This document shows positions 1 through 64,000 of a stretch of DNA of 64,000 nt, piece after piece; within the stretch, counting starts at the first letter, position 1, and every line of letters starts with the position of its first letter. The stretch is from an uncultured Alphaproteobacteria bacterium (GTDB lineage: Bacteria; Pseudomonadota; Alphaproteobacteria; GCA-2731375), in assembly GCA_951812805.1 (NCBI GenBank), contig CATOSZ010000003.1:1752557-1816556 (forward strand), in the 5' to 3' direction. The translations under genes and the position numbers were made by a program. A model generated the notes under the pieces. It made no database searches and was not told the origin of the DNA. It saw nothing but the letters and a program-made list of their open reading frames with translations.

Positions 1-1
1 C

Positions 2-982
2 GCCCGCACGCCCGGCGGCAGCAGTGGCGGCGCCGGCGCTGCCGGGGCCGCGGGCTACGGGGCGCTGCACGTCGGTACGGATGGCGGCGGTTCGACCCGG
101 ATTCCGGCGGCGGCCTGCGGCCTCGTCGGCTTCAAGGCAAGCCTCGGGCGGGTGCCGCACGACCAGGCCCCCGACAGCTTCGCCAATCTCTCCTATATCG
201 GACCGATGACCCGGACCGTGGCGGACGCGGCGGCGATGATGGACGTCATCGCCGGGCCCGATCCGCGCGATGTCCACTCGCTCGGCCATGGCCCATGCGA
301 TTTCGCCGCCGCCGCACGCGCCGAGGGCGACCTTGCCGGATTGCGCATCGGCTGGCGCCTGCACCTGGGCAACGAATTGATAGAGGCCGAGACCGAGCGG
401 CTGTTCACCGCGGCGCTGAACGCCTTCGCCGCGTGTGGCGCCATGTTGACGGCGCACGAGGATCCCTTCGCGGGGAGCCTGGCGACCTGGGCGCCGCTTA
501 CCTTCAGCGCCTGGGCCGCACGGTTCGGTGACCTCGCCGACCGCCTCGGCAACCAGATGACCCCCTCGCTCGCCGGTTGGATCGCCGAGGGACGCGGGGC
601 GAGCGCCGTCGACGTCCAACGTGCGATGCAGGCCCGCACCGCGACCTTTCGCCAGGTGCAATCCTGGTTCGACGACATCGATCTGCTGGTGACGCCGACG
701 CTGTCGCGCCCGGCCCTCGACATCGACCACGATGTCCACGATCCGGTGCTGATCGACGGCGTGCCGGCGGGCGGGATCCGCGAGGCCTGGTATCCCTATA
801 CCCACCCCTTCAACATGACGGGTCACCCGGCGATCACGTTGCCTTGCGGCTGGACCGCCGACGGCCTGCCCGTGGGCTTGCAAATCGTCGGTCCCTGGGG
901 TGGCGACGCGGCCGTGTTTCGTGCCGCCGCCCACTTCGAGGCCGCCCGCCCCTGGGCCGCACGCTGGCCGGATCTGGATTGA
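2..982 (+). CDS. Amidase (amidase-signature family), 5' end missing
   Basis: Hydrolyses amide bonds through a Ser-cisSer-Lys triad, as known for the amidase-signature (GatA/AtzF-like) family. The frame is open from base 2, so the N-terminal part with the catalytic Lys lies outside the window. About 326 residues are visible. The first residues give the signature directly: GGSSGG (cis-Ser) followed by GTDGGGSTRIPA with the nucleophilic Ser in GGGSTR. Near the C terminus FNMTGHPAITLPCG and GLPVGLQIVG match the usual amidase tail. An internal ATG at 152 would cut into the catalytic core and is not the start. The substrate cannot be told from the sequence. Confidence 0.9.
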   Translation, partial: ARTPGGSSGGAGAAGAAGYGALHVGTDGGGSTRIPAAACGLVGFKASLGRVPHDQAPDSFANLSYIGPMTRTVADAAAMMDVIAGPDPRDVHSLGHGPCDFAAAARAEGDLAGLRIGWRLHLGNELIEAETERLFTAALNAFAACGAMLTAHEDPFAGSLATWAPLTFSAWAARFGDLADRLGNQMTPSLAGWIAEGRGASAVDVQRAMQARTATFRQVQSWFDDIDLLVTPTLSRPALDIDHDVHDPVLIDGVPAGGIREAWYPYTHPFNMTGHPAITLPCGWTADGLPVGLQIVGPWGGDAAVFRAAAHFEAARPWAARWPDLD

Positions 983-989
983 AGGCGGG

Positions 990-1769
990 TTAGAGGGTCG
1001 CGTTCTCCGCTTCGGGATCCTCCGGCAGGCTGCCTTCGGCGACTTCCTGCATATTGGTGATGACGCGCAGCAGCGGCATCTCGATGTCGTAGCCGTAGAT
1101 CGTGAACACGGTCCCGTCGAAGGGATGCATCAGGCGGCGGAAGGCACGGTAGAGATAGGGCTGGCCCGAGGCGATGGTGGATGGATTGTGCAGGTGCAGG
1201 TCGATGTAGCTCGAGCGCAGCAGGCTGGTGCGCCGACGCTGGATGAAGTTCACGTGCTTGAAGGCGTCCCACGGGATGACCTGGCGGCCGAAGCGGAAGT
1301 AGCGCAGGCCCTTCGCATCGAAATGCAGCTGCGGGCCGCGCCAAAGAATGCCGTCGAGACCGAAAAAGGTGATCCAGGAGCCGATCGCCAGCATGAACAG
1401 GTCGATGTTGTGCCGCCCGATCCCCTCGTCGAGGAAGCGATTGAAATCCTCGATCGCCTTGCTTTGAGTGAGGCCGTCTTCCAGCGGCCGTGCGCCTTCG
1501 CCCCACAGCAGGTCGCGGCCCGCGAGGGCGATGATGGTCAGGCCGATGACGGCGATCGCCGTCTGGAAAAGCCGTCGGCCCCTGTAGCTGTAGGCGCTCG
1601 GCGCCTCTTCTACTTCCGGGGTGTCTTCTTCTCCAGTGTCTTCGTCCCGAGTGTCCTCTTCCCGAGTGTCTTCTTCCCGGGCGTCCTCTTGCCCGGCATC
1701 GTCGTCCCGCGTCGTCGGCTCCCGCTCGCTCTCGCCGTCGTCCCCGCTCGCCGGTCCCCCCTCGCGCAT
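990..1769 (-). CDS. Hypothetical membrane protein with acidic repeat N terminus
   Basis: Unrecognised protein of 259 residues. The first 55 or so residues are very acidic and include a pentapeptide repeat (variants of REEDT) encoded by six 15-bp tandem repeats at 1621-1710. Two likely membrane segments follow, near residues 68-88 and 118-140, then a soluble region containing RGPQLHFDAKGLRYFRFGRQVIPW, which resembles a PH-like fold seen in some membrane proteins. It starts 7 bp after the stop of the upstream hypothetical gene, so the two are probably co-transcribed. No function is assigned. Confidence 0.7.
   Translation of the reverse strand: MREGGPASGDDGESEREPTTRDDDAGQEDAREEDTREEDTRDEDTGEEDTPEVEEAPSAYSYRGRRLFQTAIAVIGLTIIALAGRDLLWGEGARPLEDGLTQSKAIEDFNRFLDEGIGRHNIDLFMLAIGSWITFFGLDGILWRGPQLHFDAKGLRYFRFGRQVIPWDAFKHVNFIQRRRTSLLRSSYIDLHLHNPSTIASGQPYLYRAFRRLMHPFDGTVFTIYGYDIEMPLLRVITNMQEVAEGSLPEDPEAENATL
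1621..1710. repeat. Six tandem 15-bp repeats inside a coding region
   Basis: Six consecutive 15-bp units with consensus GTGTCTTCTTCCCGA on the plus strand (1621, 1636, 1651, 1666, 1681, 1696); the last two are more diverged. Because 15 is a multiple of 3, copy-number change would not shift the reading frame of the overlapping minus-strand gene; it would lengthen or shorten its acidic N-terminal tail. Confidence 0.85.
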
Positions 1770-1776
1770 CGCCGGC

Positions 1777-2493
1777 TCAGTCGCTGGTTACGAGTTCCGC
1801 ACGCTGCGGCGCCGCCGGTGGCGTCGCCACGCGGTCTTCACCGCCAATTGCGAGCGCCGCGTCGAGGGCCTGCAAGGCGAGCGGCCAGACCTCGCCCGCC
1901 GGCATCACACGGGTGAGCGCGATGGCCGCGTCCGCGGCGTCGGAGGCATCGACCGCCCGGCCGATGTGCGGCGCGCGGGCGGCACCCGCCTGGTGTGCCG
2001 CATAGGCCGCGCGGGCCGCGTGCATCGAGCAGGCCCGGCCCGTGTTGACCGAGCGGCTGCGTGCCGGGGAGGAGCCGATCGCCCCATAGGCGGCATAGGC
2101 CGCGTCGGACGCCCGATCGAGCCGCTTGTCCATCGCCCGGAACCGTTTGGCCAGATCCGGCAGCAGGCAGGCCTCGAGCGCCAATGGCAGGAAGACGTTG
2201 ACCGCCCGCCAGGCCAGCAGTTCGGCCCGCTCGACCTCGTGCCCGTCGCGACTCTCGATCAGCAATGGCAGATAGGGTTTCAGCTGCTGGCGCCACTCGT
2301 CCGTCATGGCGTCGTTCAGGCGAATGGTGAAGCCGGTGACCACCGGACAGGCGCAGTCGGGATGGTCGGAATGATCCTCGCCCGCGAGATAGGCGACCAC
2401 CTCCATGGCGCAGAGCCCGTCGTCGCGCCCATCATGCCCGCCGTAGGCGAGCTTCACCTTGTCGAACAGTCGTTGCCGCGCCAGATCGAACAT
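1777..2493 (-). CDS. Conserved hypothetical protein (CAMEVVAY motif)
   Basis: 238 residues, function unknown. The N-terminal half carries CAMEVVAYLAGEDHSDHP followed by a Cys-rich CACPVVTGF stretch. This arrangement recurs in hypothetical proteins of actinobacteria and phages, in my recollection as CxMEAVAYVAGE(x)WSDHP. The C-terminal half is Ala-rich and helical. A GGAGG ribosome site lies 8 bases before the ATG at 2493. It is transcribed with the downstream membrane protein (7-bp gap) and perhaps from the monooxygenase gene 69 bp upstream. Confidence 0.7.
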   Translation of the reverse strand: MFDLARQRLFDKVKLAYGGHDGRDDGLCAMEVVAYLAGEDHSDHPDCACPVVTGFTIRLNDAMTDEWRQQLKPYLPLLIESRDGHEVERAELLAWRAVNVFLPLALEACLLPDLAKRFRAMDKRLDRASDAAYAAYGAIGSSPARSRSVNTGRACSMHAARAAYAAHQAGAARAPHIGRAVDASDAADAAIALTRVMPAGEVWPLALQALDAALAIGGEDRVATPPAAPQRAELVTSD

Positions 2494-2562
2494 GTCCCAT
2501 CCTCCGCTTCGTCTTTCGGATAGAGGAAGTGTACCCGATCCGCCGCCGCGCCGGAACCAATT

Positions 2563-4176
2563 CTATGTGAGGTGGAAACCCTCGTAGCCGTTCGCGGCGA
2601 CGGCGTCGCATTTCTCCCGGTAGCGCGGCGCGCCGCCGCCATAGGCGAGGAAGACCTTCTTGTCCTTGCCGGCGATGTTGGAGTTGATGCCGGTCATCCA
2701 GGAGCTGGTCTTGGCGATCAAGAGCCGGCTGGAGATGTCGAAGACATGCTCGGTCCAGGCCGTCTCCGCGTCCGGTGCGGCCTCAATGCGGGTAATGCCG
2801 GCCTCGAGCATATGGCGCATCAGGTCGGTTACCCAGTCGACGTTCTGTTCGATGCAGCGCGGGATGTTGCAGAAGGTCGCCGCGTTGTGCGGGCCGACCA
2901 GGGTCAGCATGTTGGGGAACCCGGCGATCTGCAGCCCGAGGTAGGTGCGCGGCCCCTCCGCCCAGGTATCCCGCAGCCGGACCCCGTCGCGGCCCCGGAT
3001 GTCGATGCGGTCGAAGGATCCGGTGATGGCGTCGAAGCCGGTCGCATAGATGATCATGTCGAAATCGCGGGTCTGGTCGCTGGTCTCGATGCCGTCCTCG
3101 GTGATGCGGCGGATCGGGGTCTCGTTGATGTCGACCAGCTCGACATTCGCCTGATTGTAGACCTCGTAATAGCCGCTCTCCAGCGGGATGCGGCGGGTGC
3201 CGAAGCCATGGTTCGTCGGGATCAGCTTTTCGGCGACCGCCGGGTCTTTCACCCGTTCGCGGATCTTGCGGGTGGCGAATTCGGTCATGGTGGCGTTCGC
3301 CGCCTCGTCGACCAGCACGTCGCGGAAATTCCCCATCCAGATGCCGAAGCCGGGCGCGTTGTAGAGCGCTTCGTAAAAGGCTTCGCGTTCCTCGGCCGAA
3401 ACGTCCAGGGCCTTGCGCGGATCGGCGTCGTGGATGAAGCAGCCGAAGGAATTGCGGCACTTCTCGAAGATCGCCGGATAGTCCGCCTTGATCCGCGCCT
3501 GTTCTTCCGCCGTGATCTCGGAATTGCGCAGTGGCGCGCACCAGTTGGGGGTGCGCTGGAAGACGGTCAGATGGCCGACGGTCTTGGCGATTTCGGTGAT
3601 CGCCTGCACGGCGGTGGCACCGGTGCCGATCACCGCGACGCGCTTGTTCTCGAAGCCGACCGGCTCGTGCGGCCAGGTGCCGGTGTGATAGGCCTCGCCC
3701 CGAAACGCCTCGACGCCGGGGATTTTTGGCATCATCGGCGCCGACAGCGGGCCGAGTGCCGTGATCAAAAAGCGCGAGCGGGTGCGCCGGGCGTCGACGA
3801 AGCGGACCTCCCACTCGCCGGCCTCGTCGTCCCAATGGGCCGCTTCGGCGCGCGCTTCGAAGGTGATGTCACGCCGCAGGTCAAGCCGGTCGGCGACGAA
3901 GTTGCAGTATTTCAGGGTCTCGGGTTGCGGCGAGAAATGTTCCCGCCATTCCCATTCCTCCAGCAGCGCCTCGGAGAAGGAAAAGCCGTAGGTCCAGCTT
4001 TCGGAATCGAAGCGCGCACCCGGATAGCGGTTCCAATACCAGGTGCCGCCGACGCCGGTGCCGGCCTCGAAGACCCGGACCGAGAGATCCAACGCGCGCA
4101 GCCGGTGCAGCTGATACATGCCCGAAAGCCCCGCGCCGATGATCACCACGTCATAGCGTTCGATGTCGCCCGTCAT
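2563..4176 (-). CDS. Flavin-containing Baeyer-Villiger-type monooxygenase
   Basis: FAD/NADPH-dependent monooxygenase, 537 residues, expected to insert oxygen next to a ketone (cyclohexanone or phenylacetone monooxygenase class). Direct signs are the N-terminal FAD site VVIIGAGLSG (residues about 10-19), FEAGTGVGGTWYWNRYPGARFD, the class fingerprint FRGEAYHTGTWP (FxGxxxHxxxWP) and the second nucleotide site VAVIGTGATAVQ. The start at 4176 was chosen because GDIERYDVVIIGAG begins there after a purine-rich GGGAGAG; the open frame continues upstream into the insertion sequence without meaning. The IS481 element begins 89 bp upstream of the start codon, so the native promoter may have been affected. 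The true substrate is unknown. Confidence 0.9.
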   Translation of the reverse strand: MTGDIERYDVVIIGAGLSGMYQLHRLRALDLSVRVFEAGTGVGGTWYWNRYPGARFDSESWTYGFSFSEALLEEWEWREHFSPQPETLKYCNFVADRLDLRRDITFEARAEAAHWDDEAGEWEVRFVDARRTRSRFLITALGPLSAPMMPKIPGVEAFRGEAYHTGTWPHEPVGFENKRVAVIGTGATAVQAITEIAKTVGHLTVFQRTPNWCAPLRNSEITAEEQARIKADYPAIFEKCRNSFGCFIHDADPRKALDVSAEEREAFYEALYNAPGFGIWMGNFRDVLVDEAANATMTEFATRKIRERVKDPAVAEKLIPTNHGFGTRRIPLESGYYEVYNQANVELVDINETPIRRITEDGIETSDQTRDFDMIIYATGFDAITGSFDRIDIRGRDGVRLRDTWAEGPRTYLGLQIAGFPNMLTLVGPHNAATFCNIPRCIEQNVDWVTDLMRHMLEAGITRIEAAPDAETAWTEHVFDISSRLLIAKTSSWMTGINSNIAGKDKKVFLAYGGGAPRYREKCDAVAANGYEGFHLT

Positions 4177-4260
4177 TGCTTTGCTCTCTCCCTCGCCTGA
4201 CGATGCCAGGATACCAGTTCCCCACCGCCCGGTGGCGACCCGCGACCACCGGCCGCAGGT

Positions 4261-4265
4261 CGCAA
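4261..4265. repeat. Target site duplication of the IS481 element, left copy
   Basis: CGCAA immediately outside the left terminal repeat; the same five bases occur at 5384-5388 directly outside the right terminal repeat. Confidence 0.85.
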
Positions 4266-4363
4266 TGACTAGGTTCAGATAGATGTGAGACGCGCCTCTG
4301 GCGGCAGAGGCGGGGATCTCCGAAGCTGTGAGTTGCGAGACCAACAGCTTGAAGGAGATCCCC

Positions 4364-5371
4364 ATGCAGGTTTTTGGCCTGCCCCGACATGTTATCAGGG
4401 GTTGGAGGACGGCGTCGCGTCTGAACGCGGAGCCCGACACTAAATGCGTAGCGTTCAGACGCGACGCCGTCCGGCGTTGGCATCGGGCCCGGCGTGACGG
4501 CTTGACGGCCGAGGCGGCGGCCCAGGCGGTGGGCGTGCCGCGTAGCACGCTCTATCGCTGGGACGAGCGGTTGGAGCCGCGCTCGCGCGCGCCTCGCCGC
4601 CGTCGTCGCCGAGAGTGGTCGAGTGCGGTGCTGCGTCGGCTTGAACGGCTGCGCCGCGACTTCCCGATGTGGGGCAAGGCCAAGCTCGGACCGCTGCTGC
4701 GCCGAGAGGGCTTCACCTTGTCGGACAGCACCGTTGGTCGCATGCTCGCCCATCTGGTCGCGCGCGGCGTCGTTGTGCCGGTGCCCGTGGCGCGACGACG
4801 CGCCAAGGGCAAGAGAGCCAAGCGCCCACACGCCAAGCGTTTGCCGAAGGGGATGAAGGCAACGGCCCCCGGCGATCTGGTCCAGCTCGACACCTTGAGC
4901 ATCACGCCGGCCGGCGAGCGCACGGTCAAGCAGTTCACCGCCTACGATCCCGTCAGCCGCTTCACCTGTGCCAAGGCCTTCCGCAGAGCGACCGCCAGGA
5001 ACGCCGAGAGCTTCCTCGACAAACTCGTGGCCGACCTGCCCTTCCCCGTGAAGGCCATCCAGGTCGACGGTGGATCCGAGTTCATGGCCGAGTTCGAGGC
5101 CGCCTGCGAGAGCCGAAAGATCCCCGTCTATGTCTTGCCGCCGAGGACGCCGCAGCTCAATGGCGGCGTCGAGCGAGCCAACGGCGCATGGCGCTACGAG
5201 TTCTACGCCTGCCATGACATCGAGGACCAGCTCGACAAACTAAACCCACAGATCGACAAGTTCGCCAACATCTACAACACCTTCAGGCCTCATGGAGCCT
5301 TGAAAGGCAAAACCCCCGAGGAGTACCTTCGACAGATCACAGCCAAGAAGACCTCGTCGTCTCATATGTAG
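4364..5371 (+). CDS. IS481-family transposase (DDE integrase core)
   Basis: 335 residues; cuts and joins the element's ends. An N-terminal helix-turn-helix ([21 protein letters not shown]) is followed by an rve integrase core. The acidic triad is visible as Asp in LVQLDTL, Asp in IQVDGGSEF and Glu in [10 protein letters not shown]. The ATG at 4364 was preferred over a GTG at 4328 because AAGGAG stands 6 bases before it. The stop codon lies inside the right terminal repeat. Codons near the start coincide with a perfect 22-bp inverted repeat (4407-4472), described separately. The gene is open throughout and the element may be active. Confidence 0.9.
4407..4472. repeat. 22-bp perfect inverted repeat within the transposase ORF
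   Basis: Arms 4407-4428 (GGACGGCGTCGCGTCTGAACGC) written here only as its first part GGACGGCGTCGCG, and 4451-4472, its exact reverse complement, separated by 22 bases. The structure is in frame within the transposase (residues RTASRLNA to FRRDAV) and begins 43 bases after the start codon, so the mRNA can form a very stable hairpin there. Confidence 0.85.
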
Positions 5372-5383
5372 TGAACCTGGACA

Positions 5384-5388
5384 CGCAA
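5384..5388. repeat. Target site duplication of the IS481 element, right copy
   Basis: CGCAA, identical to 4261-4265. It is followed directly by the TTGACA box of the rpmJ promoter at 5389. Confidence 0.85.
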
Positions 5389-5417
5389 TTGACAGGTCCC
5401 GGCCCGCCGCCTATGTT
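5389..5417 (+). promoter_or_regulatory. Sigma-70-type promoter of rpmJ
   Basis: TTGACA (5389-5394), 17-base spacer, TATGTT (5412-5417), 34 bases before the rpmJ start codon. The -35 box begins one base after the IS481 target duplication. Confidence 0.7.
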
Positions 5418-5451
5418 CCGCGCGCTTTCCCGCTTGCCGGAGTTCGGTTCG

Positions 5452-5577
5452 ATGAAAATCGCCAGTTCGCTCAAGACCCTGAAGAGCCGCCATCGCGACT
5501 GCCGCGTCGTGCGCCGTAAGGGCCGCGTTTATGTGATCTGCAAGACCAACCGGCGTTTCAAGGCGCGCCAGCGCTAG
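5452..5577 (+). CDS. rpmJ: 50S ribosomal protein L36
   Basis: 41-residue, very basic large-subunit protein. The sequence has the alphaproteobacterial form [10 protein letters not shown]-like ([20 protein letters not shown]) ending [10 protein letters not shown]. It lacks the four zinc ligands of the 37-38 residue form and has an insertion, so it is the zinc-free type. Start at 5452 because the recognisable protein begins there; the longer frame upstream runs into promoter DNA. A strong terminator follows. Confidence 0.95.
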
Positions 5578-5601
5578 AAACCCGCGTCGATCCTGCTTTG
5601 G

Positions 5602-5626
5602 GGCCGCGTCCCAGGACGCGGCCTTT
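5602..5626 (+). terminator. Rho-independent terminator after rpmJ
   Basis: Perfect 10-bp stem GGCCGCGTCC/GGACGCGGCC (5602-5611 and 5614-5623) with a 2-base loop as drawn, followed by TTT. Confidence 0.75.
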
Positions 5627-5646
5627 GGCGTTTCTAGCCCGCTTTC

Positions 5647-6624
5647 TCAGCCGCCGAGTTCGTCCTCGATGTGGGCCTCGATGATCTCGTCGATGCTGTT
5701 GTCCGCCTTGAAACCGAGCGCCTCGGCGCGGGCCGAATGGCTCGCCTTCGGCCAACCGTCGACGATGGCCTGGATGGCCGGATCGCCTTCCCAGGTGACC
5801 TGGCCGCGGTGGCGGTTGCCGGCGACCCGGGCCATGGCCTCGACCGCCTCGCCCATCGTCACCTTGATGCCGGTCAGCAGCAGGCGGCGGTTGTCGCCGA
5901 GCGCACCGGCGTCCAGCTCGTGCATGTGGTGGAAGGCCGCGACCACGCCGCGCGGCGAAAGCAGCGCCATCGCACTTTCCGGCGTTACCGGGCAGGCGAA
6001 ATCGATGCCCGAAAGCGGCTCGCGCAGGATCGACGAGGCGAAGCCCGAGGCCGCCTTGTTCGGCTTGCCCGGGCGCACGACGATGGTCGGCAGCCGCATC
6101 GCCCGCCCGTCGATGTAGCCCTTGCGGGTGTAGTCCTGGACCAGCAGCTCGCCCATCACCTTCTGCGCGCCGTAGGAGGTTTCGGGGTGCAGCGGCGTTT
6201 CGTCGACCACGGTCTCCGGCACGTCGCCGCCATAGACGGCGATCGAGGATGCGAAGAGCACGCGGGGCGCCGTGCCCAGGGCCCGGCAGCGTTCCAGCAC
6301 CGCGCGGGTTCCGTCGAGGTTGACCCGGTAGCCGAGTTCGAAGTCCGCTTCCGCGCCGGCGCTGACCACGGCGGCGAGGTGGATGACGCTCGCCGTCTCG
6401 GGTCCGATGACGCCGGCCAGGGTCTCGGCGTCGAGCAGGTCGCCGGTGACGACGCGAACCCGGGCATCCTCGAACTCGCCCGCGGGCGGGGCGACCTGGT
6501 CGAACAGTACCAACTCCTCGAGATTTGCCGGCCCCGCCGGCCCGGCGACAGTGTCGGCCGCCAGTAGCCGCGCCGCGAGCTTGCGGCCGATGAAGCCGCC
6601 GCCGCCGGTGATGGTGATTTTCAT
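5647..6624 (-). CDS. denD: D-erythronate dehydrogenase-like NAD-dependent epimerase/dehydratase
   Basis: 325-residue short-chain (extended) dehydrogenase. The Rossmann motif ITGGGGFIGRKLA is at the N terminus and the catalytic residues are in SSIAVYGG (Ser) and TSYGAQK (Tyr, Lys). The long conserved block RLPTIVVRPGKPNKAASGFASSILREPL is typical of DenD, which oxidises D-erythronate at C2. The usual partner genes for acid-sugar catabolism (denC/oiaC and a DUF1537 kinase) are not adjacent, so the substrate is inferred from the family only. The ATG at 6624 follows GGAGGGCGAG; a GTG 15 bases upstream overlaps that site. Paired palindromes upstream may be operators. Confidence 0.82.
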   Translation of the reverse strand: MKITITGGGGFIGRKLAARLLAADTVAGPAGPANLEELVLFDQVAPPAGEFEDARVRVVTGDLLDAETLAGVIGPETASVIHLAAVVSAGAEADFELGYRVNLDGTRAVLERCRALGTAPRVLFASSIAVYGGDVPETVVDETPLHPETSYGAQKVMGELLVQDYTRKGYIDGRAMRLPTIVVRPGKPNKAASGFASSILREPLSGIDFACPVTPESAMALLSPRGVVAAFHHMHELDAGALGDNRRLLLTGIKVTMGEAVEAMARVAGNRHRGQVTWEGDPAIQAIVDGWPKASHSARAEALGFKADNSIDEIIEAHIEDELGG

Positions 6625-6711
6625 GAACTCGCCCTCCACGCCTCGGGACCCGGCGGCGGATATAGCATGGGCGGCGCGCGAGGGCCTAGCAGGACGCGGG
6701 GCTGGCGCCGC

Positions 6712-6743
6712 TTAAGAAAGGATATCGCGATATCCTTTCTTAA
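6712..6743. promoter_or_regulatory. 32-bp perfect palindrome, candidate operator
   Basis: Each half reads TTAAGAAAGGATATCG and the two halves are exact reverse complements (centre between 6727 and 6728). It lies in the 191-bp gap between the MFS gene end and the denD start. It could be a regulator-binding site for denD or a bidirectional hairpin; no T-run follows. Confidence 0.6.
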
Positions 6744-6752
6744 CGACCGCCC

Positions 6753-6774
6753 TAAGGAAAGGATCCTTTCCTTA
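6753..6774. promoter_or_regulatory. 22-bp perfect palindrome, second candidate operator
   Basis: Half-site TAAGGAAAGGA, mirrored exactly about 6763/6764. It shares the AAAGGAT core with the 32-bp palindrome 9 bp away, which suggests two sites for one dimeric regulator. Confidence 0.55.
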
Positions 6775-6815
6775 TCGATCTTTCTCCCGTGGGAGAGTTG
6801 TGGCGTCCCTCCCGT

Positions 6816-8033
6816 TCACCCGCTGCTTCGGTCACCGGCGAGATCTTGCGGGGCGAGGCGGGTGAAGGCGAGGCGGCCGGCGAGCATGACAAGCGCGATG
6901 GAGGCGAAGGCGAGGCCCCAGCCCGCGGGTGACATGCCGCCCGCCGCGTCCAGCACCAGCCCCACCACCAGGGGTCCGACGAAGCCGCCGGCGTAGCCGA
7001 ACATGGAATGGATCGCCAGGGTGGCGCCGCGCCGGGCCGGTTCGGCGCTGCCGGCAGCACCCGCGGTCAGGGAGGAGCTGTCGAGCCAGATGACGACGCC
7101 CCACAGCATGACCAGCGCGACCGCGAGGGGATAGCTCAGCGCGCCAAAGAATCCGGTGACGAGGCCGAACAGGACCGAGACCGCCATGGCCAACCGGACG
7201 AGACGCTGCCGGCCGAGGCGGATCGCCGCCTCGTTGCCGAGCACGCTGGCCCCCGTGCCGGCGAGCGCCATGGCCGTGATCACGACGGTCGGCGCCAGCC
7301 AGGGCGAGACGGCGTCTCCGTTGGCCAGCGCCACCCAGGCGAGGAAGGCGACGCCCCAGCCCCGGACCGCGTTCATCTCCCAGGTATGGACGCAATAGGC
7401 CACGGCATAGGCCATGGCGGAGCGGTTGGCGAAGACCGGGCGGAAGTCGAACAGATGTCCCGCCGCCGGGTGCCGCGTGGCCTGTCGCGGCGCGGCGAGT
7501 GCGACCGCCGCCCAGGCCACCACCGCCGCGCCGGCACCGGCGACGAAGGCCGCGCGCCAGCCGAGCCAGGCCTCGAGGCCGCCGGCGACGACGAAACTCG
7601 CAGCTCCAGCGATGCCGATGCTGGCCGCATGGCCCGCCGTTGCCCGGCTCATCAGGCGGCCGGATACCCGGTCGGCCAGCAGCTTCAGCCCGGTCATGTA
7701 GGTGCCGGCCCAGCCGATGCCGCCCAGCAGGCGAAAGGCGAGCGCGCTCCAGAACCCCTCGGCCCAGAGCGCGAAGCCGAGATGCGCCAGCACCGTGCAG
7801 GCGACGCCCAGCAGATAGATCCGCTTGGGATCGACCCGGTCCGTCGCCGTCACCAGCACCGGCACGCTGACGGCATAGGCGGCGTAGAACACGCCGGTCA
7901 GCCAGCCGGCCTCGGCGTTGCTCAAGCTCCAGCGGTCGAGGAATCCTGGCAGCAGGGCCGGCCAGGTATAGGCGCCGATCTGCGCCAGCACCTGTGCCGC
8001 GCAGACCAGCAGAACGAGACGGGCGTTGCTCAT
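6816..8033 (-). CDS. MFS transporter
   Basis: 405-residue permease of the major facilitator superfamily with about twelve hydrophobic segments. The loop after the second segment, VTATDRVDPKRIYLLG, fits the MFS motif A region. It begins at MSNARLVLL (8033); the longer frame upstream overlaps the start region of the divergent GGCT gene. The substrate is unknown; the fold is that of Cyanate/NNP-type single-gene importers or exporters. Its stop lies 41 bp from the palindrome pair. Confidence 0.85.
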   Translation of the reverse strand: MSNARLVLLVCAAQVLAQIGAYTWPALLPGFLDRWSLSNAEAGWLTGVFYAAYAVSVPVLVTATDRVDPKRIYLLGVACTVLAHLGFALWAEGFWSALAFRLLGGIGWAGTYMTGLKLLADRVSGRLMSRATAGHAASIGIAGAASFVVAGGLEAWLGWRAAFVAGAGAAVVAWAAVALAAPRQATRHPAAGHLFDFRPVFANRSAMAYAVAYCVHTWEMNAVRGWGVAFLAWVALANGDAVSPWLAPTVVITAMALAGTGASVLGNEAAIRLGRQRLVRLAMAVSVLFGLVTGFFGALSYPLAVALVMLWGVVIWLDSSSLTAGAAGSAEPARRGATLAIHSMFGYAGGFVGPLVVGLVLDAAGGMSPAGWGLAFASIALVMLAGRLAFTRLAPQDLAGDRSSG

Positions 8034-8088
8034 GGGCCGGGATATTGCCACCTTGTCCGAGCAAACGACACGCGAGAGAAGCCGCGCC

Positions 8089-8547
8089 ATGACCGATACC
8101 CTGCTGTCCTTCGCCTATGGCTCCAACATGTCGAGCGCCTATTTGCGCGAGACCTGCCCATCCGCGGTACCGGTCGGCCGCGCCCAGCTGCCCAACGTCG
8201 CCATCGAATTCCGCCGTTTCTCCACCGATCTCGCCGGCGGCATCTCGACCATCCAGCCGGCGCCCGGGGCCGTGGTCTGGGGCGTGCTGTTCGAGATCGC
8301 GCGCGCGGAGATCGAAGCGCTCGACCTGTTGGAAGATGTCGACAAGGGCCTCTATGTCCGCGAGGGGCATCTGGTGCTGGACGAGGCCGGCGCGTGGCGT
8401 TTGGCGCAGCTCTACCGTGTCGCCCGGCCCGAGGGACCGTTCGCGCCGGCTGCGAAATATCTCGATTGGATGCGGGCCGGGGCGGCCGAACACGGCCTGC
8501 CGGCGGACTATATCCGGAGGTTGGAGCGCCTCGGGCCCGGCGTGTGA
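8089..8547 (+). CDS. Gamma-glutamylcyclotransferase-fold protein
   Basis: 152-residue GGCT/AIG2-like protein. The N-terminal FAYGSNM matches the YGSxL/M substrate-binding motif, and LDLLEDVDKGLY fits the helix carrying the catalytic Glu (LDxxE...G.Y). Family members cleave gamma-glutamyl amides to 5-oxoproline, but many bacterial paralogues are untested. Divergent from the MFS gene with 55 bp between starts. ATG at 8089 chosen because YGSNM must stay near the N terminus. Confidence 0.8.
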   Translation: MTDTLLSFAYGSNMSSAYLRETCPSAVPVGRAQLPNVAIEFRRFSTDLAGGISTIQPAPGAVVWGVLFEIARAEIEALDLLEDVDKGLYVREGHLVLDEAGAWRLAQLYRVARPEGPFAPAAKYLDWMRAGAAEHGLPADYIRRLERLGPGV

Positions 8548-8568
8548 GGCCGGACCCGGGGCGGGAAC

Positions 8569-8892
8569 TCACTGTGCCGTCGAGCGGGCCGTCGGCGTCA
8601 TCCGGGTGACGACCATCGCCTCGCGGTCGAGCAGCTCGGGAATGCGCGGCGAGACGTCGTTCTTCCAATAGTCGGACTGATAGACCGCCTCATAGAGCGC
8701 CTCGCGCTGCGCCTCGCTCTCGAAGCGGCGGGTCCAGACATAGACGCTGTCGTCCGTCTCGCCCTGGTAGGAGCCGGTGATGACCATGCCCTTGGAGACC
8801 TGGAAGGGGATGATCTCCTCCTCCATCACCTTCAACCATTCCGCCATCTTGCCGGGGCGGACCTTGTATTGACGAAGTTCGTAGAACGCCAT
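8569..8892 (-). CDS. NIPSNAP family protein
   Basis: 107 residues with the NIPSNAP pattern: start MAFYELRQYKVRPGKMAEW, then ITGSYQGETDDSVYVWTRRFES, ferredoxin-like dimeric alpha-beta barrel family. Biochemical role is unknown for most members. GGAG stands 9 bases before the ATG at 8892. The C-terminal end overlaps no neighbour; the gene is convergent with the GGCT gene. Confidence 0.85.
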   Translation of the reverse strand: MAFYELRQYKVRPGKMAEWLKVMEEEIIPFQVSKGMVITGSYQGETDDSVYVWTRRFESEAQREALYEAVYQSDYWKNDVSPRIPELLDREAMVVTRMTPTARSTAQ

Positions 8893-8977
8893 GCGTGCGC
8901 ACTCCTTATTCTCGATTTCCCGTGTTTCGGCGCGGCGATAATGGGCGGCGGCGGGAACGCTGGCAAGCGGGTGCGGT

Positions 8978-9490
8978 TCACTTCTTGCGGAAGGAGTCGA
9001 GGGTGACGATCTTTTCGCCCTCCCCCTCCGCGGGGTCTTCCGCCTCCGCGCCGTCCCGCACGTCGGCGTCCGCGGCGGGCGGCGCCGTGGCGGCGTCGGT
9101 GGCCAACGGGACGACCGGGCCGCCACCTTCAGACGCGCGATATTCGAACTGCAGGCCGAACTGCACGCTCGGGTCGTTGAAGCCAGTGAGCGCGCCCCAG
9201 GGCACTTCCAGGCGTTCCGGCATGCCGGAAAAGGACAGGGTGACGGCGAAACCCTGGTCGCCGATTTCCAGATCCCAGAACTGATGCTGGACCACGATGG
9301 TGATGTCCTGGGGATAGCGGGCGCGAAGCGCGTCGGAGACGCCGGTGCGCGCATCGTCGGTGCGGAAGGTCAGGTAGAAGTGATGCTCCCCCGGCAGGCC
9401 CTCGTCGCGCACCCGCTCCAGCGCCCGGCGGGCGACGCCGCGCAATGCGTCCTCCAACATGAGGTCGTAGCGCATGCGGTCCTTGGCCAT
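8978..9490 (-). CDS. sspB: ClpXP adaptor protein SspB (alpha type)
   Basis: 170 residues. SspB binds ssrA-tagged proteins and hands them to ClpXP. The N-terminal substrate-binding domain contains HFYLTFRTDDARTGVSDALRARYP and the alphaproteobacterial FGLQFEY block. An Ala/Asp-rich flexible linker follows and the very C terminus, KIVTLDSFRKK, is the ClpX-binding tail. It lies immediately downstream of the tmRNA gene, so both halves of the tagging and delivery pathway are neighbours. Confidence 0.95.
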   Translation of the reverse strand: MAKDRMRYDLMLEDALRGVARRALERVRDEGLPGEHHFYLTFRTDDARTGVSDALRARYPQDITIVVQHQFWDLEIGDQGFAVTLSFSGMPERLEVPWGALTGFNDPSVQFGLQFEYRASEGGGPVVPLATDAATAPPAADADVRDGAEAEDPAEGEGEKIVTLDSFRKK

Positions 9491-9541
9491 CTCATCTCCC
9501 CCCGTCGGCCGTCTCCGCCCCAGGTCGACGGCCCAAACTGG

Positions 9542-9569
9542 AACCCCCGCGCCTGGCGGCGTGGGGGTT
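9542..9569 (-). terminator. Hairpin after ssrA
   Basis: Arms AACCCCC (9542-9548) and GGGGGTT (9563-9569) with additional GC pairing inside. It directly follows the tmRNA coding piece on the minus strand. There is no long T-run, so it may act as processing signal as well as terminator. Confidence 0.55.
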
Positions 9570-9571
9570 AG

Positions 9572-9899
9572 TGGGGGGCTTCTGTTGCCCGGCGCCCCCC
9601 GAGCCGCGCTTACCTAGTTTTGTTAGGCAGCGAGCGCCATTTCATTATCATTGGCACCTGTAGGTTTGGTCCGGTAACGGCGGTACCATGCCGAGCACCG
9701 AGTCAGGTCTTTACCACGCGCGTCGATCCTATTTCGCCCCCATCAGGAACATCCCGCCTGTCCTCACCGTCCAGATATCCTGGAGCGGCAGCCGCGATTC
9801 GCGACCGGGATGCTCTTGGTGGAGGCGCCGGGTACCGCCCCCGGGTCCGCAACGCTTATTCCACAAGCCCGTTTAGTGCCATAACCGGTCAAGACCGGC
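9572..9899 (-). ncRNA. ssrA: tmRNA, circularly permuted two-piece form
   Basis: Rescues stalled ribosomes and adds a degradation tag. Reading the minus strand: the acceptor piece comes first, ending GCGCCTCCACCA at 9817 with encoded CCA; an intervening segment 9816-9742 is removed; the coding piece starts GGGGGCGAAATAGGATCGAC at 9741. GGGGGCG pairs with CGCCTCC and places a G-U wobble at the third pair, the alanyl identity mark. The tag frame 9655-9623 reads ANDNEMALAA then TAA, with GCC as resume codon. A GGGGGGC/GCCCCCC hairpin (9573-9600) closes the coding piece. A weak -10 (TATATT at 9911-9906) suggests the 5' end near 9899. Outer ends are approximate. Confidence 0.93.
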
Positions 9900-10033
9900 C
9901 CTTTGAATATAGGGCCTTCGGTCGCATTTCGGAAGACCCGTGCGGGGATGATAACCGCCGCGTCGGCTTTGCGCTGGCGAGGCTTCGACGGGGGGGGTAG
10001 ATTTCTCACTTCCACGCCCACCTGGAGAGCGGA

Positions 10034-10969
10034 ATGCGGCTTTCGGACGAACAACAGGCCGAAATCGAGGAGTTGAGAGCGGACGCCCATCCGACCCGCC
10101 GCCCCGTCGTCGCGGGCCTGGAAGACCTGCTCTATTCGGCCCGCCCGGTGCTCGACCATGGCTTCGTGCGGGTCGTCGACTATATGGGCGACGACGCGGC
10201 CGTCGTGCAGGCGGCGCGGGTCTCCTACGGCAAGGGGACGCGTCAGGTGCGCGAGGACCGCGGCCTGATCCGTTATCTGCTGCGCCATCGCCACACCACG
10301 CCGTTCGAGATGTGCGAGATCAAGCTGCACGTGAAGCTGCCGATCTTCGTCGCTCGTCAGTGGATCCGCCATCGCACCGCCAACGTGAACGAATACTCGG
10401 CGCGCTATTCCGTCCTGGACGGAGAATTCTATGTACCGGCGCCGGACCATCTGGCCGCGCAGTCGACGGCCAACCGCCAGGGCCGGGGCGACGTGCTGGA
10501 AGGAGAAGAGGCGGACCGGGTGCTGCGGATCCTGAACGACGACGCAAGCCGGGCGCACGCCAATTACCAGGCGATGCTGAACACGGACGCGGACGGCACG
10601 CCGATCGATCCCGCCGCCGACGGCCTGGCGCGGGAGCTGGCGCGGATCAACCTGCCGCTTTCCACCTACACCCAGTGGTACTGGAAGACCGACCTGCACA
10701 ATCTGATGCATTTCCTCAGCCTGCGCGCCGATCCCCACGCCCAGTACGAGATCCGCGTCTATGCCGACGAGATGATGGAAATCCTGCGCGCCTGGGTGCC
10801 GGCGACGGCGGAGGCCTTCGAGGATTTCACCCTCGGCGCGGCGACGTTCTCCAAGGGCGCGCTCGCCGTCGTCCGCCGGCGCCTCGCCGGCGAGGCGGTC
10901 AGCCAGGAGACGAGCGGCCTGACACCGCGTGAGTGGCGCGAGCTGGAGGCGGTGCTGGGCGGCGAATGA
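10034..10969 (+). CDS. thyX: FAD-dependent thymidylate synthase
   Basis: Makes dTMP from dUMP with methylene-tetrahydrofolate and NADPH, 311 residues. The ThyX motif [15 protein letters not shown] (RHRxxSxNExSxRYS class) is complete, and [10 protein letters not shown] precedes it. TGGAGAG precedes the ATG at 10034. The next gene starts inside its stop (ATGA). ThyX-containing cells typically lack ThyA, which would need the rest of the genome to confirm. Confidence 0.96.
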
Positions 10970-11388
10970 CGGCCAGTCTCGCCGGCCTGTTCCTGACGGC
11001 CTTCGTGGCGGCGACGCTGCTGCCGACCTCGTCCGAGTTCGTTCTGGCGTCGATCCTGCTGGCACATCCCGAATGGCTGTGGCCGGCCGTTGCGGTCGCC
11101 AGCCTCGGCAACAGCTTGGGTGCGGTCGTCAACTGGCTGCTCGGACGATTTCTCGGCCACTTCGTTTCGCGCGCCTGGTTTCCGCTATCACCCGAAGGTC
11201 ATGCCCGCGCCGTCGGCTGGTTCCATCGCTTCGGCCTCTGGAGCCTGTTGTTCGCCTGGCTGCCGATCGTCGGCGATCCGCTGACGGTGGTCGCCGGCAT
11301 GTTGCGGGTCGGCTTCGCGCCGTTCTTCGTGCTGGTCGCCCTCGGCAAGACCGCGCGCTATGTCACGGTCGCTCTGCTCGCCGCTTAG
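10966..11388 (+). CDS. YqaA-like inner membrane protein (DedA/VTT superfamily)
   Basis: 140 residues with three to four membrane segments. The conserved pattern [31 protein letters not shown] and [17 protein letters not shown] is that of YqaA proteins, relatives of DedA lipid scramblase-type proteins. The start codon overlaps the thyX stop (ATGA), so translation is probably coupled. Role not established. Confidence 0.85.
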
Positions 11389-11594
11389 CGTCGTCGTCGC
11401 CGCCAGAGCGCGTAGCCGGTGAGGGCCAGAAACAGCGCCAGCAGCGGCAGCAGCACGATGTCGAGCCAGCCGAGCGCCGCCGACAGGCCGAGGGCGCCGA
11501 GCGCGACCACCAGCAGGGGCGTGAAGCAGCAGAGCGCGGCGAGGACGCTGCCCGCCACGCCGGTCCAGAGCATCGCATCGCGCTGTTCCGCCAT
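11385..11594 (-). CDS. MerF-like small membrane transport protein
   Basis: 69 residues, two membrane segments, with the vicinal cysteine motif LAALCCFTPLLVVALGALGL, like MerF (LVALCCFTPVLVILLG), which moves Hg(II) across the inner membrane. The second Cys pair at the C terminus of MerF is absent here; the protein ends in an Arg run. No merA, merR or merT is nearby, so a mercury role is uncertain. ATG at 11594 was taken because MAEQRD leads into the first helix; the longer frame upstream is antisense to the exporter gene. Confidence 0.75.
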   Translation of the reverse strand: MAEQRDAMLWTGVAGSVLAALCCFTPLLVVALGALGLSAALGWLDIVLLPLLALFLALTGYALWRRRRR

Positions 11595-11679
11595 GCGCCA
11601 GCCTCGCCCATTGTGCCCCTTGCTTGCAAGCGTATCCGCCGGGAGGCCATGATCGCTGCGCGGAGGGTGGAATGCGACG

Positions 11680-13239
11680 ATGGCGGGCCATAGCCCGGTG
11701 CCGCCAGGCGGCCGGGCCCGGGCAGCGATGACGGTGGCGGCGGCCCGGCGCCGAACGGCCCATCCCGTCGTCGTGCTGGTCTCGCTGACCTTCACGGTCT
11801 CGGTCTATGTGCTGACGGTCACCGCGATCAATGTCGCCATGCCGCAAATGCAGGGCAGCTTCGCCGCCACCCAGGACCAGATCACCTGGGTGGTGACCGC
11901 CAACCTGCTGGCGACCGCCATCGTCACGCCGTTGAGCGGCTGGCTCGCCAACCGGTTCGGACGCCGTCGCCTGTTGCTCTGGACCCAATCGATCTTCTTC
12001 ATCTCGTCGACGCTCTGCGGTCTTGCCGGCTCGTTGCCGGAACTGGTCGTCTACCGGGCGATCCAGGGTGCCAGCGGCGCGCCGATCATCCCCTTGAGCC
12101 AGGCCATCATCCTCTCCCTCTTTCCCCAGGAGAAGCACGGCCAGGTGGTGTCGATCTGGGCGATCGGCGTCACCTCGGGCACCATCGTCGCGCCGATCAT
12201 CGGCGGCTGGGCGGCGGAGGATTTCAGCTGGCGCTGGGTCTTCCTGATGGTCTCCCCCGCCGCCGCTCTCTGCGTCGTGGCCGTCTGGGCGCACGTCAAC
12301 GCCGAGGAGACGCCGCCACAGCGCAGCCGGTTCGACTGGACCGGGTTCCTGCTGCTGGCGATTACCGTCTCGTCGCTGCAGCTGATGCTCGACTGGGGGG
12401 AACGGCTCGACTGGTTCGAGTCGATCGGCATTTCCCTGCTCGGCCTGGCGGCGATCGGCGCCTTCTATCTCTTCATCGTCCATGTCCTGACGACGGAGAA
12501 GCCGTTCCTCGACCTCCGGCTGCTGGCCGACCGGAACTATGCGGTCGGCATCATCCTCGGCCTCGCCTTCGGGATGCTCTACTATACGACGCTGGTCCTG
12601 CAGCCGGCGATGCTGCAGGATCTGCAGGGCTATCCCGACTCGGCCATCGGGATCATGCAGGGGTTGCGCGGCGTCGGCCTGCTGGCCGGGTCCTTCGCCC
12701 TGCTGTTCGGCATGGGGCGGCTCGATCCGCGGATCAACTTGTTCCTCGGCTTCCTGATGCAGGCCCTGGCCGGCTATGCCATGAGCCTGTTCGACGTCAA
12801 CATGACCGCCTGGGCGGTCGCCTGGACGACCATGCTGCAGGGTTTCGGCATCGGCCTGATGTGGTCGCCGATCACCGTGGTCACCTTCGCCACCCTGGCG
12901 CCGCGCCATGTGCCCGAGGCGGCCTCCGTCTTTCACCTGGTGCGCAACATCGGCTCCAGCGCCCACATCGCGATCAGCGCCTCGCTGCTGGCGCGCGGGA
13001 CCCGGACCAACTACGCCGAGATGGTCGAAGCCCTCAATCCCTTCAGCGAACGCCTCGCCTACGGCGCAGTGGTCGGCGGCTGGAACCTGGAAAGTGCCGA
13101 GGGCCTGGCCGGTCTCGGCGCCGAGATCGGCCGCCAGGCGAACCTGATCGGCTATACCAACGTCTATCTCGGTTACGCGATCTGCGCGGCTTTGGTCATG
13201 CCGCTGGTCTTCCTCGCCCGCCGGCCGCCGGCCGGTTGA
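11680..13239 (+). CDS. DHA2 family MFS drug:H+ antiporter (EmrB/QacA type)
   Basis: 519 residues with fourteen predicted membrane segments. Motif A appears as GWLANRFGRRRLLLW, and the fifth-helix antiporter motif C as WAIGVTSGTIVAPIIGGW. EmrB-type proteins export hydrophobic toxins, normally with an EmrA periplasmic partner, but no EmrA gene is adjacent. The ATG at 11680 has GGAGGGTGG upstream; a second ATG at 11728 also remains possible. It converges on the cupredoxin operon with a 9-bp gap. Confidence 0.88.
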   Translation: MAGHSPVPPGGRARAAMTVAAARRRTAHPVVVLVSLTFTVSVYVLTVTAINVAMPQMQGSFAATQDQITWVVTANLLATAIVTPLSGWLANRFGRRRLLLWTQSIFFISSTLCGLAGSLPELVVYRAIQGASGAPIIPLSQAIILSLFPQEKHGQVVSIWAIGVTSGTIVAPIIGGWAAEDFSWRWVFLMVSPAAALCVVAVWAHVNAEETPPQRSRFDWTGFLLLAITVSSLQLMLDWGERLDWFESIGISLLGLAAIGAFYLFIVHVLTTEKPFLDLRLLADRNYAVGIILGLAFGMLYYTTLVLQPAMLQDLQGYPDSAIGIMQGLRGVGLLAGSFALLFGMGRLDPRINLFLGFLMQALAGYAMSLFDVNMTAWAVAWTTMLQGFGIGLMWSPITVVTFATLAPRHVPEAASVFHLVRNIGSSAHIAISASLLARGTRTNYAEMVEALNPFSERLAYGAVVGGWNLESAEGLAGLGAEIGRQANLIGYTNVYLGYAICAALVMPLVFLARRPPAG

Positions 13240-13248
13240 CCGCGGAGC

Positions 13249-13740
13249 CTAGCGATCCCGGGTTTTATACTCGTACTCGTCCTCGTCGAAATACTCGAGC
13301 AATCGGCCGCGATAGTCGGCGAGCTCGCGGGCGCTCGGCTGGTGGAAGTCCTGGTCGGCCGAGTGTTGGCCGACGATGATCACGCCGTGCATGCCCATGG
13401 GGATATGTGGCATGCAGTGATACTCGTAGGTGCCGGCCTTGGTGAAGGTCATCGACCATTTGTCCTGGGGCTTGGCCAGATCGGGGCTGGAAAAGGCGAC
13501 GGCCCCCTTTGGAAAGCCGTCGGGGAAGGTGACGATATTGTGGTCGACCGCCGCCTCGTTCACCCATGTCACCGTATCGCCCGGCGCCACCACGAGATAC
13601 TTCGGGCTGAAATACATTCTCAGGTTCTCGAGGTCGCTGACCACGCGGACGATATGCTCTTCGGCCCGGACCGTGGTTGCCGGACCCGCCAGGGCGAGGA
13701 CCAGGGCCAGAACGAGGGGCGAAATACTCGATACTTTCAT
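13249..13740 (-). CDS. Periplasmic cupredoxin (plastocyanin-like)
   Basis: 163 residues with signal peptide (hydrophobic residues 5-25, cleavage near VRA-EE). Type 1 copper ligands are visible: His in AVDHNIVTF, then Cys, His and Met in YEYHCMPHIPMGMHG. A charged C-terminal tail of about 40 residues follows the fold. Expected to carry electrons in the periplasm. Last gene of a likely minus-strand operon with another cupredoxin (14-bp gap) and a di-heme peroxidase. Confidence 0.88.
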   Translation of the reverse strand: MKVSSISPLVLALVLALAGPATTVRAEEHIVRVVSDLENLRMYFSPKYLVVAPGDTVTWVNEAAVDHNIVTFPDGFPKGAVAFSSPDLAKPQDKWSMTFTKAGTYEYHCMPHIPMGMHGVIIVGQHSADQDFHQPSARELADYRGRLLEYFDEDEYEYKTRDR

Positions 13741-13754
13741 GACATCCCGTCTCG

Positions 13755-14069
13755 CTATTCGACCTTGAGGGTGATCTTCATCTTCGGATGAATCGCACAG
13801 CGAACCTTCACCTTGCCCGGCTTGGAGAAGGTGTGTTTCGCCGCCGTGCCGGGGGCCTGCGCACCCATGTCGAACTTGTGCCCGCTGCTCGAGGAATAGA
13901 CGTTGTGGGTGATCTTGTCGTTGTTGACGAAGTTGACCGTATCGCCGACGGCGATGGTCATCTTGCGTTCGGAGAACTTCTTGCGCTCCTGGCTGACGGT
14001 GTGTTCCGCCGCCAGGGCACCGCTTGCCATGAAGCCGGCGGCTAGGAGGGTGGCAAGGGCGAATTTCAT
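13755..14069 (-). CDS. Small periplasmic cupredoxin
   Basis: 104 residues with signal peptide MKFALATLLAAGFMASGALA. Copper site: His in KITHNVYS and the C-terminal VRCAIHPKMKITLKVE with Cys, His and Met in CxxHxxM spacing. This matches the methylamine utilisation/plastocyanin-type family that serves di-heme peroxidases. Start at 14069 marks the signal peptide, with GAGG upstream. Lies between the peroxidase gene (43 bp) and the larger cupredoxin gene (14 bp). Confidence 0.9.
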   Translation of the reverse strand: MKFALATLLAAGFMASGALAAEHTVSQERKKFSERKMTIAVGDTVNFVNNDKITHNVYSSSSGHKFDMGAQAPGTAAKHTFSKPGKVKVRCAIHPKMKITLKVE

Positions 14070-14112
14070 GATAAGCCTCTTCGTTTCGGGTTTCGTTGCG
14101 GCGAAAGTTAGA

Positions 14113-15282
14113 TCATTCAGGGGTGCAGGGCCTGAGGTGCAGGCGGGCAACGCGACATTCCGGGGAGACTTCGCCGCCGCCGCTGCCCGCCGCCGGGCTC
14201 ACCCGGCGCAGCCAGGCGTTCGGAGACTGATCGTTCGCCGGGAGGACCGGCACCGCGACGACGGGGTCGTTGCCGTCGAGGGTGCGCATAAAGGCGATCA
14301 GGTCCGCCTTCTCGTCCGCTGTCAGCTTGAGGGCGTGCATGTCGTCGGAGAGGCTCGGGCGCTGCTTGCCGCCGCCGTCATAGTGATCGATGACATCGGC
14401 GAGGGTCGCCAGCGAACCGTCGTGCATATAGGGCGCGCGCGAGACGACGTTACGCAAGGTGGGCGTCTTGAAGGCGTGCTGCATCTTCACGATGGTCTTC
14501 AGCACGGCGCCCCGGCCGATGTCGTCGTCCGACAGGCCGATATCGTGGAAGCTGTCGTCGGTCAAGTTCCAGCCGCTGTGGCAGGCGACGCAATTGGCCT
14601 TGTTGTTGAAGAGGTCGAAACCCCGTTTCGCCGCGTCGCCGATCGCCGTCTCGTCGCCGGCGATCCACAGGTCGAAGGGCGCCACGCCGCTGACCACCGT
14701 CCTCTCGAAGGTCGCGATCGCCTTGGCGATGTTCGGGACGGTGATGCCTTCGCCCGGGAAGGCGAGGTTGAACAGGCTGACATAGCCCGGCACCGCCTTC
14801 AGTTCCTCGACGATGGATTCCATCTGCTGGTTCATTTCCGCCGCCGCGGCCATCGGGCCCAGCGCTTGCTGCTCCAGGCTGTCGAAGCGGCCGTCCCACA
14901 TCATCAACTCGCCGAAGGCCGTGTTCAGGATGGTCGGCGTGCGGCGGCCGAGCGGGGTCATCTTGTGACCGAAGCCGGTTGGCAGGCCGTCGCCCCAGGA
15001 AAAGCTCGGGTTGTGGCAAGTGGCGCAGGAGATGTAGTTGGCGCCCGACAGGCGGGGATCGAAAAACAGCTTGTGTCCGAGGTCCGCCTTATCCCGGGTA
15101 TAGGGGTTCTCCTCCGGGAAGGGGACTTCGCTCGGGCGGACATATTCCGCTTTCCAGTCCTGCCGGCTCATCTCCACCGCCTTTTCGCCGGCGGTTGTCG
15201 CCGACGCGGCGCCGGGTGCATTCAGCAGAATCGCGACGGTCAGCGCCGCCGCCCCTCGCGTGATCCGATCCGCCACGGTCAT
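14113..15282 (-). CDS. Di-heme cytochrome c peroxidase / MauG-family protein
   Basis: 389 residues with signal peptide and two CxxCH haem sites, SCATCH and NCVACH, in order. The conserved FKTPTLRNVVSRAPYMHDG block of bacterial cytochrome c peroxidases is present. It should reduce peroxide, or oxidise a partner protein as MauG does, using electrons from small periplasmic carriers, and the two cupredoxin genes just downstream are natural donors. The chemoreceptor gene upstream ends 39 bp before its start. Confidence 0.9.
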   Translation of the reverse strand: MTVADRITRGAAALTVAILLNAPGAASATTAGEKAVEMSRQDWKAEYVRPSEVPFPEENPYTRDKADLGHKLFFDPRLSGANYISCATCHNPSFSWGDGLPTGFGHKMTPLGRRTPTILNTAFGELMMWDGRFDSLEQQALGPMAAAAEMNQQMESIVEELKAVPGYVSLFNLAFPGEGITVPNIAKAIATFERTVVSGVAPFDLWIAGDETAIGDAAKRGFDLFNNKANCVACHSGWNLTDDSFHDIGLSDDDIGRGAVLKTIVKMQHAFKTPTLRNVVSRAPYMHDGSLATLADVIDHYDGGGKQRPSLSDDMHALKLTADEKADLIAFMRTLDGNDPVVAVPVLPANDQSPNAWLRRVSPAAGSGGGEVSPECRVARLHLRPCTPE

Positions 15283-15321
15283 GGTTCGTTCCTCCCTCGA
15301 TTGCCGGCCGACCAGTCTTGA

Positions 15322-17268
15322 TCAGGCGGCGTCCTCGACATCGTCGAGAAGTTTGCAAAGCGCGGCATGCGCCGCTTCGTTCAGCTCGAATTCCACGCCG
15401 TAGCAGTCGGTGAATTCGTTGCGGATGGTGGAGTCGAGCAAGCCCACCTCGGGCACTTCCAGGGCGATGGTCTCCCCCATCATGCCGGCCTCGATCTTCG
15501 AGATTCGGGCGCCGCCTTCGGACATCTCGCTCAAGGCGATGTCGTGCCATCGCTCGGCGTAGCGGGCCCGGGTCGGGATCGAGACGCCGACGCGCGGGTA
15601 CTGGCGCCGATTGCCGGCCGAAGACCGGCGCAGGATGGTCTTGAGCTGGGTCTGCAGCTCCTCGATCGTCTGGTTGACGTCGCTCGCGTTCCGGCGCACC
15701 TGGTCGGCGAGCTCTTCGGCCTCGCGGGAGGCCTGCGTGACCTGCTCGGTGCTGTCGAAGACCGACTGCGTGCCGGCCGCGACCTCGCGCATGCTGGTGG
15801 CGATCTGGCCGGTGGACGCGGCCTGTTCCTTCATCGCGCCTTCGATCTCGGTGGTGATGTCGTTGACCTCGCGCACCGTTTCACCGATCTCGGTGATCGA
15901 AAGGGCGGCCTCACGCGTGGCGTCGCGAATGGCGTCGACGTGCTCGCGCACCTCGTCCGTCGCCCGGGTCGTCTGCACGGCGAGGTTCTTCACTTCCGAG
16001 GCCACGACGGCGAACCCTTTGCCCGCCTCACCCGCCCGGGCGGCTTCGATCGTCGCGTTCAGGGCGAGGAGATTGGTCTGATTGGCGATATCGTTGATGA
16101 GAGCGATGATGTCGTCGATCTGGCGGGAGTTTTCCGTCAGCGTCTCGATCTTCTCGTTCGATTGCTCGACCTTGCCCACCGCCTGCTCCGAGATCGCCTT
16201 GGAGCGATCGACCTTGCGGTCGATCTCGTTGATGCTGGTGGACATTTCGTCGGCCGCGCCGGCGACGGTGCGGACATTGGCGCTCGCGGTGTCGGCCGCC
16301 TCGCTCACCGCGCCGCTCTCGCTGGAGACGCTGTTGGCCGTCGCCGTCATGCGGTCGGCGAGGTCGTACATGTCGGAAGCCTTGACCTGGATATTGCCGA
16401 CCCAATCGCCGAGGTTGTCCTCGAGGACCTCGCTCATTTCCAGCATCTCGGACTTCTGGCGGGCCTTGCTGGTGACTTCCTCTTCGGCGCGCATCGCTTC
16501 CAGGCGGTGCTTCTCGATCATGGTTTCCTTGAAGAAACCCACGGCGCGGGCAATGGCGCCGATTTCGTCGCGACGCTCGGTATAGGGAATTTCACGCTCC
16601 ATCTCGCCTTCGGTCAGGCTGGCGATCCGGCGCGTCATCCGGTTGATGGGCCGGGCGATCATCTGGGCGAGCAGGAGGGCGGCGGCAAATCCGACGGCCA
16701 TGGAGGCGCCGGCGAGCCAGAGGACGAAATCGCGGGTTTCCGCGATTGTGCCGGTCGCGTTCTGGCGGAAGATGTAGCCGTTTTCGGAGGCATACTCGAC
16801 GATCAGGTCCAGGTTCTCGTCGATCGCGGCACGCCACCGGGAGGTCGCTTCGACGAGATCGCTCCGTTTCCCTTCGTCGCCCTCGATGGCGGCACCGATC
16901 GCCGACCACCAGGCCTCGCCGTCCGCATTCACTTTCGCCACCAGCTCGGTGATGCGAGGGTCCGTCGAACGTTCGGCGACGACCTCGATATCCTCGATGA
17001 AGACCTCCCAGGCCTCCTCCATCACCTCGACGTCGACCGGCTCGCCGTCCGCCAGCAGTCCGCGGCTCCAGTCGAGGCTCATCCGCTCCAGCTGCAGAAA
17101 ACCGGTACGGGCCGAGCGGGCGAAATTGATCGACATCAACGGGCCGTCGTACATCTTCACGACCAGGTCGCCGACCGACTCCGTCTTCTTGATGGCGACG
17201 AAACCCAGCAGGGCAGTGGCGGCGATGACGAGGGAGAAGGCCAGAAGCAGTTTCGTTCTTATCGACAT
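15322..17268 (-). CDS. Methyl-accepting chemotaxis protein with C-terminal PilZ domain
   Basis: 648 residues. Membrane segments near residues 8-28 and 182-205 enclose a helical periplasmic sensor of about 150 residues. A HAMP domain follows, then the signalling hairpin with the conserved tip ([22 protein letters not shown]). The last 95 residues form a PilZ domain: RRQYPR supplies the RxxxR c-di-GMP motif and EMSEGG corresponds to (D/N)xSxxG with Glu in the first place. This would let one receptor read both an external cue and c-di-GMP. Upstream of the start lies a CtrA-like site. The gene heads a row with the di-heme peroxidase and cupredoxin genes. Confidence 0.93.
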
Positions 17269-17330
17269 GCAAGCTCCACCAACCGGTCAGCGTCTTTTTG
17301 GCGAGTGATCGTAACGTTAGTCGTGGAAAC

Positions 17331-17346
17331 TTAAGATCGGCTTAAG
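17331..17346 (-). promoter_or_regulatory. CtrA-type binding site upstream of the chemoreceptor gene
   Basis: TTAAGATCGGCTTAAG, a full TTAA-N7-TTAA site, 63 bases before the start codon of the chemoreceptor and 103 bases before the divergent transporter. CtrA controls motility and chemotaxis genes in many alphaproteobacteria. Confidence 0.5.
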
Positions 17347-17448
17347 GTCGCGCCGCGGCAGGTCCTGCACGGCACGTGGGCAAGGGGTGCGAAGCGGTCT
17401 ATGGTCGATTGATGCCGCCTCCGCCCGATCCCGTCCCCGACCGCCAGG

Positions 17449-18333
17449 ATGACGATGAATTCCAGTAGCTTCCTGCCGAAACCCTCACTCGTGGGCGCCA
17501 TCCTCTGGATGTTGGGGGCGGTGGTTTCGCTGACCTTGATGGCGCTCGCCGGGCGGGAGCTGATGGCGGAGATCTCCCTCTTCCAGGTGATGTTCTTCCG
17601 CAATTCGCTCTGCCTGCTGGCGCTGGCTTTCATCGTCTGGCCGCGCCGGCGGGAGATTCTGCCGACCCGGCGCTGGCGCGCCCACGGCGGGCGCAACGTC
17701 ATCCACTTCGCCGCGCAGGCCTTGTGGTTCTACGGCCTCGCCTACCTGCCGCTGGGCGAGGTCATCGCGCTCGAGTTCACCGCGCCGGTGTGGACCGCCG
17801 TGCTCGCCGCACTGTTCATTTCCGAACGCCTGAACAGCTGGCGGGTCGCCGGCGTCGTTCTCGGCTTCGCGGGCACCTGGGTCATCCTCAGACCGGGGAT
17901 GGAGATCATCCATCCCGCCTCCCTCGCCGTCCTCGCCTCGGCGATCGGCTTCGCCACGGTGTTCGTCACCACCAAGTCGATGACCGCCAGCGAGCGACCG
18001 CTGACCATCCTGTTCTATATGAACCTGGTGCAGCTGCCGCTTTCGACGGTGCCGGCCTTGTGGGATTGGGTGACGCCGTCGGCGGCGCTCTGGCCCTGGG
18101 TGGCGGTGACCGGTCTGGCCGGCCTCGGCACGCACTATTGTTTCACCAAGGCCTTCCAGCGTGCAGATGCGTCAATCGCCGCGCCGATCGACTTCGTCCG
18201 CCTGCCGCTCTCGGTGCTGCTCGGCTACCTGCTCTATTCCGAGCCGTTCGACCCCTTCGTCGCGCTCGGCGCCGTGGCGATCATCGGCGGGAATTTCTTG
18301 AATATCCGGGGCCGCGCCAAGCTTGCCGACTGA
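17449..18333 (+). CDS. EamA/DMT family transporter
   Basis: 294 residues with ten predicted membrane segments in two repeats of the EamA fold (GREL...FFRN in the first, GTHYCFTKAFQRADASIAAPIDFVRLPLSVLLGY in the second). Such proteins export amino acids or metabolites, but the substrate cannot be read. Two adjacent ATGs (17449, 17455) are equally possible starts. Confidence 0.85.
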   Translation: MTMNSSSFLPKPSLVGAILWMLGAVVSLTLMALAGRELMAEISLFQVMFFRNSLCLLALAFIVWPRRREILPTRRWRAHGGRNVIHFAAQALWFYGLAYLPLGEVIALEFTAPVWTAVLAALFISERLNSWRVAGVVLGFAGTWVILRPGMEIIHPASLAVLASAIGFATVFVTTKSMTASERPLTILFYMNLVQLPLSTVPALWDWVTPSAALWPWVAVTGLAGLGTHYCFTKAFQRADASIAAPIDFVRLPLSVLLGYLLYSEPFDPFVALGAVAIIGGNFLNIRGRAKLAD

Positions 18334-18343
18334 AGGCGCTGCC

Positions 18344-19123
18344 CTACGTCTCCGCCCGCAGGTTGAAGCGCGTGCCGCAAACGACGACGCCCGTCGCGTC
18401 AACGGGAAGGTGGAGCGCTTCCGCCGCCGCCCGGATCGCCTGGATGTCGCGTACGCGAAGGTCGACGGCGCGCAGTCCTTCGCCCCGCTCGTCGGAATCG
18501 CGACGGAAGCGCAGCTCGGCGTTGTCGAGGGCGATGCGTCCCCCGTCCCGGTTTATGCGCGCGGGCCGGTGCAGGATCCTGCCCCAGCGTCGACACAGGG
18601 TCTCCGGCTCGCCGGCGGCCGACGCGGATTGCACTTCGGCGCCGGTCATCTCCAGCACGCGTTCGCGCCGCACATGGGGGCGCCAGTGCGCGCCCGCGGG
18701 ATGCCAGGGACCGTCGGCGGCCGCGCCGCCGCGGTTCCAGTCAACCTCCAACATCGTGCCGCCGGTGTCGGCGGGATGCAGCTGGGTGCCGAAGAAGTCG
18801 TCCCACTCGATCGTGTTGACGATGCGCACGCCGAGGGCGGCGATCCGACGCCGTCGCTCCCAGGGGTCGTCGCATTGCAGGATGACGATGTAGCCGCCAT
18901 CACCGCCGCGACGATCGAGATAGCGCCCGGCGGCCGTTCCCGCACGGACCGGCGCCACGACTTCGAGAAAGTTGTCGCCGATCGGCAGCAGGATGTTCTC
19001 CAGGCCGTAGGCGCCGACGGCGGGGTCGCGGTGGCAGACCTCCAGGCCGAACACCTCGCACAGTGCGTCCTCGACCGGCGCGAGCTCGCGGGCGACGAGG
19101 CAGATTTGACGTAGGCGCAGCAC
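18344..19123 (-). CDS. Glyoxalase-like (VOC) domain protein
   Basis: 259 residues. The N terminus, LRQICLVARELAPVEDALCEVFGLEV, and the later NILLPIGDNFLEVVAP look like a vicinal-oxygen-chelate module of the Glyoxalase_3 kind. Its enzymatic role is unknown. It follows the PaaG-like hydratase gene by 12 bp and probably belongs to the same minus-strand operon with the metallo-beta-lactamase-fold gene. Confidence 0.75.
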   Translation of the reverse strand: MLRLRQICLVARELAPVEDALCEVFGLEVCHRDPAVGAYGLENILLPIGDNFLEVVAPVRAGTAAGRYLDRRGGDGGYIVILQCDDPWERRRRIAALGVRIVNTIEWDDFFGTQLHPADTGGTMLEVDWNRGGAAADGPWHPAGAHWRPHVRRERVLEMTGAEVQSASAAGEPETLCRRWGRILHRPARINRDGGRIALDNAELRFRRDSDERGEGLRAVDLRVRDIQAIRAAAEALHLPVDATGVVVCGTRFNLRAET

Positions 19124-19135
19124 GGGCCCGTCCGC

Positions 19136-19927
19136 CTACCGGCCCCGGAAGACCGGCGTGCGCTTTTCGACGAAGGCGGTGGCCGCTTCGAGATGGTCCT
19201 CGGTCATGCCGCAGCGCGCATGGTGCGTTGCCTCGAGGTCGAGCACGCGCTCCAGGCTTTCCGTCTCGGCCGCGTTGATGTTGCGTTTCATGTAGCCGAG
19301 CGTGACCGCCGGCCCCTGGGCGAGGCCGCTCGCCAGTTCGCCACAGGCGCCCTCCAGATCGTCGTCGGCGACGACCCGGTTTACCAGGCCGAGGCGGTAG
19401 GCTTCCGCAGCGTCGAGTTTCGGCGAGGTCAGGTAGAGTTCCTTGGCCTTGGCGCTGCCGACCAACTGGCTGAGAAACCAGCTGCCGCCGAAGTCACCGG
19501 ACAGTGCCACCTTGGCGAAGGCGGTGGTGATCGCCACCGTCTCGCTGGCGATGCGCAGGTCGCAGGCGAGCGCCAGCGACAGGCCAGCGCCGGCGGCGGG
19601 CCCACGCATCATGGCGATCGTCGGCTTGTCCATGTCGTGCAGCAGGCGCGAGACTTCCATGCGACGGCGCAGCGGCAGGGCGCGGGCCTCCAGGCTGGCG
19701 CCGCGCTCCGAGCCTTGCGCCATGCTCTTGACGTCGCCGCCGGCGCAGAAGCCGCGCCCGGTGCCGGTCAGCACGACCACCCGCACCGCGTCGTCGAGGG
19801 CGGCGGCGTCCAGCGCCGTCTCCATCTCGGCCAGCATTTCCATGGTGAGGGCGTTCAAACGCTCCGGCCGGTTCATGGTCAGCGTCAGAATGCCGCCCTC
19901 GCGGTGTTGCAGCAGCTCTTCGGTCAT
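19136..19927 (-). CDS. Enoyl-CoA hydratase/isomerase, PaaG-like
   Basis: 263-residue crotonase-fold enzyme acting on an acyl-CoA. The oxyanion-hole segment GRGFCAGGDVKSM is clear. At the catalytic segment it has AFAKVALSGDFGGSWFLSQLVG, in which the two Glu of true hydratases are missing and an Asp stands before GG, as in PaaG-type ring-opening isomerases. The specific substrate is unknown. Middle gene of a likely three-gene operon. Confidence 0.85.
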   Translation of the reverse strand: MTEELLQHREGGILTLTMNRPERLNALTMEMLAEMETALDAAALDDAVRVVVLTGTGRGFCAGGDVKSMAQGSERGASLEARALPLRRRMEVSRLLHDMDKPTIAMMRGPAAGAGLSLALACDLRIASETVAITTAFAKVALSGDFGGSWFLSQLVGSAKAKELYLTSPKLDAAEAYRLGLVNRVVADDDLEGACGELASGLAQGPAVTLGYMKRNINAAETESLERVLDLEATHHARCGMTEDHLEAATAFVEKRTPVFRGR

Positions 19928-19963
19928 CGTTTCCTCCCCTCAGCTTCGATGCGCTCGCGGCGT

Positions 19964-21058
19964 TCAGGCGCCCAGGCTCGGCATGGCCGTGGTGACCCGA
20001 CGATAGCGCCAGACGCCCGCCGCGTCAGCCTCGCGGCTGACCCGGCCCTGTTCGATCAGGCAATTCAGATGGGCCAGCGCCTCGGCGAAGCCGAGGTCGA
20101 TCTCATGATCCTTCAGGGTGCGGCGGAACATCACGTCGATGGTCTCGCTCACCCGTTTCGGCTCGGCGAGCGCAGCCTCCAGCAGGTTCAGCCGTTCGTC
20201 GTGATGGTCGATCAGCGCGTCGAGCCGGGCGTGCAGGCCGAAGAACGGCTCGTTGTGCGCCGGCAGCACCAGCACGTCCGCCGGCAGCCGGCGGAACCGC
20301 TCCAGGCTGTCCATGTAATCCTGCAGCGGGTTGGCCTCCGCCTCGTCCGGATAGACGCCGATATGGGGCGTGATGCGGGGCAGGATCTGGTCGCCGGCGA
20401 TCAGCATGTTCAGCTTTTCGCAATAGAGGCAGGCATGTTCGGGCGCGTGGCCGGTGCCGACGATGACCACCCAGTCGTAGTCGCCGAAGTTTAGCACGTC
20501 GCCGTCGCGTATGCGGATGTATTGCTCCGGCACCGTGGTCACGCATTGCGCATAGTCGTTGTCGCGGACCCTTTGGAGATGCGCGATGTGCGCCGCCGGC
20601 ATGTCGATCTTGCGGTAATGTTCCAGCGCGCTTGTCGCGGTCTCCGTCGCCGGGTCGAGCGAGAACATGCGACCGTAGAGCCATTCCAGGCGGCTCGCCA
20701 ACAAATGACAGCCCGTTTCGTCGCGCAGCCAGCCGGCGAGGCCCATGTGGTCGGGATGGAAATGGGTGCACATCACCCGCTTCAGCGGCTTGCCCCCGCA
20801 GTAAGTCGCGAAAATGCTCTTCCAGTGGCCCTGGATCTCGGCGCTGGCCATGCCGGTGTCGACGATGGTCCAGCCGGTGTTGTCGGCCAGGAGCCAGAGA
20901 TTGATGTGGTTGAGCCCGGTCAGCTGCAGCGGCATGCGAACCCAGTAGACCCCCGGCGCGAAGTGCAACGCCTCGCCCGGCTCGGGCACCCGCTCGAAGG
21001 GATAGGTCAAGCCATTCCGCGTCTCGCCGGTCACGGGGGATCCTCTCTGGCCGGTCAT
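19964..21058 (-). CDS. Metallo-beta-lactamase-fold hydrolase
   Basis: 364 residues. The zinc motif THFHPDHMG (HxHxDH) and the later GTGHAPEHACLY and LIAGDQILPRITPHIG blocks define the MBL fold; a C-terminal helical domain follows, as in LACTB2-like and glyoxalase II-like hydrolases. Likely a thioesterase or lactonase. Its position ahead of a PaaG-like enzyme suggests CoA-thioester chemistry (inference). The ATG at 21058 has AAGGA upstream; a GTG at 21034 would also be possible. Confidence 0.87.
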   Translation of the reverse strand: MTGQRGSPVTGETRNGLTYPFERVPEPGEALHFAPGVYWVRMPLQLTGLNHINLWLLADNTGWTIVDTGMASAEIQGHWKSIFATYCGGKPLKRVMCTHFHPDHMGLAGWLRDETGCHLLASRLEWLYGRMFSLDPATETATSALEHYRKIDMPAAHIAHLQRVRDNDYAQCVTTVPEQYIRIRDGDVLNFGDYDWVVIVGTGHAPEHACLYCEKLNMLIAGDQILPRITPHIGVYPDEAEANPLQDYMDSLERFRRLPADVLVLPAHNEPFFGLHARLDALIDHHDERLNLLEAALAEPKRVSETIDVMFRRTLKDHEIDLGFAEALAHLNCLIEQGRVSREADAAGVWRYRRVTTAMPSLGA

Positions 21059-21211
21059 TGGGGATCCTTGGATGTGGCGGGGAAGGCGCGCGGGAGGTGA
21101 GCGTAGCGGAATCTAGGCGCCGTGGCGGCGGGCGTCAAATGGACTGCGCCCCCTCAACGTAGCGCCGCGGATCGATTATGCTGCCGCGCGTGTGACTACG
21201 GGAGAAGTGGA

Positions 21212-22057
21212 ATGAGCGTTGCGATCACCCCTCTAAGCCCCGCTCTCGGCGCCGAGGCGACGGGCATCGACCTTGCCGAGGCGCCGGATGCGGCCAGCAT
21301 CGGCGCCTTGCGGCAGGCCTTGCTCGATCATCTGGTCCTGGTGGTCCGCGACCAGTCCTTCACGCCCGAACAATATCTTCGCGCCGTCGGCCATTTCGGC
21401 ACGCCGATGCGCCAGCACTATTCGCAATACCTGATGGCGGAACATCCCGACATCGGCGTGCTCGACAGCCGGACCTCCGAGACGGAGGCGAGCGGTCGGC
21501 GCCACCTGCTGGGCACCGGGACCTGGCATACGGACCACACCAACCATGCCGAGCCGCCGAAACTGACCGTGCTTTACGCGCTCCGCATGCCGTCGACGGG
21601 GGGCGATACCAGCTTCGCCAACATGCGCAAGGCTTACGACTCGCTGCCCGAGGCGCGCCGCGCCGAGTTCGCCCGCCTGAGGACCGTCAACACCCTGGAT
21701 GCCCATGCCGGTCGCTCGGAGGTGCCGACGCGGGAGGCCGACAAGGTTCGCCATGCCCAGCGGGTCCTGCATCCGCTGATCCGCACCCATCCGGAGAACG
21801 GTACGAAGTCTGTCTACTTCCATCCCACCAAGACGGAACGGATCGAGGGCTGGGAACAGGCGGAAAGCCACGCCTTCGTCGACGACCTGGTCGCGGACCT
21901 GATCCGCCCGGAGATCGTCTACCGCCACAAGTGGCGCGTTGGCGACCTGTTGCTCTGCGACAACCGCTCGACCATGCACGTTGCCCATCGTGACTACGAC
22001 CCCGACGAGGGCCGCGTGGTGCATCGCGTCATCCTGAAGGGCGACCGCCCAGCCTAA
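21212..22057 (+). CDS. TauD/TfdA family Fe(II)/2-oxoglutarate dioxygenase
   Basis: 281 residues. The iron ligands are visible as TWHTDHTNH (HxD) and STMHVAHRDYD (distal His), with RVVHRVILKG giving the 2-oxoglutarate-binding Arg. Family members oxidise taurine, phenoxyacetates, carnitine precursors and similar acids, and the substrate is not evident here. Start at 21212 after GGAGAAG. Its stop overlaps that of the convergent S49 peptidase gene. Confidence 0.88.
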   Translation: MSVAITPLSPALGAEATGIDLAEAPDAASIGALRQALLDHLVLVVRDQSFTPEQYLRAVGHFGTPMRQHYSQYLMAEHPDIGVLDSRTSETEASGRRHLLGTGTWHTDHTNHAEPPKLTVLYALRMPSTGGDTSFANMRKAYDSLPEARRAEFARLRTVNTLDAHAGRSEVPTREADKVRHAQRVLHPLIRTHPENGTKSVYFHPTKTERIEGWEQAESHAFVDDLVADLIRPEIVYRHKWRVGDLLLCDNRSTMHVAHRDYDPDEGRVVHRVILKGDRPA

Positions 22058-22914
22058 AGGCCATAGCGAGCCCAGAGTGCGCGGGTCTCCGCCGTGGCGA
22101 GCAGGCCGTCCGCCAGGCCCGCGCCGTCGCCGAGTGCGGCGTCCATGCCGAGCTTGCGCTGCAGGAAGCCCTTGCGCTCCTCGATCACCTCAAGGCGAAC
22201 CTCCTCGCCGTAGAGTGCGCGCATGCGACCACGCAGATCGCCGAAACCGTCGATCAGGCCCCGCTCCAAAGCGCCCTCGCCGGTCCAGAACTCGCCGCTG
22301 AACAGCTCGTCCTCCTCCCCCGTCAGTCGCGCGCCGCGCCGCGTGCGGACGTGGGCGCGGAAGATCTCGTGCAGGTCGGCCTGCAGGGCGCGCAGTCGCG
22401 TGACATCGTCCTCGCGTTCGGGGAGGAAGGGGTCGAGGAAGCTTTTCCGCGCGCCCGAGGTATAGAGCCGGCGCTCGACGCCGAGACGCTCGATCGCCTT
22501 CTCGAAGCCGAAACTCTGAGTAATGACGCCGATCGAGCCGAGGATCGAGCCGGCGTTGGCGTGGATGTCGTCACCGGCCAGCGCCAGCCAGTATCCACCC
22601 GAGGCGGCGACATCCTCGACGAAGGCGTGCAGCGGGACCTGCTTTTCATCGGCCAGCGCCCGCAGCCGGTCGTGGATCAGGGCCGATTGGACCGGCGAGC
22701 CGCCCGGCGAATTGATCGAAATGGCGACGGCGGCCAGGCGTTTGACCTCAAAGGCGGCCTCGATCCGCCCGGCGAGGCCGGCGATATCGAGCGAGGGGCG
22801 CATCGGTCCCGAGCGGGGGCCGATGACGCCGTGCAGGCGCAGCACCGCCACCACCGGCGCCCTGTCGCGCAGACGTTTGATCGGGATGAAGCGGCGCCAG
22901 GATTTCGTGCTCAT
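22054..22914 (-). CDS. S49 family serine peptidase (SppA-like)
   Basis: 286 residues. VAISINSPGGSPVQSALIHDRL and EDVAASGGYWLALAGDDIHANAGSILGSIGVI are the classical S49 blocks, the nucleophilic Ser being in SGGYW. The partner Lys is in SGARKSFLDPF. Short S49 enzymes of this type have one catalytic domain and no clear signal peptide. It is the third gene of the DUF2007-methyltransferase-peptidase set, a gene order I recall as recurring in alphaproteobacteria. Confidence 0.9.
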   Translation of the reverse strand: MSTKSWRRFIPIKRLRDRAPVVAVLRLHGVIGPRSGPMRPSLDIAGLAGRIEAAFEVKRLAAVAISINSPGGSPVQSALIHDRLRALADEKQVPLHAFVEDVAASGGYWLALAGDDIHANAGSILGSIGVITQSFGFEKAIERLGVERRLYTSGARKSFLDPFLPEREDDVTRLRALQADLHEIFRAHVRTRRGARLTGEEDELFSGEFWTGEGALERGLIDGFGDLRGRMRALYGEEVRLEVIEERKGFLQRKLGMDAALGDGAGLADGLLATAETRALWARYGL

Positions 22915-22945
22915 GATCTCTCCATAGCGAGGGCGGGAGGCCGGC

Positions 22946-23701
22946 TCAAGCCGCGTCGTCGTCGAGGTCGAGGACGGCGCCATGGCGCAGGACGGCCTCG
23001 GCCCGCGCCGTATAGGCGCGCCCGGCATCGTGCAGGTCCAGGCCCGCCGCCAGACGCAGCGGCGCCCGCGCGCCCTTGGTCGTGCACAGGATGATCCGCT
23101 TGGCGTCGCGGCCGGCGCGGGACCTGAGGAGGAAGACGACGGTGCGGCCGGTAGCGGCGCCGAAGGCGGCGAGCGCCGCGCCCAGGCGGGCGGCGGGCAG
23201 GATCAGGCGCAGCTCGCCGCCCGGCCCCAGGTGGGCGAGGCAGGCGGCGATCCAACCGCCGAGATCGCCGCCATGACGGGCCCGGGCCCGGCGCGCGTCG
23301 GCGGCCGGCGGCGATTGCGCCGGGTCATGGAACGGTGGATTGCTCAGGACATGGTCGAAGGTCGCATCCGCCGCCGGCGGGTCGAGCAGGTCGCCGGCGG
23401 AGAACCCGACCCTGTCGGCGAGCCCGTTGCGCAACGCGTTCTCCCGCGCCAGGGCGACCAGATCCGCGTCGATGTCCAGCCCTTCGATCCGGATCGTGTC
23501 CAGCCGGTGTGCGGCGGCGAGGGCGACGATGCCGGTGCCGGCGCCCGCATCCAGCACCCGGGCACCGGGACGGGCGGTCAGTGTGGCGGCGAGAAACACC
23601 GCGTCGGAGCCGGCACGAAAACCGAGGCGGGGCTGCAACAGGCGCAGCGCGCTGCCGAGGAAGCCGTCGTCCGTGGTCTCGAAGTCGAAAGTTTCAGTCA
23701 T
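22946..23701 (-). CDS. SAM-dependent methyltransferase, TrmN6-like (COG4123 type)
   Basis: 251 residues. Motif I is VLDAGAGTGIVALAAAHR and motif IV is LSNPPFHDP, the (N/D)PPF signature of N6-adenine methylases. The group includes tRNA1(Val) adenine-37 N6-methyltransferase. Its first codons overlap the end of the DUF2007 gene by 8 bp, implying translational coupling. The exact RNA target is inferred only from the family. Confidence 0.85.
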   Translation of the reverse strand: MTETFDFETTDDGFLGSALRLLQPRLGFRAGSDAVFLAATLTARPGARVLDAGAGTGIVALAAAHRLDTIRIEGLDIDADLVALARENALRNGLADRVGFSAGDLLDPPAADATFDHVLSNPPFHDPAQSPPAADARRARARHGGDLGGWIAACLAHLGPGGELRLILPAARLGAALAAFGAATGRTVVFLLRSRAGRDAKRIILCTTKGARAPLRLAAGLDLHDAGRAYTARAEAVLRHGAVLDLDDDAA

Positions 23702-23912
23702 CCTTCAGGGCGATGCCCGCCTCGCCCAGGATCCGGCGCGCCTGGGTGACGTCGTCGTCGGCCACACACAGCCGTCGCGGCAGAACCCCGAGCGAGCCTT
23801 CCAGCACGCTCATATGCGCGTCGAGCACGATCGGCTCGATCGCCGCGTCGCGCAGCAGCGCACTCGACCAGCTGATCAGCACCGGATTGTTGGTTCTGAG
23901 CAATTCGACCAT
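23694..23912 (-). CDS. DUF2007 domain protein
   Basis: 72 residues beginning MVELLRTNNPVLISWSSALLRDAAIEP, with the DUF2007 (putative signal transducing) pattern and a typical ending DVTQARRILGEAGI. Start at 23912, since residues upstream in the frame are not protein-like. Overlaps the methyltransferase gene start by 8 bp. Confidence 0.85.
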   Translation of the reverse strand: MVELLRTNNPVLISWSSALLRDAAIEPIVLDAHMSVLEGSLGVLPRRLCVADDDVTQARRILGEAGIALKDD

Positions 23913-24058
23913 CCGCCTCTCGCTCCCCCCGGTCTTGCCCCCGGGTCCTGCCCCGGGCCTACCGGTTCTGCCTGGCGAATATAGGCCCTCGGCGCCCCTG
24001 CGCCAGCGTTCGCGACGAGGTATGCGTTTTTTGCAGGGCTGCCATGCCCAGGGGCCCC

Positions 24059-24086
24059 TTGTCCGATGCGCCGGGAATTGTAAGTT
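24059..24086 (+). promoter_or_regulatory. Candidate promoter for the small membrane ORF
   Basis: TTGTCC (24059-24064), 16-base spacer, TAAGTT (24081-24086). The surrounding 100 bp are noticeably more AT-rich than the coding DNA around. Confidence 0.4.
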
Positions 24087-24088
24087 AT

Positions 24089-24103
24089 GCAACAAGTTGT
24101 TGC
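24089..24103. promoter_or_regulatory. 15-bp palindrome GCAACAAGTTGTTGC
   Basis: Perfect palindrome with a single central base, located just after the candidate -10 box, where a bound repressor would block the start of transcription. Confidence 0.45.
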
Positions 24104-24164
24104 GGCGCACCGATCCCCTCCCGCACCGCAAAAAAAGCCAAGAAAATCGAGTAAGGTCTGAAAA

Positions 24165-24248
24165 ATGTACAAGTTCGCCGTGGGTATGGTCGTCTGGGCA
24201 GTCGCAATGGCCTGGTTTCTCGATAATTACACGAATATTCTGGCGTAA
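24165..24248 (+). CDS. 27-residue single-pass membrane peptide
   Basis: Small ORF starting MYKFAVGMVVWAVAMAWFLD and ending NYTNILA. Residues 4-19 form one hydrophobic helix. GTAAGG lies about 8 bases before the ATG. It is the only open frame in a 432-bp gap between the DUF2007 gene and the DUF4139 gene, and it is preceded by promoter-like and palindromic sequence. No family is recognised. It could be a small regulatory or stress peptide, or chance. Confidence 0.45.
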   Translation: MYKFAVGMVVWAVAMAWFLDNYTNILA

Positions 24249-24300
24249 GTTTCGCTGGGGCTTTCAGGCCCGACATCTCTCCCGAGATCTAGAAAAGGCT

Positions 24301-24329
24301 GGCATGACCCGGAAGCATCGGGCCATGCC
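24301..24329. terminator. Hairpin between convergent genes
   Basis: Arms GGCATG-A-CCCG and CGGG-C-CATGCC, 10 pairs with one mismatch and a 7-base loop. It lies between the small ORF and the end of the DUF4139 gene. No T-run is present on either strand. Confidence 0.45.
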
Positions 24330-24344
24330 ACAGCCCATTCCCGT

Positions 24345-26393
24345 TCAGAGCTTCAAGGCGCCGACGTAGGTCGAGAGTTCGCGCTGCGCTGCGGTCAGGG
24401 CCTGGCGCGCGGTGTCGAGCTCACGCTCCCGCGCCTCGATGGCATCCTCCTGGGCGTCGAGTTTGCGCAGATAGCGATTGGCGAGCGCGCCGCCCCGGGG
24501 GACCCGGGCGAGATTGTCGCGCAGGCGTTGCTGGTCCTTGTCGATACTCGCCAGCTTGCCTTGGAGCCGCTTTACCTCCCGCTTGGCCTTGTCGATGGTG
24601 CCTTTCAGGGCGGCCATGCGGGTGAAGGCGTCGCGAATCTCCTTCGACAGCTCGCGCGAATCGACGAAGGCGGCGATGCGGCGGGAATCCAGGTTCACCA
24701 GGCGGAGTTGTTCCTGCACCGGCCGTTCGGCGACGAGGTCGATCGTGGCGTTCTCCCCCGCCTTCAGGCTGCGGGTCAGCCGATAGTGGCTGGCCGTGCG
24801 CTCGACCTCGCTTTCCTTCGGCGAAATCAGGCGCCAACCGCTCTTGATCGGCATCTCGAGCAGCAGCGTGCGGGCTTCGCGGGCCGGCGCCTTGATCCGA
24901 TAGGTCACGGTCTCCCGGCGGATCCGGGTGAAGTGGAAGACGCCGTCGACGATGCGGCCCTTGGTCACCCGGCTTTCGCCGCCGCCCTCGACGGCGACCT
25001 TGGTCTTGTTGTCGACGGCGAAGCTCAACAGCCGGTTTTCACCCGCCGGCAGCGGTCCCATGCGCGCATCGCCCACATAGTCGACCGGGCCGCCCGAGCT
25101 CCGCTCGTAGAGGGTCAGCACGCCCGGCGGCAGCCCGCTCTCGCCTTCGTTGGCGAGCCGAACGGTGGCGAGTGGGCTGCTCCCGCTCCCCCCGCCCGGC
25201 GTGAACAGGGCGAGGCGCGCGGCCTTCACCTTGCGATCGATGATCGGGATCGCCAGGCTGTTGCCCGAGGCGACGTCGATGGCGTCGCCGATGGTGAATA
25301 CCACCTGGGTCGTCGCCTCGGCGGAGGCCACGGCGACCGCGCCCTGGGCGGCGGCGGGGGCCATCGCCGCTTCCGCCGCCGGGCTCGACATCATGTTCAT
25401 GACGCCGGCCACGCCGCCGCCGCTCGCCTTCGCACGCCGTTTCGAGCGCCCCGGCGGCACCGGGCGGGGCGTCCGTGCGACGGGCTGTACCACGCCGCTG
25501 TCGACGCGCGGCAGCACGCGGCCGAGGACCTCTACCGGGACCTCGGGCCGGTTGACGAAATAGGCCTTGTAGAGGGCCTGGCGGAAGGTGACGGGATTGC
25601 CGGAGGCGAGCGTCAACTCGACACCCTTCCAGTCCTGGCCGCTCAGATTCTCGATCACCGCCCAGCCTTGCAGCAGGCCTTCGGTGCCGGTCGGGTCCGC
25701 GTCGAGGGTCAGCCGGTAGGACGCCTTCCAGAGCGGGGCTTCGACGATATAGGCGACGCGGAGGCGACGCTTGCCGGTCCCGCGGGCCTGGATCGAGAGC
25801 CGGCGGCGGTCGCGCGCGCCGTGCAGGGCGACCTGTCCGAGCGCCTTCTCGACCTGCCCGCGCAGGCGGGAATCGCGGAAGTTCACGGCGTCCACGTCTT
25901 CCAGCAGGAACTGGCGGATGCCGCTCGCGGTCAGCAGGCTGACCCGGTGGCGGGTGATGGTGCCGCCGCCCTCGAGCGCGCTGGTCTCCGGGATGACCCG
26001 GATGACCCGTCCGCGCAACGGCCGCACGCCGCCGACCTCGACCTCGGCGCCCTGCAGCGCGTTCAGCAGGTCGACGGGGGAGTTCAGCGCCTTGCGCGAG
26101 AACGGCAGCTCGCGGAACGCCTCGGTCAGGGGCTGGCGGCCGGGCAGCTCGATGGTGCCGACGCCGCCCTGGTCGTCGAAGACGACGATGCTCTTCAGGA
26201 CGTCGTCGACCTGGTCGAGCCGGACCTCGAGTTCGAGGGTGGCATTGCCTTCGACCTCGGCCTCGTATTCGAAATAGCCGACGCCGCCGGTCGACAGCAG
26301 GACGCGGCTGAGCTGCAGGTCGCTCGCAGCCAGCACCGGTCCGGCCAGCGCGGCGAGCAGCAGAACGGCGGTGGAGAGGAAAATCTTCAGCAT
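24345..26393 (-). CDS. DUF4139 domain-containing exported protein
   Basis: 682 residues with a signal peptide (MLKIFLSTAVLLLAALAGPVLA). The middle contains the DUF4139 features, for instance YIVEAPLWKASYRLTLD and GWAVIENLSGQDWKGVELTLASGNPVTF. A low-complexity Pro/Arg/Ala linker lies around residues 305-350. The final 110 residues form a heptad-rich coiled coil (IDKAKREVKRLQGKLASIDKDQQRL...). Probably periplasmic or surface-associated; function unknown. Confidence 0.82.
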   Translation of the reverse strand: MLKIFLSTAVLLLAALAGPVLAASDLQLSRVLLSTGGVGYFEYEAEVEGNATLELEVRLDQVDDVLKSIVVFDDQGGVGTIELPGRQPLTEAFRELPFSRKALNSPVDLLNALQGAEVEVGGVRPLRGRVIRVIPETSALEGGGTITRHRVSLLTASGIRQFLLEDVDAVNFRDSRLRGQVEKALGQVALHGARDRRRLSIQARGTGKRRLRVAYIVEAPLWKASYRLTLDADPTGTEGLLQGWAVIENLSGQDWKGVELTLASGNPVTFRQALYKAYFVNRPEVPVEVLGRVLPRVDSGVVQPVARTPRPVPPGRSKRRAKASGGGVAGVMNMMSSPAAEAAMAPAAAQGAVAVASAEATTQVVFTIGDAIDVASGNSLAIPIIDRKVKAARLALFTPGGGSGSSPLATVRLANEGESGLPPGVLTLYERSSGGPVDYVGDARMGPLPAGENRLLSFAVDNKTKVAVEGGGESRVTKGRIVDGVFHFTRIRRETVTYRIKAPAREARTLLLEMPIKSGWRLISPKESEVERTASHYRLTRSLKAGENATIDLVAERPVQEQLRLVNLDSRRIAAFVDSRELSKEIRDAFTRMAALKGTIDKAKREVKRLQGKLASIDKDQQRLRDNLARVPRGGALANRYLRKLDAQEDAIEARERELDTARQALTAAQRELSTYVGALKL

Positions 26394-26457
26394 GGAGGGG
26401 CCCCTTTACACAACGGATCACGCAGACTTGAGGGGCGATTATGGCGCCTTTGGGGCC

Positions 26458-27531
26458 TCAGCGTGACTCTTCCGTGTTCCAGCCGAGCCAATGGAAGGCG
26501 AGCGGCATCAACACCATCACCAGGGTGATGCGGATCATGTGCATGGTCGAGACGAAGGCCGTGTCGATGTCGAGGGAGAGCGCCATCAGCGCCATTTCCG
26601 CGAGGCCGCCGGGCGCCAGGGCCAGCACCAGCGCCGGGGCGGCGATGCCGAGGACGGGTGCCGCCAATTCGGCGGCGAAGATGGCGCCGGCCAGCATGAT
26701 GGCGGCCGAGCCGACGGCCAGCGTGATCACCCGGCGAATTTCACCGAGCCCGATGCCGACGAAGCGCGCGCCGAGGGAGGCGCCGATCACCAACTGCGCG
26801 CCCCAGACCAGTTCCACCGGCGGACGCCCCTCGACCAGGCCGCCGACATAGCAGCAGATCGAGACGATGAAGGGCCCGAGGAAGCTGGCGCTCGGCAGGC
26901 GCAGGCGGCGCCCGCCCCAGCTGCCGAGGACGGCGCCCGCGACCAGGATCGCCATTTCGAGCATGCTTGCCGTCGGCGGCGGGACTGTGCCGGCCGGTGC
27001 CACGCCGGAGAGGGTCGCGACCGGCAGGCCTTCGACGAAGCGCAGATAGATCGGCACGGTGAACACCACCATGAAGATCCGCGTCGCGTGGCTGAGCGAG
27101 ACCGCCCGGGGATCGCCGCCGTTCGCTTCGCCCAGCAGGGTCATCTCGGAAAGCCCGCCGGGGCTGGCGGCGAAGAAGGCGGTCTGCCGCCGGACCCGGG
27201 CGATCTTCACATAATAGGCGATGGTGGCGACGGTGATCAGGCCGACGAAGACGACGACCAGCAGGGCGCCGCCGGGCCAGAGCGCCAGGCGGTCGACGAT
27301 GTCGGGCGTGAAGGCGCCGCCGAGCAGGGTGCCGATCGCGCCGATCATCACCGTGCGCAAGGGCGGCCAGAAGGCGAGCGGCGCGCCGGCCAGCGCCGCC
27401 GCCGTGGTCGCCGTCATCGCCCCCAGCATCCAGGCGAGCGGCATGCGAAACCAGTAGAACAAGCCGCCGCCGAGCGCGCCGATGGCGAGGGAGAGCGCGA
27501 TGCCCCGCAGCAAGGGGGGCTTTGCGGTCAC
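26458..27531 (-). CDS. AbrB-family membrane protein (COG3180)
   Basis: 357 residues, about ten hydrophobic segments made of two repeats, each with a Pro/Gly-rich re-entrant-like motif: FFAASPGGLSEMTLLGE in the first and LALAPGGLAEMALMALSLDID in the second. This is the family often mislabelled ammonia monooxygenase or AbrB regulator and is probably a transporter. Its start overlaps the stop of the deacylase gene by 4 bp, so a linked role (import or export of the deacylase substrate) is plausible. Confidence 0.82.
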   Translation of the reverse strand: MTAKPPLLRGIALSLAIGALGGGLFYWFRMPLAWMLGAMTATTAAALAGAPLAFWPPLRTVMIGAIGTLLGGAFTPDIVDRLALWPGGALLVVVFVGLITVATIAYYVKIARVRRQTAFFAASPGGLSEMTLLGEANGGDPRAVSLSHATRIFMVVFTVPIYLRFVEGLPVATLSGVAPAGTVPPPTASMLEMAILVAGAVLGSWGGRRLRLPSASFLGPFIVSICCYVGGLVEGRPPVELVWGAQLVIGASLGARFVGIGLGEIRRVITLAVGSAAIMLAGAIFAAELAAPVLGIAAPALVLALAPGGLAEMALMALSLDIDTAFVSTMHMIRITLVMVLMPLAFHWLGWNTEESR

Positions 27532-28472
27532 TCGACGAGGCGTCCGAAGCGGACCGCCGTCTGCCCCCGCCGCAGCCGCTTGGACGGCATGATCAGCACG
27601 CAGTCGTCATAAGGGGTGGTCACCGGGTCGTCGCCGTCGTGGCCGATCACCGTGCCGGCGTCGGCGATGATCTCCAGGCCCTGGTAGTCCTCGACGAAGT
27701 GGAAATCATCGCTTTTGATCGTCACCGGGCCCGAGACTTCGACCACCCTCTGGGATGGCGGCGGGGGACCGAGATGGGGGGCCGCTGCCGCCTCGTCGAT
27801 CGCGCCGGTGGCGAGCAGAAAGCGGAAGGTGGTTTCGATCGCTATCCCCACGGTCGGTTGCAGCCAATGCTGGCCGCACTCGACCAGCAGGGCCGTGCGC
27901 CGTCCGTCGGCCTCGCCGAACTCACCGTGGTCGCGCATCCTCAGGCCCGCGGCATGGCCGGCATCGGCCACGATATCGACCGGTACGCCGACCCGGCGGG
28001 CCAGCACACGGCCGCGCGGCGCCGTACCGCACAGCATGACCGGCGGGCTCAGGCTCTGCATCGAATGGATGTCGAGCAGGTAGTCGCTTTCCTGCACGAC
28101 GGGCAGATACGCCCGCGCGCGGACGAGTTCCTGGCTGGTGCGGCCGCCGCCCAGCACCTCGGGCGCCCACAGGCGGTTGAAATCCTCGTCCACAAAGCGC
28201 GAGGCGACCGGATTGGCGGGATCGAAACGCTCGTAGGCGGCGACGTTGGCGAAGCTCAAAATCAGCGTGCCGCGGGCCGGGCGGATGTCGTGCTCGAACA
28301 GGCGTTTAACCGCATAGGCGCCGCAAAGCTCGTTGCCATGGGTGAGCGCGTTGACCGTGACCACCGGGCCGGGCGTACCGGAGTCGAAGCGGTGGACGTA
28401 GTCGATACCGGTGTTGCCCGCCCGGTAGGCGGAGATATCGGTCGGCAGGACGTTGACGACGGGCGTGGTCAC
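27528..28472 (-). CDS. Succinylglutamate desuccinylase/aspartoacylase family protein
   Basis: 314-residue zinc deacylase of the M14-like AstE/AspA family. Zinc ligands His and Glu appear in VNALTHGNELCG, the third His in YLLDIHSMQ, and the RFVDEDFNRLWAP block follows the family pattern. The likely general base Glu is in LLVECGQH. It should release an acyl group from an N-acyl amino acid. It overlaps the downstream AbrB-family gene by 4 bp. Confidence 0.86.
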   Translation of the reverse strand: MTTPVVNVLPTDISAYRAGNTGIDYVHRFDSGTPGPVVTVNALTHGNELCGAYAVKRLFEHDIRPARGTLILSFANVAAYERFDPANPVASRFVDEDFNRLWAPEVLGGGRTSQELVRARAYLPVVQESDYLLDIHSMQSLSPPVMLCGTAPRGRVLARRVGVPVDIVADAGHAAGLRMRDHGEFGEADGRRTALLVECGQHWLQPTVGIAIETTFRFLLATGAIDEAAAAPHLGPPPPSQRVVEVSGPVTIKSDDFHFVEDYQGLEIIADAGTVIGHDGDDPVTTPYDDCVLIMPSKRLRRGQTAVRFGRLVE

Positions 28473-28492
28473 GGCGGGCCTCGTTCAGATCC

Positions 28493-29719
<1,227 letters not shown>

Positions 29720-29916
29720 GGGGCAGGGATATCGCACGGGCGGCGGGGTGGGGACAAGCGGGACGCGAGCCGTCCGGTGCCGCGCTCGAGGCCCGAAAGC
29801 GGTGGTGCAGAGGAGGCACGCACCGCATTTTTTCGGTTATCCTCCGCCATTCAGCACTTCACGGCCCGGGCGATCACCTGTACAACCGGTCGGAGTGGCC
29901 GTAGAGGAGACGTGCA

Positions 29917-30873
29917 ATGGTGAAGAATATTCTGCTGACGGGCGCGGCGACCCTGGCTTTCGTGCTGCTGCCGGCCTTGGCTTCGGCCCAGTCCGAAGAT
30001 GCGGGCCTGCGCCATGTCGGCCGCCATATCCCGGGCCTCGCCGACGACGACATCGTCAGGGCGAAGGCGCTGGAGCCGGTCGGTGATGACTTCCGGGCCC
30101 ATCTGGCACGTGAATACCAGCAACTCGTCATCTTCGAGACGGACGAGATGCACGACTGGCGCGACGCCGACTATTACGCCGAGAAGGTGATGGCGCTGGG
30201 TGACAACAAGATGGTTTCGCCCGAGTTGGTCGAGGACTGGGAAATCGAAGATCCCGCCGACGCCGAGGCGCTGGGCACGGCGCGCGGTCGGCTGATCGCG
30301 GCCTTCGACAAGGGCGCGAAGACCAAGCTCCCGGCCGACACGGCCGTGGCGCAGGCGAGCTACGATTGCTGGATCGAGCAGCAGGAAGAAAACTTCCAGC
30401 TCGACCATATCGAGGCCTGCAAGAAGCGTTTCGAGGACGTCATGGCGCGCATCGAGGCGGCCTTGAAGCCGAAACCGAAGCCCGCGCCGGCGCCGAAGAC
30501 CGAATGGCAGCAGGTGAGCGACGTGTTCACCGTGTACTTCGACTTCGACAGCGACGCGCTGCGCGAGGATGCGCGGCAGGAAATCGATCGCTTCGTCGCC
30601 AGCCTCGAAGACAAGGACAAGGTCGAGGTGGCCGTCACCGGACATGCCGACCGCGCCGGCTCGAACGAGTACAACATGGCCCTTTCCCAGCGTCGCGCCG
30701 ACAATGTCCGCGCCGCGCTGATCGAGAAGGGACTCAAGATCGGCGACCTCGAGAAATTCGACCTCAAGGCCGTCGGCGAGAGTGAGCCGGCCGTGGCGAC
30801 GGAAGACAATGTGCGTGAGCAGGCCAATCGCCGCGTCGAGTTGCGCGCCTTCGGCCTGGTCGAGGTCAAATAG
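29917..30873 (+). CDS. OmpA-family outer membrane/peptidoglycan-binding protein
   Basis: 318 residues with signal peptide ending ALASA. About 150 residues of unrecognised helical sequence are followed by a Lys/Pro linker (KPKPKPAPAPK) and an OmpA C-terminal domain: VYFDFDSDAL, VTGHADRAGSNEYNMALSQRRADNVRAAL and NRRVELRAFG, which binds peptidoglycan. No beta-barrel is apparent, so it resembles a Pal/MotB-like anchor. A strong terminator follows. Confidence 0.9.
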   Translation: MVKNILLTGAATLAFVLLPALASAQSEDAGLRHVGRHIPGLADDDIVRAKALEPVGDDFRAHLAREYQQLVIFETDEMHDWRDADYYAEKVMALGDNKMVSPELVEDWEIEDPADAEALGTARGRLIAAFDKGAKTKLPADTAVAQASYDCWIEQQEENFQLDHIEACKKRFEDVMARIEAALKPKPKPAPAPKTEWQQVSDVFTVYFDFDSDALREDARQEIDRFVASLEDKDKVEVAVTGHADRAGSNEYNMALSQRRADNVRAALIEKGLKIGDLEKFDLKAVGESEPAVATEDNVREQANRRVELRAFGLVEVK

Positions 30874-30907
30874 GACGCGGCCGGCAAAGCCACGTCGCGG
30901 ACCAGCG

Positions 30908-30939
30908 GTGGGCGGTCTTCGGGCCGCCCGCCGTTTTTT
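30908..30939 (+). terminator. Rho-independent terminator after the OmpA-type gene
   Basis: GC-rich stem GGGCGG...CCGCCC with flanking GG/CC pairs and a TTCG-containing loop, followed by six T. Confidence 0.8.
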
Positions 30940-30948
30940 CGTGCCGGC

Positions 30949-30976
30949 TTGACCCGTCGCGGGCAGGGGATAGATT
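30949..30976 (+). promoter_or_regulatory. Candidate promoter of the luciferase-like gene
   Basis: TTGACC (30949-30954), 16-base spacer, TAGATT (30971-30976), 33 bases before the start codon at 31010. Confidence 0.55.
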
Positions 30977-31009
30977 GGCCGCCGATCGATCACACGAGGA
31001 CGCGCGCCC

Positions 31010-32326
31010 ATGAAATTCGGCCTGCTCTACGAGATGCAACTGCCCCGCCCCTGGGACGAGGAGCGCAACGACCACCAGCTTCTGAAAGAGGCGCTGTCCC
31101 AGGTCGAACTCGCCGACCGGCTCGGCTTCGACTACATGTGGCAGAACGAGCATCACTTCCTGGAGGAATATTCCCATTCCTCCGCGCCGGAGGTCTTTCT
31201 CGGCCTGTGCGCGCGCAACACCACGCAGATCCAGCTCGGCCATGCCGTCGTGCTCTCGCCGCCCGGCTACAACGGGTCGATCCGGGTGGCGGAGCGGATC
31301 GCGACGTTGGATCTCGTTTCCGACGGCCGGGTCGCCTGGGGCACCGGGGAGAGCGCCAGCCGCATGGAGCTGGAAGGCTTCGGCGTCGATCCCGAACAGA
31401 AGAAGGCGATGTGGCACGAAGGCACGGAGCAGGCGGCGAACATGATGGTGATGGAGCCCTATCCGGGCTTCGAGGGTGAGTTCTTCACCATGCCGTGCCG
31501 CAACGTGCTGCCGAAGCCGTTCCAGAAGCCGCATCCGCCGATCTGGGTCGCCTGCTCGCGCATGGAGACCATCCACGCCGCGGCGCGCGCGGGGATCGGT
31601 GCGCTCACCTTCGCCTTCGTTTCGCCCGAACAGGCGGCGCAATGGGCGAAGGAATATTACGACATTATCAAGTCCGAGGAATGCGTGCCGATCGGCCACG
31701 CGGTGAACGCCAACATCGCCATGTGTACCGGCTTTTCCGTGCACCACGACCAGGCGGAAGCGATCCGCCGGGGCGCCGACGGCTTCCGTTTCTTCGGCTA
31801 TTCCCTCGGCCACTACTATGTCTACGGCGACCACAAGCCGAGCGAGACCAACATCTGGGAGCGTTTCGAGGAGGCCAAGGACGCCATGCCGGAGGTCGGC
31901 AAGGGCAGCGGCATCGGCACGCCCGAGCAGGTGCGCGAGCATCTCCAGCAGTTCGCCGACGCGGGCGTCGACCAGGTGATCTTCATCCAGCAGGGCGGCA
32001 AGAACACGCACGCGCACATCTGCGAGGCGATGGAGCTGTTCGCAGACGAGGTCATGCCCCACTTCAAGGCGGGCGAGGCCGAGCGGGAGGCGAAGAAAGC
32101 CGAAGAACTGGCGCCCTATATCGAGGCGGCACTCGCCCGCAAGACGCGGCTGGCGCCCGTCGCGGCGGGGGCGCTGCCGACGGTTTCGCCTTACGGCCGC
32201 AACATCATGCAGGCCGACCAGGATCCGGAGGCCGAAACGACGCACCATGCCGCGGCCGACATCACGGTGATGACGCGCGACCCGCTGGAGAAGAAACGCC
32301 GCGGCGCGGCCGACGCCGCCGAATAG
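31010..32326 (+). CDS. LLM-class flavin-dependent oxidoreductase
   Basis: 438 residues of the bacterial luciferase-like monooxygenase family. MKFGLLYEMQLPRPWDEERNDHQLL, DYMWQNEHHFLEEYSHSSAPEVFL and RIATLDLVSDGRVAWGTGES show the TIM-barrel landmarks. It uses FMNH2 supplied by a separate reductase. The substrate is unknown, and a 60-residue polar tail follows the barrel. It converges on the hydratase gene 13 bp away. Confidence 0.9.
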   Translation: MKFGLLYEMQLPRPWDEERNDHQLLKEALSQVELADRLGFDYMWQNEHHFLEEYSHSSAPEVFLGLCARNTTQIQLGHAVVLSPPGYNGSIRVAERIATLDLVSDGRVAWGTGESASRMELEGFGVDPEQKKAMWHEGTEQAANMMVMEPYPGFEGEFFTMPCRNVLPKPFQKPHPPIWVACSRMETIHAAARAGIGALTFAFVSPEQAAQWAKEYYDIIKSEECVPIGHAVNANIAMCTGFSVHHDQAEAIRRGADGFRFFGYSLGHYYVYGDHKPSETNIWERFEEAKDAMPEVGKGSGIGTPEQVREHLQQFADAGVDQVIFIQQGGKNTHAHICEAMELFADEVMPHFKAGEAEREAKKAEELAPYIEAALARKTRLAPVAAGALPTVSPYGRNIMQADQDPEAETTHHAAADITVMTRDPLEKKRRGAADAAE

Positions 32327-32338
32327 GCGTGGCGGCGA

Positions 32339-33127
32339 TCACCGCCCCTTGACGACGGGATCGCGCCGTTCGCGCCAGGCGGCGTGCGCTTCCTCCTTGT
32401 CCTCGGTCAGTTCCAGCGCCATGAAGCGATAGAGGTCGGCGATCGCGGCATCGGCGAGGTTGGGGATGTCGAGGCCGCGGGTCATAGATTCCTTGGTCAT
32501 CTGCGCGGCGAGCGGCGGCAGGCCGGCGATGTGTTCCGCCACCTCCCTGGTCTTGGCGCCGAGCTCGTCCTCCGCCACCAGCCACTGCGCGAGACCGATG
32601 CGATAGGCCTCGTCCGCCGGCAGGGGAAAGCCGAGTGCCAGGCGCATGGCCAGGCCCTTGCCGATCCAGCGCGCCGTGCGCGGGCCGCCGCCATAGGCCG
32701 GCAGGATGCCGAGGGCGGCTTGCGGCAGGCGCCATTCCGCCTTCTCCGAGGCGACGATCAAATCGGCGCAGAAGGTGATCAGGCAACCGATGCCGACGGC
32801 GTAGCCGTTGACGCTGGCGACGATGGGCTTGGGGAAATTGGTCAGCACGTCGAAGGCGAAGCTGCGCCGCTTGGGCACGCTGCGCAGGAATTCGGCGGCC
32901 GAGCCGACGGAATGGGTCTTCGGGTCCTTGATATAGGCGCCGGCGCAAAAGGCCCGGCCCGAGGGATCGCCGGTCAGCACGACGCAGCGGACCTCGTCGT
33001 CGTCTTCCGCCGCCTCCAGATGACGGGCGATGCCCTCCATGAAGTCGGGCCCCCAGGCGTTGCGCTCGGCCGGGCGGCTGAGGGTGAGGGTCACCACATG
33101 GCCCTCTCGGTCGTGAAGTACCGGCAT
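32339..33127 (-). CDS. Enoyl-CoA hydratase/isomerase family protein
   Basis: 262-residue crotonase-fold protein. The oxyanion segment SGRAFCAGAYIKD is present. At the first catalytic position the sequence is EWRLPQAALGILPAYGGG, with Gln where hydratases have Glu, so a simple hydratase activity is doubtful. It lies 12 bp after the dimethylformamidase-like gene and is probably in the same operon. Confidence 0.82.
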   Translation of the reverse strand: MPVLHDREGHVVTLTLSRPAERNAWGPDFMEGIARHLEAAEDDDEVRCVVLTGDPSGRAFCAGAYIKDPKTHSVGSAAEFLRSVPKRRSFAFDVLTNFPKPIVASVNGYAVGIGCLITFCADLIVASEKAEWRLPQAALGILPAYGGGPRTARWIGKGLAMRLALGFPLPADEAYRIGLAQWLVAEDELGAKTREVAEHIAGLPPLAAQMTKESMTRGLDIPNLADAAIADLYRFMALELTEDKEEAHAAWRERRDPVVKGR

Positions 33128-33139
33128 TGTCGTGTCCTC

Positions 33140-35344
33140 CTACTCGGCGCCGCTGAAGCGGGTCAGCACGTTGTCGATGATGGTCGAGATGTCGTTGTCG
33201 TAGCCATTGTGGGCGAGGCTGCCGCAGAAGGTGATGGAGCCGGTCGAAAACACCGCCCCGCCGGCCGGCGTCTCGAAATAGGTCATGTCGGCGCGGACCA
33301 GCGCCTCGTGGCTCTCGAACGACCAGGTATAGCGGTGGGTCAGCACCTCCTCCGGCACGACGATGTGGCTCGGCTGATGCCCGGCGGAGCTGGCGACGAC
33401 GATGGCGTTCTCGGGCGAGCCGAGGCGCGGGTCCATACGGTCGAGTTCGAAGCCGGCGGCGCCGCCGCCCGACAGGCCGAAATCGCCGATCATCTCGTTC
33501 TCGACGCCCGCCATGATCCAGCTGGCGCGCGGATCGTCGGCGCCCGGCGCGCGCACGTAATAGGCTCCCTCGAAGGCGCCCTGGGCCGAGAAGCCGACAC
33601 CGCACAGGCGTTGCGGCGGCCGGTCGTTGCGCCGCCAGAGCCCGCCGTAGGCCCCGTCGAGGGCGTTGTAGTATTCCCCCGGATCGGCCGCCCAGGCGCG
33701 AATTCCGCCTTCGCCCCGGCGGATCTCCAGGACGCCCGGCACCTTGTCGTTGCGGGCGACGCGCCAGTAGAAGCCGTTACCGCCGAGATACATCAGGTTG
33801 CCGCCGCCGTCGACATAGCCCTGGATGGCGTCCAGCGTGGCCTTGGTGTGGTACTCCGGGTGCGAGCCGGTCACCAGCACCTTGTAGGGGGCGAGCAGGT
33901 CGACCCCCTCGGCGTCGATGTCGTCGTCGGTCACCACGTCGTAGGCGAACCCCTTGGCCTCCAGCCAGTCGGTCAGGTGCGTGTCGGCCGGGAAATGGCG
34001 CAGGCCGGAGCCGCGCGCGTCGTCGAAGCTGAGGAAGCCCGGGCGGATGGTCATGATCGGGCGCAGGCGCGAGGAAAAGCAGATCCCGCTGCCATCGGAA
34101 TGGAAGTTGTAGGTGGAGCAGCCGTAGTCCTTGTGCTGGTCCGGGTTCCACGGGCTCGCCCCCCAATCCGCGGCCCGTTGATAATAGGCCTCGTCCGTCA
34201 TGCCGCGCGCATAGTTGGCGTAGATCTGGTGCGTGAAGGTGGAGGCGAGCACCGCGATCCGCGCCGTCGGCTGGCCTAGGGGCGCGCGCACGTAGAAGGG
34301 GATGATCTCGGTGACCTCGCCGCAGGCCAGGCGTGCGCCGTAGGTTCCGCTTCGCAGGCCGGCCGGCGCCTCGAAGACGAAGTCGGTCTCCCAGGCGCAG
34401 TCGTGGATGTCGTCGTCGTGGAAGTGGATGGCGCCGTATTCGTTCGGCGCATGACGCCAGCACATCTCGCGTCCCGACCAGTTGGCGCCCTTCATGCCGC
34501 GCGCCGGCAGGTTGACCAGGCGCCCGGAGAGCTTGTTGGGACCCCGGTCGACGACGTCCAGGCCGTCGATGCCCTCGGAGAAGTCCCAGGCCGCCGCCAG
34601 GGCGCCGACATCCTCGCCCCGGCCGGCCCGCTCGACGCCGGCCTCGTCCAGCACGCCGGCGGCGATGAAGGGCCGTTCGATCTTGCCGTTGAAGTGATTC
34701 CCGCGGTCCCCGGCCAGGCGCGCGGCGATCAGCACCGCCCCGCCCCTGGGCGGCGTGGCGCCCGTCGCGACGGCCTCGCCCGTGCCCTCGTCGTCGACCA
34801 ACTGGCGGGGCGAGAGACGATGCTGGTGCGCCGTCAGCCGGCCGCTCGCCGCGTCGAAGGTCGCCCAGACCCGATACCAGAACCGGTTGCGGACCGCCTT
34901 GCCGACCCGGGCGACATGGCGCGTGCCGTCCGTGCCCACGAGAACGGCTTCCACGCCGGCCGCCCCGATGGCGAGCGTCATCTCCCGGCCCGTCGTATCC
35001 CGTCGCGAGAGGATCGCCTGATCGCCGCCCGGCAGGGTCGGCCAGATCGTCGCGCCCAGGGTAAAGCTGTCGAGGGCATCGAGCGCGCCCGCCTCTTCGA
35101 CGAGGACACAGGAGCCGAGCTGCACCGGCTGGGCCCGCGAGGGATGGTCGCCCGCGAAGTTCGCCGCGACCGGCTCGAGCTTGATCCCCGGCCCTGCGGG
35201 ATTGGGATCGCCACAGATGATCCGCACCAGATCGGCCGCATAGGGTGTATCGAAGGTGGAGGAAATCTTGAATTCGATTCGCCCGCCCGGGGCAATCGAG
35301 ACGCGGTCGGTATAGCCGGTGAGGGGGAGCATGGTTGGGGTCAT
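33140..35344 (-). CDS. N,N-dimethylformamidase large-subunit-like protein
   Basis: 734 residues, close to the size of the DMFase beta (large) subunit. A central LamG-like region (FTLGATIWPTLPGG..., residues about 80-240) is followed by the large catalytic region with YARGMTDEAYYQRAADWGASPWNPDQH and VLVTGSHPEYHTKATLDAIQGYVDGGGNLMYLGGNGFYWR. The true enzyme is an iron-dependent formamide hydrolase that works with a small subunit, and no small-subunit gene is seen here. The co-oriented TfoX-like gene lies 50 bp upstream and a hydratase-like gene 12 bp downstream. The substrate is probably a larger amide (inference). Confidence 0.85.
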   Translation of the reverse strand: MTPTMLPLTGYTDRVSIAPGGRIEFKISSTFDTPYAADLVRIICGDPNPAGPGIKLEPVAANFAGDHPSRAQPVQLGSCVLVEEAGALDALDSFTLGATIWPTLPGGDQAILSRRDTTGREMTLAIGAAGVEAVLVGTDGTRHVARVGKAVRNRFWYRVWATFDAASGRLTAHQHRLSPRQLVDDEGTGEAVATGATPPRGGAVLIAARLAGDRGNHFNGKIERPFIAAGVLDEAGVERAGRGEDVGALAAAWDFSEGIDGLDVVDRGPNKLSGRLVNLPARGMKGANWSGREMCWRHAPNEYGAIHFHDDDIHDCAWETDFVFEAPAGLRSGTYGARLACGEVTEIIPFYVRAPLGQPTARIAVLASTFTHQIYANYARGMTDEAYYQRAADWGASPWNPDQHKDYGCSTYNFHSDGSGICFSSRLRPIMTIRPGFLSFDDARGSGLRHFPADTHLTDWLEAKGFAYDVVTDDDIDAEGVDLLAPYKVLVTGSHPEYHTKATLDAIQGYVDGGGNLMYLGGNGFYWRVARNDKVPGVLEIRRGEGGIRAWAADPGEYYNALDGAYGGLWRRNDRPPQRLCGVGFSAQGAFEGAYYVRAPGADDPRASWIMAGVENEMIGDFGLSGGGAAGFELDRMDPRLGSPENAIVVASSAGHQPSHIVVPEEVLTHRYTWSFESHEALVRADMTYFETPAGGAVFSTGSITFCGSLAHNGYDNDISTIIDNVLTRFSGAE

Positions 35345-35394
35345 CCTGATTGCCGCCGTCGGGGCCCCGATTCAGACCCCGCCGCCGTACAAGG

Positions 35395-35769
35395 TCAAGC
35401 CGACCCCGCGCGCCGTCGCTTGCCAGGCGGCTTCGCCGCGTCGGCATCGAAGGCGACCTCGATGGCGCCTGCCACCCATTCGACGAGCGAATCGGCGTCC
35501 TCCAGCACTTCGTCCGGCAGCCGCCAATAGCCCGGCAGCCCGCGCCGGCGGCCCGCCCGGGAATAGACGAAGGGCCCGCTCCCCGCGGCCTCGAAGGCCC
35601 GTCGGCTGTCTGCGTCGGTCTTCAGATAGGCGGTATCGTCGACGAGGTAGGCGAACATCACGCCATGGCGAAACAGCCCGACGCCGGAAAACATCCGTCG
35701 CGCGACGATGGCGCCGAGCGGCTCCAACATCTCCAGCAGATAGTCGCGAAACTCGGGCGAAACGGGCAT
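35395..35769 (-). CDS. TfoX/Sxy N-terminal domain protein
   Basis: 124 residues. ARRMFSGVGLFRHGVMFAYLVDDTAYLKTD is the standard TfoX N-terminal block. Stand-alone domains of this kind occur widely and are not proven competence regulators. It is the first gene of a minus-strand row with the dimethylformamidase-like and hydratase-like genes. Confidence 0.88.
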   Translation of the reverse strand: MPVSPEFRDYLLEMLEPLGAIVARRMFSGVGLFRHGVMFAYLVDDTAYLKTDADSRRAFEAAGSGPFVYSRAGRRRGLPGYWRLPDEVLEDADSLVEWVAGAIEVAFDADAAKPPGKRRRAGSA

Positions 35770-35847
35770 TGAAGTTCACGCGTTGTTGTCGGTTCCGTCG
35801 AGCGGGGTGCCATGGTATGCAGCAATGCCGCTGCTCGGGAAGCCATC

Positions 35848-36639
35848 ATGCTCATTGTACAGATCACCGACATCCACATCTCCACGCCCGGGACCCGGGC
35901 GCACGACCTCTACGATACGCCGGGGCACCTGCGGCGCTGGGTCGCACGGCTCAACGCGCTGTCGCCGCGTCCCGACCTGGTGCTGGCGACGGGAGATCTG
36001 GTGAACGAGGGTCAGCCGGACGAGTACCGGATCCTGGCCGAAATCCTCGCCGGGCTCGAAATCCCGATCTATCTGATGCCGGGCAACCACGACGACCGGG
36101 GCAATCTGCGCGCGGCGTTCCCCGAGCATGGTTATCTCGGCGGCACGGGGGCCTTCATCAACTATGTGATCGAGGACCATCCGCTCCGGATCATCGCGCT
36201 CGACACGACCATTCCCGGCAAAGTCGGCGGCGAGGTTTGCCAGGCGCGCCTTACCTGGCTGGGCGCGCGGTTATCCGAGGCCTCGGTACAACCGACGCTC
36301 GTCGCCATGCACCATCCGCCGTTCGAGACCGGGATCCCGGCGATGGACGCGGTCGGCCTCGAGGGCAAGGCGGAATTCGCCGACGTGGTGCGCCCGCACC
36401 GACAGATCCGCCGCATCGTCGCCGGCCATCTGCACCGCACGATCCAGGGCACCATCGGCGGCCATACCGCCACCACCGCGCCCGGCACGGCACACCAGCT
36501 CGGCCTGACGCTGGAGCCGCGCGATCGGCCGATGATCACCCGGGAGCCGCCCGCCGCGCACCTGCACCTCTGGCGCGGCCACAAGGGCGGGCTGGTGAGC
36601 CACACGCTGCATCTGGAAGCCGAGGAAATTCCGCGTTAG
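35848..36639 (+). CDS. Class III phosphodiesterase (CpdA-like metallophosphoesterase)
   Basis: 263 residues. All five calcineurin-like metal motifs are seen: QITDIHIS, ATGDLVN, MPGNHDDR, VAMHHPP and VAGHLHRT. The family hydrolyses cyclic nucleotides, phosphodiesters or related nucleotides. Given the class III cyclase in the window, cAMP is a possible substrate, but this is inference. Start at 35848 puts MLIVQITDIH at the N terminus. Confidence 0.9.
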   Translation: MLIVQITDIHISTPGTRAHDLYDTPGHLRRWVARLNALSPRPDLVLATGDLVNEGQPDEYRILAEILAGLEIPIYLMPGNHDDRGNLRAAFPEHGYLGGTGAFINYVIEDHPLRIIALDTTIPGKVGGEVCQARLTWLGARLSEASVQPTLVAMHHPPFETGIPAMDAVGLEGKAEFADVVRPHRQIRRIVAGHLHRTIQGTIGGHTATTAPGTAHQLGLTLEPRDRPMITREPPAAHLHLWRGHKGGLVSHTLHLEAEEIPR

Positions 36640-36682
36640 GTGTGTGGGCCGGCTAGGTCACCTTCGAGAACAGTCCAGAAGC

Positions 36683-37552
36683 TCAGCCCGCCGCGATCAG
36701 CATGACGGCGGGGACGATCAGCAGCAGGGCGACGACGCCGCGGCGCGTCAGCACTTCGGCGCGGAAGAGATAGCGACTTAGAATCAGCGAGACGAAGGGC
36801 GCCGCGGCGACGATCGGGGCGACGACGATCAGGTCGCCGGTCTTCAGCGCGGTGTTGAGCGAGAGCAGCGAAGTGCCGTTGATCAGCCCGGCGAGGACGA
36901 ACCACAGCAATCCCGGGCGCCGCCAGCTGATCCGGGGGCGCGCCTCGCCGCGCAGACGCTCGGTGAGCAGGGCCAGCAGCAGCGAGACGGTGACGCTCGC
37001 CAGGCCGGAGAAGTGGGCGCTCGGCACGAAGGCGAGGCCGACCTTGGAGAGGGCGTGACCGAAGGCCCGGATCGCCGCCGCGCCGAGCGGCAGCGTCAGC
37101 GACCAGAGCGGCCAGTCCGCCTTCGTCCGCCCCGGGGTGACCAGCAGGCCCATGGCGGCGACGATGACGAAGGTGCCGATCGCCAATGGCCAGGTCAGGC
37201 TTTCCTCCAGCCAGAAGACGCCGATCAGCGCGGCGAAGAAGGGCGAGGTCGAGGCGATGGTCGCGGCGAGCGTCGGGCCGAGATAGCGCGTCCCGGCAAG
37301 CGCCAGGTTGGCCGAGAGGAAGGGCCGCACCAGGCCGGCGGCCACGAAGATGAGGACGGCCGGGTGCAGCCAATACCAGGCCTCGACGAAGAACGGCGCC
37401 GTCAGCCAGTAGAAGGCGGCGGAGCCCGAGAGCGAGAGCATGGTGCCGGTGCGGGAATCGGCATGGCGCAGGCCGAGGTTCAGGATCTGCTCACTGAGGC
37501 CGAAGAGCGTCGCGGAAATCAGCGAAAAGAGGATCGCCGCGTCCAGGCTCAT
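36683..37552 (-). CDS. EamA/DMT family transporter
   Basis: 289 residues with ten hydrophobic segments in two EamA repeats ([24 protein letters not shown] and [25 protein letters not shown]). Its start overlaps the trmFO stop by 4 bp, so it is translated from the same transcript. The substrate is unknown. Confidence 0.83.
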
Positions 37553-38898
37553 TCGGCAGCCAGGCTTGGCGTCGCCAGCCAGGCGTCGAGATCGCGGAGC
37601 GCGCGGGCCGACATCGCCGGCTTGCGCTCGCGCTTCGCCACCCGGCCGTCCAGCGGCGGGAACAGGCCGAAGTTAACGTTCATCGGCTGGAAGCTGTCCG
37701 CCTGGGCGCCCCCGGTGATGTGGCGGAGCAGGGCGCCGAGCGCCGTGGTCGGCGGCGGCGGCCGCGGGGTTTCGTCCCGCCGCTCGGCGGCGGCGAAGCG
37801 CCCGGCGAGCAGACCGATCGCCGCGCTCTCGACATAGCCTTCGACCCCGGTGATCTGGCCGGCGAAGCGCAGGCGCGGGTCGGCGCGCAGGCGGCAGGTC
37901 GCGTCGAGCACCTTAGGGCTGTTGAGGAAGGTGTTGCGGTGTATGCCGCCGAGGCGCGCGAACTGCGCCCCTTCGAGACCGGGAATGGTGCGGAACAGCT
38001 GTGACTGCGCGCCGTGCCGCAGCTTGGTCTGGAAGCCGACGATGTTGTAGAGGGTGCCGAGCGCGTTGTCCTGGCGCAGCTGCACGACGGCGTGCGGTTT
38101 GACGTCGGGGGCATGGGGGTTGGTCAGTCCGACCGGCTTCATCGGTCCGAAGCGCAGCGTTTCCGGCCCCCGCTCGGCCATCACCTCGATCGGCAGGCAG
38201 CCTTCGAAATAGGGGGTATCGCGCTCCCAATCCTTGAATTCCGTGACCTCGCCCGCCAGCAGGCCGGCGATGAAGGCCCCGTAGTCGTCGCGCGACATCG
38301 GACAGTTGACGTAGTCGCGTCCGTCCCCCTCCGGCCCCACCTTGTCGTAGCGCGATTGGAACCAGGCCTTGGAGAAATCGATCGAGTCCTTGTGCACGAT
38401 CGGCGCGATCGCGTCGAAGAAGGCGAGCGCATCCTCGCCCGTCAGCGTGCGGATGGCATTCGCGAGGGCGTCGGAGGTCAGCGGCCCGGTGGCGACGATG
38501 ACTTTGTCCCAGTCCTCGGGCGGTGGGCCGGTGACTTCTTCGCGGACGATTTCGATCAGCGGCTCGGCGGTGAGCGCGGCGGTGACCGCGGCCGAAAAGG
38601 CGTCGCGGTCGACCGCCAGCGCCCCGCCGGCCGGCACCTTGTTGGCGTCGCCCGCCGCCAGGACGAGGGAGCCGGCGCGCCGCATTTCCTCGTGCAGCAG
38701 GCCGACGGCGTTGCGCGCCGCATCGTCGGAGCGGAAGGAGTTGGAGCAGACCAGCTCTGCCAACCCCTCGCCCTGGTGCGCGTCGGTGCCGCGGGTCGGG
38801 CGCATCTCGTGCAGCACCACGGGCACGCCGGCGCGCGCCGCCTGCCAGGCCGCTTCGGAGCCGGCCAAGCCACCGCCGATGATATGTATGGGCTGCAT
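37549..38898 (-). CDS. trmFO: Methylenetetrahydrofolate-tRNA-(uracil-54-C5)-methyltransferase
   Basis: 449 residues. Makes ribothymidine at position 54 of tRNA using methylene-THF and FADH2. Landmarks are [44 protein letters not shown] (with the catalytic Cys), [11 protein letters not shown] and NVNFGLFPP. The ATG at 38898 ([10 protein letters not shown]) was chosen; an ATG 21 bases upstream would add MAGRAAR. Together with thyX this is a second flavin/folate methylase in the window. Confidence 0.95.
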
Positions 38899-38963
38899 TC
38901 TCGCCGCTCTCCCCGCCATGGTCGTCGGACTTCTTAGGGCCCGTCGGCGGGGCGGCGCAAGCG

Positions 38964-40064
38964 TTATGCGCCGTTGGTCCCGTCTTCCAGGTGGCGGGGC
39001 AGGAAGAGATCGACCCGGGTACCGGCGCCGGGGGCCGAGCGGACGGTGATGTGTCCACCCGATTGCTTCACGAAACCATAGACCATGGAGAGGCCGAGAC
39101 CGCTGCCCTTTCCGGCCGGCTTGGTCGTGAAGAAGGGCTCGAAGATCCGTTCGCCCATGTCTTCCGAGATTCCGCCGCCGTCGTCGCCGACGGAGAGGCG
39201 CACGAAGTCCTGGTCGTCGGTCCGGGTATCTCCTGTCTCGACCTCGCCCACAAGATCGTCGGGCAGCCGGGGCGCATTGGCGAGCGTGATCTCGATCCGC
39301 CCACCGCTTTCCATGGCGTCGCGGGCATTGTTCGCAAGGTTGAGCAGTGCCTGTTCGAGCTGTGCGGCATCGACGGTACAGCGCCAGAGGTCGGGCGCCG
39401 CCGCGACGCTGATTTCGATATCCTCACCGATGCCGGGGCGCATGAACTCGACCATGTCGCCGACCAGCGAGGCCGCGTCGTGCGGCGCCAGGATCAGATT
39501 CTGTCGCCGGGCGAAGGCCAGCAGCCGATGGGTCAGGCTCGCGCCGCGACGGACGGCATTGCGTGCCGGCGTCACGAACTGGGAAAGCTCGCTTCCGTCC
39601 GGCAGGGCGCGATCGAGCAATGCCAGATTGCCCTGAATGATCGCCAGAAGATTGTTGAAGTCATGCGCGATGCCGCCGGTCAGCTGGCCGATCGCTTCCA
39701 TTTTCTGGGCCTGTTGCAGCTGCGAGGCGAGCGCCTTCTGCTCGCTGACGTCGAGCGCCATACCGAAACAGCCGATGACCGCGCCGTTCTCGATATGCGG
39801 CGCGAAGGTGATCGAAACGTCGCGCGTCTCGCCGTCGGGATAGCTCAGATGCTCTTCGATATGGACGATCTCGCCGGTGAAGGCGCGTTCGATACAGGCG
39901 AGCAGGGTGTCGAAGGTCTCCGGCAAATGAAACTCGCCGAGTTTGCGGCCGATCAGATCTTGCACGGGCGTGACGAGCCATGCGGCCGCCGTCTCGTTGG
40001 CGAAGCGGACGATGCGGTCGGGATCGGTATAGACGGCGAGGAAAGGCAGGTTGTCGGTCACTAG
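38964..40064 (-). pseudogene. Histidine kinase, C-terminal part (interrupted by IS1182)
   Basis: C-terminal 365 residues of a sensor kinase: one PAS domain (NLPFLAVYTDPDRIVRFANE...), the HisKA phosphoacceptor helix with GGIAHDFNNLLA, then the HATPase domain with N box [11 protein letters not shown]1 DDGGGISED and G2 [11 protein letters not shown]. The reading frame is cut at the CTAG duplication 40061-40064. Joining it to 41609 through a single CTAG gives ...QLRL-VTDNLPF... in frame. As it stands, an ATG inside the IS end (40085) could start a truncated kinase, but no ribosome site precedes it. No receiver domain or response regulator gene is adjacent. Confidence 0.9.
40061..40064. repeat. 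CTAG target duplication, IS1182 copy 1, left
   Basis: CTAG adjoining the element's left end; matched by CTAG at 41609-41612. One copy is enough to restore the kinase frame. Confidence 0.85.
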
Positions 40065-41608
40065 CAGCCTGTCGGACTCGGGCATGCAAGGATTGGTAAA
40101 ATTGGCTTGGCGGGCGTCGATGTCATGGATTTACCCCCATGAAGTTGCGAACGCGGGTTGGCCCGCCCGTTCAGGCGTGGCTGAGGACGAACATCCGCTT
40201 GATGTTCCAGGAGAGCGTGGCCAAGGTCCATTCCCCCTTCGCCTTGTCGAGGCCGCGCAGGCTGAACTGACGCAAGCCCATCACCGATTTGATGATGCCG
40301 AACACCGGCTCCGGCGTCTGCTTGCGAAGCGCGTAGAGCGCCCGGCCCTCGGGTGTGGCCAGGCGATGGCACATCGCCTCGAGCGGCGTCGGATCCTCGG
40401 GCGCTGGCGGCGCCTCGGCGAAGCGGTCCCGCCAGGAAAGATGGTGGTGCTCCCGGCCGAGCGCGATCAGCGGCGCGATCTCCGCTTCCCCGCAGGCCTC
40501 GACGTTGGCCTGGCTGAAGTAGCCGCTGTCCGCCAACAGGGTCTCGACCTCGCCAAGCCCGTCCGGCAGGCCGGCGAGTGCTTCGAGCGTCGGTTCGATC
40601 TGCTGCTTGTCGTTCGCCGCCTGCACCACGTCGGCGCTGACCACCAGCAGGCTGCCGGCGGCCACCGCAGCCTGGGCGTTGTAGCACTGCTCGAAGCCGC
40701 CGCCGGCCACCGGCATGATGCGCGAGTCCGGGTCCGTCAGGTTGACCTGGTCCTTCGCCCGTGGCCCCGGCTCCGGCGGCTTCGGTGGCCGCCCGCCCGG
40801 CTTGCGGCCGGTCCGCGTTTCCTTCGCCTCGCGGGCTGCCAGCTTCTCTTCGTACTCCGCCTGCTCCCGCGCATGACGCTCGGCCGCCCGCGCCTCGATC
40901 TCCGCCTTCGCCGCGGCGATCGCCGCCAGCCGGTCCTCGCGCCGTGCCAGCTCCTCCGGCACGCTCATGCCGTCGGGAACCTCGGACCGGTCCGCCGCTT
41001 CCGCCAACGCCATCAACTCCGCCACCTCGGCCCGCAGCCGGGCTTCGATCTCGCCCGCACGCTGCCACGACAGGGCGCTGTGCCGGCTCGCGTCGGCATG
41101 GATCTTCGTCCCGTCCAGCGCCACCGTGCCCAGTTGCAGCATGCCGGCCTGCCGCGCCAGCAGCAGAACCTGCACGAACAGCCCCTCGATCAGCGGCAGG
41201 AAGCGACGGCGGAACGTGGCGATCGTGTCGTGGTCGGGGTGGTCGTTTGCCGCGATGAAGCGGAAGGCCACCGAATCATAGCTCGCCCGCTCCAGCTTCC
41301 GGCTGGAATGCACCCCCGTCGCGTAGCCGTAGATCAGCAGGCCCAGCAGGACGCTCGGGTGATGCGCCGCCGAGCCCGAACCACGATAGGCCTTCACGAA
41401 CGCAGAGAGATCCAGCTGCTCCAGCACATCGACCACGAAGCGCGCCAGATGACGATCAGGCAGCCATTCGTCCACCGAAGGCGGCAGAAGATAGCTGGTC
41501 TCCCGGTCAACCTGTCGAAAGTTGCTCATCACAAAATCACCGCGCAGGAGAGAATCAGACCGTGACAGTGAATCTCATCTCGAAACTCGGCTCAAGTCCG
41601 ACAGGCTG
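40065..41608 (-). mobile_element. IS1182-family insertion sequence, copy 1 (1544 bp)
   Basis: Ends are perfect 14-bp inverted repeats CAGCCTGTCGGACT (40065-40078 and complement at 41595-41608), with partial match further in. It carries one transposase gene and is flanked by CTAG duplications. The second copy at 60559-62102 has the same length and orientation; the only difference I found is A at 40100 against G at 60594. Confidence 0.93.
40171..41532 (-). CDS. IS1182-family transposase, copy 1
   Basis: 453 residues. N-terminal IS1182 pattern (VDEWLPDRHLARFVVDVLEQLDLSAF...), then DDE catalytic residues: Asp in ALDGTKIHADAS, Asp in LLADSGYFSQAN and Glu in PEPVFGIIKSVMGLRQF. A charged coiled-coil insertion (LAAIAAAKAEIEARAAERHA...) separates the first two. 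The gene is intact and its protein is identical to that of copy 2, so the element is probably recently active. Confidence 0.93.
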   Translation of the reverse strand: MMSNFRQVDRETSYLLPPSVDEWLPDRHLARFVVDVLEQLDLSAFVKAYRGSGSAAHHPSVLLGLLIYGYATGVHSSRKLERASYDSVAFRFIAANDHPDHDTIATFRRRFLPLIEGLFVQVLLLARQAGMLQLGTVALDGTKIHADASRHSALSWQRAGEIEARLRAEVAELMALAEAADRSEVPDGMSVPEELARREDRLAAIAAAKAEIEARAAERHAREQAEYEEKLAAREAKETRTGRKPGGRPPKPPEPGPRAKDQVNLTDPDSRIMPVAGGGFEQCYNAQAAVAAGSLLVVSADVVQAANDKQQIEPTLEALAGLPDGLGEVETLLADSGYFSQANVEACGEAEIAPLIALGREHHHLSWRDRFAEAPPAPEDPTPLEAMCHRLATPEGRALYALRKQTPEPVFGIIKSVMGLRQFSLRGLDKAKGEWTLATLSWNIKRMFVLSHA

Positions 41609-41612
41609 CTAG
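41609..41612. repeat. CTAG target duplication, IS1182 copy 1, right
   Basis: CTAG directly after the right inverted repeat, identical to 40061-40064. Confidence 0.85.
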
Positions 41613-43016
41613 GCGAAGCTGGTCGCGGCTGTTGCGCAGGGCGTCTTCCGCCCGGCCGCGTTCGGCGATCTCGGCGCGCAGCTGCGCATTGCTTTGCCGG
41701 ACCTCCGCCGTGCGGCGCTCCACGCGGCGCTCCAGCATTTCATGGCTGGCGACCAGCTCGGCCTCGATCCATTTGCGCTCGGTGATGTCGATCGAGATGG
41801 TGACCAGGGAGCCGTCGGGAAGCGGTTGCTCATGCGCGAGCCGCCAGCTGTCGTCGTGCCAGCGCACTTCGAAGCGCGAGCCCGGATTGCGCCGGCGCTC
41901 GAGGCGTTCGGCGATGAAGTCGGCCTCGCGGCCCGCGGCGTCGGGGAACAGGCCGCGGGCGACGGAGGTCCTGAGGAACGGCTCGAACTCGAGCCCGGGC
42001 TGCAACAGGTCGGCCACCGGTCCGTTGATGCGACGGAACTCCTCGTTGCAGATCACCAGGCGGCCCTCGCCGTCCCACAGCGCCAGGGCTTCCGTCAGGC
42101 CCTGGATCGCGTTGACCAGCCGGTTCCGCGCTTCGTGTTCGGCCTCGAGGGCGTGGACCTGCTCGGTTATGTCGCGCCCGACGCCCCGGTATCCGATGAA
42201 GGCGCCGTCATCGTCATGCAGTGCGTTACCACTGATCGAAAGGACCGCCGACTGCCCGTTCGTGCGCCGGACCTCGAGGCGATGATCGCGAAAGTCTTTC
42301 CGGCGTCCAAGGACGATGTCGGTTCGGCGTTTCTCCGAGGCCGTACGTCCGAGTTTCGGAGACTCGTCACGGGTCTTGCCGAGGGAGAGGTGCGGCGAAT
42401 AGCCCGTCAGCGCCTCGAACTGCTCCGAGAGATAGGTGTATCGCAACGATCCGTCCATCTCCCAGGCCCAGTCGGAGGCGGCGTCGAGATAGGCGCGCAG
42501 TCGCGACTGGGTCGCCAGCAGTTCCGCCTCGCGGGTTTTCAATTCCGTGATGTCGATGCGCACCGCGACGGTGCAGTCGTCCGCGGTCTTTTGCTCGTAG
42601 ACCTTGAGCCAGCGGCCATCCGCCGTCCGCTGCTCGATCGCCTGGCCGGGGTGGCGAAAGGCGTGCAGCCGCTCCCCGATCCAGTCCTCCTCGCGTCCCA
42701 ACGCCTCGGGATGCTGACCGCGCCCGACGGCCCCGCGCAAGACCGTTTCGAACGTTACGCCTGGTGTCAGCAAGTCGGCGACCGCTGGGTGCAGGGCGCG
42801 ATAGACGTCGTTGCAAATGACGAGGCGTTCGCAATCGTCATAGAGCGCGATGCCCTCGCTCAGGGCGGAGAGGGCGTCGACGAAGCGGTCCTCGTCGAGG
42901 CGCCGAGCCCCGCTGCCGGCTGCCTGGCGGGCCTCCAGCTCGCGGACGCGCCGCCGCAAGCGGGCGAGCTCGGCTTGCCCGTCGTCGGCCTCCACTCTCG
43001 CCCATGCGCTGCTCAT
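41609..43016 (-). pseudogene. Histidine kinase, N-terminal sensor part (interrupted by IS1182)
   Basis: N-terminal 469 codons of the split kinase. A short coiled coil (AELARLRRRVRELEARQAA) precedes three PAS domains: DALSALSEGIALYDDCERLVICND..., YLDAASDWAWEMDGSLRYTYLSEQF... (with a PAC segment) and NAIQGLTEALALWDGEGRLVICNEEF.... The first and third are alike and look duplicated. A helix HEMLERRVERRTAEVRQSNAQLRAEI leads to the break. No membrane segment is visible, so the sensor is cytoplasmic. Start taken as ATG 43016; a TTG at 43121 lies in the upstream regulatory region. The fragment now ends four codons into the IS. Confidence 0.9.
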
Positions 43017-43099
43017 GACCACCCCCGCACCGCCGGTCCGGCGCGTCGCGCTCCTTGTCCAACGGTCCACATCATCGGTTAAGGTTTTCACATCTTTGG

Positions 43100-43115
43100 T
43101 TAACCGTTCGTTAAC
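43100..43115. promoter_or_regulatory. CtrA-type binding site between the kinase and TrpF-like genes
   Basis: TTAACCGTTCGTTAAC, a full TTAA-N7-TTAAC site, 84 bases upstream of the kinase start and 17 bases upstream of the TrpF-like start. A further TTAA lies 17 bases to the left. Confidence 0.5.
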
Positions 43116-43132
43116 GCGCAAGGAGGGATGTC

Positions 43133-43798
43133 GTGGCGCCCTATATCAAGATCTGCTGCATCGCCTCCGGCACCGAGGCCAGGCGGGCGATCGAGGCCGG
43201 AGCCGACGGTATAGGCCTGGTCTCCTGGATGCCGAGCGGCCCGGGCGTCATCGGGGACGAGATCATCCGCACCATCGCCGCCGAGGTCGCCGGCCGGGCC
43301 GATACCTTCCTGTTGACCAGCCGCACGACGGCGGACGCGATCCTCGAACAGCTGGACGACTGCCGGCCGAGCGCGGTGCAACTGGTCGACCGGGTAGCGC
43401 CCGGCACCCACGCGGCGATCCGGGCGCGGATGCCGACGGTCCGCATCGTTCAGGTATTGCACGTGAACGGACCGGACAGCGTCGACGAGGCCCGCGATCT
43501 CGCCGGCCGGGTCGACATGATCTTGTTGGATTCGGGAAAGCCCGACCTCGCCACGAAGGAGCTCGGCGGCACCGGCCGGACGCACGACTGGGAGATTAGC
43601 CGGCGCATCGTCGCCGCGGCCGACTGTCCGGTGCTGCTGGCGGGCGGGCTGAACGCCGGGAACGTCGCCGACGGATTGGCGAAGGTCGCAAGCCATGGCG
43701 TCGACGTCTGCAGTGGCGTGCGGCGGGCGGGCGCGCTCGACCCGACGCGCCTAGAGGCCTTCGTCGCCGCGGCCCGGGGGGCGGTTATTTCGTCGTGA
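43133..43798 (+). CDS. Phosphoribosylanthranilate isomerase-like (TrpF-fold) protein
   Basis: 221-residue TIM barrel. IKICCIASGTEARRAIEAGAD retains the active-site Cys of TrpF (KxCG in the family, KICC here), LLDSGKPD holds the general-acid Asp, and LAGGLNAGNVADGL and DVCSGV fit the phosphate-binding loops. The FxxxSPR loop of true TrpF is replaced by SWMPSGPGVIGDE. No other trp gene is nearby, so it may be a TrpF paralogue with another substrate. Start is GTG at 43133 after AAGGAGGG. Its 3' end overlaps the convergent nucleotidase gene by 14 bp. Confidence 0.75.
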   Translation: MAPYIKICCIASGTEARRAIEAGADGIGLVSWMPSGPGVIGDEIIRTIAAEVAGRADTFLLTSRTTADAILEQLDDCRPSAVQLVDRVAPGTHAAIRARMPTVRIVQVLHVNGPDSVDEARDLAGRVDMILLDSGKPDLATKELGGTGRTHDWEISRRIVAAADCPVLLAGGLNAGNVADGLAKVASHGVDVCSGVRRAGALDPTRLEAFVAAARGAVISS

Positions 43799-45302
43799 TC
43801 CGCCCTTCGACCGCCGGCGCGATGGTGCCCTTGGCGGCAATATAGTCCATCACCGCCGTCGCCATCAGCGTGCCGCCGGCCGCGTCGATCAGCGTCTTCG
43901 CCTCCTTCAGCACGCCGTAGCCGTCGCCGCCGCCGGCGATGTAGTCGTTGGTCGCGACCTTGTAGGTTTTCGCCGCGTCGACCGGCTGGCCGGCGACCGT
44001 CGCCGCGACGATACGGGCGCCCTTCTCCGCAGCGGGATCATAGGTAAAGCGCATGCCGGAGACATGGGGGAAGCGGCCGGCGCCGTCCTCGACCCGGCCG
44101 ACGCCGGTCTCCAGGGTTTCCAGCAGCTGTGCGCCGGTCAACTCCAGCAGCACGACGGTATTGCCGAACGGCAGCTCCGTCAGCACGTCCTTGCGGGTGA
44201 GGACCGTGCCCGCGTCGTAGGTCCGGTTGCCCCGGATGCCGCCGCCGTTGGCCAGGCCGATGTCCGCACCGACGCTGGCCCGGATCGCGTCGGCGATCAG
44301 GTTGGCGAGATTGCTCTCGCGCCCCCGCACGGTCGAGCGCTGGCTGTCGAGCACGACGCTCGTCGTGCCGACGGGCACCGCGAGTTTCTCGTCGAGCGCC
44401 GACTCGTGCCGGGCCACCAGGGCGGCGATTTCCGGGTCCGGCGTCACACCGCTGGTGGAGATGAAGCGCCACTCGGGCGCCATCGAAACCTTGATGCCGC
44501 GCCGTCCCTTCTTCTTTTCGATTTTCAGGTCGGCGACGGCGAGATAGTGCGCGTCGTAGCCCGCTTTGAGGATCAGCGTGCCGCCTTCATAGAGGCTGAT
44601 CGGATCGTGATCGTGGCCGCCGAGGATGACGTGGATGCCGCGCACCCGTTTGGCCAGCGCCCGGTCGGCCGCGAGGTCGAGATGGGTAAGCGCGACGATC
44701 AGGTCCGCCCCCGCCGCCTTCAGGGATTCGACGGCCTTCAACGCCGTTTCCTCGGGTGAGGTGAAGGTGACGCCCGCGCCGGGACTGGAAAGATGCGTCG
44801 TCTCGGCCGTCAGCAGGGAGAACAGGCCGACCTTCAATTCACCCACCTGGCGGATCATCGTCGAGTCCGCGCCGCCGAAGGGCTTGCCGTCGGGGCCGAG
44901 CGTGTTGGTCGCGAGCCAGGTGAACTCCGACGCGGCCATGTGGCGGGTGATGACCTCGTCGCCGAAATCGAACTCGTGATTGCCGAGGCCGGCGGCGTCG
45001 AGGCCGATGGCGTTCATCAGCTCGATCATCTGCGCGCCCTTGGTCAGGCCCGACATCACCGAGGGCGAAATCAGGTCGCCGCCGAGGGTGGTGAGGTGAT
45101 GGCTCGCCCGTGCGCGCTCCCGGCGCAGCAGGGTCATCAGCTCCGCCATGCCGCCCTTGCCGCGTTTGGGCGAGATCTCGTAGACGTCGTTGATGTGCAG
45201 CAGCGTCAATTCGGCCTTCTGCGCCAGCGCGCCGAGCGGTGCGAGCAGCAAGGCCAGGGCGACGATGGCCGCCGCGCGCCAGCGGGGTGCGGAATACGTC
45301 AT
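43785..45302 (-). CDS. Exported 5'-nucleotidase / metallophosphatase
   Basis: 505 residues with signal peptide (AAIVALALLLAPLGALA). Two-domain UshA-like enzyme: metal motifs LLHINDVYE, GGDLISPS, GLGNHEFDFG and ILGGHDHDP in the N-terminal half, substrate-binding domain with RGRESNLANLIADAIR, LANGGGIRGN and YIAGGGDGYG in the C-terminal half. It should hydrolyse extracytoplasmic nucleotides. Start at 45302 gives a normal signal peptide after a GGGAGGGG site. Confidence 0.92.
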   Translation of the reverse strand: MTYSAPRWRAAAIVALALLLAPLGALAQKAELTLLHINDVYEISPKRGKGGMAELMTLLRRERARASHHLTTLGGDLISPSVMSGLTKGAQMIELMNAIGLDAAGLGNHEFDFGDEVITRHMAASEFTWLATNTLGPDGKPFGGADSTMIRQVGELKVGLFSLLTAETTHLSSPGAGVTFTSPEETALKAVESLKAAGADLIVALTHLDLAADRALAKRVRGIHVILGGHDHDPISLYEGGTLILKAGYDAHYLAVADLKIEKKKGRRGIKVSMAPEWRFISTSGVTPDPEIAALVARHESALDEKLAVPVGTTSVVLDSQRSTVRGRESNLANLIADAIRASVGADIGLANGGGIRGNRTYDAGTVLTRKDVLTELPFGNTVVLLELTGAQLLETLETGVGRVEDGAGRFPHVSGMRFTYDPAAEKGARIVAATVAGQPVDAAKTYKVATNDYIAGGGDGYGVLKEAKTLIDAAGGTLMATAVMDYIAAKGTIAPAVEGRITTK

Positions 45303-45357
45303 GAGGTAGCCCCTCCCATTGGTGATTGTCTGCGCCATGTTACGTCGCGCCGCGCCG

Positions 45358-45873
45358 TCAATCACGTCCTATCGTCCGGCTGCGCCGCTCCAGCAGCACG
45401 ACGTCGCGCCATTGCCCCGTCATCGGGCCATGGGACATTCGGCCCGGACGCTCGCGGACGCCGAGGCGCCGGAAGCCGAAGCTTTCATGCAGGGCGAGGG
45501 AGCCGACGTTCTCCGGGAAGATGCCGGCCTGCAGCGTCCATACGCCCGCCGCCTCCGAGGCGGCGACCAGCCGGTGGAGCAGGGCCCGGCCGACGCCCCG
45601 GCCCCGCGCCCGGGCGGCGATGTAGATCATCACCTCGGCGCAGCCGGCATAGACCGGTCGGGACGAGACCGGGGAGAGGACAGCCCAGCCGAGGACCTCG
45701 ACGCCGTCGGCGGCGACGAAGCGGCAATCGGGCCGGCGCGCCCGGTTCCAGTCGGCCCACTCCGGCGCCGCCGTCTCGAAGGTCGCGTGGCCGGTCGCGA
45801 TACCCTCGCCATAGATCTCCAGTACCGCGTCGGCGTCGCCCGCCGTCATTTCCCGGATTTCAAGGCTCACCAT
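45358..45873 (-). CDS. GNAT family N-acetyltransferase (phosphinothricin acetyltransferase-like)
   Basis: 171 residues. EIREMTAGDADAVLEIYGEGIATGHATFET is the typical PAT/MddA start and the acetyl-CoA loop is ARGRGVGRALLHRLV. Members acetylate phosphinothricin or methionine sulfoximine-like amines. Start at 45873; further upstream the frame is antisense to the next gene. It lies 55 bp upstream of the nucleotidase gene on the same strand. Confidence 0.88.
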   Translation of the reverse strand: MVSLEIREMTAGDADAVLEIYGEGIATGHATFETAAPEWADWNRARRPDCRFVAADGVEVLGWAVLSPVSSRPVYAGCAEVMIYIAARARGRGVGRALLHRLVAASEAAGVWTLQAGIFPENVGSLALHESFGFRRLGVRERPGRMSHGPMTGQWRDVVLLERRSRTIGRD

Positions 45874-45981
45874 GGTTTCCCGCTCCCGCGTCGTGACCGC
45901 GATGCTTGGGCTTTCCCGCTTTCGGTGCAAGTGGTATTTGCCGTCGTGGGAAAGCGAGACGAGAAGAAGGAACGACACGCA

Positions 45982-46770
45982 ATGGATTTCAAGAGCCTGA
46001 CTTTCGACGTGGCCGACGGTGTCGCCAAGATCACCATGAACCGGCCCGACAGCTTCAATGTGCTGAACCTGGCGATGGCGCAGGAGTTGTCCGAGGCCTC
46101 GATCCTGTGCGGCGAAGATCCGCAAATCCGCGCCGCGGTCCTGACCGGGGCCGGCAAGGCGTTTTCCGGCGGCGGCGACATCAACGAATTCGCCTCGGTG
46201 GCCGACGACCTGCCGGCCCATACCAAGCGGATGACCGTGCACTTCCACGGCGCCGTCTCGCGCTTCGCCTACATGGATGCGCCGCTGATCACGGCGGTGA
46301 ACGGGGCGGCCGGCGGCGGCGGGATGAGCATCGCCGTCATGGGCGATCTGGTCTACGCGGCGCGCTCGGCCCGCTTCACGCTCGCCTATACCCGCATCGG
46401 CCTGACGCCGGACGGCAGCTCGACCTACTACCTGCCGCGCATCATCGGGGTGCGGCGGACGATGGAGCTGGCGCTGACCAACCGGACCCTGAGCGCGGAC
46501 GAAGCCTGCGATTGGGGCATCGTCAACAAGGTGGTCGACGACGGCACGGTGGTCGACGAGGCGATGGCCCTGGCGCGTGAGCTGGCGGCCGGCCCGACGG
46601 GCGCCTATGGCGGCGTCAAGAAGCTACTGGTGAGCAGTCTGAACGACAGCCTGGAAGGCCAGATGGAGCGTGAGGCGCGCCACATCGCGCGCCGTGCGGC
46701 GGGCCCGGACGTCGCCGAGGGCATCAAGTCCTTCCGGGAGAAGCGCCGGCCCGACTTCGTCGGCAATTGA
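45982..46770 (+). CDS. Enoyl-CoA hydratase/isomerase, PaaG-like
   Basis: 262 residues. Oxyanion segment GKAFSGGGDINEF and catalytic segment YTRIGLTPDGSSTYYLPRIIG, with Asp in the PaaG place and no hydratase Glu pair. Likely an isomerase of a CoA thioester. AAGGA precedes the ATG at 45982. It is oriented towards metA (92 bp) but has no evident functional link. Confidence 0.87.
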   Translation: MDFKSLTFDVADGVAKITMNRPDSFNVLNLAMAQELSEASILCGEDPQIRAAVLTGAGKAFSGGGDINEFASVADDLPAHTKRMTVHFHGAVSRFAYMDAPLITAVNGAAGGGGMSIAVMGDLVYAARSARFTLAYTRIGLTPDGSSTYYLPRIIGVRRTMELALTNRTLSADEACDWGIVNKVVDDGTVVDEAMALARELAAGPTGAYGGVKKLLVSSLNDSLEGQMEREARHIARRAAGPDVAEGIKSFREKRRPDFVGN

Positions 46771-46862
46771 CGCGGCCCCGTGCCGGCCTACATGTTTCGT
46801 TCAGACACAGTTCCCCTCTCCCGGCGCCGCGGCCGGCGGGAGCGCGCGGAGGCGATTGAGAT

Positions 46863-47771
46863 ATGGCGATAAGCCTGCCCCGGGGTCTCCCGGCCGTCGA
46901 GACACTCCGCGAGGAAGGCCTCGAGGTGCACGAGCACGAGCGGGGCGTCCATGGCGGCGGCCTCGCCATCGCGATGCTCAACCTGATGCCGAAGAAGGAA
47001 GCGACCGAAACCCAGATCGCCCGCATGCTGGCGGACGGACCGGTCGATGTCTCCCTGAGCTTTTTCGTGCCCGAAGGCCACACGCCCAAGACGGTCGGCG
47101 GCGACCATATCGAGGCCTTCTACGAGCCCTGGTCGGCCATCCGGGCGCGGGCTTTCGACGGCCTGATCATCACCGGTGCGCCGATCGAAACCCTGCCCTT
47201 CGAGGAGGTCACCTACTGGCCGCAGTTGTGCGAGGTGCTCGAGTGGGCCGACGAGCGGACGGCGGGCGGCTATTACATCTGCTGGGCGGCGCAGGCCGCG
47301 CTCAACCATTTCCACGGCGTGCCGAAATACGAGCTCGAGGGCAAGATGTTCGGGGTCTTCAGCCATGCGATTCTGACGCCGGAAAGCGATCTGGTGGCGG
47401 GCATGAGCCCGGGCTTCGAGCTGCCGGTCTCGCGCCACACCGAGGTGCACGCGGAGGACCTGCCGGCGGGCGCGGTGCGCGTCGTCGCCCACTCCGCGCG
47501 CTCCGGCGTCTGTCTGCTGGAGGAGCCGGCGCGGAACCTGGTCTACAACTTCAACCACCCCGAATACGACGCGTTGACCCTGCACGACGAATACGCCCGC
47601 GACGTCGACGCCGGCGCCGAGATCCGCCTGCCGGAGAACTATTTCCCCGGCGACGATCCGGCCCGCGAACCGACGGCACGCTGGCGCGAGGAAGGCCGCC
47701 TGATCTACCGCAACTGGCTCGCCCGCCTCGCCCGCGCCCGCGGCGACATCCCGCTTCGCGACATCGGCTGA
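46863..47771 (+). CDS. metA: Homoserine O-acyltransferase (MetA type)
   Basis: 302 residues. Activates homoserine for methionine synthesis by O-succinylation or O-acetylation. The catalytic Cys is in GGYYICWAAQAALNHFHG and the His-Glu pair in NFNHPEYD. NLMPKKEATETQ and TGAPIETLPFEEVTYW are family blocks. Whether succinyl- or acetyl-CoA is used cannot be decided safely from sequence. I looked for a SAM-II riboswitch in the 92-bp leader and saw none. Confidence 0.93.
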   Translation: MAISLPRGLPAVETLREEGLEVHEHERGVHGGGLAIAMLNLMPKKEATETQIARMLADGPVDVSLSFFVPEGHTPKTVGGDHIEAFYEPWSAIRARAFDGLIITGAPIETLPFEEVTYWPQLCEVLEWADERTAGGYYICWAAQAALNHFHGVPKYELEGKMFGVFSHAILTPESDLVAGMSPGFELPVSRHTEVHAEDLPAGAVRVVAHSARSGVCLLEEPARNLVYNFNHPEYDALTLHDEYARDVDAGAEIRLPENYFPGDDPAREPTARWREEGRLIYRNWLARLARARGDIPLRDIG

Positions 47772-47836
47772 CCACCCCGCTCGCCCCTCTCCACCACCCC
47801 GGCCAACCACCCCCTGGCGAAGTTGTTGTTGTCTCA

Positions 47837-47910
47837 AAAGGGGTCAGGTCTTGTTTATTGCATTCATATGATTTTAATCATGAATGCAATAAACAAGACC
47901 TGACCCCTTT
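47837..47910. repeat. Long palindromic intergenic element, 31-bp perfect arms
   Basis: Arms 47837-47867 (beginning AAAGGGGTCAGGTCTTG) and 47880-47910, exact reverse complements, with a 12-base loop. Unlike its surroundings it is AT-rich in the centre. The motif GGGGTCAGGTCTTG is one I associate with REP/RAYT-type palindromes in proteobacteria. It lies between the convergent metA and bactofilin genes and could also act as a two-way terminator. Confidence 0.8.
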
Positions 47911-47957
47911 GGGCCCATGACCCAGCTCGAGCGTGTGTCGTGGAGGGCGAGGTCGGG

Positions 47958-48275
47958 TTAGCCGCTCAGGCCGTCGGTGCCGTGCAGGGCGCCGACCAGG
48001 AAGGCGCCACGGGCGACTTCGATGCTCTGGTAGGTGATCTGGGCGGAGACCACGGCGGTGGCGCCGAGTTCGACCGACATCGCGCCGATTTCGCCCTCGA
48101 CGGTGCCGTGCACGCGGACCGTGTCGGCCAGGATCTCGCCCTTGACGCGGCCGCGTTCGAGCACGGTGACCTGCTTGGCGTTGATGCGGCCTTCGACCAC
48201 GCCATCGACCTCGATGTCGCCCTCGCTGCGTAGCGTGCCTTCGACGACGAGCTCGTTGCCGATGGTTGATGCCAT
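47958..48275 (-). CDS. Bactofilin (polymer-forming cytoskeletal protein)
   Basis: 105 residues with a regular beta-helix pattern of short repeats: LVVEGTLRSEGDIEVDGVVEGRINAKQVTVLERGRVKGEIL... Bactofilins polymerise without nucleotide and organise cell-shape or stalk proteins in alphaproteobacteria. No membrane segment. It lies 112 bp downstream of frmA on the same strand. Confidence 0.92.
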   Translation of the reverse strand: MASTIGNELVVEGTLRSEGDIEVDGVVEGRINAKQVTVLERGRVKGEILADTVRVHGTVEGEIGAMSVELGATAVVSAQITYQSIEVARGAFLVGALHGTDGLSG

Positions 48276-48387
48276 GACCGCTGCCTCTATGTCTGACGCC
48301 GGGTCGTCGTCCGGCGGTGGAAATGTCGCGGGCGGCCCGTTGCCGGTGCCGCCCGCGATCAGGATACATCCATATGGCGCGGTGGCG

Positions 48388-49497
<1,110 letters not shown>

Positions 49498-49812
49498 GAT
49501 GTACCCCTGGTTCTTGCTGGTTACGAAGGTGTCGTTTCCGACGGCGTTTCCTCAATCGCAGCGCTTCGGCCCCCCTCGGCGACCCGGGCGCGAGCGTGGC
49601 GGAGTATAGCCGAGCGCCCGGGCGGTGGGACAAGAGGTTTGTGGTGAAGATTTCCCGCCGCGACGCGTATATTCGCCGTTGCAACTTTATGACAGGAAGT
49701 CGTTGAACCTCCGGATGGGCGCGGCTATGCTCCGCCGCGATAACGGAGGCCCGTAGCCTCATTCGTAGGGAAGCGGGCCATGGGGCGTTCGAACAGGGAA
49801 GGAACGTTAACG
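49498..49812. other. Divergent intergenic region frmA / TRAP operon
   Basis: 315 bp without a gene. It contains a good plus-strand promoter for the TRAP operon (listed) and a TATACT box on the minus strand at 49608-49603 that may serve frmA, although its nearest TTGTCC lies 19 bases away, which is long. No operator palindrome was seen. Confidence 0.6.
49703..49731 (+). promoter_or_regulatory. Promoter of the TRAP transporter operon
   Basis: TTGAAC (49703-49708), 17-base spacer, TATGCT (49726-49731), 81 bases before the first start codon. Confidence 0.65.
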
Positions 49813-50868
49813 ATGCGGAAATCGATTGCGGTGCTCAGCGCCGCTGCCTTCGCCGCGCTGGTGATGACCGATGGCGGCGTTGTCGCCACGGCCAAGGCGC
49901 AAATGGTGGATGGCCCGAAGGTCACGTGGCGCCTGTCGCTCTGGGGCAAACGGCGCGCGTTCTCCGAAGGGCTGGAGTATATTTCGTCGGAAGTCTCGAA
50001 GCGGACCGGCGGCAAGTTCCAGGTCAAGCTCTACTACGGTGAGCAGCTGTCGAAGAGTAAGGAAAATCTGGACTCGATCTCGGTCGGCGCCATCGAGGCG
50101 GCGTTGTTCTGCGCCTCCTATCATCCAGGCAAGAACGCGCCGTTGAACGTGCTCGACCTGCCGTTCCTGCCGCTGGGCGACCTGGACGTCATGTTGAAGG
50201 TGCACGAGAAGGTCTATGCGCATCCCTCCGCCGCCAAGGCGTTGGCCAAGTGGAACGCGCGTCTCTACATGTCGAACGTGCTGCCGCAGTACGAGTACAT
50301 GGGCAAGGGCACGCCGCCGAAGTCCGTCGCGGACTTCAAGGGCAAGCGCCTGCGCGCGCTCGGCGGCATGGGCCGTGCGGCCAAGGCCATCGGCGCGGTG
50401 CCGACCACGGTGACGGCGTCGGAGACCTATACGGCGCTGCAGCGTGGCACGGTGGACGCCATCGGCTTCCCCTACACCTACACCTTCGCCGCCTACAAGC
50501 TGGACGAAGTGGCCGACTGGTACACGACCAACATGGCGCTCGGCACGGTCAACTGCCCGATCGTCTTCAACGTCGGCGCCTACGACCGTCTCCCGGACCA
50601 GTACAAGAAGCTGCTGGACGACGTGAAGGCCGGCGCGGTGGAAGCGCAGAAGGCCGCTTACAAGGCGAAGGACGAGATCAACATCAAGAAGTGGGCCGCC
50701 AATCCGAAGCTCACCGCGGTGGAGATCCCGGAGGCCGAAATGGCCGAGTTCCGTCGCATCGGCGGCCAGCCGCTTTGGAATGAGTGGGTCAAGGAGAACG
50801 AGGGCAAGATCCCGGCGCAAGAACTGCTGGACCTCGTGCTGAAGACCGCGGCCGAAGCCTCGAAGTAG
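49813..50868 (+). CDS. TRAP transporter substrate-binding protein (DctP type)
   Basis: 351 residues with signal peptide (MRKSIAVLSAAAFAALVM...). Captures an organic acid in the periplasm for the DctQM permease. FKGKRLRALGGMGRAAKAIGAVPT holds the conserved Arg that binds carboxylates, and ETYTALQRGTVDAIGFPYTYTF is the family signature. GGAAGGAA precedes the ATG at 49813. The ligand is not known. Confidence 0.93.
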   Translation: MRKSIAVLSAAAFAALVMTDGGVVATAKAQMVDGPKVTWRLSLWGKRRAFSEGLEYISSEVSKRTGGKFQVKLYYGEQLSKSKENLDSISVGAIEAALFCASYHPGKNAPLNVLDLPFLPLGDLDVMLKVHEKVYAHPSAAKALAKWNARLYMSNVLPQYEYMGKGTPPKSVADFKGKRLRALGGMGRAAKAIGAVPTTVTASETYTALQRGTVDAIGFPYTYTFAAYKLDEVADWYTTNMALGTVNCPIVFNVGAYDRLPDQYKKLLDDVKAGAVEAQKAAYKAKDEINIKKWAANPKLTAVEIPEAEMAEFRRIGGQPLWNEWVKENEGKIPAQELLDLVLKTAAEASK

Positions 50869-50903
50869 GCCACAGCCACTCAAATCGGTCTTTCCGATTG
50901 GAG

Positions 50904-50936
50904 GGAAGGGTCCGCGCCGCAAGGCCGGGCCCTTCC
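50904..50936 (+). terminator. Intra-operon hairpin between dctP-like and dctQ-like genes
   Basis: Arms GGAAGGG and CCCTTCC with further GC pairs inside and no T-run. Such hairpins often stabilise the upstream binding-protein message relative to the permease genes. Confidence 0.5.
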
Positions 50937-50980
50937 GCTCCGTTTAAGCCTTTACGACGGATGACGGACGGGGGATCCAG

Positions 50981-51640
50981 ATGTCCCATGGCAACGGTGA
51001 GTACGGCAACTCGGAAACGGGTCTGCTGGCGGCAATAGACAGGGCCTATTTCAAGCTCGAGAAGGTCTTCAACTACGCGTCGGGGCTGGTGATCTTTTTT
51101 CTGATGTTCCTGGCGGTATTTCAGGTCATCGGCCGCAAGGTCATCAATCTGCCGGTGCGCGGCTATGTCGACTGGGTGGAGTTCGCGATGCCGCTCTTCG
51201 CCTTCATGGGTATTGCTTACTGCCAGGCCGTCGGCGGCCATGTGCGCATGGAGTTCATCATCAGCCGCTTCAAGGGGCGGCTGCTGTGGTTCCTCGAATT
51301 GATTGGCACGCTCATCGCGCTGCTCATCGCTTCGTTGTTGCTGTTTTATGGCTACGAGCATTTCCTACGCGCCTGGAATATCGGTGACAGCTCGATCGAC
51401 ATCGAACTGCCGATCTGGCCCGGCAAGCTGCTGGTCGCCATCGCCTTCGGCTCTCTGATCGTCCGTCTGTTGCTGCAGGCCTTCGGCTTTTTCCGATTGT
51501 TCCTCTACCCCGACGCGGTACCGATCGCGGTGCCGTTGATCGAAACGGTGGACGAACAGGCCCAGCATGAAATCGACGCCGGTCTCGCCGGCGAGGAAGA
51601 AAAGGTCGTGATCGTCGACCGCAAGGCGGAGGCGGATTGA
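50981..51640 (+). CDS. TRAP transporter small permease (DctQ type)
   Basis: 219 residues with four membrane segments. GLVIFFLMFLAVFQVIGRKVINLPVRGYVDWVEFAMPLFAFMGIAYCQ is the usual first half. A charged C-terminal tail of about 40 residues is longer than average. Its stop overlaps the start of the large permease gene (TGATG). Confidence 0.92.
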   Translation: MSHGNGEYGNSETGLLAAIDRAYFKLEKVFNYASGLVIFFLMFLAVFQVIGRKVINLPVRGYVDWVEFAMPLFAFMGIAYCQAVGGHVRMEFIISRFKGRLLWFLELIGTLIALLIASLLLFYGYEHFLRAWNIGDSSIDIELPIWPGKLLVAIAFGSLIVRLLLQAFGFFRLFLYPDAVPIAVPLIETVDEQAQHEIDAGLAGEEEKVVIVDRKAEAD

Positions 51641-52968
51641 TGACCGAATTCGAAGTAGGCCTCATCGGCACCGGTGCGCTGTTGCTGATGGTGTTCGCGG
51701 GTGTCCGCGTCTTTATCGTTGCCGCGACCATCGGTCTGTTCGGCACCGTCGCGGTGCAGTACGTCGTGGTTGGTGACTTCGGCGTCGCCTGGTCCTCGGG
51801 CGCCGGCATCGTCGGCACCGTGCCGCACTCCAAATCGATCAACTACGCGCTCAGCGTGTTGCCGATGTTCATTTTGATCGGCTTCATCGCCTATCACGCC
51901 GGCCTGACGCACGCCCTGTTCCGCGCGGCGCGGGCCTGGTTCGGCTGGGTGCCGGGCGGCCTCGCGGTCGCCAGCGTGTTCGCGACGGCGGGTTTCGCCG
52001 CCGTCTCGGGGGCCAGCACGGCGACGGCGGCGGTGTTCAGCCGGGTCGCCATCCCGCACATGCTGGAGCACGACTATTCGCCCCGGCTCGCGGCCGGCGT
52101 GGTCGCGGCGGGCGGTACGCTGGCCTCGCTGATCCCACCGAGCGCGATCCTGGTGATCTACGCCATCATCGTGGAAGAATCGGTCGGCACGCTGATCCTG
52201 GCCGGCTTCGTGCCGGGCGTCGTCTCGGCGATCATCTACGCGATGCTGATCATCGGCCAGTGCATGTGGAAGCCGGAACTGGGCCGGGCCATTCCCTCGC
52301 CCCCCTTCTCGGAGCGGCTGGCGAGCATCCCGGGCACGCTGCCGATCGTCGCCGTCGTGGCGATCATCTTCTACTCCATGTACTCGGGCTGGGCGACGCC
52401 GACCGAGGCGGGTGCGCTCGGCGCCTTCGTCGTGCTGGTGATCGCCCTCATCCGCGGCATGAAGTTCAAGAGCCTGATGGACGCGCTGGTCGAGACCGCG
52501 CGCCTGACGGTGATGATCTTCGCGCTGATCTGGGGCATCCTCATCTTCGTCCGCTTCCTCGGCTTCGCCGGCCTGCCGCAGGCCTTCGCCGAGTGGCTGG
52601 TGGCCCTGCCGTTCCCACCGATCGTGCTGATGATCGGCATCTTGCTCGGCTACGCCGTGCTCGGCATGTTCATGGATGCGATCGGTATGCTGCTGCTGAC
52701 CCTGCCGGTGGTTCACCCGGCCGTCATTCAGCTCGGATACGATCCGATCTGGTTCGGCATCATCGTGGTGAAGATGTGCGAGGTCTGTTTGATAACCCCG
52801 CCGGTCGGCTTGAACTGCTATGTCGTCAGCGCGGTCAGACCGGATATAGCATTAGGGGACGTATTCCGAGGAATAGGTCCCTTCTTCGTCGCCGACGCGA
52901 TAACCATCGCGCTGTTCCTGGCCTATCCGGGCATCGTGCTGTGGCTGCCGAACCTGGTGAACAGCTAG
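51640..52968 (+). CDS. TRAP transporter large permease (DctM type)
   Basis: 442 residues with about twelve membrane segments. GFAAVSGASTATAAVFSRVAIPHMLEHDYSPRLAAGVVAAGGTLASLIPPSAILVIYAI is the diagnostic block, and EVCLITPPVGLNCYVV closes the protein. ATG at 51640 is used since the small-permease stop overlaps it; a TTG three bases earlier is less likely. A strong terminator follows. Confidence 0.94.
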   Translation: MTEFEVGLIGTGALLLMVFAGVRVFIVAATIGLFGTVAVQYVVVGDFGVAWSSGAGIVGTVPHSKSINYALSVLPMFILIGFIAYHAGLTHALFRAARAWFGWVPGGLAVASVFATAGFAAVSGASTATAAVFSRVAIPHMLEHDYSPRLAAGVVAAGGTLASLIPPSAILVIYAIIVEESVGTLILAGFVPGVVSAIIYAMLIIGQCMWKPELGRAIPSPPFSERLASIPGTLPIVAVVAIIFYSMYSGWATPTEAGALGAFVVLVIALIRGMKFKSLMDALVETARLTVMIFALIWGILIFVRFLGFAGLPQAFAEWLVALPFPPIVLMIGILLGYAVLGMFMDAIGMLLLTLPVVHPAVIQLGYDPIWFGIIVVKMCEVCLITPPVGLNCYVVSAVRPDIALGDVFRGIGPFFVADAITIALFLAYPGIVLWLPNLVNS

Positions 52969-53009
52969 CCCGAACCGCCGCCCGTCGCGGGCGGCCGGGG
53001 AAAAGAGGC

Positions 53010-53040
53010 GGGGCGCCGGTTTCGACCGGCGCCCCGTTTC
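53010..53040 (+). terminator. Terminator of the TRAP operon
   Basis: 11-bp perfect stem GGGGCGCCGGT/ACCGGCGCCCC around a TTCG tetraloop, followed by GTTTC. Confidence 0.75.
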
Positions 53041-53117
53041 CGTTCGGGGCTTCATTTCGGCGGCACGACGGTGTAAGCCCGCACCTGTCAGCCCTCATCC
53101 CAGGCAAGGCCGAGCCC

Positions 53118-54476
53118 ATGTCGACGGCGCCCTCGCAAGATCCGGACACAGCGCCAACACCGGCGGGCCTGCCGACGGTGCTCGACGCCGACACCCGGGC
53201 CGGGCTGCTTACGACACAAGACATCGACGCGTTTCGCACCCTCCTGCTCGCGCGGGCGGGTGCGGAGAACGGCGACACCGTCGCTCGCCATCTCGAGGCC
53301 GTCTACCGGGTCGAGATCCCGGATTCCTTCGCCAAGCCGAAGATCGATCTGGAACTGGGCGACATCAAGGGGCCGACCAAGCTTCGAATCCTCGCGCTGT
53401 TCCTGGCGGCGGCGCTGGCCGGGCTGGTGGATACGCGGCCGCTTGGCGGCTGGCTGGGGGCGCTACGCCGGCCGTTTTCCGGACCGAAACCGGTCGCCCG
53501 ACCACCCGCCACGCCGCCGGCGCCGGACGAGCGCGCCCGGATGCGCGCCCTGCTCGACGGCCTCGGCGCGGAAACCTGGCGCCTGCATGTCGACTGGGAA
53601 GACCAGGATTTCGGGCCGGAGGTCTACGACAAGGGCCTGCACGGTGGGCGGGAGGAGCCGGGTTACCTGGCGAACTGCCTGGCCATGCAGCAGGCCTGCG
53701 GCGCAGCGCTGGGCCTGCCGCTCGATGGCGAGGGCTATGAGCGGTTGCAGAACGGTGCGCTCGGCTTTCGCGGCGCCTGGGCGGTGGAATACGACCTTTC
53801 GCCCCGCCACCTCTACCGCCACTGGTCGCGGGCGGACCCCGGCGTGCTGGACGAGATGAACCCGCGCCATTTCCGCCGCATCCGCCATCGGGGCTGGGAA
53901 GTCGCCGCCTTCGACTATCTCTACGGCGACGACATCGAGGGCTTCGTCGCCGACAATCCGGTGATCGCCGGGATCCTGATGGCGAAATACGGCGCCTATC
54001 CGAAAATCGACGCCGCCCTGCTGGACCGGGAATTCATGCGCATCGAGGCCTCGCCGATTCTGGGGCCGAAGCGGCCGGAAACGGTCAAGGCGATGATCGA
54101 TGCCCGCCTCGCGGATTTCGATGCCACCATGGCGGCGCTGGCGCCGGACGCGCGCGACGTGCGGTTGCTGGAGATCGCCCGCCTGCACCGCTGGTTCGAA
54201 TACCTCCACCCCTACCGCGACGGCAACACCCGCCTCTCCGTCATGGTCCTGAACAAGGTGCTGGTGGAGCACGGTTTCGTGCCCGTCGTGCTGGCGCAAC
54301 GCAACGATGCGCCCTTCCACGGCGACGCGGCCTGGCGCGGCGCAATCGAGGCGGGGATGGAGCGGTGGCTGGCGATCCGCTGGTTGTCGGATCTCGACCT
54401 GTTGGACCATGTCATCGCGCTGCGCCCGCAGGCCGACGTCGAGGCCCGCCGGGCTGCCCGCCGGGGCCGGAAATAG
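53118..54476 (+). CDS. Fic-domain protein with variant motif
   Basis: 452 residues. Fic enzymes transfer AMP or other nucleotide parts to proteins. The active-site motif is HPYRDGNTR at residues 364-372, close to HPFxxGN(G/K)RxxR but with Thr after Asn and no second Arg. The preceding helix IARLHRWFEYL fits the fold. A hydrophobic stretch (LRILALFLAAALAGLV, about residues 89-104) may anchor it, followed by a Pro-rich linker and a 200-residue unrecognised region. I see no (S/T)xxxE(G/N) inhibitory helix. It lies 5 bp before an acyltransferase-like gene. The ATG at 53118 is the first sensible start; the upstream frame is antisense-like DNA from the TRAP gene. Confidence 0.75.
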   Translation: MSTAPSQDPDTAPTPAGLPTVLDADTRAGLLTTQDIDAFRTLLLARAGAENGDTVARHLEAVYRVEIPDSFAKPKIDLELGDIKGPTKLRILALFLAAALAGLVDTRPLGGWLGALRRPFSGPKPVARPPATPPAPDERARMRALLDGLGAETWRLHVDWEDQDFGPEVYDKGLHGGREEPGYLANCLAMQQACGAALGLPLDGEGYERLQNGALGFRGAWAVEYDLSPRHLYRHWSRADPGVLDEMNPRHFRRIRHRGWEVAAFDYLYGDDIEGFVADNPVIAGILMAKYGAYPKIDAALLDREFMRIEASPILGPKRPETVKAMIDARLADFDATMAALAPDARDVRLLEIARLHRWFEYLHPYRDGNTRLSVMVLNKVLVEHGFVPVVLAQRNDAPFHGDAAWRGAIEAGMERWLAIRWLSDLDLLDHVIALRPQADVEARRAARRGRK

Positions 54477-54481
54477 CGCTG

Positions 54482-55423
54482 ATGAGTGAACCACGCGAGC
54501 CGTTCATCCGCGGCGAGGACGTGCGCGAGACCTTCGAGCTGTTGCGCGGCATCACCCTTGCCTGGGCGCTGCCGACCGCCTGGTGGCCGCCGCTGCTGCG
54601 GGCCTATGTTCGCTCGATTCTACGTCGCTTCGGCCCGCGCCACCGCGACCGGGTCCGCCGGCTGGAGAAGATTTACGGCGCGCGCATTCCCGCCGCGCGA
54701 CACGAGGCGACCGTCTTCGACCTCACCTACCACCACAACCTCGCCCATTTTCAGCGCTTTCGCGAGATCGCACCGTGGGGCTGGCGGCCGGAGATCCGGG
54801 TGCTCGGAAGCGAACATATCGAGGCGGCGCTGGCGGGCGGCAAGGGCTGCGTTCTGTGGGTTTCGCGCTGCGTCCATTCGCCCATCGTCACCAAGAAGGG
54901 CATGGCGGCGGCGGGCCTGCGGGTCCATCATTTAAGCCGCCCGAGCCATGCCTTCGTCGGCAGCTGGTATGCCACCCATGTCCTGAGCCCGGTCTGGCTG
55001 AAGAGCGAGGCCGGCCACCTGGCGGAGCGTATCGTCTACACCCCGGGCCGGCCGGTGGCGATGAGCCGGGCGTTGCGCCGCCGCCTGGCCGACAACAAGA
55101 TCGTCTCCATCACCCAGGGCGCGCGCGCCATGGGCACGACCCGGGCGCAACTGTTCGAGGCGGAGATCACGCTGGCGACCGGGCCGATCAACCTCGCCTA
55201 TGCCGCCGCCGCCCCGTTGCTGCCGGTCTTCACGCTGCGCCGCCCGGAGGGACATTTCGAGGTCGTGATCGAGCCGCCGCTCGACCTGCCCACCGAGGGC
55301 CCGCGCGAGGCCCGTTTCGCTGCCGCCGCCCGGGCCTTCACCGCGCGCCTGGAACCCCATGCGCTGGCCCATCCCGAGCAGTATCAATTCTGGCGCGAGG
55401 AAATCGATCACGACGATGATTGA
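54482..55423 (+). CDS. Divergent LpxL-like acyltransferase (LPLAT superfamily)
   Basis: 313 residues. The length and the order of blocks (DLTYHHNLAHFQRFREI, EHIEAALAGGKGCVLWVSRCVHSPIV, TQGARAMGTTRAQLFEAEITLATGPINLAYAAAAPLLPVF, RRPEGHFEVVIEPPLDLPT) follow the lipid A/Kdo2 acyltransferase family. The HxxxxE/D pair of LpxL is not conserved: the His in CVHSPIVT is followed by Thr where Glu/Asp is expected. It may be a member with a different catalytic arrangement. It follows the Fic gene by 5 bp, so the two are co-transcribed. Confidence 0.7.
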   Translation: MSEPREPFIRGEDVRETFELLRGITLAWALPTAWWPPLLRAYVRSILRRFGPRHRDRVRRLEKIYGARIPAARHEATVFDLTYHHNLAHFQRFREIAPWGWRPEIRVLGSEHIEAALAGGKGCVLWVSRCVHSPIVTKKGMAAAGLRVHHLSRPSHAFVGSWYATHVLSPVWLKSEAGHLAERIVYTPGRPVAMSRALRRRLADNKIVSITQGARAMGTTRAQLFEAEITLATGPINLAYAAAAPLLPVFTLRRPEGHFEVVIEPPLDLPTEGPREARFAAAARAFTARLEPHALAHPEQYQFWREEIDHDDD

Positions 55424-55475
55424 GCCGGTGCCGCGGGCACCGTAAGGTCGGGCCCACGAGGGAGGAGTAGTATCC

Positions 55476-56612
55476 ATGCATGATCTGGTATTGACCGGCG
55501 GGCGGGTGCTCGACCCGGCGAGCGGCCGGGACGAAGTCGCCGACGTGGCCTTTGCGGACGGCAAGGTGTCGGACATCGGCGCCGACCTCGGCGAGGCGGC
55601 GCGGACCGTCGACGTCGCCGGCAAGCTGGTGACGCCCGGTCTGATCGACCTGCACACCCATGTCTACTGGGGCGGCTCCTCCATCGGCGTCGATCCCGAC
55701 ATGATCGCCCGGCAGAGCGCCTGCACCACGCTGATCGACGCCGGCACCGCCGGTCCCGCCAACATGGCCGGCTTCCGCGCCCATGTGATCGAGCCGGCCG
55801 CGGTGCGCGTCCTGCCGTTCCTGAATGCTTCCTTCGCCGGGATCTTCGCCTTTTCCCGCGCCGTCATGGTCGGCGAGTGTCACGACATCCGCCTGCTGAA
55901 CGCCCGCGAATGCCTGCGCATCGCCCAGGAGCACGCCGACCTCGTCGTCGGCATCAAGGTCCGGGTCGGGCTCGGCGCCAGCGGGCCGAGCGGCATCGAT
56001 CCCCTGGATATCGCCATCGAGGTGGCGGGTGAGCTGGGCCTGCCGGTGATGGCCCATCTCGACAACCCGCCGCCGAGCCGGGCGGAGGTGCTGCGCCGCC
56101 TGCGCAAGGGCGACATCCTGACCCATTGCTTCCGCCCCTTCCCCAACGCCCCGGTCGATGCCGAAGGCAACCCGCGGGAGGAGGTGAAACTCGCCCGCGA
56201 GCGCGGCGTCTATTTCGACATCGGCCATGGCCAGGGCTCCTTCAGTTTCAAGACCACGCGCGGCATGCTCGCCGCCGGCTCGGGCCCGGATACGATCTCT
56301 TCCGACGTGCATTCGATCTCGATCGACGGGCCGGCCTTCGACCTGTTGGTGACGTTATCGAAGTTCGTCTGCCTCGGCATGGACCTGATGGAGGTCATCC
56401 GTGCCGCGACCCAAACGCCGGCCGATGCGGTGCAGCGCCCCGACCTCGGCCGCCTGGCGATCGGTGGCATCGGCGATGCCAGCGTCGTCGATCTGGTCGA
56501 CGGCAATTTCGACTATGTCGACGTCATGGACGAGCATCTGGCCGGCACCCAGGCCTTGCAGGCCGTCGGCACGGTGATGGGCGGCGCCTGGCACGACGGC
56601 CCGGAGGGTTAG
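55476..56612 (+). CDS. Amidohydrolase/deacetylase family metallohydrolase
   Basis: 378 residues. LVTPGLIDLHTHVYWGG supplies the HxH metal site, VVGIKVRVG the carboxylated-Lys position, LPVMAHLDNPP and ILTHCFRPF further His ligands, and ISSDVHSISIDGPA the final Asp. It matches the dihydroorotase-like group often annotated as amidohydrolase/deacetylase, found beside PLP enzymes for unusual amino acids. It lies 9 bp before the next gene, suggesting one operon. Confidence 0.88.
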   Translation: MHDLVLTGGRVLDPASGRDEVADVAFADGKVSDIGADLGEAARTVDVAGKLVTPGLIDLHTHVYWGGSSIGVDPDMIARQSACTTLIDAGTAGPANMAGFRAHVIEPAAVRVLPFLNASFAGIFAFSRAVMVGECHDIRLLNARECLRIAQEHADLVVGIKVRVGLGASGPSGIDPLDIAIEVAGELGLPVMAHLDNPPPSRAEVLRRLRKGDILTHCFRPFPNAPVDAEGNPREEVKLARERGVYFDIGHGQGSFSFKTTRGMLAAGSGPDTISSDVHSISIDGPAFDLLVTLSKFVCLGMDLMEVIRAATQTPADAVQRPDLGRLAIGGIGDASVVDLVDGNFDYVDVMDEHLAGTQALQAVGTVMGGAWHDGPEG

Positions 56613-56621
56613 GGGCGCGCG

Positions 56622-57920
56622 ATGCCGGATACGGATGCCATCGCGGCGCTGAGCGTCGACGGCCAGACCAAGGGGCTGCCGCCGGGGCAGGGGTCGATGC
56701 GCCTCGGCGATGTCGGCGCGCGGGGCTGGAACGTGCTGGCGGGCGACCTGCCCCTGCCGCTCGCGGTGCTGAAGCGCGATGCGCTGCAGCACAACGCCGT
56801 CTGGATGCGACGCTTCCTGGAGGCGACGGGCGCCTCGCTCTCGCCGCACGGCAAGACCTCGATGAGCCCGGAGTTGTTTGAGCTGCAGATCGAGCAGGGC
56901 GCCTGGGCGATCACCGTCGCCACGGTTCAGCAGGCCCGCGTTGCCCGCGACTTCGGTTTCCCCCGGATTCTGTTGGCGAACCAGCTGATCGGCGCGCTCG
57001 AGATCGATTGGGCCCTCGACGCTTTGGCGGCCGATCCGGAATTCGACTTTTACTGCCTGGTCGATTCGCCCGAAACCGTCGCCCGCCTGGCGGGCCGCGC
57101 CGCCGCCAAGATGCCGGGCCGGCCGCTGAAGGTCCTGCTGGAGGGCGGCACGCCCGGCGGGCGGACCGGCGTGCGCACCTTGGACGAGGCGATGGCCGTC
57201 GCCCGTGCCGCCGCCGCGGCCCCGCAGCTGGCGCTCGCCGGCGTGGAGGGGTTCGAGGGCTTGATTCCCGGCGTGGACGCGGCCGCCCAGGATGCGGCCG
57301 TCCTCGCCTTCCTCGACTTTCTGGTGGAGATCGCGGAGCGGGCCGACGGCGAAGCGCTGTTCGCCGCGGGCGAGATCCTGCTGACCGCCGGCGGCTCGGC
57401 CTTCTACGACCTGGTGGCGCGCCGTTTCGCCGCCGCGACGCTGTCGCGCCCCGTTCGCGTCGTCACGCGCAGCGGCTGCTACCTGACCCATGATTCGGGC
57501 ATGTACCAGGCCTTTTTCGAGCGGCTCGGCGCCCGCGAGGCCGCCGCCCGGGGCCTGGGCGAGGCGCCGCGCGCCGCCTTCGAGATCTGGACCTACGTGC
57601 AGTCGCGCCCCGACGTCGACAAGGCGATCCTGACCATGGGCCGGCGCGATTCCGGTGCCGACGTCGAATGGCCGACGCCGCTGTTGTGGTATCGCCCGGG
57701 CCTGCACGAGGCCCCGGTCGCGGCACCCGCCGGTTCGACCGTCACCGGCATGAACGACCAGCACACCCACATGGCGATTGCCCCCGACGCGCCCTATGCG
57801 GTCGGCGACATGGTCGCCTTCGGCGTCTCGCATCCCTGCACGACCTTCGACAAGTGGGACGTGATTTGCACGGTCGATGACGGTTACACTGTGACCGGCG
57901 CCATCAAGACCTATTTCTGA
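56622..57920 (+). CDS. Alanine-racemase-fold PLP enzyme (D-serine/D-threo-hydroxyaspartate dehydratase-like)
   Basis: 432 residues. Fold-type III PLP enzyme of the DSD1/D-threonine aldolase group. LAVLKRDALQHN and SLSPHGKTSMSPELF place the PLP Lys in HGKTS. The C-terminal GVSHPCTTFDKWDVI has the His and Cys that bind zinc in DSD1-type dehydratases. It may remove water or ammonia from a D-3-hydroxy amino acid. The partner amidohydrolase upstream could provide the free amino acid (inference). Confidence 0.85.
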   Translation: MPDTDAIAALSVDGQTKGLPPGQGSMRLGDVGARGWNVLAGDLPLPLAVLKRDALQHNAVWMRRFLEATGASLSPHGKTSMSPELFELQIEQGAWAITVATVQQARVARDFGFPRILLANQLIGALEIDWALDALAADPEFDFYCLVDSPETVARLAGRAAAKMPGRPLKVLLEGGTPGGRTGVRTLDEAMAVARAAAAAPQLALAGVEGFEGLIPGVDAAAQDAAVLAFLDFLVEIAERADGEALFAAGEILLTAGGSAFYDLVARRFAAATLSRPVRVVTRSGCYLTHDSGMYQAFFERLGAREAAARGLGEAPRAAFEIWTYVQSRPDVDKAILTMGRRDSGADVEWPTPLLWYRPGLHEAPVAAPAGSTVTGMNDQHTHMAIAPDAPYAVGDMVAFGVSHPCTTFDKWDVICTVDDGYTVTGAIKTYF

Positions 57921-57949
57921 GACCCGAACGACCTTCGAGGAGCGAGCCC

Positions 57950-58903
57950 ATGTCCGATCTACCCAAGTCCGTGAAGATCCTGGAGGCCGGCCCGCGCGAG
58001 GGCTTTCAGATCGAGCCCGGGCCGATCGCGACCCAGGACAAGGTCCGCTTCATCGAGGCGCTGGCCGAGACCGGCTTGAAGGAGATCGAGTGCGTCTCTT
58101 TCGTCAATCCGAAGAAGGTCCCCTCGATGGCCGATGCGGCCGACGTTGCGGCGATGATCCGCCGCAAGGCGGGCGTCAAATACATCGGCCTGTGGTTGAA
58201 CCTGCGCGGCCTCGACCGGGCGGCGGCGGCGGGCATGGACTTGAAGGGGCGGCTCGCCTCCTCGACCTCGCCGACGTTTTCCCTGAAGAACTCGGGCGCC
58301 GATCTGGAACGCGAGATCGAGCGCCAGCGCGAATGGGTTCGCCGCTACCAGGAACTCGGCGTCGAGGGGCTGCGTCTGTCGGTGATGACCGCGTTTGGCT
58401 GCAACATGGAAGGCGATATCGAAACCCGGCGCGTGGTCGAGGTGATCGAGCGTTCCTTCGCGGCGATCCGGGAGGAAGGGGCGGAGCCGACCGGCGTCAG
58501 CCTCGCGGACACGGTCGGCTGGGCCTCGCCCGCGGCGGTCGAGCGTGTGGTCGGCGCGGTGCGCGAGCGCTGGCCCGACCTTTCGATCAAGCTGCATCTG
58601 CACGACACGCGGGGCACCGGTCTCGCCAACGCCTATGCCGGCCTGAGGCTCGGCGTTTATGAATTCGACAGTTCCTGCGGCGGCCTGGGCGGCTGCCCCT
58701 TCGCCGGCCACAAGGGCGCCGCCGGGAACATCTGCACGGAGGACTTGGTCTTCATGTGCGAGGAGATGGGCATCGATACCGGTATCGACCTCGACGCCCT
58801 GATCGAATGCGCCCGGATGGTGGAAGACATCGTCGGCCATCCGGTGCCCGGCAAGGTGATGCGGGGCGGCACGCTCGCCGCGACCCGCGCCCGGGCCGCG
58901 TGA
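57950..58903 (+). CDS. Hydroxymethylglutaryl-CoA lyase-like protein
   Basis: 317 residues. ILEAGPREGFQIE, the metal-binding LHLHDTRGTG and the signature DSSCGGLGGCPFAGHKGAAGN with the catalytic Cys are those of HMG-CoA lyases, which split HMG-CoA to acetoacetate and acetyl-CoA. Bacterial homologues also work on related 3-hydroxy-acyl-CoAs. It follows the DSD1-like gene by 29 bp. The bicistronic order with an aminotransferase suggests catabolism of an amino compound. Confidence 0.9.
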   Translation: MSDLPKSVKILEAGPREGFQIEPGPIATQDKVRFIEALAETGLKEIECVSFVNPKKVPSMADAADVAAMIRRKAGVKYIGLWLNLRGLDRAAAAGMDLKGRLASSTSPTFSLKNSGADLEREIERQREWVRRYQELGVEGLRLSVMTAFGCNMEGDIETRRVVEVIERSFAAIREEGAEPTGVSLADTVGWASPAAVERVVGAVRERWPDLSIKLHLHDTRGTGLANAYAGLRLGVYEFDSSCGGLGGCPFAGHKGAAGNICTEDLVFMCEEMGIDTGIDLDALIECARMVEDIVGHPVPGKVMRGGTLAATRARAA

Positions 58904-58973
58904 GCGAACAGACGACACCGAAACACCGAGACGGGCGCGCCGTCCGCCCCGTCCACGAAGGAGAAGCCATCCC

Positions 58974-60350
58974 ATGACCGTCATCCCGAATTCCATGCAG
59001 GCGCGCGACATCGCCTTCCATATCCACCCCCAGACCAACATGCGCTTGCATCAGAGCGAGGGGCCGCTGATCCTGACCAAGGGCGACGGCGTCTATGTCT
59101 ATGACGATGCCGGCAACAAATATATCGAGGGCATGGCCGGCCTGTGGTGCGCCTCCCTCGGCTTCTCCAACCGCCGCCTCGCCGACGTCGCGTACGAGCA
59201 GATGAAGATGCTGCCCTACGGCCATACCTTCTACAGCCGCGGCCATCCGCCGAGCGTCGATCTCGCCGAGAAACTGATTGGCCTCGCCCCGGTGCCGATG
59301 AGCAAGGTGATGTTCCAGTGCTCGGGCTCCGAGGCCAACGACACGGCGATCAAGACGATCTGGTATTACTTCAACGCCATCGGCAAGCCGGAGAAGAAGA
59401 AGATCATCGGCCGCGAGCGCGGCTATCACGGCACCACGGCAGCGGCCGTCAGCCTGTCGGGCCAGCCGCACATGCATGCCAAGTTCGATCTGCCCTTCGC
59501 GCAGTTCAAGCACACCTCCAACCCGCACTACTACCGCCTGCACGAGGACGGGGAGAGCGAGGAGGATTTCGCGACCCGCATGGCCGCCAACCTCGAGCAG
59601 CTGATCCTCGACGAAGGGCCGGAGACCTGTGCCGCCTTCTTCGCCGAACCGGTGCAGGGCGGCGGCGGCGCGTTGACCCCGCCGGCGACCTATTTCGAGA
59701 AGATCCAGGCGGTGCTGAAGAAATACGACATCCTCTTTGTCGCCGACGAGGTGATCTGCGGCTTCGGGCGGACCGGCAACTACTGGGGCAGCCAGACCTA
59801 CGACCTGAAGCCGGACATGCTGACCTGCGCCAAGGCGCTCTCGGCCAGCTACATGCCGATCTCCGCCTTCATGATGAAGGACGAGATCTTCGAGGCGATC
59901 GCGACCCAGAGCGACGACGTCGGCAGTTTCGGCCACGGCTATACCTATTCGGCGCACCCGGTGGCGACCGCGGTCGCGCTGGAGACGCTGACGATCTACG
60001 AGGAGATGGACCTGGTCGGCCGGGTGCAGAGCGTCAGCCCGCAGTTCCTGGAGCGCTTGGAGGCGCTGAAGGCGCATCCCCTGATCGGTGATGCTCGCGG
60101 CGTCGGCCTGTTGGCGGGCATGGAGATCATGCGCGACAAGGCGACGCGCGAGGCCTTCGATCCGGCGATGAAGGTCGGCGAGCGGGTGCAGAACGTCGCC
60201 CTCGAGCACGGCATGATCACCCGGGCTATGGGCGACCGCCTGGCGCTCTGCCCGCCGCTGATCATCACGTCATCGGAGATCGACGAGATCTTCGACAAGC
60301 TGACCGCCGCCCTCGACACGGTGAACGACCAGCTGACCCGCGAGGGCTGA
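58974..60350 (+). CDS. Class III (omega) aminotransferase
   Basis: 458 residues. GGxEANDTAIK-like block FQCSGSEANDTAIKTIWYY, YHGTTAAAVSLSG, LFVADEVICGFGRTG (Asp to PLP pyridine N) and the PLP Lys in LTCAKALSASYMPIS. Similar to beta-alanine/taurine/putrescine:pyruvate transaminases, with no clear substrate. ATG at 58974 after AAGGAGAAG. Last gene of the catabolic run; a 16-bp-stem hairpin follows. Confidence 0.92.
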   Translation: MTVIPNSMQARDIAFHIHPQTNMRLHQSEGPLILTKGDGVYVYDDAGNKYIEGMAGLWCASLGFSNRRLADVAYEQMKMLPYGHTFYSRGHPPSVDLAEKLIGLAPVPMSKVMFQCSGSEANDTAIKTIWYYFNAIGKPEKKKIIGRERGYHGTTAAAVSLSGQPHMHAKFDLPFAQFKHTSNPHYYRLHEDGESEEDFATRMAANLEQLILDEGPETCAAFFAEPVQGGGGALTPPATYFEKIQAVLKKYDILFVADEVICGFGRTGNYWGSQTYDLKPDMLTCAKALSASYMPISAFMMKDEIFEAIATQSDDVGSFGHGYTYSAHPVATAVALETLTIYEEMDLVGRVQSVSPQFLERLEALKAHPLIGDARGVGLLAGMEIMRDKATREAFDPAMKVGERVQNVALEHGMITRAMGDRLALCPPLIITSSEIDEIFDKLTAALDTVNDQLTREG

Positions 60351-60397
60351 GGCCAGCGGCGATCGTCGCAGTCCGCCCGCCCTTGCCGTGTCGATCA

Positions 60398-60434
60398 CCC
60401 GTCCCGGGATCGTGTGAGACGATCCCGGGACGGG
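60398..60434 (+). terminator. 16-bp perfect hairpin after the aminotransferase gene
   Basis: Arms CCCGTCCCGGGATCGT (60398-60413) and its exact complement (60419-60434), loop of 5 bases. No T-run, so a strong but atypical terminator, or a palindromic repeat. Confidence 0.6.
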
Positions 60435-60554
60435 CGACCGCATGTTGGCGCTTGTGCTGGGCATAAGGGTGCCGCCGCGGCGTCTGGGGTAGTATTCGCC
60501 CAGGCGTGAGGTGAAACCCGGGGACCCGACGTGAGCACGGAGATTGGACGCTGG

Positions 60555-60558
60555 CTAG
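60555..60558. repeat. CTAG target duplication, IS1182 copy 2, left
   Basis: CTAG next to the left inverted repeat, repeated at 62103-62106. Confidence 0.85.
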
Positions 60559-62102
60559 CAGCCTGTCGGACTCGGGCATGCAAGGATTGGTAAGATTGGC
60601 TTGGCGGGCGTCGATGTCATGGATTTACCCCCATGAAGTTGCGAACGCGGGTTGGCCCGCCCGTTCAGGCGTGGCTGAGGACGAACATCCGCTTGATGTT
60701 CCAGGAGAGCGTGGCCAAGGTCCATTCCCCCTTCGCCTTGTCGAGGCCGCGCAGGCTGAACTGACGCAAGCCCATCACCGATTTGATGATGCCGAACACC
60801 GGCTCCGGCGTCTGCTTGCGAAGCGCGTAGAGCGCCCGGCCCTCGGGTGTGGCCAGGCGATGGCACATCGCCTCGAGCGGCGTCGGATCCTCGGGCGCTG
60901 GCGGCGCCTCGGCGAAGCGGTCCCGCCAGGAAAGATGGTGGTGCTCCCGGCCGAGCGCGATCAGCGGCGCGATCTCCGCTTCCCCGCAGGCCTCGACGTT
61001 GGCCTGGCTGAAGTAGCCGCTGTCCGCCAACAGGGTCTCGACCTCGCCAAGCCCGTCCGGCAGGCCGGCGAGTGCTTCGAGCGTCGGTTCGATCTGCTGC
61101 TTGTCGTTCGCCGCCTGCACCACGTCGGCGCTGACCACCAGCAGGCTGCCGGCGGCCACCGCAGCCTGGGCGTTGTAGCACTGCTCGAAGCCGCCGCCGG
61201 CCACCGGCATGATGCGCGAGTCCGGGTCCGTCAGGTTGACCTGGTCCTTCGCCCGTGGCCCCGGCTCCGGCGGCTTCGGTGGCCGCCCGCCCGGCTTGCG
61301 GCCGGTCCGCGTTTCCTTCGCCTCGCGGGCTGCCAGCTTCTCTTCGTACTCCGCCTGCTCCCGCGCATGACGCTCGGCCGCCCGCGCCTCGATCTCCGCC
61401 TTCGCCGCGGCGATCGCCGCCAGCCGGTCCTCGCGCCGTGCCAGCTCCTCCGGCACGCTCATGCCGTCGGGAACCTCGGACCGGTCCGCCGCTTCCGCCA
61501 ACGCCATCAACTCCGCCACCTCGGCCCGCAGCCGGGCTTCGATCTCGCCCGCACGCTGCCACGACAGGGCGCTGTGCCGGCTCGCGTCGGCATGGATCTT
61601 CGTCCCGTCCAGCGCCACCGTGCCCAGTTGCAGCATGCCGGCCTGCCGCGCCAGCAGCAGAACCTGCACGAACAGCCCCTCGATCAGCGGCAGGAAGCGA
61701 CGGCGGAACGTGGCGATCGTGTCGTGGTCGGGGTGGTCGTTTGCCGCGATGAAGCGGAAGGCCACCGAATCATAGCTCGCCCGCTCCAGCTTCCGGCTGG
61801 AATGCACCCCCGTCGCGTAGCCGTAGATCAGCAGGCCCAGCAGGACGCTCGGGTGATGCGCCGCCGAGCCCGAACCACGATAGGCCTTCACGAACGCAGA
61901 GAGATCCAGCTGCTCCAGCACATCGACCACGAAGCGCGCCAGATGACGATCAGGCAGCCATTCGTCCACCGAAGGCGGCAGAAGATAGCTGGTCTCCCGG
62001 TCAACCTGTCGAAAGTTGCTCATCACAAAATCACCGCGCAGGAGAGAATCAGACCGTGACAGTGAATCTCATCTCGAAACTCGGCTCAAGTCCGACAGGC
62101 TG
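60559..62102 (-). mobile_element. IS1182-family insertion sequence, copy 2 (1544 bp)
   Basis: Same length, orientation and 14-bp inverted repeats as copy 1 (40065-41608). The single difference noticed is G at 60594 where copy 1 has A at 40100, outside the transposase gene. It is inserted 31 bp upstream of the cyclase start codon. Confidence 0.93.
60665..62026 (-). CDS. IS1182-family transposase, copy 2
   Basis: 453 residues, identical to the copy 1 product, with the same DDE residues (ALDGTK, LLADSGY, PEPVFG). Transcribed away from the downstream cyclase gene, so it should not drive that gene by read-through. Confidence 0.93.
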   Translation of the reverse strand: MMSNFRQVDRETSYLLPPSVDEWLPDRHLARFVVDVLEQLDLSAFVKAYRGSGSAAHHPSVLLGLLIYGYATGVHSSRKLERASYDSVAFRFIAANDHPDHDTIATFRRRFLPLIEGLFVQVLLLARQAGMLQLGTVALDGTKIHADASRHSALSWQRAGEIEARLRAEVAELMALAEAADRSEVPDGMSVPEELARREDRLAAIAAAKAEIEARAAERHAREQAEYEEKLAAREAKETRTGRKPGGRPPKPPEPGPRAKDQVNLTDPDSRIMPVAGGGFEQCYNAQAAVAAGSLLVVSADVVQAANDKQQIEPTLEALAGLPDGLGEVETLLADSGYFSQANVEACGEAEIAPLIALGREHHHLSWRDRFAEAPPAPEDPTPLEAMCHRLATPEGRALYALRKQTPEPVFGIIKSVMGLRQFSLRGLDKAKGEWTLATLSWNIKRMFVLSHA

Positions 62103-62106
62103 CTAG
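62103..62106. repeat. CTAG target duplication, IS1182 copy 2, right
   Basis: CTAG following the right inverted repeat; matches 60555-60558. Confidence 0.85.
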
Positions 62107-62133
62107 ACCGGACCGTCGCCGAAGGGGGGCCCG

Positions 62134-62754
62134 TTGCGCGACAACGCCGAACTGTTGAGGTTGCTCGACGCCTATGATGCGGCGGGCGACGAAGCGCGTC
62201 CTGCCATCGAGGCGCGCATCCGGGATACCTATGCGACCGACCAGGCCGTGCTGATCCTGGATATGAGCGGCTTTTCCGTCACCACCCACCGGCACGGGAT
62301 CGTCTTCTACCTCTCCCTCATCCGTCAGATGAACCGCATTACCCACCCGATCGTCGTCGCCCATGGCGGCACGGTGGTGAAGTTCGAGGCGGACAACGTC
62401 TTCGCCGTCTTCCCCGACGTCGCGGAGGCGATCGAGGCGGCGATCGAGATCAACGACCAATTGGATGCGCGCAACGTCGTCACCGAGGACATTCGCGACA
62501 TCTTCGTCAAGATCGGCATCGACTACGGCGAGGTCTTGCTGATCGAGGCACCGGATCCGATGCGGAGCGCCGACCTCTTCGGCGATGCGGTCAATCAGGC
62601 CTGCAAGCTCGGCGAGGATCTGGCGGCGCGCAAGGAAATCCTGGTGAGCGAGCGGGCCTTCGCGCGCCTGCCGGCGGACCGGCACGCGGACGCGGAGGCG
62701 GTCTCATACGACATCTCCGACCTGCATCTGGCGGCCCGGCGCATCCGCCACTGA
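62134..62754 (+). CDS. Stand-alone class III adenylate/guanylate cyclase domain
   Basis: 206 residues. LILDMSGFSVTTH holds the first metal Asp, VKFEADNVFAVF the Lys and the second Asp, and FGDAVNQACKLGEDLA the transition-state Asn with Lys instead of the usual Arg. No membrane or sensor domain is present, so it is a soluble cyclase catalytic unit with about 40 extra N-terminal residues. The start is TTG at 62134 after AAGGGGGG; an in-frame stop inside CTAG (62104-62106) limits it upstream. The IS1182 insertion 31 bp upstream has probably separated it from its promoter. Confidence 0.82.
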   Translation: MRDNAELLRLLDAYDAAGDEARPAIEARIRDTYATDQAVLILDMSGFSVTTHRHGIVFYLSLIRQMNRITHPIVVAHGGTVVKFEADNVFAVFPDVAEAIEAAIEINDQLDARNVVTEDIRDIFVKIGIDYGEVLLIEAPDPMRSADLFGDAVNQACKLGEDLAARKEILVSERAFARLPADRHADAEAVSYDISDLHLAARRIRH

Positions 62755-62773
62755 GATTGCCCATGAGCGGCGA

Positions 62774-62802
62774 TTGACAGAAGCGGCGGAGCGACTTATA
62801 CC
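62774..62802 (+). promoter_or_regulatory. Sigma-70 promoter of rplU-rpmA
   Basis: TTGACA (62774-62779), 17-base spacer, TATACC (62797-62802). It begins 20 bp after the cyclase stop. The leader (about 90 bases) contains a CGCGTCC/GGACGCG hairpin. Confidence 0.75.
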
Positions 62803-62894
62803 GCGCGTCCTGGACGCGTGCCGTAGCGCGCGCCCCTGGTTTCGTGTGGAAACGCCAAAAAGCCCTGAAAACGGGCCTGAAAGACGGTAGGGAC

Positions 62895-63212
62895 ATGTAC
62901 GCGGTCATCAAGACGGGTGGTAAACAGTACCGGGTCGAGAAGAATGCGGTGCTGCGGATCGAGAAGCTCGAGTCGGAGGCCGGCGACGACGTCAGCTTCG
63001 ACGAAGTGCTGATGGTCGGTGAGGGCGCGGACGTACAGGTCGGCACCCCGCTCATCGAAGGCGCGAGCGTCAAGGCCCAGGTGCTGGAACAGGCGCGCGG
63101 GCCGAAGATCATCATGATCAAGAAGAAGCGCCGCAAGCATCATCGCCGCCGGCGCGGTCACCGCCAGGACCTGACCGTGGTCCGGGTGACGGACATCCAG
63201 GCGGCCGGCTGA
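62895..63212 (+). CDS. rplU: 50S ribosomal protein L21
   Basis: 105 residues; [14 protein letters not shown] at the N terminus and [28 protein letters not shown] at the C terminus are standard for L21. ATG at 62895 starts the conserved sequence. rpmA follows after 16 bp. Confidence 0.97.
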
Positions 63213-63228
63213 ACGGGAGACGGACGAG

Positions 63229-63486
63229 ATGGCTCATAAAAAGGCGGGCGGCAGCTCACGCAACGGCCGGGATACGGCGGGACGTCGCCTCGGCATCAAG
63301 AAGTTTGGCGGCGAGAGCGTCATCCCCGGCAATATCATCGTGCGCCAGCGCGGCACCAAGTGGCGCCCGGGCGAGCACGTCGGCATCGGTAAGGATCACA
63401 CCATCTTCGCCCTCGTCGAAGGCAAAGTGCAGTTCTCCAAGCGGGCGGGCGATCGGACCTATGTTTCGGTGGAGCCGATGGGCTGA
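63229..63486 (+). CDS. rpmA: 50S ribosomal protein L27
   Basis: 85 residues; [29 protein letters not shown] is the conserved start with the N-terminal tail that reaches the peptidyl transferase centre. No cleavable N-terminal extension as in Firmicutes. A terminator or attenuator separates it from obgE. Confidence 0.97.
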
Positions 63487-63514
63487 CAGGCCCCTGCGCG
63501 CCACGAACCGACGA

Positions 63515-63539
63515 GGGGATGGCGCGCCATCCCCTTTTT
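63515..63539 (+). terminator. Terminator/attenuator between rpmA and obgE
   Basis: Perfect stem GGGGATGG/CCATCCCC with CGCG between, followed by five T. It would allow ribosomal-protein messages to outnumber obgE messages. Confidence 0.8.
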
Positions 63540-63579
63540 CGTTGCGGCGCCCTCCGCCGGCTGGAAACGAGCATGAACG

Positions 63580-64000
63580 ATGAAGTTCCTCGACCTCGCC
63601 AAGATCTATGCCCGCAGTGGGCGCGGCGGCCACGGCTGCCTCAGCTTTCGGCGCGAGAAGTACATAGAGTTCGGCGGCCCCGATGGCGGTAACGGCGGGC
63701 GCGGCGGCGATGTGATCGTCGAGGCGGTACCCGGCCTCAATACCCTGGTCGACTTTCGGTTCATGCAACACGCCAAAGCCGCCAACGGCCGCCCGGGCGA
63801 GGGTCGCGGCCGTACCGGCGCCAACGGCAAGCATGCCGTTATCCGCGTCCCCGTCGGCACGGAAGTCCTCGACGAGGCGCGCGAGTATGTCCTCGCCGAC
63901 CTCACCGAAGTCGGCCAACGGGTCGTGCTCGCGGAGGGCGGCGACGGCGGGCACGGCAACGCCCATTTCAAATCCTCGACCAACCGGGCACCGAGGCGCG
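63580..64000 (+). CDS. obgE: GTPase ObgE/CgtA, N-terminal part (cut by window end)
   Basis: First 140 codons of the ribosome-assembly GTPase. [45 protein letters not shown] is the glycine-rich Obg fold, with a second Gly-rich strand set at [15 protein letters not shown] and [14 protein letters not shown]. The GTPase domain is beyond the window. The order rplU-rpmA-obgE is the conserved bacterial one. Confidence 0.96.

Follow-up and report, generated by a model that had tools for sequence, protein, structure and literature searches.

Gene organisation of the locus

The window, a stretch of 64,000 nucleotides from an uncultured alphaproteobacterium, contains a minus-strand row of four genes with ATG starts, which encode a chemoreceptor (MCP), a MauG-type di-heme enzyme and two cupredoxins, CUP1 and CUP2. 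The genes and receptor domains are located as follows:

15322..17268, minus strand: chemoreceptor with C-terminal PilZ domain, 648 aa (Pfam MCPsignal, HAMP and PilZ above cut-off)
16714..17181, minus strand: periplasmic ectodomain of the receptor, residues 30-185, four-helix bundle (alignments A1/A4, AlphaFold2, VIA-align)
16540..16674, minus strand: HAMP domain, residues 199-243 (Pfam 37.9 bits)
15712..16188, minus strand: MCP signalling domain, residues 361-519 (Pfam 123.9 bits)
15370..15612, minus strand: PilZ domain, residues 553-633 (Pfam 24.2 bits, cut-off 22.5)
14113..15282, minus strand: MauG-type di-heme enzyme, 389 aa (Pfam CCP_MauG 181.3 bits, cut-off 25.6)
13755..14069, minus strand: CUP1, small cupredoxin, 104 aa (Pfam Copper-bind 34 bits)
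13249..13740, minus strand: CUP2, pseudoazurin/amicyanin-like cupredoxin, 163 aa (Pfam Copper-bind 68.8 bits)

The intergenic gaps amount to 39 bp between receptor and MauG-type enzyme, 43 bp between enzyme and CUP1 and 14 bp between CUP1 and CUP2; coordinates, strand and gaps of the initial annotation were re-read and are correct. A promoter scan of positions 13000-17600 recognised no sigma-70-like site, with terminators at chance level. The full gene order, whose recurrence the initial annotation had put forward for a neighbourhood survey, is found again in L016, a Rhodospirillaceae relative, while other relatives carry the same gene set in rearranged order. With genes called by a codon-score script, which may miss genes or misplace starts, MauG adjoins CUP1 in 16 of the 18 loci surveyed, an adjacency that is more than chance.

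Receptor, enzyme and cupredoxins

The receptor is one of 12 MCPs above the Pfam cut-off in a genome that also encodes CheA and flagellins. Its proposed architecture, a periplasmic sensor combined with a C-terminal PilZ domain, is borne out by the Pfam domains and the ectodomain analysis, with the PilZ domain scoring 28.5 bits in a genome-wide profile search. The RxxxR motif, a PilZ c-di-GMP motif according to the accessible part of its description (PMC6454048), is present as RRQYPR at residue 554. With this motif kept, c-di-GMP reading by this PilZ domain is plausible, but the second motif, D/NxSxxG, is replaced by EMSEGG with Glu at the usual Asp/Asn place.

The ectodomain scores 26.0 bits against Pfam 4HB_MCP_1, under the gathering score of 27 which some relatives pass (L151, 34.9; L169, 38.2). 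Its AlphaFold2 model (pLDDT 86, pTM 0.79) with helices 2-41, 53-73, 77-102 and 105-160 has the four-helix bundle sensor fold, in which a pair of membrane helices flanks two pairs of antiparallel helices. Alignments A1/A4 display the motif YDGPLM.INFARSA and a Trp in helix 3 that is near-invariant (59/65 ectodomains). With VIA-align, the model matches the ligand-binding domain of Vc1313 (8bsa; Z 16.0) and MCP2201 (Z 14.8), and its fold neighbours include LytS-XylFII, QseE-QseG and TorS, sensors that read a partner protein, as well as Tar. A plasmid search with the N-terminal part of the receptor retrieved one ectodomain match among the 39 records listed, in Neorhizobium sp. EC2-8 (L106), where MauG appears fragmented on codon-score gene calls; the remaining matches listed align only from approximately residue 200, the HAMP part. 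Homologues with the ectodomain are found in Bradyrhizobium jicamae (L026), B. lablabi (L028) and Rhizobium leguminosarum Tri-43 (L024).

The enzyme belongs to the di-heme CCP/MauG family by its profile match and two heme sites (C86xxCH90, C231xxCH235), with Trp129 and Tyr301 as further residues. Its best PDB sequence matches are bacterial cytochrome c peroxidases, MacA and relatives (210.9 bits). Tyr301 aligns with the position of a Met in MacA, is a Tyr in 49 of 50 aligned sequences and, replacing Met, is presumably the distal ligand of the second heme as in the MauG type. These residues place the enzyme with the MauG type and not with the classical peroxidases; of the initial designation as a di-heme peroxidase, the di-heme family is retained and the classical peroxidase is not. 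The common heme pattern and the Tyr are shared with MauG of methylamine clusters, and the enzyme is 53.7% identical to the mauG product from the mau cluster of Methylobacterium sp. DM1. The score against NCBIfam TIGR03791, which describes TTQ-forming MauG, is on the other hand 371.6 bits, below the equivalog cut-off of 443.85. Equally, in contrast to MauG of methylamine clusters, the window enzyme is linked to a sensor and CUP1, and comparison by eye of the genes at 5647-26393 with mau clusters recognised no methylamine dehydrogenase.

CUP1 carries the type-1 copper ligands His-Cys-His-Met (H55, C91, H94, M97), in columns that are invariant in alignment A2 and nearly invariant across 54 members. 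For CUP2, a type-1 ligand pattern was read from the sequence and PDB matches are amicyanin and pseudoazurin. CUP1 occurs fused to a histidine kinase that carries the receptor's ectodomain type in one genome (L180) and to MauG-type enzymes in three records (L055, L059, L086).

A conserved pair with variable outputs

Among 385 genomes of the class, a CUP1 gene lies within 5 kb of 36 of 48 ectodomain proteins, against a chance expectation of 0.19, and on the same strand in 33 of these 36 pairs. In the band of ectodomain matches from 65 to 150 bits, none of which are seeds of A1, 26 of 31 have a CUP1 neighbour. Of 20 loci examined from a search with the window's CUP1 alone, 18 have CUP1 beside the sensor. 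Reciprocally, 30 of 33 strong CUP1 matches (at least 100 bits) and 0 of 30 weak cupredoxin matches are near an ectodomain, a count that is not fully independent because some of the CUP1 genes that went into A2 had been found beside sensors. In the window's own genome, a CUP1-family match stands within 5 kb of both MCPs with this ectodomain and of none of the ten other MCPs. The 12 of 48 ectodomain loci that have no CUP1 within 5 kb are mostly weaker matches, with strong ones in G306, G208 and G070:C18; MauG-sensor pairs without CUP1 occur in L032, L054, L085 and L091. The conserved core is CUP1 plus the receptor ectodomain and not the four-gene composition of the window.

The outputs found with the CUP1-ectodomain pair are MCP, MCP-PilZ, histidine kinase, GGDEF-EAL and class III cyclase, the MCP being just one of at least four. 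Output type changes 9 times on the ectodomain tree, with a minimum of 3 needed, as counted with labels from a motif scan and for part of them Pfam, with L150 labelled MCP though its output lies beyond the contig, and with L064, L185 and rows shorter than 100 residues other than L052 left out. Pfam recognises PilZ in 2 of 13 MCP-type members examined, and MauG occurs at 9 of 48 ectodomain loci; both are optional additions. Truncated globins also recur beside CUP1.

CUP1 as a putative periplasmic co-receptor

On balance we favour, with a modest degree of confidence, the reading that CUP1 serves the four-helix ectodomain as a dedicated co-receptor in the periplasm and relays redox state. This reading is supported by the co-location of CUP1 and ectodomain, the CUP1 fusions, the kept ligands and a pair that stays constant while outputs vary, and equally by fold neighbours that include sensors reading partner proteins; from such genomics we infer that CUP1 and ectodomain are coupled. 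The type-1 copper protein CUP1, able to cycle between oxidised and reduced forms, would dock on the ectodomain, and HAMP would transmit the redox state of CUP1, or an accompanying change of shape and charge, to the attached output. In the window, this output would be the chemotaxis array, to which PilZ might add the c-di-GMP level as a second input. In the window's subfamily, the MauG-type enzyme and CUP2 would set the redox state of CUP1, with the enzyme probably drawing CUP1 electrons when peroxide or oxygen oxidises its hemes, whereas in other members perhaps a globin feeds CUP1 in place of MauG. Swimming would thus follow periplasmic oxidant or electron supply, a direction of electron flow and sign of taxis that we likewise infer. 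The redox- or peroxide-sensing taxis module of the initial annotation is a fair reading of a locus whose genes recur, in L016 in the same order, in a genome with CheA and flagellins, although its composition is not defining considering the scarcity of PilZ and MauG. Slightly short of an even chance is the wider proposition that the CUP1-ectodomain pair is a widespread portable redox head, fed by MauG or globin, on chemoreceptors, kinases, c-di-GMP enzymes and cyclases.

That the signal is redox rather than copper occupancy is chosen here and is not a result. Sensing of copper, with the ectodomain reading the copper occupancy of CUP1 and thereby reporting periplasmic copper supply or excess, would agree with the invariant copper ligands, and Caulobacter is known to perform copper taxis by way of McpR, in the accessible part of the report a different, cytoplasmic receptor (PMC10579534). 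A copper sensor would, however, not need the heme proteins that recur beside CUP1, MauG types and truncated globins, and inspection of the neighbour lists by eye, rather than by a dedicated search, recognised no copper export genes; we regard copper sensing as improbable. A little less probable still is co-regulation only, whereby sensor, MauG and cupredoxins form a redox or copper stress regulon in which CUP1 and sensor do not touch. Neighbourhood by itself never proves contact and some sensors with the same ectodomain have no CUP1, but the pairing is confined to a single ectodomain type and a single subfamily of cupredoxins, outlasts the output changes and becomes a single fused protein in L180. 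MauG and MbnH oxidise residues of their protein substrates. Covalent setting of the receptor by oxidation of an ectodomain residue such as the Trp, which the MauG-type Tyr ligand and the near-invariance of this Trp would suit, was rejected as very improbable, since the Trp is kept in so many ectodomains, many of them with no MauG beside, and so does not track the enzyme.

Relation to known systems

Explanations of energy and redox taxis usually invoke flavin PAS domains or cytoplasmic signals. The literature searched by titles and abstract openings contains no description of the present system, and CUP1 as co-receptor suggests an undescribed way of sensing redox state outside the inner membrane. 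If true, electron flow in the periplasm would be connected directly, and in a testable way, with swimming, gene control and c-di-GMP; MauG-type enzymes outside methylamine clusters would gain a role, and the type of input could be predicted for dozens of sensors with unknown signal.

An MCP domain with C-terminal PilZ is shared by the chemoreceptors Tlp1 and Aer of Azospirillum brasilense and Cbp1 of Azorhizobium caulinodans, for which the accessible parts of the reports mention no cupredoxin or MauG partner (PMC6406031, PMC6454048). By the same partial accounts, Tlp1, which acts in aerotaxis, has, like the window receptor, a periplasmic sensor domain, its ligand unknown, whereas Aer senses via a cytoplasmic PAS domain and Cbp1 is soluble. 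Soluble periplasmic proteins report to sensor ectodomains in TorT-TorS, XylFII-LytS, LuxP-LuxQ and MBP-Tar, as far as the available part of the source describes them (PMC6321045), with TorS, LytS and Tar among the fold neighbours of the window ectodomain. In systems of the TorT-TorS kind, the partner is, in that partial account, a solute-binding protein with a small ligand that forms a physical complex with the ectodomain, whereas the putative partner in the window is a type-1 copper protein, linked to the ectodomain by co-location and one fusion. In other Pseudomonadota, a dCache_3 ectodomain and a longer cupredoxin-like protein stand in a parallel arrangement, and cupredoxin-coupled signalling may therefore have arisen more than once.

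The four-gene row and its recurrence

The genome holding the window (G000; 7.4 Mb, 98.5% complete) carries four genes head-to-tail on the minus strand; those of its relatives that bear a name are MAGs of Alphaproteobacteria and Rhodospirillaceae. The initial annotation had described them as a same-strand row with gaps of 39, 43 and 14 bp, which is borne out; purine-rich stretches precede all four, and two transporter genes border the row.

17268-15322, minus strand, receptor gene, ATG start
15282-14113, minus strand, gene of the MauG-type di-heme enzyme, ATG start
14069-13755, minus strand, gene of the small cupredoxin CUP1, ATG start
13740-13249, minus strand, gene of the pseudoazurin/amicyanin-like CUP2, ATG start
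17449-18333, divergent, EamA transporter
11728-13239, convergent, MFS transporter

Behind the periplasmic ectodomain of the receptor, HAMP, MCP and PilZ each score above the Pfam cut-off, and type-1 copper ligands are present in both cupredoxins. The enzyme reaches 181 bits against CCP_MauG (Pfam) and 371.6 bits, under the cut-off of 443.85, against the TTQ-MauG model, and shares 53.7% identity with mauG of a Methylobacterium mau cluster; its Tyr301, which we take to be the hallmark ligand of MauG, aligns with a Met of MacA and is conserved in 49/50 sequences. Elsewhere in the window, the product of 10034-10969 resembles ThyX, the flavin-dependent thymidylate synthase, by the motif RHRT..N..S.RY.

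Scanning the genome collection with the enzyme as query gave 18 loci, in 16 of which CUP1 adjoins the enzyme (exceptions L031, where the enzyme gene was not called, and L032) and in 17 of which a sensor is close by (exception L030), an MCP in 14 and a GGDEF-EAL protein in three (L023, L024, L027). The sensor is fragmented in L031 and on the opposite strand in L015. Recurrence of the four-gene order in relatives was looked for by this survey, and the same-strand order receptor-enzyme-CUP1-CUP2 was found in L016, of which L034 is a twin; the order enzyme, CUP1, CUP2, receptor occurs in L018, L019, L020 and L021 (the last two ending at contig ends), and CUP1 without adjoining CUP2 in L022-L029. 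Among the 385 genomes of the class, the enzyme is found at E<=1e-75 in 14 genomes and 15 places, with CUP1 within 5 kb in nine and fused to the enzyme in two more (L055 in genome G359, L059 in genome G188); the same fusion occurs in L086 on an Indioceanicola plasmid. In L085 (Rhizobium acidisoli) and L091, a MauG-type gene lies immediately next to an MCP gene without CUP1, in L085 near plasmid repABC, and an enzyme homologue is present in 58 Rhizobium plasmid records.

Pairing of the ectodomain with CUP1

An alignment of 15 ectodomains from the enzyme loci (A1), searched against the 385 genomes, matched 48 proteins from 42 genomes once split matches had been merged. With the CUP1 alignment (A2) as profile, CUP1 is located within 5 kb of 36 of these 48 places, where 0.19 would be expected, and on the same strand in 33 of the 36. 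The proportion is 33/39 for ectodomain matches of at least 65 bits, 26/31 in the band of 65-150 bits, which is without any A1 seed, and 3/9 below 65 bits. Reciprocally, 30/33 CUP1 matches of at least 100 bits, 36/77 of all and 0/30 below 80 bits are near an ectodomain, a count that is partly given by construction because A2 contains CUP1 rows picked up beside sensors. Free of this bias is the blastp check, with the CUP1 of the window as query, of a first set of 20 stretches around new ectodomain matches, 18 of which (all but L150, at a contig edge, and L154) have CUP1 next to the sensor. In a second set, searched with the same query, this holds for eight of 19 useful stretches plus a fused case, L180. 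Counting against the pairing are the 12/48 places without CUP1 within 5 kb, including G306, G070:C18 and G208; in G306 and G208, CUP1 is on a different contig from the ectodomain gene.

Two of the 12 MCPs above cut-off in the genome of the window possess the ectodomain, and CUP1 is within 2 kb of both; the second pair (L169:5255-7273, contig C2) shows the same kind of ectodomain with no MauG adjoining. The other ten MCPs have no CUP1-family match within 5 kb, one being 7.6 kb from a weak match. The fused protein of L180, a histidine kinase of 709 aa, has the ectodomain and, beyond a hydrophobic stretch, a cupredoxin at the C-terminus; considering also the fusions with the MauG-type enzyme, CUP1 thus occurs in one polypeptide with either of the other two partners. 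Two CUP1-adjacent MCPs with the related motif YDKAF.GV.YA (L193:2712-4322, L196:4679-6397) were missed by the ectodomain profile.

Outputs assigned by Pfam behind the ectodomain are MCP (L016, L151 and others), MCP with PilZ (window, L052), HisKA/HATPase with receiver and Hpt (L152), GGDEF-EAL (L023, L177, L183) and class III cyclase (L168), with PilZ in 2/13 MCP members checked. The ectodomain tree has 61 rows, labelled by ourselves as 28 kinase, 24 MCP, eight GGDEF-EAL and one cyclase; along it the output switches nine times (minimum possible three), and in the group of Bradyrhizobium/Rhizobium and kin (support 98/99) MCP and GGDEF-EAL members are intermixed. Accessories other than MauG and CUP2 are DUF4394 (L152), truncated globin (L166, L192) and DUF3034 (L192).

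Ectodomain structure and proposed mechanism

Near-invariant ectodomain residues (Asp, Leu, Arg and Ala in helix 1, Arg in helix 2, Trp in helix 3, Gly in helix 4) are mostly conserved both with and without MauG; the Trp is kept in 59/65 ectodomains, largely irrespective of MauG, which weakens its candidacy as a MauG substrate. AlphaFold2 with 15 rows predicts a four-helix bundle (pLDDT 86, pTM 0.79), for which Foldseek found no match below E 0.001. The top VIA-align rows are four-helix sensors of chemoreceptors and kinases, some designed bundles among them, at Z 16.0 to 13, where values near 13 may for helical bundles reflect just a common arrangement; they include LytS with XylFII, QseE with QseG (a pairing taken from the PDB title) and TorS. 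XylFII-LytS and TorT-TorS are presented as sensors reading a protein partner (PMC6321045).

Beyond co-location and fusion, the most likely reading, we infer, is that CUP1 would dock on the ectodomain and report its redox state, which MauG and CUP2 would link to peroxide, oxygen or the supply of electrons. Through HAMP the signal would reach the chemotaxis array, one CheA and two flagellin places being present in the genome of the window, and PilZ would add a c-di-GMP input, partly in line with the redox- or peroxide-sensing taxis module also reading c-di-GMP initially proposed. The main rival to redox sensing is that copper occupancy of CUP1 would be the signal.

Cupredoxin-like proteins beyond the pair

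In other Pseudomonadota, the CUP1 profile finds cupredoxin-like proteins of about 200-220 aa adjoining GGDEF-EAL proteins, a recurrent row (L211, L212, L214, L217-L220) with DUF3034-like and truncated-globin-like genes alongside in several; Pfam assigns dCache_3-GGDEF-EAL, DUF3034 and globin in L212. Because the ectodomain of these GGDEF-EAL proteins is unlike that of the window receptor, and the small protein of L212 is not assigned to any copper family by Pfam, these rows are considered a lead outside the claim. A CUP1-like protein is also seen near a HAMP adenylate/guanylate cyclase in L201 and L202, the N-terminal part of the cyclase not matching the ectodomain (Pfam for L201 only), and the cytochrome P460 gene L197:4576-5103 adjoins a CUP1-like gene, with comparable CxxCH neighbours in L203 and L205.
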